A program made the translations under genes and the position numbers. DNA of 22,113 bases. It comes from a virus. Location of the stretch: IMG/VR virus record IMGVR_UViG_3300043446_002079, positions 1 through 22,113 of that record. The stretch is one strand, 5' to 3'. How positions within the stretch are numbered: position 1 is the stretch's first letter; every line of letters starts with the position of its first letter. The notes below the pieces were generated by a model, which did no database searches, was not told the origin of the DNA, and worked only from the letters and a program-made list of their open reading frames with translations. Below, one piece after another: positions 1 through 22,113 of the stretch.

Positions 1-1120
1 CCGATGCGCCACTTGTTTTAACTGACAGGAGTTGCGTCCCGGTCATCGCAACGGCATTTGTACCTGCCCCCACTTGGAGCCATGCCAAAGGCGACGCAGT
101 ACCAATCCCGACGTTGCCGGAGGAGTCAAAAAAGGCTGTCGGCCCAGTAAGCGATTGATTATCGGCTGATGCTGTCGTGACGCGATAAAGCCCCAAACCA
201 CCGGCATTGTCGGCTCTAAATACGCTGCCGGGAATCCCAAATGTGCGGTAGGTGTTACTGTTTGTCCCAGCGCCAGAATTGAATGCAATAAATGACGCAC
301 CTGACCCTGATTCCGCGCCGATTACCGAGCCATAGCCCGAAGTATTGGGATGCCCCCATTCGTATTGATTGGGCGCTGTTCTAACAGCAACACTTGGTGA
401 ATATTGCGCCGTGGAACCGTTAATTTGTAACTTTGCCCCCGGCGACGTAGTACCAATCCCGAGATTCCCCGACGTATCCAGCCGCATACGCTCGCTGCCG
501 CTGGTATAGAAGGTCATCGGCAGGTAGGTGCCGGTGCCGCGAATAGCAGAAAGAAATTGAATTTCGGCTGAACTTGCGCCTATGTTCGCAAACGCAGCAT
601 TTGTTGGGTCTGCTGCGTTGTAGCATTGAATTCCTGACGATGTGCTTGTTCCATTTGGCAACGTGGTTACGTTTGTATTGCCATTCGTCGTGCTGCTTTG
701 AAACGCCAACCGACTGCTAAATGTCGCATTGGACATATCGCCCGTGATGCGCTGGGCGGTGGACGAGAAGGTGAGGTTGCCGGAGAGGCTCGCGGCGGCT
801 CCGCTGATCGTCCCGGTAAACGTCGGGGAGGCAGAGAGCACGTTGTTCCCGGTGCCGGTGTTTGTGACGCTCACGACGTTCTTGCTGGCGTCGAGCGCCA
901 GCGCGGTCGAGGCCGTCAGCGCAGACATGTTCTGCGTGCCGCCCACGGTGAGGGTCTTTCCGGTGCCGACGTTTAGTCCCACCGAGGTGCCGCTACCGGC
1001 GCCCGCAAAGATCCCATCGATGGTGTCGAGGTTGGTGTTGAGCTTCCCGCCCCAGGTATCCGAGGACGCGCCGACCTCCGGCTTCGTCAGGCCCAGGTTG
1101 GTGGTTGTCGTATCAGCCAT
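1..1120 (-). CDS. Tail fibre / receptor-binding protein, 3' part outside window
   Basis: The reading frame is open from an ATG at 1120 to the left edge (373 codons seen, no stop), so the C-terminus is missing. Upstream, GAGGT lies at a normal ribosome-binding distance. Residues 7-38 (TNLGLTKPEVG, then DTWGGKLNTNLDTIDG) match the N-terminal signature common in phage tail-fibre proteins, which probably anchors the fibre to the virion. Residues 50-130 are Thr/Ser/Gly-rich. The motif SGN(L/V)GIGT(T/A)SP occurs twice, at about 218-227 and 334-344; such motifs are typical of fibre and baseplate shaft repeats, often ahead of a chaperone or adhesion domain. The gene follows the repeat-protein gene after 11 nt. 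GC content falls from about 70% near 800 to about 45-47% in samples at 240-300 and 540-600, suggesting a recombined distal part. The fibre class is firm, the receptor unknown. Confidence 0.85.
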   Translation of the reverse strand, partial: MADTTTTNLGLTKPEVGASSDTWGGKLNTNLDTIDGIFAGAGSGTSVGLNVGTGKTLTVGGTQNMSALTASTALALDASKNVVSVTNTGTGNNVLSASPTFTGTISGAAASLSGNLTFSSTAQRITGDMSNATFSSRLAFQSSTTNGNTNVTTLPNGTSTSSGIQCYNAADPTNAAFANIGASSAEIQFLSAIRGTGTYLPMTFYTSGSERMRLDTSGNLGIGTTSPGAKLQINGSTAQYSPSVAVRTAPNQYEWGHPNTSGYGSVIGAESGSGASFIAFNSGAGTNSNTYRTFGIPGSVFRADNAGGLGLYRVTTASADNQSLTGPTAFFDSSGNVGIGTASPLAWLQVGAGTNAVAMTGTQLLSVKTSGAS

Positions 1121-1131
1121 GTCTAGTTACC

Positions 1132-1977
1132 TCAAGCGGCCTGCAAATAGGCCGGGTGTGTCTTCTGCGTCCAAGTCTTCGCCGTGTCACTCGCCGGCGC
1201 CCATGTCTCTGCCGTGTCACTCGCCGGGGTCCACGCGACGACCGTGTCGCCCGCTGTGGCCCAGCTCTCTGCCGTGTCCCCCTGCGCCGTCCACGTCTCT
1301 GGCGTGTCGGGCTCCGTCTGCCACTTGAGGCGCCCGGAGGCCACCATCGTCGCCGCCGCAGAGACCGCACAGGCGGCGCTCTGTACCAGGACCCAAGAGG
1401 CCACCACCGTCGCGGCGCCGGTTAAGGCGGCGCTGTCTAGGTAGATGACCTTCGCGGTCGCTGTCTGCGTGGCCGACCCAGCCATGGCCGCCGCGCCGTC
1501 TGCGACGCGCACCGCCGAGGCGGATACGCTCGCGGCGGCAGAGACCGCGGCGCTCGCGAGCCTGACGCGGCGATAATCCGCAGAGAGCGACGCGCTGGCA
1601 CTCAGCGCGGCGTCCCCGAGCCGTACTCTGGTCGCCGCCGAGGCCAGAGTGGCCGCCCCAGACAGCGCAGCGGCGCCGTCTTTGACGATCTTTGCGGCGC
1701 ACGTCACCGACGCCGCGCCGTTCAATGCTGCGGCGCCGTCCTTGACGATCAGCGCCGACGCCGACTGGCTCGCGGACGCCGATAGCGCCGACGCCGCGAG
1801 CCTTACCCTTACCCCGACCGCCGTCACCGTCGCGGCGCCGTTTAGGGCCGCCGCCCCAAACTGGACCCGCCTGCCGATGCAGGACAGGGCCGCGGTCGCG
1901 TTTAGTGTGGCAGCGCCCTCTTTAGGGTCGATGCCATACCTGCCACGGCCATATAAACCAGAGCCGTAGCCTGCCAT
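1132..1977 (-). CDS. Ala-rich tandem-repeat protein, probable fibre-associated virion protein
   Basis: This 281-aa protein has three parts. Residues 1-21 are Gly/Tyr-rich (GYGSGLYGRGRYG). Residues 22-221 form ten head-to-tail repeats of exactly 20 residues, with a consensus near AAALSGAATVTASAxRVRLG. Residues 224-273 are five repeats of exactly 10 residues, near DTAETWTPAS. In the 20-mer, small and hydrophobic residues alternate and an R-V-R-L or I-V-K-D turn follows, which fits two short beta strands per repeat and a solenoid or fibrous shaft (inference). There are no catalytic motifs or membrane segments. It lies between a small virion protein (3-nt gap) and the tail fibre (11-nt gap), so a fibre or tail-tip role is likely. 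No named family is recognised. The gene is clearly real: every repeat stays in frame while its sequence has diverged. Confidence 0.75.
   Translation of the reverse strand: MAGYGSGLYGRGRYGIDPKEGAATLNATAALSCIGRRVQFGAAALNGAATVTAVGVRVRLAASALSASASQSASALIVKDGAAALNGAASVTCAAKIVKDGAAALSGAATLASAATRVRLGDAALSASASLSADYRRVRLASAAVSAAASVSASAVRVADGAAAMAGSATQTATAKVIYLDSAALTGAATVVASWVLVQSAACAVSAAATMVASGRLKWQTEPDTPETWTAQGDTAESWATAGDTVVAWTPASDTAETWAPASDTAKTWTQKTHPAYLQAA
1159..1308 (-). repeat. Five tandem 30-bp coding repeats (10-aa units)
   Basis: Residues 224-273 are five 10-residue units: DTPETWTAQG, DTAESWATAG, DTVVAWTPAS, DTAETWAPAS and DTAKTWTQKT. Each starts with Asp-Thr and carries a Trp at position 6. 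On the DNA the units share GCCGTGTC/GTGTCGCC-type words about 30 bp apart. The regular Trp spacing suggests a stacked repeat or a binding tip; this is inference. Confidence 0.85.
1315..1914 (-). repeat. Ten tandem 60-bp coding repeats (20-aa units)
   Basis: Residues 22-221 of the gene at 1132-1977 divide without gaps into ten 20-residue units. Nearly all begin with a (A/S/D)(A/C/S)(A/T)(L/V/M) pattern, and most end with a basic-Val-x-x-(G/A) turn such as RVRLG or IVKDG. The DNA units have diverged enough that this is an old expansion rather than recent slippage, although the GCGGCGCCGTC-type segments near 1671-1740 are still almost identical. Confidence 0.85.
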
Positions 1978-1980
1978 TGA

Positions 1981-2364
1981 TTAGTTCAACGTAATATCAA
2001 GGTCGCCCGCCGGGACCCGAAACACGTCGCCCGAGGCGATCGTCTTGCTCGAGGTCAGCGCGCCGTGAAATAACAGGTTCCCGCCCGTGACGTTGTCCCA
2101 GACGGCGATCCAGCCGACGGTGCCCCACGACGCCGTCGCGGTCGGGAACTCTACGGCGCTCGTGTTGCTGCCCGTGTCTCCCGTCACCGTAAAGGCGCAC
2201 GACTGGCGCGCATAAGATCCGCCGCTCACCTCCGTCCCCGTCCCGGCGTCGGTCGGGTCTGCGGTGTGCAGGCCCAAGTACACCGTCGTCGGCGACGTGT
2301 AAGACGTATTTGTCAACACATGCTGGAGGATCTTGGTCTCAAGGTAATTAGAAAATGCACTCAC
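1981..2364 (-). CDS. Small phage virion protein (tail-associated type)
   Basis: This 127-aa protein belongs to a type often seen in tailed phages near adaptor and fibre genes. It has an N-terminal SAFSNYLETKILQHVL helix, then VYLGLHTADPTD, GGSYARQ, FPTATASWGTVGWIAVWDN, and a C-terminal SGDVFRVPAGDLDITLN. The C-terminal two thirds look all-beta. Relatives are usually annotated as hypothetical or tail-fibre-like structural proteins, and the exact role is not known to me. The start is GTG at 2364, forming a GTGA overlap with the stop of the adaptor gene; GAGGGTGAT upstream serves as the ribosome binding site. This coupling suggests synthesis together with the adaptor. Confidence 0.75.
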   Translation of the reverse strand: MSAFSNYLETKILQHVLTNTSYTSPTTVYLGLHTADPTDAGTGTEVSGGSYARQSCAFTVTGDTGSNTSAVEFPTATASWGTVGWIAVWDNVTGGNLLFHGALTSSKTIASGDVFRVPAGDLDITLN

Positions 2365-2993
2365 GGGATCACCCTCGTCGGTTTGACGGTCATTGCGGTG
2401 CGGCCTTGGCTAAAGGCGGCGCGTTCGTTTTGCAGCATCATCTCTTCCATCGCGGACTGGTACAAACCAGACCAGACCCCTATGCGCTCATCGTCGCGCA
2501 GGTACGGCGCCGCCTGTAGGAGCGACCCGTAGAGATACACGTCGGGGTGGCGCTCGAGGACCCAGTTAGATGCGTTACTGTCCGAGAGCTTCGCGAGCGT
2601 CGCCACGTAGGTGAGCTCGGCCGTGTAGCTGGTGTCAGGCGCGGGCATGACCTCTATCTGGTTCCCGATCAGCGAAAAATACTTCGGCTTGCCGGTGGCG
2701 TTGTAGACGTATTTTTTTGCGTCTACCTCGTCCTCCGACAAGAACACGAGCTGCTGCACCGGGGAGGTGCTGGTCAGGATCAAAGCCTTACACGAAAGAA
2801 AATCAGACGGCAGCGCAGAGAACGGCGTGTCGATCGTCGCCGTGGAGCGCTTGACCATCTTTTGCGTCGGGAGCCTCCGCTCCATCTGCGCCTCTGCGAG
2901 CGAGATGAAGTCGGGGATCACCGACGTGAGGTCGTCGCGGTTCAGCCAGTCGGCGACGCTAGACTTGAGCGCTGTGTATGATGTTAGAGCCAC
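2361..2993 (-). CDS. Head-tail adaptor protein, SU10 adaptor type
   Basis: The 210-aa product begins ALTSYTALKSSVADWLNRDD, then IPDFISLAEAQMERRL. This helical N-terminal pattern marks the SU10-type phage adaptor family, which forms a ring below the portal and links head to tail. The mid part (FSLIGNQIEVMPAP, YTAELTYVA) is a beta-rich insertion. The C-terminal half has LERHPDVYLYGSLLQAAPYLRDDER, a helical pattern also common in these adaptors. Length is usual for the family. The start is GTG at 2993 with AGGTGG upstream. This start lies 35 nt inside the preceding glycosyltransferase gene, an overlap much longer than the operon norm of 1-14 nt. Confidence 0.8.
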   Translation of the reverse strand: MALTSYTALKSSVADWLNRDDLTSVIPDFISLAEAQMERRLPTQKMVKRSTATIDTPFSALPSDFLSCKALILTSTSPVQQLVFLSEDEVDAKKYVYNATGKPKYFSLIGNQIEVMPAPDTSYTAELTYVATLAKLSDSNASNWVLERHPDVYLYGSLLQAAPYLRDDERIGVWSGLYQSAMEEMMLQNERAAFSQGRTAMTVKPTRVIP

Positions 2994-3633
2994 CGTCCAC
3001 CTGTTCCTTCACCGCCCAGGCACCCTCGTGAGAATACTCAAAGGTGCCGATATGTTTTACGTGCTGCGAGAGATCATGGTCCAGCGTTATCTCGTACCCG
3101 GCCTCTCTCGCCTTGCGGCAAAAGAAGACGTCTTCGCCGATGTAGTGATTCCCGACCGTTGAGTAGGGGATCGCAAACCACGGCGCGTCGAGTTTTTCAA
3201 ACACCTCGCGCTTCGTCATCATCACGCCCATGCCGACGTAGTCGACACTTTGCAGGCCCTCGGACTCTGGGCCGGTATATACCCGGTCAATCTTCCCGCC
3301 GCCGTCCATCATCGCCACCGGCTTCACCGGCATCCGGCGCGTGGAGTAATTCGCGGCCACGATGGGCTTGTCGCGTAGGATGAGGTGCCCGATCGTTTCC
3401 TTCGGGAACCGCATGTCTGAGTCAAGCCAGAGGAGATAGTCCGCCTTCTCCTCGAGTGCTTGACGCGCAAGCTCCATCCGCTGAGAGGCGATTAGAGTCC
3501 CGTGGCTCGTGAAGAGCAAAACACGGTCGTCTGTCGTCGCTGTGTGGTAACTCATCGCCCGCGCCATGTCGTACGCAAACGAGGTCATCACCGTATCACG
3601 CGCAGGGACCAATATCGCTATTGACCTGCTCAT
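2959..3633 (-). CDS. GT-A fold glycosyltransferase (GT2-like)
   Basis: This 224-aa protein starts SRSIAILVPARDTV, a GT-A-like first strand and nucleotide-sugar loop. It then has LLWLDSDMRFP with the metal-binding D-S-D at 71-73, GMGVMMTKREVFE at 134-146 and GEDVFFCRKAREAGY at 166-180, where the acidic pair is the usual acceptor or catalytic position. The C-terminal HVKHIG supplies histidines seen at the metal site of such enzymes. It would transfer a sugar from a nucleotide-sugar donor; donor and acceptor cannot be read from sequence. There is no signal peptide or membrane segment, so it acts in the cytoplasm. Its ATG at 3633 overlaps the stop of the preceding gene (ATGA). It sits between capsid and adaptor genes, suggesting modification of virion or host glycan during the late phase. 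Confidence 0.8.
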   Translation of the reverse strand: MSRSIAILVPARDTVMTSFAYDMARAMSYHTATTDDRVLLFTSHGTLIASQRMELARQALEEKADYLLWLDSDMRFPKETIGHLILRDKPIVAANYSTRRMPVKPVAMMDGGGKIDRVYTGPESEGLQSVDYVGMGVMMTKREVFEKLDAPWFAIPYSTVGNHYIGEDVFFCRKAREAGYEITLDHDLSQHVKHIGTFEYSHEGAWAVKEQVDGGSNIIHSAQV

Positions 3634-3950
3634 ACACGCCCCGGACGCGTGCGAAAAAATCTGTTATCGGGGTCGTTGAGCCAGCGCTTCATCGCCGCCG
3701 GGTCGTCAATGATCCCCTTTGCCTTTAACCTGTAGAACAAGGCCATCGGTATCGACGCGACCTTGCTCCACTCGCCGTACCGGGCACGCTCGTCCGTGTC
3801 CGCGTATTGCTTTTTGTTCTGCTCAATCAGGTCGCCGACCTCAAAGACCGTCTCTATCTTGGCCTCGTCCTTGTCGGCATCGTAATGCCACCACTTCGTC
3901 GTGCCCGTTTCTGGGTCGTAATCAAAAAGGCGCTTACCTGTTGAATTCAT
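3630..3950 (-). CDS. Conserved phage protein of unknown function
   Basis: This 106-aa acidic-to-mixed protein has KRLFDYDPETGTTKWWHYD at its N-terminus, VASIPMALFYRLKAKG in the middle and WLNDPDNRFFRTRPGRV at the end. Small proteins with this FDYDPxTG start and NRFFRTRPG end are common in podovirus-like genomes close to capsid or tail genes, but I know of no assigned function. The start ATG at 3950 has GAGGATGGC upstream. It is the first gene after the hairpin that follows the capsid gene and overlaps the glycosyltransferase start by 4 nt. Confidence 0.75.
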   Translation of the reverse strand: MNSTGKRLFDYDPETGTTKWWHYDADKDEAKIETVFEVGDLIEQNKKQYADTDERARYGEWSKVASIPMALFYRLKAKGIIDDPAAMKRWLNDPDNRFFRTRPGRV

Positions 3951-3965
3951 GCCATCCTCAACTCA

Positions 3966-3993
3966 GGGGCGACGGCCCTGTTGCCGCCGCCCC
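3966..3993 (-). terminator. Strong hairpin downstream of the capsid gene
   Basis: Read on the minus strand, GGGGCGGCGGC, a six-base loop AACAGG and GCCGTCGCCCC form an 11-bp stem with one G-U pair. It starts 19 nt after the capsid stop codon and ends 15 nt before the next start codon. No U-tract follows, so it is not a classical intrinsic terminator. It may act as a partial terminator or as a 3'-end block that stabilises capsid mRNA relative to downstream genes. Confidence 0.65.
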
Positions 3994-4012
3994 CAAGTTT
4001 ATATCACCGCGA

Positions 4013-4993
4013 TCAGGTCGTGGTGAGGTCCGCGGCGAGACCGTGCGCGGCCTCGGTGTTGACCTTCAGGCCCCACTCCACGAGGATCATGCGCTTCTCG
4101 GCGTCGCCGGTCTTTGCAAGTTCCACCGTATTGAACGGGCGCAGGAAGGCGACGCTTGCGTACTCAGGGTCGAGCACAAAGGCGTCACGCTCACGCTGGA
4201 AGCGGTTCGGGACCACGTTCACGTTGCCGAAGTCGGACACGTAAACGTCGGCCGCGCCGATGATGGTCGCGGCACGGTTGCCGACCACTTCCTTGCGGAT
4301 CTCCGCGATACCCGCGAAGCCCGAAACGCGCTGCTTGTTGACCGGGCCCACCATGAGAATCTTCGGCGTGCCACCAGCGGCCCACACCTTCTGGATCACG
4401 CTCTTGAGAATCGTCTCGGTGAACGTGCGAAGGTTAGCGTCGGTCGCATCCGTGCGGGTCGCGTCCGGCTTCGTCGTGTAGACCGGATCAACGCCGCCCG
4501 TGCCCTTGTCGGTGTTGGTCTTGAGGTACGCGAGGAGCGAGCCCGACTTGCGCAGGGCCGTGCTCACGCCGGCAGAGCCAGCCGAGGCCGCCTGGTTCGT
4601 CAGCATGATCGACTCCATGTCGCGCTTCAGCTCGGCAGAGCGCTTCGCGAGCTGGTACGCCAGCTCCGAGCGACGGCCGGCCTTGTCCACGCTCTCGAGG
4701 GTGCCCGAGATGAGGACGGTCTTGCGGCTGACCTGGGTGTAGTTACCGATGCGGGTCGTGGCGGCGGTCGAGTCGTAGGACGACACGTCGTCACCTTCCA
4801 CCTGCGCGTTGGTCGTCGAGGCCGCGGCGAGCGAGTCCGTCTGCCACTCGAAATAAGTGTTCTTGACGTTCTCGCGTCCGATGTTCGACATGAACGGGGT
4901 CTCTTCGGGCGAGATGTTGTAGATCACGTTTGAGAGAGACTCACGGATACCTTTTGCGGCAAAAGTATCAAACGTATTGGCTGTCTGTGACAT
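4013..4993 (-). CDS. Major capsid protein, SU10/DUF5309 type
   Basis: The 326-aa protein matches the SU10-like (DUF5309) capsid pattern. It has an N-terminal region with ESLSNVIYNISPEETPFMSNIG and a TYFEWQTDSLAA segment, then a region with GNYTQVSRKTVLISGTLESVDKAG and ELAYQLAKRSAELKRDMES, which corresponds to the long spine helix. ILMVGPVNKQRVSGFAG and VYVSDFGNVNVVPNRF lie in the A-domain-like part, and KRMILVEWGLKVNTEAA near the end. It assembles into the icosahedral shell (HK97 fold, by family knowledge). The ATG at 4993 has AGGGG upstream. It lies 12 nt after the scaffold gene, the usual order. High late expression is expected, which fits the strong hairpin after the gene. Confidence 0.9.
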   Translation of the reverse strand: MSQTANTFDTFAAKGIRESLSNVIYNISPEETPFMSNIGRENVKNTYFEWQTDSLAAASTTNAQVEGDDVSSYDSTAATTRIGNYTQVSRKTVLISGTLESVDKAGRRSELAYQLAKRSAELKRDMESIMLTNQAASAGSAGVSTALRKSGSLLAYLKTNTDKGTGGVDPVYTTKPDATRTDATDANLRTFTETILKSVIQKVWAAGGTPKILMVGPVNKQRVSGFAGIAEIRKEVVGNRAATIIGAADVYVSDFGNVNVVPNRFQRERDAFVLDPEYASVAFLRPFNTVELAKTGDAEKRMILVEWGLKVNTEAAHGLAADLTTT

Positions 4994-5005
4994 TTGGTGT
5001 TACCC

Positions 5006-5983
5006 CTAATCTATAAACTGTTCAAACACGGCAGCCGCGTCTTTGTGGCTGCCACTATTTGCGAGTCTAGAAAGAGCGGCCTTCGATGCGGTGACCTTTG
5101 ATGACTGCGGGCTAGAGGCGACACCGGCGCGCATCGGGCGCGCCTTCTGGATGATCTTCGGGCGCATCTGGTCGCGCTTGCTCATGAGCTCGTCGTAAAG
5201 CATCGCCTTGCGAAGGGCCAGCACCGCGCGTGCGTCGTATACGTCCGAGATCTCTTCGACACTAAAGCCGAGCCTCCCGGTTGCGTATTCGACGATCCTC
5301 GCCTTCTCGGCGCGCGCCTTTTCAGGGTCGCGCCAATCAGGGAGCGCCTCGAGCAGCTTCCCGCGCTCAGACTCTAGGGTCTTTTCCGCGTTCAGTTGCT
5401 CATCCGCCTGTTGCTTTTGTACCAGGGCGGCGCGCTGGGCCTGCACCCACTGCGCCTGCTCCTGCCTGGACCGTTGCAGCTCGCGCTGTCTCACCCACTC
5501 GACCGGGTTCTCTTGATAGAGCCTGTCCCAGTCGATCTCGGGCGGTTGCAGCGACTTGAGTTGCGCGTCCAGCGCATCCAAGGTCTGTGCATATCTCTGC
5601 CGCTCCTGCCGCGCTAGATTCAGCTCTGCCTCGGCCTGTTTTCTGGCCTCGGCGATCGCCTGCGTCTTGCGCGTATAGTCTGCGGTGCGTGAGTAACCCT
5701 TCAGCAACTCATCCAGCGGGACATCGACTTCTTCCCCGTCAACCTTGACGCGGAATGTCTGGCCCTGCGGCGGCGCCTCTTCGGCTTCCTCATCGCCTTC
5801 GGTGGTCTCCTCCTCCACGCCGTCGGACTCGCTGTCGACTGCCTGGGAAGGCTCCTCACCCTCGTCCATTGCTTCGGCCTCAAGCTGCTCGTTTTCGCCT
5901 TCGTCGGCGGCGAGCATCTGCTCCAGGGCATCCTGCGTGGACTGTATTGTTCCGGGGGGTGTACCCGTGCCGGTTTGACTCAT
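5006..5983 (-). CDS. Capsid scaffolding protein
   Basis: The protein has 325 aa from the ATG at 5983. An in-frame TTG at 5998 would add five residues, but the ATG is preferred; neither has a strong ribosome binding site. Residues 23-71 are very acidic (EEETTEGDEEAEEA). At 80-108 comes VKVDGEEVDVPLDELLKGYS followed by a basic TADYTRKTQ, a sequence typical of phage scaffolds. A Gln/Glu/Arg-rich coiled coil follows to about 215, and a basic C-terminal tail (KIIQKARPMRAG) probably contacts the capsid. It directs procapsid assembly and then leaves the head. Its place directly before the capsid gene supports the call. No protease motif is seen. Confidence 0.85.
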   Translation of the reverse strand: MSQTGTGTPPGTIQSTQDALEQMLAADEGENEQLEAEAMDEGEEPSQAVDSESDGVEEETTEGDEEAEEAPPQGQTFRVKVDGEEVDVPLDELLKGYSRTADYTRKTQAIAEARKQAEAELNLARQERQRYAQTLDALDAQLKSLQPPEIDWDRLYQENPVEWVRQRELQRSRQEQAQWVQAQRAALVQKQQADEQLNAEKTLESERGKLLEALPDWRDPEKARAEKARIVEYATGRLGFSVEEISDVYDARAVLALRKAMLYDELMSKRDQMRPKIIQKARPMRAGVASSPQSSKVTASKAALSRLANSGSHKDAAAVFEQFID

Positions 5984-6010
5984 AGATCTATTGTGCAAGA
6001 TTCAAGCGGG

Positions 6011-6280
6011 TTATTTCCTGCCGCTGATCTTGTCGATGTCTCGCTTTGCCATCGCGCCGTTCTCTACGACGATGCGCAGGTGGCGCTTGATCTCTTCCAG
6101 GATGCCGACCGCGAGCCATAGCCGCTCGCGCTCCTCCTGGTCGGCTGGCTTACTGTTTCGCCACGCCTTGAGATATTCGCCCTCCAAGACGCCAAAGGCC
6201 TCCACGAGGATCGGGTTCTCGAGGAGGTCTTTGGCTTCTTGCCCCTTGCGGGCGTCGATGTAGGGGTTTCGCTCGCTCAA
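6011..6280 (-). CDS. Small conserved phage protein, unknown function
   Basis: This 89-aa, mostly helical protein has NPYIDARKGQEAKDLLENP, LVEAFGVLEGEYLKAW, then REPEAT-like charged helices ending GAMAKRDIDKISGRK. Similar small proteins occur just upstream of scaffold or capsid genes in many podovirus-like phages, without a known role. The start is TTG at 6280. It is supported by a TTGA overlap with the stop of the 59-aa gene before it, and by the lack of an ATG in the conserved N-terminal part. Confidence 0.65.
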   Translation of the reverse strand: MSERNPYIDARKGQEAKDLLENPILVEAFGVLEGEYLKAWRNSKPADQEERERLWLAVGILEEIKRHLRIVVENGAMAKRDIDKISGRK

Positions 6281-6456
6281 GCGAGCAGGCCGCTCTTTGG
6301 CTTCTTTTTCATCGCCTTCTTCAAGAGCTTGCCGCCCTTGTCGGCCTTGTTAAATTCTTTGGCGACCTTCATCGGCACGCCGACGCGCTTGGCGAACTCT
6401 GGGTCGTGGGCGGCGGCGGCCATGAGGCGCGCTTGTTTGGTGCTTTTGCTGGGCAT
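6277..6456 (-). CDS. 59-aa phage protein, Lys-rich
   Basis: This short gene encodes a 59-aa protein that starts MPSKSTKQARLMAAAAHDPE, continues with FAKRVGVPMKVAKEFNKADK and ends KKKPKSGLLA. The KSxKQxRLMxAxA...VAKEFxxADKG pattern is widespread among small phage proteins of unknown function. The ATG at 6456 shares its A with the preceding TAA stop (TAATG), and the stop overlaps the next TTG start. The protein is strongly basic and could bind nucleic acid or a partner, but nothing shows this directly. Confidence 0.75.
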   Translation of the reverse strand: MPSKSTKQARLMAAAAHDPEFAKRVGVPMKVAKEFNKADKGGKLLKKAMKKKPKSGLLA

Positions 6457-7907
6457 TACATTTTCTCCTCTTCATTCGACGGGGCAAGCAAACCAGCCCC
6501 AACGGCCATGCCGCCAAACTGCAACAGCGGGGCGTTTCCACGGATAAAATCTTTCAACGCTTGTTCACGGCTAATTCCGCGCTTCTTTGCGGTCTCTTCC
6601 AATCTTCCCTCAAGGATCTTCATAAATGCAACCGGCGGAGATCCAAGCCCCGTCGCTTGACCTGCCCCAAGCCACAGCGCGGCCTGGGCCGCTGCTGGAG
6701 ATATCCCGAGGTCTTTTGCGAGCCTGCGGTTAAGGTCCTCAAAGGCCTTATAGTCTGTTTTAGTGGGCGCTTCCTTAAACCAAGTAGGCGGGATCGTTTC
6801 CCATTTAATTTTGTTTTCTTGAATAAACTTGCGGGGATTAAATTTCTCTGGGTTCCAGGCCCCGTATTTTTTCTCGCTCCACCAATCAGGTGCCGGCGTC
6901 CCGGCTGGGTCTGCCAGCCTCGCCTCTACAAAATCAGGGTCTCTGGATGCGATAGCAAAGGCGCGGACGTTGTGCTTGTCCACGGTCGCATAGTCCCAGT
7001 TGCCTTTAAGGTTTTCACCAAAGGTGTACCGCTTCGGGTTCGCTATTGGATCAAGCGCGCCACCGGCCAATATCTCGGCCGCGTTCTTAAAGTGCAGCGC
7101 CTGCATTTTGTGTCCGTATCCAGAGCCCTTTGGCGGCTTAACCGCCGGCTCTCCACGCACTGCCTGCTGATAATAATAAGACGCTATCTTCGCGTTTGCT
7201 GGGGTCTTTGCGCCTGCGCTGGTTGCGGCCACCAAGTCTATATATTTTTCGTAGTTTTTCTGGCCGACATCTTCACCAAATTCTTTGATGAACTCTTTTC
7301 GCAGCGCCTCTGTGTTGTACCACCCGAGGCCCTCTTCGGTCATGCCCTTTTTGGCCCAGTCTAGTATCTGATTATATGCGCGCTCGTTCCCTGCCAGCCT
7401 TTGCATGTAGCCCGGAGCGCCGCGGGGCGGAGTGTATCGCGGGATCTCTACTGAACGAGATGGCTGCGTCGTGAGCCCCTCAAGATTAAAATATGATTCG
7501 TCTACCGGTGCCGCGTCTGGGACATCAATCCCCTGGCCACGATATGATCCGCCATCTGCCGGGCTCATCATTCGTCGCATAGAGCCGGCGACACGAAACG
7601 GGTTTACAAACGACGCGGCATATTCTCCCAGGGCCTCTGGGTCTTGAGGCGCGGCGATGGCGCGGTCAACCTCTGCCTGAAGCATCGACTTTGTCGCGGC
7701 CCCTGGGTCTCTTGCAAACTCCTGCCCCGTCGCGAGCAACCCGCGCGCGGTCTCTCTTGGAGATAAAAAAGGCTCAACGATTCCGTAGAGCCCGCGACCA
7801 GCGCCGCGGAGCATACCGATCTGCGCCTGCACCTGTGGATCTTCGTAGGTGCTACGAGCGAGCTCTTCAAGCTCATTTAATAATCCGCGGCGCCTTGGTT
7901 CAGCCAT
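6456..7907 (-). CDS. Virion-operon protein with HhH-GPD-like region
   Basis: The protein has 483 aa from the ATG at 7907, chosen because AGGAAG lies 7 nt upstream; an earlier in-frame start would run 66 nt further into the previous gene. Residues 1-160 are unassigned. From about 195 there is a pattern GWY...YEKYIDLVAATSAG..TPANAKIA (about 195-242), then KNAAEILAG, and at 308-318 TVDKHNVRAFA, followed by DLGISPAAAQAALWLG (399-414). The spacing resembles phage proteins related to HhH-GPD DNA glycosylases, where the Asp of V-D-x-H is catalytic (D310 here). A canonical GVG hairpin is not obvious, so activity is uncertain. A hydrophobic stretch lies near 464-476. It sits between portal and scaffold in a late operon, so it may be packaged. 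Central GC is low (about 37% in a sample at 6781-6840). Confidence 0.6.
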   Translation of the reverse strand: MAEPRRRGLLNELEELARSTYEDPQVQAQIGMLRGAGRGLYGIVEPFLSPRETARGLLATGQEFARDPGAATKSMLQAEVDRAIAAPQDPEALGEYAASFVNPFRVAGSMRRMMSPADGGSYRGQGIDVPDAAPVDESYFNLEGLTTQPSRSVEIPRYTPPRGAPGYMQRLAGNERAYNQILDWAKKGMTEEGLGWYNTEALRKEFIKEFGEDVGQKNYEKYIDLVAATSAGAKTPANAKIASYYYQQAVRGEPAVKPPKGSGYGHKMQALHFKNAAEILAGGALDPIANPKRYTFGENLKGNWDYATVDKHNVRAFAIASRDPDFVEARLADPAGTPAPDWWSEKKYGAWNPEKFNPRKFIQENKIKWETIPPTWFKEAPTKTDYKAFEDLNRRLAKDLGISPAAAQAALWLGAGQATGLGSPPVAFMKILEGRLEETAKKRGISREQALKDFIRGNAPLLQFGGMAVGAGLLAPSNEEEKM

Positions 7908-8226
7908 CTTTTTGCTTCCTGTATCTCTCGAGCAGTCGCCGCCCCTTGGCGACCGCGCTCGCTTTATCTCCACGGTGTCCCCACGCCTCGAGGCTCAACT
8001 TGAGGCGCGTCTTGTCGCCCTGCTCGTCAAAGAGCAGCCCAGGCATCGACCCCATGCGCGTCAGAAACGATCCCTTCCGGCGCAGTTGCTCGGGCGACTG
8101 TGCCTCGCCCTTCACTGGCGGCTTTAACGTGCCGCCCGTCTCGCGCTTATAGGACGCGCGGCCCGCGGCGTTCAGGCCGCCTTTCTTGCTCTGGCCTTCC
8201 TTACGCTGCCAAGCCGCGGTCTTCAC
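7900..8226 (-). CDS. DUF6321-type small basic phage protein
   Basis: This 108-aa Lys/Arg-rich protein contains AWQRKEGQSKKGGLNAAGRA, then KRETGGTLKPPV, SFLTRMGSMPG and KLSLEAWGHRGDK. This order matches the DUF6321 family as I recall it, found in many tailed phages and of unknown function. The start is GTG at 8226, overlapping the preceding stop (GTGA). Its 3' end overlaps the next gene by 8 nt. The high positive charge suggests contact with nucleic acid or packaged DNA, but this is inference. Confidence 0.7.
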   Translation of the reverse strand: MKTAAWQRKEGQSKKGGLNAAGRASYKRETGGTLKPPVKGEAQSPEQLRRKGSFLTRMGSMPGLLFDEQGDKTRLKLSLEAWGHRGDKASAVAKGRRLLERYRKQKDG

Positions 8227-8372
8227 TTGCGCTTCTTCGCCGTCTTTGCCGCAGCCTTAAACGCCTTGGCGGTCGGCGCGCCCTTCGCTCCAGGTTTACG
8301 CATCTTCTCGCCGCTGCCGGCCGCGATGCGCTCGCGCTTGGCCCAAATATTTGAATAGAGTCCCTGCTTCAT
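8223..8372 (-). CDS. 49-aa conserved basic phage protein
   Basis: The likely product is 49 aa, MKQGLYSNIWAKRERIAAGS followed by GEKMRKPGAKGAPTAKAFK. The KxGLYxNIxAKxxRIxAGSGEKMRKPGxKGAPT pattern is very common in small phage proteins without known function. The start at 8372 is preferred over an upstream in-frame codon because AGGTGA lies 5 nt before it, and because the extra upstream residues would overlap the preceding gene. That GGTGA also holds the stop codon of the preceding gene, so the two are likely translationally coupled. Confidence 0.75.
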   Translation of the reverse strand: MKQGLYSNIWAKRERIAAGSGEKMRKPGAKGAPTAKAFKAAAKTAKKRK

Positions 8373-8376
8373 GGTG

Positions 8377-9615
8377 TCACCTAAAGTTAAACGCGCCAAA
8401 CCGGCCGTATGGGTCAAAGCCGCCGAGTCTAGAGAGGCCACTGAGGTCGCCAAGATCGTACGGCATCGTGGTCTCTACTGGCTGCGTCACGGATGGGAAA
8501 TATGGTGTCGCAGGTTGATTGACTGGTTGCGTTATTGATGGCGCCGCAGATGGCGCTGCCGCCCCTAAATTCCTTCCTTCACTACGACCATATTTCAAAT
8601 AATGACGCGCCGCCTCGCTTGGCGTATCAAGCCCTGCCGCGCGAAGATCGGCGTTTGACGGCGCATCAAGATACGCCTGCCAATTAAATCCGCTTGGCAA
8701 ATCTGCGGCATTGATTTGACCCTCACCACGGCCCCAGTCATCGTTTGACGGATCGTAAATGTTTGGAGCCTGTGGCTGTGACGGCGGCTGTTGCGTCGTC
8801 TGCTGTTGCGATTGAGCCTGTCCGCGAAATACTGCGGCGCGCTCTTCAGCGAGCTGTCTTGCGCGGTCTGTGTCAATGCCTGGGTTATTTTCGACCAGCT
8901 TGGTGTACCAATAGTCTGGGTTTGAGCTCTGGTTTTGCTGGCTTGGCACTGGCGCTGGCGCTGGTGTAACCGGGGCCGGCGGACTTACGGGCGGCTGCGC
9001 CGGCATAGGCGGAGACCATGTCATGCGCGGCGGCTGGGGGGCATATGCTTGAACTTCTGGTTGCTGAGTTGGGAACATACGCTCGCGACCGCCGCGTCGG
9101 CCGCCGCCAAACCCGCCACGCCGGCCGCCGCCAAACATGGACGTGGCCTGGAACGGGTTGAAGGCCGGCTGACCATAATATTGGCCAAACATATACTGAC
9201 CAAATAGGTCGTTTACGTTCGGCTGCTGCGGCTGCGGCATACCAAACCCGCCGCCGTAGCCGCCGCCAAAGCGGCCGCCAAACTGGCTCGCAAAGCCGCC
9301 ATATCCACGACCGTAGCCGCCGCCATAGCCGCCAAACTGCTGCGGCAGTTGCGCGCCATAGCCCGGCATGTATCCGCCGGTGTAATCCTGTTGCTGGTAC
9401 GGCGTCGGGCTATAAGACCCAAACATGCTATAGCCGCCGCCCATCGAGGCGGGGCCGCTCACGGCGCCAAAGTTGGCGAGGCCGCTGAGGTCTCCGAGGT
9501 CTCCGAGGTCTTGCATGGTGTCTCCACCATAGCCAGACATGTTGAAGCCGCCCGTCGGGGCCTGCGAATAAATTGGCGTCATGTATTGTGCTTGACCCCG
9601 AAATGCGTTGCTCAT
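8377..9615 (-). CDS. Gly/Tyr- and Pro/Gln-rich low-complexity virion protein
   Basis: This 412-aa protein is mostly disordered in appearance. Residues about 60-180 are Gly/Tyr/Phe-rich (GGYGGGYGRGYGGF, GGRRGGFGGGRRGG) and 190-245 are Pro/Gln-rich. At 310-348 a compact motif reads FNWQAYLDAPSNADLRAAG, then HYLKYGRSEGR, resembling the Y-x(n)-NxDL...HYxxxGxxEGR motif found in phage and bacterial surface proteins. The peptide DLGDLSGL occurs near both ends (39-46 and 387-394). The composition is like self-associating or adhesive proteins. I recognise no function. Its ATG follows the previous stop by one base (TAACATG), placing it in the group of small virion genes after the portal. Confidence 0.7.
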   Translation of the reverse strand: MSNAFRGQAQYMTPIYSQAPTGGFNMSGYGGDTMQDLGDLGDLSGLANFGAVSGPASMGGGYSMFGSYSPTPYQQQDYTGGYMPGYGAQLPQQFGGYGGGYGRGYGGFASQFGGRFGGGYGGGFGMPQPQQPNVNDLFGQYMFGQYYGQPAFNPFQATSMFGGGRRGGFGGGRRGGRERMFPTQQPEVQAYAPQPPRMTWSPPMPAQPPVSPPAPVTPAPAPVPSQQNQSSNPDYWYTKLVENNPGIDTDRARQLAEERAAVFRGQAQSQQQTTQQPPSQPQAPNIYDPSNDDWGRGEGQINAADLPSGFNWQAYLDAPSNADLRAAGLDTPSEAARHYLKYGRSEGRNLGAAAPSAAPSITQPVNQPATPYFPSVTQPVETTMPYDLGDLSGLSRLGGFDPYGRFGAFNFR

Positions 9616-9616
9616 G

Positions 9617-9958
9617 TTAGACAGCCTCCGCGCCGCTCACATAGATGGTGATTAAATTACTGCCGCTTCCCTTGACCTGGATCGTGTCCCCGGCGTTTAG
9701 GATCTGTAACCCGGTCCAGCGATATACCGTGTACGCGTCTATCCCGTAGTTACTCAGGATCTCGTACGCTGCGCCAGCGGTCTGGCCAGATGGCACGATC
9801 GCAACGTACGCGTGCTCTTTTCCAGAGTGCGTATTGCAAAGATTTATATCTTTGATATATGCACGCTTGTCTGCCGGGCACGTATAAACCGTAGCGTACG
9901 AGGTCGTGAGTTGCCCGCGCCCTAGCCTGAGCCCGACGATGTCCTGAAAGTTTGCCAT
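9617..9958 (-). CDS. Small all-beta phage structural protein
   Basis: This 113-aa protein has TTSYATVYTCPADKRAYIKD, then INLCNTHSGKEHAYVAIVPSG and, near the end, WTGLQILNAGDTIQVKGSG and LITIYVSGAEAV. This is the pattern of small beta-sandwich proteins present in many tailed phages near portal or tail genes, usually noted as structural. It could be a decoration or tail-associated protein; the sequence does not decide. The ATG at 9958 shares a base with the preceding stop (TAATG). Confidence 0.7.
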   Translation of the reverse strand: MANFQDIVGLRLGRGQLTTSYATVYTCPADKRAYIKDINLCNTHSGKEHAYVAIVPSGQTAGAAYEILSNYGIDAYTVYRWTGLQILNAGDTIQVKGSGSNLITIYVSGAEAV

Positions 9959-10143
9959 TACGGCGGCCCCAGCCAGTGCAAGACGTTAAGACTATGGACG
10001 GTCGGGAGTACTTCCCGGTTGATGTTATCCAGCGTCGAAAAATAGAGCCGGTTTTGGTTGTTGACCTGATTGTGGTACTGCGGCGTATAGGCCGCGGGGG
10101 CCACGTTCGGGTTCGGCGCCGGGATCGGGATGAGCTCCTTCAT
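9958..10143 (-). CDS. 61-aa conserved phage protein downstream of portal
   Basis: The 61-aa product starts MKELIPIPAPNPNVAPAAY and contains NNQNRLYFSTLDNINREV. Small proteins with this QNQxRLYFxxLDN core commonly follow portal genes in podovirus-like phages; their function is unknown. The ATG at 10143 lies 3 nt after the portal stop, and its stop overlaps the next ATG by one base. Pro/Asn-rich ends suggest a short ordered core with flexible tails. Confidence 0.7.
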   Translation of the reverse strand: MKELIPIPAPNPNVAPAAYTPQYHNQVNNQNRLYFSTLDNINREVLPTVHSLNVLHWLGPP

Positions 10144-10146
10144 GCG

Positions 10147-12330
10147 TCACCCGATCGGCGGCATCTGCGGCGCCGGCCCGATCTCCGGGATCACCGGCTG
10201 CTGCACGCTCGGGCTCGCGACACGCGGCGCAGCCATCATGGCCTTGATCTGCTCCACGTCCACGGCGGTCCCGCTCTTGAGCTGGATCTCGTAGGCGCGC
10301 AGCATCATCTCCGCCTCTTGCTTGTCGCGGGCGCGGTCGTCCTCGAGGAGCATCTGCTGCCGCTTGAGCTCGAGCTCGGCCTGCTTGTTCTGGATGTCCG
10401 CCATGATCTTCTGCTGCTCCACCTGCGCCAGGATCATCGCCGGGTCCGGCGGCGGCGGTGGAGGCGGGGGCGGCGGGGGCTGCATCGCCGGGTCAAGGAA
10501 GAACTCGCCGACGTTCTTGTAGCCAGAGGCCTCAACAAGACGCGCGAGGGTGTTGCGGTACTGCTGCGGCGTCACGAGCGGGTTCTGCGGCCCCATCATC
10601 TGCAAGATCTGCTCTTGCTTCTGGGCCACCGACGTGAGGACCGCGACCTTTTGCTCTTCCGTCCCGCCGCCGAGCGCGACATCAATCTCCACGTCCATGT
10701 CGGCGTCCCAAGAGCGCGGGTCGATCGGGACCCACTGGTTGCGTAGGCGCACCACCCGCGGGCGCTCTTGATTTTCCACGACCAGCTTGAGTATTCCCTT
10801 GAACAGGGCTCGCATCCCGGTTTCGGCGAAAATCCGGGCGATCATCTCAAGGTGCTGCTGAGAGGCACTGACTGTCGCGGCAACCGCCGCGCGGGTGGTG
10901 CTCTGTAACGCCCCGGCGTCGAGGCCCATCGCCGCCTTGGACATCCCGGTGCGCGTCTCGCGCACGCTGTCCAAGTATTCCAGCATCGGGAACGCGGCCT
11001 GGCCGACAAACGGGACAGAAAACGGCTGCACCATCCCTGGCGCTCGCTGGCGGATGATCCCGCCGACCTCGGTGTTGAGGACGTCGTCCATGTTGACCTG
11101 CCCCTCTACGACGCCCACCCGTGGGTGGATCGCGAGCGAGAGCGAGTCAAGCATGTTGCGCATCACCGCAGACTTAATGCGCTGCAAGTCGGCGGTCATG
11201 TCAAAGATAGACAAGCCGATCAGCGCGTGCGGCTCGGGGTCCGGGCAAAATAAAGCAAACGGCGCGTGCGAACAGGGCTGGTTCATCACCACCTTGTATC
11301 CGCCGCCGATCGTGCAGATCTTGCGCAACTCGGCGATGCCGTCGCGGTCATAGTCGACCCGCATGTAGGCCTCGACGTAGAGGACGCGTTTGTCGTCCTG
11401 CGTGCCGCCTGGGCCGTATGACTCTGCGTACGGGTTGCGGGCGATGTATTCGTCGTTAGTGTCGAGCTCGTAGATCCCGGTCTCTTGGCTGACCTCTTCC
11501 TCGCTGTAGCCCAGGGCCACGAGGTCAGAGACGCGCATCATGCGCCGGTGCGCCACGAGGGTCGCGTCCTCGACGGAGCGCGCGCGGCGGTCGATTAAGA
11601 ACTCCTCGGGGGGCACGGCCTCCACGGCGACCTTGCCAGACTTGTATTCGCGGCGCAGCTCGACGTTATAGATCTGCGGCACCGGGAGCGGCTGCCCCGT
11701 CATCGGGTCCACCGTCATGGGCTGCCCCGTCGCCGGGTCTACCGGGGGGCGATACGATGGGTCGTCCATCGACTCAATCGCGCTCCCCACGACGCCGGGC
11801 TCCGAGAGCAGGACCGTCAAAGCGTTTTCATCAAGGCCCGTGTAGTGCTCGGTCTTGACCTCGATCTTTTCTTCCCAGTAATACTTTGCGATCCCAAGCG
11901 CGCCGCGCAGGGCGTCCTTGAAGACAGAGTGACAGACAAGGAATCCGTCGTTGTCCTGGGAGAAGATGTAGTTGATGTAATCGGTCGCCTGCTCGGCGGT
12001 CGCGGTGTCCTCCGGCCCGCGGGGCGCAAACTGCACCACCTTCTTTGAGCCAAAGAAGACACGCATCAACGAGGGCATGATCCCGGCGATCGTGTCGCGC
12101 ACGTCGGTTGAGACGACCTGCGAGCGGCCCTCTTCCTCGTTACCAAACGGCTCGCCGCGGTAATACTCAATCGCTCGGGCACGGACCGGCGAGAGCTCGG
12201 CGTCGACAAACGACGTGGCGTCTACCAGCTCGCTACCGACCAGCGACTCAAGGTCGGCGTCGTTCATGGGCTCAAGTAGCCCGACCGCCGCCTCGGTTTG
12301 CTCAATGAGTGATCCGTCTTGGTTATACAT
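10147..12330 (-). CDS. Portal protein (P22/SU10-like)
   Basis: The 727-aa length, the N-terminal DATSFVDAELSPVRARAIEY YRG segment with VSTDVRDTIAGIMPSLMRVF, and DYINYIFSQDNDGF all fit large P22-like podovirus portals. The protein forms the dodecameric vertex through which DNA enters and leaves. The central region carries EEFLIDRRARSVEDATLVAH and a KSAVMRNMLDSL helix typical of portals. A run of 11 prolines (618-628) separates the core from a charged Gln/Lys/Glu coiled coil (about 635-690) and a Pro-rich end. Such a long proline run would slow ribosomes without EF-P. No clear ribosome binding site is seen at the ATG; a small hairpin lies just upstream. Confidence 0.9.
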   Translation of the reverse strand: MYNQDGSLIEQTEAAVGLLEPMNDADLESLVGSELVDATSFVDAELSPVRARAIEYYRGEPFGNEEEGRSQVVSTDVRDTIAGIMPSLMRVFFGSKKVVQFAPRGPEDTATAEQATDYINYIFSQDNDGFLVCHSVFKDALRGALGIAKYYWEEKIEVKTEHYTGLDENALTVLLSEPGVVGSAIESMDDPSYRPPVDPATGQPMTVDPMTGQPLPVPQIYNVELRREYKSGKVAVEAVPPEEFLIDRRARSVEDATLVAHRRMMRVSDLVALGYSEEEVSQETGIYELDTNDEYIARNPYAESYGPGGTQDDKRVLYVEAYMRVDYDRDGIAELRKICTIGGGYKVVMNQPCSHAPFALFCPDPEPHALIGLSIFDMTADLQRIKSAVMRNMLDSLSLAIHPRVGVVEGQVNMDDVLNTEVGGIIRQRAPGMVQPFSVPFVGQAAFPMLEYLDSVRETRTGMSKAAMGLDAGALQSTTRAAVAATVSASQQHLEMIARIFAETGMRALFKGILKLVVENQERPRVVRLRNQWVPIDPRSWDADMDVEIDVALGGGTEEQKVAVLTSVAQKQEQILQMMGPQNPLVTPQQYRNTLARLVEASGYKNVGEFFLDPAMQPPPPPPPPPPPDPAMILAQVEQQKIMADIQNKQAELELKRQQMLLEDDRARDKQEAEMMLRAYEIQLKSGTAVDVEQIKAMMAAPRVASPSVQQPVIPEIGPAPQMPPIG

Positions 12331-12349
12331 AAAACCGGCACCCGTGCCG
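12331..12349 (-). terminator. Small hairpin before the portal start
   Basis: On the minus strand CGGCA, loop CGGG, TGCCG forms a 5-bp stem followed by GTTTT and directly by the portal ATG. It has the shape of a weak terminator or of a structure that controls portal translation, since no Shine-Dalgarno sequence is visible. The stem is short, so confidence is low. Confidence 0.3.
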
Positions 12350-12369
12350 AAAAAGGCCCTTCTCTATTG

Positions 12370-13389
12370 TCACGCGAGAAGCGATGCAACCTGATTTTCT
12401 GTTAGCGACACGAGCCACGCCTCGCGGTCCTTGACGCCAAAGCTCATCACGTAGCCGCCGCCGTGCCGGACAAGCCCCGCGCAGAACTCAATCTGCTCGC
12501 CGCGAAAGTAAAACTCACGCCCGGCGTGGAACGGCTCGAGGTTGCCGTTGTAGCGCACCAGGCGGTGAGCGTAATGCACCCGGCCCCTGTGCTTGCGGCG
12601 CTGGTGCACGACGCCGAGGTATGACCCCTCGTGCGGGATCAACTGCGAGCCGCCCGACCAGCCCGCGAGCGGCGGGTAGCCGCCGAGCCATATCCTGCGC
12701 TTCTGCGGCGCGTACTCGTAGGACTCCGATGGGTGGTGCATATACACGAACGACAACTGGTCGCCCTCGGCGAGCGGCATCCAGTTCTTCTCGACCTCGC
12801 GGCCGTGCGGGCTGTGCAGGAACTCCAGGCCCTCGACCGTGGCCTGGTCTAGCTTGCACAGCGCCATCGTGCCCCGCACCCGCGGGCCGTGGTGCAGCGC
12901 GGTCGCGGTAAACCACCACCCACCGCGCCACCAAAAGAGCCGCCCGTCCTCGAGCCCGTCTCGGGCGGGGACCCGAGTGTTGCGCGCCATTAGGTCATTG
13001 ACCCACTGCGCCGACCGCTGGCTCAAGTCTTGGCCCAGCGTGACCAGGTAGTTGCGGGTGTTAGGCGCGGGGTCGCCACGAAACCAGATCCCGTCCTCTT
13101 CGCCGAGCTCGTAGTTTACGGTGCGGACTAAGCAGGCTAGTCCACCGTCCTCGCTCTTGGCGATCGACGGGTTGCAGGGCAAATACTTTTCCGATTCCGG
13201 GACCGAGAGCCGCACAAAGGCGCCGCCCGGCAGGTGCTCCGATAAAACTAGGCGGCCTTCGCCGGGGAGGGCGGTTTCGGTGGGCCGTCCTTCGGCGGCT
13301 CGGGGGGCTTCTTGGGCTCCGGCTTCGGTGGCGCCTTTTTGTCTAGGCGCTTTTGGAACAGCAGCACGTCGCTTGGCTTTAACATTCAC
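12370..13389 (-). CDS. GH130-like five-bladed beta-propeller protein
   Basis: The protein has 339 aa from a GTG at 13389, chosen because GAGG lies 5 nt upstream; a longer in-frame reading would run into the preceding gene. Residues 1-45 are a basic Ala/Pro-rich linker. The rest has CNPSIAKSEDG (72-82), TRNYLVTL (111-118), RDGLEDGRLFWWRGGWWF (143-160), EVEKNWMPL (198-206), FVYMHHPSE (214-222) and repeated Trp/Tyr strand pairs. The N-P-S, E-D-x-R-L-F and E-K-N-W order matches GH130/GH43-like beta-propeller enzymes and related sugar-binding proteins, which phosphorolyse or hydrolyse mannosides and related glycans. Substrate and activity are unknown. It lies with a GT25 enzyme and a methyltransferase, suggesting joint action on a glycan. 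Confidence 0.65.
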   Translation of the reverse strand: MNVKAKRRAAVPKAPRQKGATEAGAQEAPRAAEGRPTETALPGEGRLVLSEHLPGGAFVRLSVPESEKYLPCNPSIAKSEDGGLACLVRTVNYELGEEDGIWFRGDPAPNTRNYLVTLGQDLSQRSAQWVNDLMARNTRVPARDGLEDGRLFWWRGGWWFTATALHHGPRVRGTMALCKLDQATVEGLEFLHSPHGREVEKNWMPLAEGDQLSFVYMHHPSESYEYAPQKRRIWLGGYPPLAGWSGGSQLIPHEGSYLGVVHQRRKHRGRVHYAHRLVRYNGNLEPFHAGREFYFRGEQIEFCAGLVRHGGGYVMSFGVKDREAWLVSLTENQVASLLA

Positions 13390-13396
13390 GTTCACC

Positions 13397-14005
13397 TCAC
13401 ATGTGGATCGTCGATGGCATCGGCACGGCCCAGTCTTGCGTCGCCTGCGCCACAAGCGGCGGCACGGCGGTCAGCACCCGCAGGTGCGGCAGCGCGTACC
13501 ACTCGAGCAGTATATCGACGGGCGTGTTGGCCGGCTTTGTGTATTGCTGCAAGATCGGGATCGCGCGCCTCCGGTGCCAGATAGCGGCCGTGCAGAGGGG
13601 GTATTTAATCTCCCAGAGGCTCTCCGACTCTTTCTTCGCGGGCTTCTGGTCGGTGCAGCACGAGTTTAGGTACACGAGGTCGCACCACTCGGGCGTCTCG
13701 GCGCGGATCTTCTGGAGCCGCTCCACAAAATTATCGGGGAGCAGTATGTCGTCCTCAAAGATCACAAACTCTTCGTGCCCCTCGCGCCACGCGATCTGCC
13801 ACGCGATGTGCCACGACAAGACGAGACACGTCGCGCCGCGGGTCACGTAATAGTCCGTGTGCATCGGGATCTCGGACTTCACCTGCATCGTCTTGCCGAA
13901 GATGCCTTGGATAAAGTCCAGCTCGATCCCGGCCTTCGCGGCCTGCTGGCGCGCGTGCTCGGTGCGCTCCGGCGTCTCGGCGAGGGTGATGCAGTAATAC
14001 TTCAC
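13397..14005 (-). CDS. GT25-family glycosyltransferase
   Basis: The 202-aa protein begins KYYCITLAETPERTEHARQQ, the standard GT25 (LPS-type) start. It then has RGATCLVLSWHIAWQIAW (56-73) in place of the usual G-x-x-G-C-x-x-S-H, and EEFVIFEDDILLPDNF (78-93) with the metal-binding E-D-D at 84-86. GT25 members transfer galactose or other sugars to LPS cores or to proteins (family knowledge). The start is a GTG at 14005 that overlaps the methyltransferase stop (GTGA); upstream in-frame codons lie inside that gene. No signal peptide is seen, so it acts in the cytoplasm. Context suggests glycan or virion-protein modification; the acceptor is unknown. Confidence 0.8.
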   Translation of the reverse strand: MKYYCITLAETPERTEHARQQAAKAGIELDFIQGIFGKTMQVKSEIPMHTDYYVTRGATCLVLSWHIAWQIAWREGHEEFVIFEDDILLPDNFVERLQKIRAETPEWCDLVYLNSCCTDQKPAKKESESLWEIKYPLCTAAIWHRRRAIPILQQYTKPANTPVDILLEWYALPHLRVLTAVPPLVAQATQDWAVPMPSTIHM

Positions 14006-14562
14006 GGGTCCCTCACAAAAAAGAGCAGCGTCGGCCTGCCCCAAGACGAGCCCTGCCGCTTGTCCGTCTCGCGGAACCTGCACGACGTAACCCAGTCGCA
14101 CTTGAAGCCGTTTTCGTAGAATCGGTCGATCCAATACTCGGTGAGTTGCTCGTTGACGTGGTGGTGCCCGCCCTGCCCAGGGAGCGCGTGGCACATAAGC
14201 ACATATTTGCACCGCGCCATGGTCGCGAACCAGTTTTGCTCGCACCGCTGCTCGACGTGTTCCACGAACTCGGTGCAGATCGCGAGGTCATATTCGCGCC
14301 CCGGATCGTATGGCCCGCGCTCGTAGTCGTGCGCGACCAAGATGTCTCGCACCGGGCTCTCGGCGAGCGCCATCGGGTGCCCCTCGACGCCGCGCGCGTC
14401 AAAGCCCAGGTCGTGCCACCAGCGGATGTTGTGGCCCATCCCGGCGCCGATGTCGATTACTGACTTGATGTCGTAGGTCAGCGCGAGGTAGCCCCAGATG
14501 TCGGGCATCCACGTCGCGCGGTCGCCCTCTGGAATGTATCCGCCCAGGTGTTCGATGCTCAT
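14002..14562 (-). CDS. Class I SAM-dependent methyltransferase
   Basis: The protein has 186 aa from the ATG at 14562, which overlaps the terminase stop (ATGA) and has GGGGTGG upstream. Motif I VIDIGAGMGHN lies at 35-45, the ribose-binding acidic residue is E60 in GVEGHP, and the motif IV region is DLAICTEFVEHVE (92-104), followed by GGHHHVNEQLTEYW (131-144). This type is found in glycan and small-molecule methyltransferases rather than in DNA methylases: no DPPY or NPPF motif is present. It is co-translated with the GT25 and propeller genes, so methylation of a sugar or glycan end is the best guess. The acceptor is unproven. Confidence 0.8.
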   Translation of the reverse strand: MSIEHLGGYIPEGDRATWMPDIWGYLALTYDIKSVIDIGAGMGHNIRWWHDLGFDARGVEGHPMALAESPVRDILVAHDYERGPYDPGREYDLAICTEFVEHVEQRCEQNWFATMARCKYVLMCHALPGQGGHHHVNEQLTEYWIDRFYENGFKCDWVTSCRFRETDKRQGSSWGRPTLLFFVRDP

Positions 14563-15956
14563 ACCACCCCACGAATCTGTCGCTTGACGGACTTGGTCCA
14601 CGTCGGCAAGTAGGCCCCGCTCCCGGTCGCGGCCTCGCCCGCAAAGGTCAACACAAAGGCGTCGGCCACGTCGGGCGAGACAAGACCGCGGCGCTTCATG
14701 TCGTCCTTGCCCTCGAGTTTTAGCTTTCCGTTCGACATGAACGAGTAGCGCGGCGAGGATAATTCATTGACGAGCCGCTCGTCACGCGGCAGCTTGCAGT
14801 CGCGGGCCTCGAGCCACGCCTTCGCCTTGCCCCAGAGCTCGGCGCGCAGGTTCGCGTACTGGCCCTTGAAGGCCGGCGACTCGCCGACGTTGATCCCACG
14901 CGCCGGCAGCTTCAGCTCCCGTAATCTATCGACTACACCCGCCCCCAGGCCGATGCTGTCGACCAGGATCTCGGCGGGGCGCGCCTTGAAGTCGGCGGAC
15001 TCGTACTCGTGCATCACGGCCCCCGTCAGCGACATGAGGTCAAGGTTGCGCCACGTCTTGACGGGCTCGAGGACGACGTTGCCCTGGCGCTTGCAGAGCG
15101 CCGAGGAGTCCGCGCCAAAGCGCGCCACGTCGAGGCCCCAGACGATCGGCGCGTTGGTGTTCTGGGCCACGTCACGGTCGAGCGCCGACTGCGCGAGCTC
15201 CAGCCCGATCAGGGTGTCGTCGTCGGCGACCGGGAACTCGCCCAGGACGCGGACCCGGTACGCGTTCGACCCCTCGCCGTATCGGCTCGACATCTCCCTC
15301 ACGTAGTCCTCGCTCACCCGCGGCGAGTCGAGGCACGAGACGTGGAGGTTTTTCCACTCCGGCGCGAGCCGGTGGAAGGTGTCGTAAAAATACCCCTGCG
15401 TCCGGGTGGGGTTGCCGAGTAGGAGCGTCGTCGCGGCGTGGCCCGACATGCTGCCGCCCGCGGATTCGAAGACCGCCTCGGATACGCCGGGGGCCTCGTC
15501 CACGACCAGCAGCACAAACTCGGCGTGGATGCCTTGCAGCGCGTCGGGCTGCTCGGCGCGGCTGGTGCGGGCGGAGATGAAGGCCTCCTCTGGGCTGGCC
15601 TTTAATTCAATCCGGTCGGACTTGATCTCGAGCAACTCCCCCACGGCGGGGGGTAGGAGCTTGGCCCAGCGGCGGCACTCGCCGAAGAGGGCGTCGAACA
15701 ACTGGCTGGCCGTGGGCGCCGTGACGACGACCTTTACGGGGACGCGGGTGAGCATGTACCAGAGCATGGCCCAGGACGCGACGGTGGACTTACCGGTGCC
15801 GTGGCCGGAGCGGACGGAGATCTTGCGCTCTCCCGCAGCCAGGAGGCCCAGGAGCGTCTTCTGCCACGGGTCTGGGGTGACGCCTAGGACCTCCTCCACG
15901 AAGGCCACAGGGGCCGCGTGGTAGCGTTTAACGAAGTCTAGGTACGGGTTCTGCAT
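14559..15956 (-). CDS. terL: Terminase large subunit
   Basis: This 465-aa packaging motor has both domains. The ATPase domain has Walker A RSGHGTGKST (49-58), Walker B LLVVDEA (149-155) and coupling motif GNPTR (181-185). The nuclease domain has GLDVARFG (D276), ILVDSIGLG (D333) and SPDVADAF (D429, D432) as the metal-binding acids of an RNase H fold. It translocates DNA into the procapsid and cuts it. It works with TerS, encoded upstream beyond a 272-bp non-coding region, and with the portal. The ATG at 15956 has only a weak ribosome binding site and a GC-rich, structured leader, which may limit or time its translation. The call is firm. Confidence 0.95.
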   Translation of the reverse strand: MQNPYLDFVKRYHAAPVAFVEEVLGVTPDPWQKTLLGLLAAGERKISVRSGHGTGKSTVASWAMLWYMLTRVPVKVVVTAPTASQLFDALFGECRRWAKLLPPAVGELLEIKSDRIELKASPEEAFISARTSRAEQPDALQGIHAEFVLLVVDEAPGVSEAVFESAGGSMSGHAATTLLLGNPTRTQGYFYDTFHRLAPEWKNLHVSCLDSPRVSEDYVREMSSRYGEGSNAYRVRVLGEFPVADDDTLIGLELAQSALDRDVAQNTNAPIVWGLDVARFGADSSALCKRQGNVVLEPVKTWRNLDLMSLTGAVMHEYESADFKARPAEILVDSIGLGAGVVDRLRELKLPARGINVGESPAFKGQYANLRAELWGKAKAWLEARDCKLPRDERLVNELSSPRYSFMSNGKLKLEGKDDMKRRGLVSPDVADAFVLTFAGEAATGSGAYLPTWTKSVKRQIRGVV

Positions 15957-15995
15957 TTTTTCGGGTTGGCCTGTGTGGGGTTACGCCAGCGCCCG

Positions 15996-16025
15996 CCCCC
16001 GGCGGTGGCACCCACCGGGGGGGGG
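15996..16025 (-). other. GC-rich hairpin and G9 run in terL leader
   Basis: CGGTGG and CCACCG pair across a CAC loop (16003-16017), and CCCCC (15996-16000) can pair with the G-run on the other side after a two-base bulge. The plus strand has nine consecutive G residues at 16017-16025. The structure lies about 40 nt before the terL start on the minus-strand transcript, where it could lower terL translation. Confidence 0.5.
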
Positions 16026-16031
16026 TTCGCG

Positions 16032-16047
16032 GGCGGTCGCGACCGCC
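16032..16047. promoter_or_regulatory. 16-bp perfect palindrome upstream of terL
   Basis: GGCGGTCGCGACCGCC is its own reverse complement. It lies in the non-coding terS-terL region, two bases from the first 26-bp direct repeat. A dimeric protein site or a cleavage or packaging signal are both possible; nothing in the sequence decides. Confidence 0.55.
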
Positions 16048-16048
16048 G

Positions 16049-16161
16049 ATCCGTTGAGAATCAACGACTTACGCATCGACTGACCGCCTGATGGTCAATT
16101 TTACATAATGGGTATTATACGCACTTCGCAGCATAATCCCTTGTGAATCAATGACTTGCGC
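16049..16161. repeat. Pair of 26-bp direct repeats between terS and terL
   Basis: Copies at 16049-16074 and 16136-16161 agree at 22 of 26 positions. Both read GCG, C or T, AAGTC, A or G, TTGATTC, A or T, CAA, G or C, GGAT on the minus strand. Their starts are 87 bp apart. The first copy also contains a dyad CGTTGA-GAA-TCAACG (16052-16066). Between the copies lie TGACC-N7-GGTCA (16081-16097) and a TATAAT hexamer. Their place next to terS suits a packaging-initiation site (pac or cos) or late-promoter operators. Confidence 0.6.
16114..16119 (-). promoter_or_regulatory. Possible late promoter -10 box upstream of terL
   Basis: The minus strand has a perfect TATAAT within GTGCGTATAATACCC. No good -35 hexamer lies 16-18 nt upstream, so an activator may be needed. 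Transcription would start near 16107 and give a leader of about 150 nt to terL that contains the 16-bp palindrome and the GC-rich hairpin. The TGACC-N7-GGTCA dyad lies just downstream. Confidence 0.4.
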
Positions 16162-16205
16162 GAGTTGCGTTTTGCGCAGAGCGTGATTATGCGGGTTTTT
16201 ATGCA

Positions 16206-16235
16206 TAAAAAAGTGTTATGTTATAACATTACACT
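16206..16235 (-). terminator. Terminator-like hairpin at end of terS
   Basis: On the minus strand AGTGT-A-ATGT, loop TATA, ACAT-A-ACACT is followed by TTTTTT. The stem includes the terS stop codon, has one A-A mismatch and is AT-rich, so it is likely a weak intrinsic terminator. Next to it TTTTTATGCATAAAAA (16196-16211) is a perfect palindrome. It would partly separate terS from terL transcription and leave room for a promoter at 16114. Confidence 0.5.
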
Positions 16236-16738
16236 GATGAATCGCGCGCGGCCGGCGATGTTGACGCGTCAGTGTCAGAGGTCAGTTTTTCGGGCTCCAC
16301 GACGCTCACGGTCCGCATCAAATCGCGCACGGCCTGCAAGTGCAGCTGCGTCGTGTCGGTGATCTTCACGTCCTGCTGGATCTTGTTTCCCCAGCGCTTC
16401 GGGTCCATTCGCTCGGCGAGCCACTGCCTCGCGCCCATCGCGACCTTCGCCGCGTTCGGGTCCATCTGCTCGGCCTCAACCTTCTCGGCCAGCGCCTCGA
16501 TCCGCTCTGCGTTCGCGAGCGCCCTGGCGTTGCGTACGATCTCGTAGCGTTCCATCAAGACCGGATCGGATTGCATCTTTCGCCAGAGCACGCCATACGG
16601 CACGTCGCTGCCGCTCACAAACGATCGCAGCGTGTTGCCTTCGGCCAAGTGCTCCCAGAGCATCTCCCAGAAGTCAGGCTTCGCCATGATCGCCAGCGCC
16701 TTCTCGTGCCTGGCTCGTTTGATCGGTGTCCCTGCCAT
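16229..16738 (-). CDS. terS: Terminase small subunit, Sf6-like
   Basis: The protein has 169 aa from the ATG at 16738, which shares a base with the preceding TGA. Residues 20-58 form an HTH-like region (MLWEHLAEGNTLRSFVSGSD and VPYGVLWRKM). A helical oligomerisation segment rich in Ala/Glu follows (70-95), then MGARQWLAERMDPKRWGNK (101-119), the signature end of Sf6-type small terminases. The C-terminal tail is Ser/Thr/Asp-rich. The family forms a ring that recognises the packaging site and stimulates TerL. Its own gene or the adjacent region often carries that site, which makes the repeats just downstream of interest. Confidence 0.85.
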   Translation of the reverse strand: MAGTPIKRARHEKALAIMAKPDFWEMLWEHLAEGNTLRSFVSGSDVPYGVLWRKMQSDPVLMERYEIVRNARALANAERIEALAEKVEAEQMDPNAAKVAMGARQWLAERMDPKRWGNKIQQDVKITDTTQLHLQAVRDLMRTVSVVEPEKLTSDTDASTSPAARDSSV

Positions 16739-17040
16739 CAATCATCCTGCATGTGAACGTAGGTCGTCACGTCTTCGTGGTCCATCTCGTATCCCTCGAG
16801 CGGCACCACGTCGAAGTTGCTGTAGGTCTTTCTCGGTCGCTCTGCCTGGTCAACCTTTCGGCCAATCCTCGGCGCTGCCTTTGCGGCGCGGATCTCTTCG
16901 GCGTAGACCTTCCGCCAGACCTTCTCGCTGGTCGTGAACCTGAAGCCGCACGTGACACACTCTCGGCGCCTGCGGGCCTCTGCCGTGAACTGGTAGACCT
17001 TCACGACCTCGCTAGGCTTGCCACACTTTGGGCACCTCAT
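16738..17040 (-). CDS. NrdR-like zinc-ribbon protein
   Basis: The protein has 100 aa from the ATG at 17040, which overlaps the preceding stop (ATGA). It starts MRCPKCGK and continues RRRRECVTCGFRFTTSEKV, giving four zinc ligands C3, C6, C28 and C31. This copies the zinc ribbon of the ribonucleotide-reductase repressor NrdR, including the R-R-R-E-C and R-F-T-T-x-E positions. The ATP-cone that senses nucleotides in NrdR is absent and is replaced by a charged tail. It may be a DNA-binding regulator of host or phage promoters, or an accessory to the neighbouring nuclease and terminase. Its target is unknown. Confidence 0.7.
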   Translation of the reverse strand: MRCPKCGKPSEVVKVYQFTAEARRRRECVTCGFRFTTSEKVWRKVYAEEIRAAKAAPRIGRKVDQAERPRKTYSNFDVVPLEGYEMDHEDVTTYVHMQDD

Positions 17041-17360
17041 CGCTCGGGCAGCTCTCCCTTCGCCATCTTGAGCCAATCCTCTAGCCGCTGGATGACGAGG
17101 AACTCGCGCTTGTCTGCACGGCAGACCACGACCGGGGTCTCGTACGGCGCGCACGCCGCGGATGCCTGGTCGATCCACTCGTAGACCGCGATTGCCTTCC
17201 TGCGCTTGACCTCGAGCACGAACTGCCCGAGTCGAATATCGCAGCCGCCGTCTCTCGCCTGGCCGAGCTCACGCTTGACGACCCAGCCGATCTTTTCGGA
17301 GATTGTCTCGCAAACCTCGCGCTCTGTCTCGGCGCCACGCTCTCGTTGTCGCTTTCCCAT
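17037..17360 (-). CDS. Small PD-(D/E)xK-like nuclease (Holliday-resolvase-like)
   Basis: The protein has 107 aa from the ATG at 17360; two GTG codons just before it are less likely starts. It begins GKRQRERGAETEREVCETIS, then KRELGQARDGGCDIRLG and FVLEVKRR. The motif D41...E50-V-K52, with E12 or E15 on the first helix, fits a minimal PD-(D/E)xK nuclease core such as archaeal-type Holliday junction resolvases. The later YEWIDQASAAC and TPVVVCRADKREFLVI match the helix and strand after the active site in that fold. It may resolve branched replication DNA before packaging, in keeping with its place next to terS. TGATG overlap with the gene before. Confidence 0.65.
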   Translation of the reverse strand: MGKRQRERGAETEREVCETISEKIGWVVKRELGQARDGGCDIRLGQFVLEVKRRKAIAVYEWIDQASAACAPYETPVVVCRADKREFLVIQRLEDWLKMAKGELPER

Positions 17361-17734
17361 CACCACCCCGCACTGATTCGGCCCAAGTCTACCGCACGAC
17401 AGAGATCAGCGATCAAGGGCCGCAGCCTACGGCGCAGGCTCTTGCTGACCTTGCGTTGCGTCCTCCGCTTCTCGGCGTGGCGCCAGTAATAGTCTCGGTG
17501 ATACTCCTTGCGAGACTTCTTTGGCTTTGATTGCCAGTGAAGCGGCTGCCTCGCCAGGTCAACGGCGTCACAGATAATCGCCCTCACCCGGTTCTGCTCA
17601 ATCGTAACCAGCGCCATCTCGGTGAGTTGCTGCGGCGTATAGCCTTTCTTGCGAGACCCGTTCTTGTGCCACCCGTGAACGCGACCGCCCGTGTTCTCGA
17701 CCAGGCAGATCGGGCAGCGCTTTATTTCCCCCAC
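17360..17734 (-). CDS. Unknown basic protein with CxxC
   Basis: This 124-aa protein is Arg/Lys-rich. It begins GEIKRCPICLVENTGG, a single C-x-x-C that could be half of a zinc site with later C or H residues. A middle part carries YTPQQLTEMALVTIEQNRVR, and KEYHRDYYWRHAEKRRTQRK resembles charged helices seen next to HNH nucleases, but no H-N-H core is present. It is probably nucleic-acid binding (inference). The start is GTG at 17734 inside the end of the preceding gene (13-nt overlap). Confidence 0.55.
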   Translation of the reverse strand: MGEIKRCPICLVENTGGRVHGWHKNGSRKKGYTPQQLTEMALVTIEQNRVRAIICDAVDLARQPLHWQSKPKKSRKEYHRDYYWRHAEKRRTQRKVSKSLRRRLRPLIADLCRAVDLGRISAGW

Positions 17735-18006
17735 GTCGGCCTCCAGTCGTGGATACCGTTGCGCTTCGGCGGGTCGCGGTACTTGTGCTCTTCGGCTTCA
17801 GCCGCGGCAGCCTCGAACGTCTCGAACGACCCCAGGTGCTTAGGGATCACCCTGCCGTCTGGCCCACGCCGCCACAGGACGAACTCCTGCTTCCCGTTCA
17901 TCGTCTGGCCACGGATCGAGAACCGCCGGCAGGCCGAGGTCTTGCCCCAGAAGTCCGAGTCCTCCCAGACCAGCGGCCCGAGTAGGTTGAATTCACTCTG
18001 TGTCAT
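17722..18006 (-). CDS. Unknown 94-aa phage protein
   Basis: The product starts MTQSEFNLLGPLVWEDSDFW and has FSIRGQTMNGKQEFVLWRRG, then KHLGSFETFEAAAAEAEEHK. The strand-strand-strand-helix pattern with a final FETFEAAxxxA helix resembles small AP2-like or integrase-arm-like folds, but the match is weak and I do not assign a function. The ATG at 18006 is preferred over earlier in-frame codons because it overlaps the preceding gene by only 14 nt. Confidence 0.6.
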   Translation of the reverse strand: MTQSEFNLLGPLVWEDSDFWGKTSACRRFSIRGQTMNGKQEFVLWRRGPDGRVIPKHLGSFETFEAAAAEAEEHKYRDPPKRNGIHDWRPTWGK

Positions 18007-18226
18007 CGATCCACCTCGGCATCTTCCCGACCTCGCCGTGCCTGTCGCGGTAATACAGCAGCCTTGCACCAAAGTGCGACTGGAGCGTCTTGAGGTCGGC
18101 CAGCATCTCCGGGCCACCCTCTTCCGCCATGCGTTTAGCCAGTGGCGTATCAGCAACAGGTTGTTGCTTCTTTACAACACCACCACCCCCCACCCTAGCC
18201 TGCTGGAGCAATCTTTTCTTCCTCAC
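17993..18226 (-). CDS. Unknown 77-aa protein, first gene of the late block
   Basis: This small protein has a basic N-terminus (RKKRLLQQARVGGGG) and then a helical region with LAKRMAEEGGPEMLADLKTL and ARLLYYRDRHGEVGKMPRWI. No family is recognised. The start is GTG at 18226, with AGGA seven bases upstream. It is the first gene after the heptamer array, and a -35/-10 pair lies close enough that the message may have almost no leader. Confidence 0.55.
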   Translation of the reverse strand: MRKKRLLQQARVGGGGVVKKQQPVADTPLAKRMAEEGGPEMLADLKTLQSHFGARLLYYRDRHGEVGKMPRWIDDTE

Positions 18227-18232
18227 ATATTT

Positions 18233-18261
18233 ATCCTATGTCTGGTCAAATCCATGGTCAA
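18233..18261 (-). promoter_or_regulatory. Possible promoter for the late block
   Basis: On the minus strand TTGACC (18261-18256), 17 bases and TAGGAT (18238-18233) give a sigma70-like pair. Its -35 box is part of a GGTCAAA-type heptamer, so a protein bound there would block or activate it directly. The predicted start lies at or next to the GTG of the first gene, which is unusual and lowers confidence. Confidence 0.35.
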
Positions 18262-18352
18262 AAGTCAAAACCCTATATAGGGTTTTTTGACCTTTTTGAC
18301 CGCATGGACGGTCAAAACGTGGTCAAAATTTGACCTTTTTGACTTTTTGACC
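18244..18352. promoter_or_regulatory. Array of ten GGTCAAA-type heptamers
   Basis: Heptamers on the plus strand lie at 18244, 18256, 18263 (AGTCAAA), 18310 and 18321. Inverted copies (TTTGACC) start at 18286, 18295, 18329, 18338 (TTTGACT) and 18346. Eight are exact and two have one change. They form two convergent groups, one around a 20-bp palindrome (centre 18276/18277) and one around the single base 18328, so the centres are about 52 bp apart. The region is AT-rich and non-coding, between the primase stop and the late block. It could be a replication origin with iterons or a cooperative operator. Confidence 0.7.
18267..18286. terminator. 20-bp palindrome inside the heptamer array
   Basis: AAAACCCTATATAGGGTTTT is perfectly symmetrical. 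As RNA on either strand it gives a 7-bp stem with a TATATA loop. On the plus strand it is followed by two more T residues, and on the minus strand it ends in TTTT, so it could be a weak two-way terminator that separates primase from late transcription. Equally it could be the melting site of an origin or a central operator. Confidence 0.45.
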
Positions 18353-18354
18353 GC

Positions 18355-20436
18355 CTACTTTAACCCCTCTTCCGAGAGCCTAAACCCACCCACCGTGCTG
18401 GTCAGGAACGGGCTCATGGCCATCATTTCGACCGCCCTGTGGACAGACTGCTTGCTCTGCCCGCACTCCTTCCCGACCTGCCGCAGGTCTACCATGGTCC
18501 AGATCAGGGTCGTCTCGGACGCCTTCTGGCGCGCCCGGAGCGCGTCCAGGATCATCTTCTGGACCTTGCCCTGCGGCGTCGCCTTCTTGGTCGCGACCAC
18601 CGGGTCGGTGGCCCGCATCACGAGCGACTTGACGCCCTCGCCGTACCGATCGACCCGCCCGAGGTCCACCTCGACGGCCTCGTATCCGATCGGAGACATG
18701 GAGGCCGTGTCCTTGAACCGCTCGCGGGTCACGTTGACCGCCATGCCCTGGGCGTCTGGCCGCTCGACGATATACTCGGCGTCTGGGTTAGCCATGAGCG
18801 CCGACGCGCCACGCGGCCGCTTGGAGTCGCCGTGGCCGCTATGTGCGACCAAGAGCACCGTCGCCGTGTACCGCTCGCGCAGCCCGATCGTGAGCTTGGA
18901 GAGATACTCGGCGACCTCCTGGTTGCTGTTCTCGTCGAGCCCCGCGCTGAACTTGCTGAACGTGTCCACGACCACGAGCGCCGGCCGAATCCCGGCCTCG
19001 TCGATCGCGCTCTGGAGCATGGCCATCTCCTCGTCGGCGTTGAGGTTCGCGACCGACTCCAGCGCCATGAGCCGCAGCTCCTCGAAATCGCGCCCCTTGC
19101 CGTGCTCCTGCATCCATGCCTCGGCGCGACGGCCGAGGCCCGCGCCCTCGCCCGAGAGGATCACCACGGGATTATCCGCGGCCGCGATACGCATCGCCCA
19201 GTCGAGCGCAATAAAAGACTTGAAGCTGGCGCGTGGCCCGGCGAGGACCGCCAGCACGTTGGCCTCGAGGACGTTGTGGATCAGCCAGCTCGCCTCGCGC
19301 CGCTCGGTGACGATCTCGCCGATGGGCCGCAGGATAAGGCGACGGCTCGGGACTATGCCACCAGGTGTCACTGTCCCAGATTGTTGTCCGGACGCTGTGT
19401 GTACAATCTGCGGCTCGCGGACGCGCTCCATCCCGAGCGCCTCGGGCAGGTTTTCGTAGCTACAAAAATCCTCGGGCTCCTCGCGCTTCGGTGGCCCGAG
19501 CCGCACCGCCTCTGGGACGTTGACCCAGCCGCCCGCCTTGGCGGCGTTGAAGAGGCTCCCGAGCGTGACGCCGCCGCCGCGGTCGAGGTGGAACGACTGC
19601 CACCGATACTCGATGTCGGCGCGGCCCGCGTAAGAGTCTGGCAGTACGCCCGTGACGCACCCGCTTGACCAGGCGTCCCAGAGCTCGAGCCCGTCGTCGG
19701 CGCCGCCGGAGGCGTGGTGCAGAGCCATCCCTACCATAAGCCACGGGTCGTAGTCAGCCGGGTCGATGAAGACGAGGGCCTCGGTGATCCGCCGCAGCTC
19801 GCGCTGGAAGTCTCCGCTGGTGCCGGGCTTTGGCGGTAACTTGGCCGCGACCTCCGCCGGGAGTTCAAGGTCCATCCGGCGCTCGTCGATAAGCCCCGCC
19901 GGCAGCGGCTGGACCTCCTCGAGCGGCCCGCTCTGGCCGAAGTGCAGGGGCCACCAGATGATGTAGCCGCCCTCGGCGCGGATGTCCAGGCCGTCGCGCT
20001 TGACCTTCCCCAGGACGACGTTGGCGCCGCCCCTGATCTTGACCCCGGCGGGTAGCTTGAAGAGGTAGTGCCGCCCGCCGCTGCCGCCGCCGGTCTGGTG
20101 TACGCGGGTGCTTAGAAGAGCGCCCTGATTTTCAGATAGCCACTCCTGAGCAGCGACCCCAGCCTTGCTGGTATCGAAGTCAATGACGGCGAGGCCGGTG
20201 CGGCTCCCGGTCGGGACGCCGACGAGGGCGTCAGGGTGAGCGGCCCAGAGTCGACGTATCTGGGCCTCGTCTTGGGTGGCGTCCTTGAATCCGTTTTTGG
20301 TGAGCGGGCTCTTGGCCTTGAGCGTGCGCCCCTCTTGGTCTGTTTCATCTTTCCTCCTGCACGGGAAAACGGGATAACGCCTCGCCAGCTCGAGGACCCT
20401 CTCGACTGGCACGATCGCGGTGAGTTCTGGTTTCAT
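18355..20436 (-). CDS. Prim-pol primase with RepA-type helicase domain
   Basis: This 693-aa multidomain replication protein has three parts. Residues about 10-185 are a primase-polymerase: FPC (24-26), AVIDFD with catalytic D86/D88, STRVHQTGGGSGGRHYLF (109-126) and DIRAEGGYII (151-160). Residues about 210-305 resemble primase C-terminal domain 2 (DPWLMVGMALHHASGG, LELWDAWSSG). Residues about 370-600 are a RepA/AAA_25-type ATPase with altered Walker A AGPRASFKSF (399-408), Walker B VVVDTFSK (488-495) and LLVAHSGHGDSKRPRGAS (528-545). The C-terminal 70 residues look like a winged helix (ECGQSKQSVHRAVEMM). It would prime and unwind phage DNA. Its ATG overlaps the stop of the HTH gene (ATGA). The heptamer array follows its stop by 2 nt, as expected of an origin site. 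Confidence 0.88.
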   Translation of the reverse strand: MKPELTAIVPVERVLELARRYPVFPCRRKDETDQEGRTLKAKSPLTKNGFKDATQDEAQIRRLWAAHPDALVGVPTGSRTGLAVIDFDTSKAGVAAQEWLSENQGALLSTRVHQTGGGSGGRHYLFKLPAGVKIRGGANVVLGKVKRDGLDIRAEGGYIIWWPLHFGQSGPLEEVQPLPAGLIDERRMDLELPAEVAAKLPPKPGTSGDFQRELRRITEALVFIDPADYDPWLMVGMALHHASGGADDGLELWDAWSSGCVTGVLPDSYAGRADIEYRWQSFHLDRGGGVTLGSLFNAAKAGGWVNVPEAVRLGPPKREEPEDFCSYENLPEALGMERVREPQIVHTASGQQSGTVTPGGIVPSRRLILRPIGEIVTERREASWLIHNVLEANVLAVLAGPRASFKSFIALDWAMRIAAADNPVVILSGEGAGLGRRAEAWMQEHGKGRDFEELRLMALESVANLNADEEMAMLQSAIDEAGIRPALVVVDTFSKFSAGLDENSNQEVAEYLSKLTIGLRERYTATVLLVAHSGHGDSKRPRGASALMANPDAEYIVERPDAQGMAVNVTRERFKDTASMSPIGYEAVEVDLGRVDRYGEGVKSLVMRATDPVVATKKATPQGKVQKMILDALRARQKASETTLIWTMVDLRQVGKECGQSKQSVHRAVEMMAMSPFLTSTVGGFRLSEEGLK

Positions 20437-20645
20437 GGATAAATATCCGGTCGTAGAGCTTTCCTTGATACCCCAGTCGCCGCCTCAACCGCAAGGACAC
20501 GGAGAGGGGGAATCCTGCCGCTGGCGCACCACTTCTGGACCGCCTGCGGCCTTATACCTAGCTTTCTTGCAAGGGAAGACTGACCGCCTGCCCTGTCCAC
20601 GGCGTGGATAACTGCCGCCTGCTGCGGCGTGATCTTGTTGTTCAT
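20433..20645 (-). CDS. Cro/YdaS-like HTH regulator
   Basis: The 70-aa protein starts MNNKITPQQAAVIHAVDRAG, then GGQSSLARKLGIRPQAVQKW and PLRVLAVEAATGVSRKALRP. This is the common Cro/YdaS-type helix-turn-helix; helices 2 and 3 fall at about 22-40. Such proteins repress early phage promoters. It lies at the head of the minus-strand primase operon, facing the plus-strand early operon across about 150 bp, the typical position of a transcription switch. The start ATG at 20645 has a poor ribosome binding site. The product probably acts at the dyad in the divergent region. Confidence 0.85.
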   Translation of the reverse strand: MNNKITPQQAAVIHAVDRAGGQSSLARKLGIRPQAVQKWCASGRIPPLRVLAVEAATGVSRKALRPDIYP

Positions 20646-20711
20646 GTCGCGATCTTACAACTATCGGTGGCACCCAGAAAAGAGGGCCATAAAAATATTT
20701 ACACCGAGGGG

Positions 20712-20740
20712 TTGTAGACAGACAGCGATATCTGTATAAC
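20712..20740 (+). promoter_or_regulatory. Early promoter with operator-like dyad
   Basis: TTGTAG (20712-20717), a 17-base spacer and TATAAC (20735-20740) form a good sigma70-like promoter for the plus-strand operon, with a start near 20747. The spacer carries ACAG-N6-CTGT (20721-20734), so a Cro-like dimer bound there would block RNA polymerase. The AT-rich segment 20684-20699 on the other side may serve the opposite promoter of the HTH gene; no clear boxes are seen there. Confidence 0.6.
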
Positions 20741-20757
20741 GTCTTCCACGGGCGGCG

Positions 20758-20783
20758 CGGTGCCGCACCGGAAGCGATCAAAG
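20758..20783 (+). promoter_or_regulatory. Leader module 1: hairpin plus AAGCGATCAAAG
   Basis: CGGTG, loop CCG, CACCG (20758-20770) forms a hairpin, followed by AAGCGATCAAAG at 20772-20783 and then the purine-rich AGGTAAAGGAAA before ATG 20796. The same 12-mer, also after a GC-rich hairpin and 11 nt before the start codon, precedes the next gene at 21031-21042. Confidence 0.5.
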
Positions 20784-20795
20784 AGGTAAAGGAAA

Positions 20796-21017
20796 ATGAG
20801 CGACAAAGAAATCAAGATGTTCGGTTGCACGAAGGTTGAAATTGATCAGGCCGATGCCGAAGCGCTTGGACATCCAATGATGAGAATCATGGGTTTGATG
20901 TCAGACGCGCAGGCGCAGATGGCGATGGGCATGAATGAATCTGCCCGCCAGACTTTGAATGTTGCGAAATACTTAATCAGCAAACACGGTTTCAACGATA
21001 TCGGGGTGGCGGCGTAA
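20796..21017 (+). CDS. Unknown 73-aa early protein
   Basis: This is the first gene of the plus-strand early operon, with a strong ribosome binding site (AAAGGAA). The protein starts MSDKEIKMFGCTKVEIDQAD and has a helical, Met-rich middle (HPMMRIMGLMSDAQAQMAMG) and NESARQTLNVAKYLISKHGF. It has no membrane segment or known motif. GC content is lower than in neighbours. Being the first early gene it could be a host-takeover or anti-defence factor, but nothing in the sequence shows this. Confidence 0.65.
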   Translation: MSDKEIKMFGCTKVEIDQADAEALGHPMMRIMGLMSDAQAQMAMGMNESARQTLNVAKYLISKHGFNDIGVAA

Positions 21018-21045
21018 GCCGCCCTCCTAAAAGCGATCAAAGGAG
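21008..21045 (+). promoter_or_regulatory. Leader module 2: stop-codon hairpin, AAGCGATCAAAG and possible SD block
   Basis: GGCGGC-GTAA-GCCGCC (21008-21023) is a perfect 6-bp stem with a GUAA (GNRA) tetraloop that contains the TAA stop of the first gene. The 12-mer AAGCGATCAAAG follows at 21031-21042. CTCCT (21024-21028) is complementary to AGGAG (21041-21045), the ribosome binding site of the next gene, so the site could be hidden until translation or a factor opens it. Confidence 0.45.
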
Positions 21046-21053
21046 TCCTTAAA

Positions 21054-21317
21054 ATGTTTACGCATCAAATAGAAGCCAACGAATACCTCTCTGATTCAAG
21101 CGATCTCCCGGCCAGCGATATTGCGGGCACGGTCATGTTCGACGCGCTTGTCCGAGTGTTGCCATACATTCAGGCCAGTAACGCGCTCACAAACAGCAAG
21201 AAGAAGATCGCGTTACGTCAAATCGCGAAGCAAGCGCAGAGGATCGCCGAGCGATATAACCTCGACTATTCGATCGACCTGGAGCAGCACATTTCTACGG
21301 ACGAGGTGGCCGCATGA
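21054..21317 (+). CDS. Unknown 87-aa early protein
   Basis: The protein starts MFTHQIEANEYLSDSSDLPA and has a largely helical body with FDALVRVLPYIQASNALTNS, a Lys-rich turn and IALRQIAKQAQRIAERYNLD. No family is recognised. AAGGAG upstream gives a good ribosome binding site, though it may be masked. Its stop overlaps the next start (ATGA), so the two are likely coupled. Confidence 0.65.
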   Translation: MFTHQIEANEYLSDSSDLPASDIAGTVMFDALVRVLPYIQASNALTNSKKKIALRQIAKQAQRIAERYNLDYSIDLEQHISTDEVAA

Positions 21318-21526
21318 GCACCACCCTCGACACCTTCTCCCAGGCCCTCCACCGCCACGACTGGCTCTACAACTACTCCGACGATCACTCGGTCTGGAGC
21401 CGCGGCCAGGGCGAACTCAATGATCTGCGCCGCATGATTGAGGAGCTCGACCGCGCCGGTCTCGGCCAAGAGGCACGCGCTCTCTTCAACAAGGTAGCGC
21501 GCGATCGCCTGCCGGGGGTGGCGTGA
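21314..21526 (+). CDS. Small phage protein with HDWLYNYSDD motif
   Basis: This 70-aa protein has FSQALHRHDWLYNYSDDHSV, then WSRGQGELNDLRRMIEELDR and ARALFNKVARDRLPG. The HDWxYxYSDDHxVWxRG pattern is seen in small proteins of phages and plasmids, for which I know no proven function. It overlaps the gene before by 4 nt and the next by one base (TGATG). Confidence 0.65.
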   Translation: MSTTLDTFSQALHRHDWLYNYSDDHSVWSRGQGELNDLRRMIEELDRAGLGQEARALFNKVARDRLPGVA

Positions 21527-21642
21527 TGGAACTCGTCGCCGGCTTTGCCACCTTTGAAGAGTGGATGACCCTCGCCGGGGCCTTTGCGGTCTTCGGTGTG
21601 GCGGCGATTGTGTGCGCGATCCTGCGACCGGAGGAGTGGTGA
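21526..21642 (+). CDS. 38-aa single-pass membrane peptide
   Basis: The peptide reads MELVAGFATFEEWM, then TLAGAFAVFGVAAIVCAIL as one membrane helix, and ends RPEEW. The ATG shares its A with the stop of the gene before. Small hydrophobic early peptides often act on the host membrane or on superinfection, but here only the helix can be seen. It is possible that it is a chance reading frame, but the overlap pattern supports it. Confidence 0.55.
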   Translation: MELVAGFATFEEWMTLAGAFAVFGVAAIVCAILRPEEW

Positions 21643-21767
21643 TCCGCTGGGTCTTAGATTTAATCCGCCGCCTACAAAGTGCGGCAAACGAAAGTTGGCG
21701 GTCGGTTCCCCCGCCAAACTGGCGGAGCTCTCGGCGTCGCGCCGGGTCCCCGCACAATCTTTGGTGA
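21639..21767 (+). CDS. Possible 42-aa basic peptide
   Basis: A GTG at 21639 overlaps the preceding stop (GTGA) and opens a 42-codon frame: IRWVLDLIRRLQSAANESWR, then a Pro/Arg/Ser-rich tail ending in NLW. The amphipathic, basic N-terminus is notable, but codon use is not distinctive and no family is known. The overlap fits the habit of this genome; otherwise the evidence is thin. Confidence 0.35.
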   Translation: MIRWVLDLIRRLQSAANESWRSVPPPNWRSSRRRAGSPHNLW

Positions 21768-21803
21768 ACTGTATCTACACTGTGTAAACGAAGGAGTAAG
21801 TAA

Positions 21804-22113
21804 ATGTCTATCTACGTCAGCGCCTCTCCAGGCGGAAACTACCCCGAGCGCAAGCCCATCGAGGCGGGCGCCTACGCCGCGGTCTGCGACATGCTCGTGG
21901 ACCTTGGCGTTCAGCCGAGCCCCGGCGGCCAGTTCGCGCCAAAGCGCACGCTGCTGCTGCGGTTCCAGATTCCCTCGGAGCGCGTAGAGATCACGAAGGA
22001 CGGCGAGACGAAGAGCCTCCCGGCGGTGATCTCTCGCACGGTCGGGTTGTCGCTCAACGAAAAGGCGACCCTGCGGCAGTTGCTCCAGTCCTGGCGCGGT
22101 CGCGCCTTCACGC
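21804..22113 (+). CDS. Early phage protein, possible replication/recombination factor (partial)
   Basis: The frame starts at an ATG with AAGGAG upstream and runs off the right edge (103 codons seen). It begins SIYVSASPGGNYPERKPIEA, then GAYAAVCDMLVDLGVQPSPG and KRTLLLRFQIPSERVEITKD, followed by RTVGLSLNEKATLRQLLQSW. The GxYxAVCDMxxDLG strand and the late LxxKAxLRxLLxSWRGR helix recall proteins from phage replication and recombination modules, some of which bind single-stranded DNA. The match is by overall look only; the C-terminus is needed. A small dyad TACAC-T-GTGTA (21776-21786) precedes it. Confidence 0.65.
   Translation, partial: MSIYVSASPGGNYPERKPIEAGAYAAVCDMLVDLGVQPSPGGQFAPKRTLLLRFQIPSERVEITKDGETKSLPAVISRTVGLSLNEKATLRQLLQSWRGRAFT

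Follow-up and report, generated by a model that had tools for sequence, protein, structure and literature searches.

Gene setting of the array

The window, by which we mean the whole stretch of 22,113 bases analysed, carries a dense array of heptamer repeats. ORF and domain annotation places all genes around this array on the minus strand. Since the operon genes run in this direction, the array follows the primase gene at its 3′ end and immediately precedes, on the 5′ side, a small ORF. The genes and domains discussed below are, in window coordinates:

20433..20645, minus strand: YdaS/Cro-like HTH protein, first gene of the operon (Pfam YdaS_toxin, P22_Cro)
18355..20436, minus strand: replication protein, 693 aa (Pfam; PHROGs DNA polymerase/primase)
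18358..18618, minus strand: C-terminal domain of the replication protein, residues 607-693, predicted winged helix and proposed iteron reader (AlphaFold2, tree fit)
18418..18453, minus strand: predicted recognition helix, residues 662-673, KQSVHRAVEMMA; residues 662, 663 and 667 separate the word classes
18244..18352, minus strand: the array as a whole, with ten heptamer sites forming two convergent groups; proposed replication origin
17993..18226, minus strand: small ORF of 77 aa without a family assignment, immediately beyond the array

The replication protein combines a Prim-Pol domain (residues 18-166, PF09250), a PriCT_2 domain (218-299), an AAA_25 RecA-type helicase (372-537) and the C-terminal winged helix. 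Beyond the small ORF lie two more small ORFs, a RusA-like resolvase and an NrdR-like zinc ribbon, and further on the small and large terminase subunits, portal and capsid. Relatives of the portal belong to phages of about 33-44 kb and share 38-50% identity. The replication region has no DNA-level relatives in the sequenced-phage collection, and its closest protein relatives among sequenced phages are only 24-32% identical.

Anatomy of the array

Read in the sense of the primase gene, the array has the layout >>> << >> hairpin << <, with these components:

18310..18352: primase-proximal group, sites at 18346 (minus), 18338 (minus, near-copy), 18329 (minus), 18321 (plus) and 18310 (plus); positions conserved among relatives
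18244..18308: distal group around the hairpin, sites at 18295 (minus), 18286 (minus), 18263 (plus, near-copy), 18256 (plus) and 18244 (plus)
18267..18286: perfect 20-bp palindrome AAAACCCTATATAGGGTTTT, tip of a stem-loop
18251-18308: extended stem-loop in the distal group (fold and covariation)

Exact copies of GGTCAAA start at 18244, 18256, 18310 and 18321 on the plus strand and occupy 18286-18292, 18295-18301, 18329-18335 and 18346-18352 on the minus strand. The near-copies at 18263 (plus) and 18338 (minus) read AGTCAAA and are one base off. The first-pass annotation, made from the letters of the window, had described ten sites of this type in 109 bp, eight of them exact, arranged as two convergent groups about 52 bp apart; this description holds, with one group centred on the palindrome, the other on the single base 18328, and 51.5 bp between the two axes.

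Ten exact copies of GGTCAAA occur in the window and eight of them fall within the array. The expectation for the whole window is 1.99 copies, the maximum among 100 shuffles was 6 and none of the 100 reached the observed 10. Two stray copies, at 8412 (plus) and 8715 (minus), both lie in coding sequence and match the chance expectation in number; only one of them, placed near 8411, had been reported before. Cumulative GC skew, proposed earlier as a further check, gave no clear origin signal in the 22-kb fragment; it tracks gene direction and is uninformative as an origin marker here.

Relatives share the plan and differ in the word

A replication-protein search of IMG/VR yielded 66 loci, and three more protein scans were added to the set. 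Nearly all of the approximately 70 relatives carry an array directly 3′ of the prim-pol/PriCT2/AAA_25 gene, where the C-terminus is covered. The repeated word is GGTCAAA, TGTCCGAA, GGTACGAA, TGTTGGAA, TGTCCGGA or TGTTCGGT, and a remote clade (33% identity) has the words GGTCAAAA and TGTTCGGT. Several classes can occur in one water sample, for example TGTCCGAA, GGTACGAA and CCCCAGTT in 3300007735.

Site positions relative to the hairpin centre are common to all classes within about 2 bp. Right-pointing sites are found at about -77, -67 and -58, then at -24 and -15, and left-pointing sites at about -50 and -40, then at +6, +14 and +26; individual sites are degenerate or absent in some classes. 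Because the coordinates are the same in all classes, the scaffold is kept while the word is replaced. The earlier worry that relatives could keep the genes and lose the array is not borne out, as the array persists and its words change along with one protein domain.

Each word is concentrated within 200 bp downstream of the gene and is nearly absent from the remaining locus. In whole contigs of 33-37 kb, which are not necessarily complete, it clusters only behind the gene, with few strays. This bears on the idea that the array is a second site serving copy control (like P4 crr), partition or helicase loading for late recombination-driven replication, and that the true start lies at another place. 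There is precedent in satellite phage P4, whose alpha protein binds at two separate places, ori and crr; in addition, pairing between iteron arrays is a frequent means of limiting copy number. P4 thus has two separated repeat sites, whereas the word forms a single cluster in each of these 33-37 kb records (not necessarily complete), so that no second array is present to serve as the origin. We regard a second-site function as very unlikely.

Some arrays overlap reading frames. In nine class 3 loci, which carry GGTACGAA (L034-L038, L043, L048, L187, L192), the first 150 bp behind the primase stop are open in frame with the small ORF, and the iterons would translate as a VRKVRKVRNVPVRTVRT-like N-terminal extension of it. 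In L008 (around 2079-2154) the primase stop is displaced and the primase ORF continues into the array.

The word changes with the C-terminal winged helix

The C-terminal 75 residues of the replication protein vary with the word. Mapped on the tree of the C-terminal domain, word class changes 6 times, the minimum for seven classes. It changes 14 times on the helicase tree (shuffled 31), 16 times on the small-ORF tree (shuffled 27), 24 times on the tree of the upstream HTH protein (shuffled mean 27), 25 times on the prim-pol tree (shuffled mean 29) and 18-20 times on the trees of the next four proteins (shuffled 21-25). We also considered the YdaS/Cro-like HTH, zinc-ribbon, RusA-like and small-ORF proteins as word readers and set them aside because their trees disagree with the word; the separate HTH protein and the zinc-ribbon protein had been candidates in the first-pass annotation.

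An AlphaFold2 model of residues 607-693 (mean pLDDT 82) consists of three helices followed by two strands, the topology of a winged helix. Searches of Pfam, PDB sequences and Foldseek returned no significant match for this domain, only weak ones. Residues 662, 663 and 667 sort the words without exception in 70 loci. Residues at positions 662/663/664/666/667 and the accompanying words are:

KQSH(K/R): GGTCAAA
RQSHD: TGTCCGAA
KTTH(A/T): GGTACGAA
RHSHD: TGTTGGAA
RSSHE: TGTCCGGA
KQ(S/A)QN, remote clade: GGTCAAA
RTTHD, remote clade: TGTTCGGT; its member L072 carries R-T-T

Overall divergence of the domain and change of the word are separable. Within class 2, winged-helix identity drops as low as 71%, yet the word is unchanged and R-Q-D is constant. 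Between classes 2 and 5, the winged helix is about 80% identical and both the word and the key residues differ. The differences between L064 and L072 are concentrated in the HTH. Six contigs retrieved via the small ORF, in a search that did not use the word, all fit the word/helix table (6/6). The C-terminal winged helix of the replication protein is therefore, on this covariation, the best-supported candidate for the reader of the iterons. Residue 662 further follows the first base of the word, lysine with G and arginine with T, in 7/7 lineages; with so few lineages we treat the pattern as a lead and not as a code. Mutual information was insufficient as a pointer to contact residues by itself, since all parts of the cassette vary in concert.

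Winged helix and array are exchanged together

In many pairs of loci, near-identical flanks enclose a single divergent segment, which runs from about -450 to +150 relative to the stop codon and comprises the winged helix and the array. In L013/L024 (classes 1/2), identity is mostly 90-100% up to about -450, 50-76% in the winged helix and array, and 90-98% beyond the array. L133/L143 and L151/L155 (both classes 2/5) also differ in the cassette alone, and the latter two are 100% identical across 2 kb upstream. L187/L189 (classes 3/2) show a cassette difference of which chiefly the left side is visible, and L037/L132 (classes 3/2) differ over a longer stretch. In all 31 pairs that have different words despite prim-pol identity of at least 95% and helicase identity of at least 85%, the winged helix is different (48-81% identity).

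Exchange also affects other parts of the gene. L151-L156 have an unrelated N-terminal part, yet their C-terminus and array are as in their C-terminal kin. L057/L058 share the prim-pol and have another helicase and C-terminus, together with another array whose word is CCCCAGTT. The joining of a prim-pol to different helicases and C-termini indicates that these replication genes are built from exchangeable domains. As a further observation, L057, L058, L150 and L157-L175 have prim-pols about 80% identical, a different helicase/C-terminus and a differently laid-out CCCCAGTT array.

In PLE satellites, the RepA binding domain and the origin covary and swap together on a shared background, and by sequence comparison the winged helix and the array behave in the same way. 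Linkage alone might yield part of the joint pattern, as the winged helix and the array adjoin. Three observations argue for a functional link: the small ORF beyond the array tracks the word poorly, the residue table is consistent across remote clades, and L064 and L072 differ as described above. The best reading is that the array and the coding end for the winged helix together make up a single specificity cassette, which would recombine between phages as a unit.

The small ORF forms the right-hand flank of the cassette and is common to different word classes. It contains a second inverted repeat, GCAACA-ACC-TGTTGC (window 18148-18170). Hairpins of the TGTTGCG/CGCAACA type are found at the small-ORF position in many relatives of every word class, so this repeat is part of the shared flank, outside the exchanged cassette.

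A stem-loop conserved in shape

A longer fold-back, overlooked by the first-pass annotation, has the palindrome at its tip; in it, TCCAT at 18251-18255 pairs with ATGGA at 18304-18308. Folded as single-stranded DNA, the array is much more stable than its shuffles (z-score -7). Convergent iterons pair trivially; the stem, in addition, extends inside and outside them via non-iteron bases, which covary. In class 1, all 216 of 216 cells of the 24 pairs are paired and seven pairs have changed on both sides; none of 500 shuffles equals this pairing, and slid structures fail. The class 2 stem is similar, with 97.7% of cells paired. The palindrome sequence varies among relatives while its complementarity is retained. 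Pairing kept despite sequence change points to a hairpin or cruciform, as in the pRN1 origin.

Could the hairpin instead work in the transcript, as a terminator or RNA element, with the heptamers as by-products of the stems? In class 1, AAAACCCTATATAGGGTTTT resembles a two-way terminator, one terminator-like match covers 18321-18335, and the stem covaries. The class 2 hairpin GAGTCCTTTAGGACTC, however, is not followed by a T run, the class 1 stem has no G-U intermediates (small numbers), and Rfam returned no match. An RNA element also leaves unexplained why direct repeats off the hairpin change in step with a DNA-binding helix. We consider this reading extremely improbable.

The hairpin core is most commonly CTTTAG (8 of 69 distinct hairpins). 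Our scan frequently selected other hairpins, and we make no firm claim of a universal loop.

Proposed function as a replication origin

The first-pass annotation had offered two functions for the array, a replication origin recognised by the adjacent prim-pol/helicase and an operator for early-to-late switching. As an operator, the array would be bound by the replication protein or another protein mainly to regulate the downstream small ORF, RusA-like nuclease and terminase, either as an early-to-late switch or for self-limitation. The array does sit among genes that share one strand, a single promoter-like match (TTGACC-17-TAGGAT, minus strand) overlaps it, and many plasmid initiators also act as regulators. 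The promoter-like match rests on TTGACC, however, and relatives with other words retain an array that has no TTGACC iterons, so that the suggested -35 role of this hexamer loses ground. Ten sites on a rigid scaffold with a covarying stem-loop exceed the needs of an operator, in class 3 the reading frame of the small ORF stays open through the array, and the covarying domain is part of a helicase-primase. The absence of any word copy at the operon start (20645-20796) speaks against simple autoregulation there and weakens the early-to-late switch as well. An operator as the main function is unlikely.

We consider it highly probable that the array is a phage replication origin whose iterons are bound by the replication protein's own winged helix, and that this tip of the protein and the origin are exchanged as a unit. 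The origin suggested by the first-pass annotation thereby gains support from comparison of the relatives, in which the word changes in step with the winged helix and the plan is conserved.

A possible course of initiation is as follows. The replication protein would bind the ten heptamers through its C-terminal winged helix and assemble its subunits into two oriented groups, spaced by about five turns of the helix, with the helicases facing each other. The helicase would then open the DNA, and the stem-loop in the distal group may aid opening or loading or become exposed itself. On the exposed strand, the prim-pol could make the first primer there. Binding, origin activity, the order of steps, loading, priming and the role of the hairpin are what we infer; what we observe are the anatomy, the conserved site plan, the strict covariation of word and winged helix, their joint exchange and the covariation of the hairpin.

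Comparison with known replicons

Several known systems resemble the present one in part. The SCCmec protein Cch2 recognises AAGTG iterons directly downstream of its own gene with its C-terminal domain (PMC7581432), and SaPI Rep, as far as it is described there, likewise binds iterons directly behind its own gene with the C-terminal domain (Ubeda 2007, via PMC7581432). The phage shares with these self-loading initiator helicases a short-repeat array immediately downstream of the initiator gene. A C-terminal domain as the repeat reader would be a further likeness, suggested indirectly here by the strict covariation and the winged-helix model. SaPI Rep and Cch2 have DUF927 and D5/Primase_Cterm helicases and belong to bacterial islands, whereas the present protein has an AAA_25 helicase and belongs to a free phage. 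The helicase type therefore excludes membership of this group by helicase descent. The fused prim-pol, the fixed ten-site plan, the stem-loop and the many word classes are further differences.

In pRN1, the ORF904 protein (prim-pol, SF3 helicase, winged helix) is followed by a stem-loop origin of poorly conserved sequence, and similar stem-loops have been noted in phages (PMC4234260). As in pRN1 and phage BIP-1, prim-pol, helicase and C-terminal winged helix are united in one protein, a small regulator gene precedes it, the origin (here proposed) is directly behind, and the stem-loop is conserved in shape and not in sequence (PMC4234260). Those replicons differ in having an SF3 helicase, no reported iterons and one stem-loop of about 100 nt (PMC4234260); the helicase here is of the AAA_25 type. 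The alpha protein of P4 is a primase-helicase that binds origin repeats with a C-terminal winged helix (PMC4234260), a likeness in both domain and repeats. Its primase is of the Toprim (DnaG) type, in contrast to the Prim-Pol (PF09250) found here.

Exchange of a binding domain with its origin is best known from PLE satellites, where the RepA binding domain and the origin have swapped on two or more occasions and where one of the types evades the ICP1 nuclease Odn (PMC8263062). In PLE the modularity has been tested experimentally and an origin-targeting enemy exists; the binding domain, in contrast to ours, is an N-terminal RepA_N, the origin lies in a separate intergenic region with three iterons of about 30 bp, two types are found, and the carriers are satellites (PMC8263062). 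RSF1010 oriV shares iterons and hairpins at the origin, but divides the functions between RepC (iterons), RepA (helicase) and RepB′ (primase), and its ssi hairpins are primase sites apart from the iterons (PMC4234260). The present system works like these precedents and belongs to none of them by descent, as the helicase or primase type differs. In the open-access papers that we searched, we found no description of free phages in which six or more specificities, with their residue table, are exchanged on a fixed scaffold.

For prim-pol/helicase/winged-helix replicons, pRN1 among them, earlier work called the recognised motifs "not yet identified" and found the poor sequence conservation of the origin surprising (PMC4234260). 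A fixed scaffold on which words change with a few helix residues offers a simple, testable cause of this poor conservation. The six matched word/helix pairs constitute a natural specificity table for a winged-helix family and offer orthogonal phage replicons.

The question why origins diversify becomes directly testable as well. We tentatively suggest, as one possibility, that free phages keep at least six mutually exclusive origin specificities on a conserved scaffold and trade them as cassettes, with word-specific attackers or hijackers of origins maintaining the diversity. Candidate pressures would be satellites, Odn-like nucleases, decoy origins of plasmids or prophages, and interference between co-infecting phages. 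If this is true, the origin type acts like an incompatibility or immunity type.

Similar arrays in distant phages and prophages

Searches with these replication proteins led to 53 distant loci. In 49% of them a single heptamer is present at least five times within 260 bp downstream of the gene, compared with 1.4% of control windows. Several of the loci look like prophages in contigs from bacterial genomes (Actinobacteria, Proteobacteria). A related prim-pol is not necessarily accompanied by an array in cultured phages (GB2A, Vibrio and Pseudoalteromonas phages), a point against the origin reading; arrays are absent or unclear in Caulobacter phage GB2A, H40/1, Vibrio 1.005.O, phiM5, Venkman and C72C1. 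Microcystis phage MJing1 (OQ540923, our L260) has six copies of CCCTGACC in convergent groups at 40402-40615, behind a primase-helicase gene of another type; this array carries no annotation in record OQ540923. A similar layout behind the helicase genes of very different phages and prophages may provide a rule that helps to find origins in uncharacterised phages.

In eleven bacterial contigs (L221, L224-L230, L233, L240, L249), repeats and a hairpin are located directly behind RecA-type helicase genes of prophage-like loci. These hairpins often have a CTTTAG or CTATAG core, possibly a general mark of such origins.

Another replication-protein family appears to contain a natural word/helix pair of its own. 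L107/L110 and L116 encode near-identical replication proteins and have the words TGTCCCA and TGCCCCA, respectively; their HTHs differ by small changes, SKSTAGRVM versus SKGTVSRVV.
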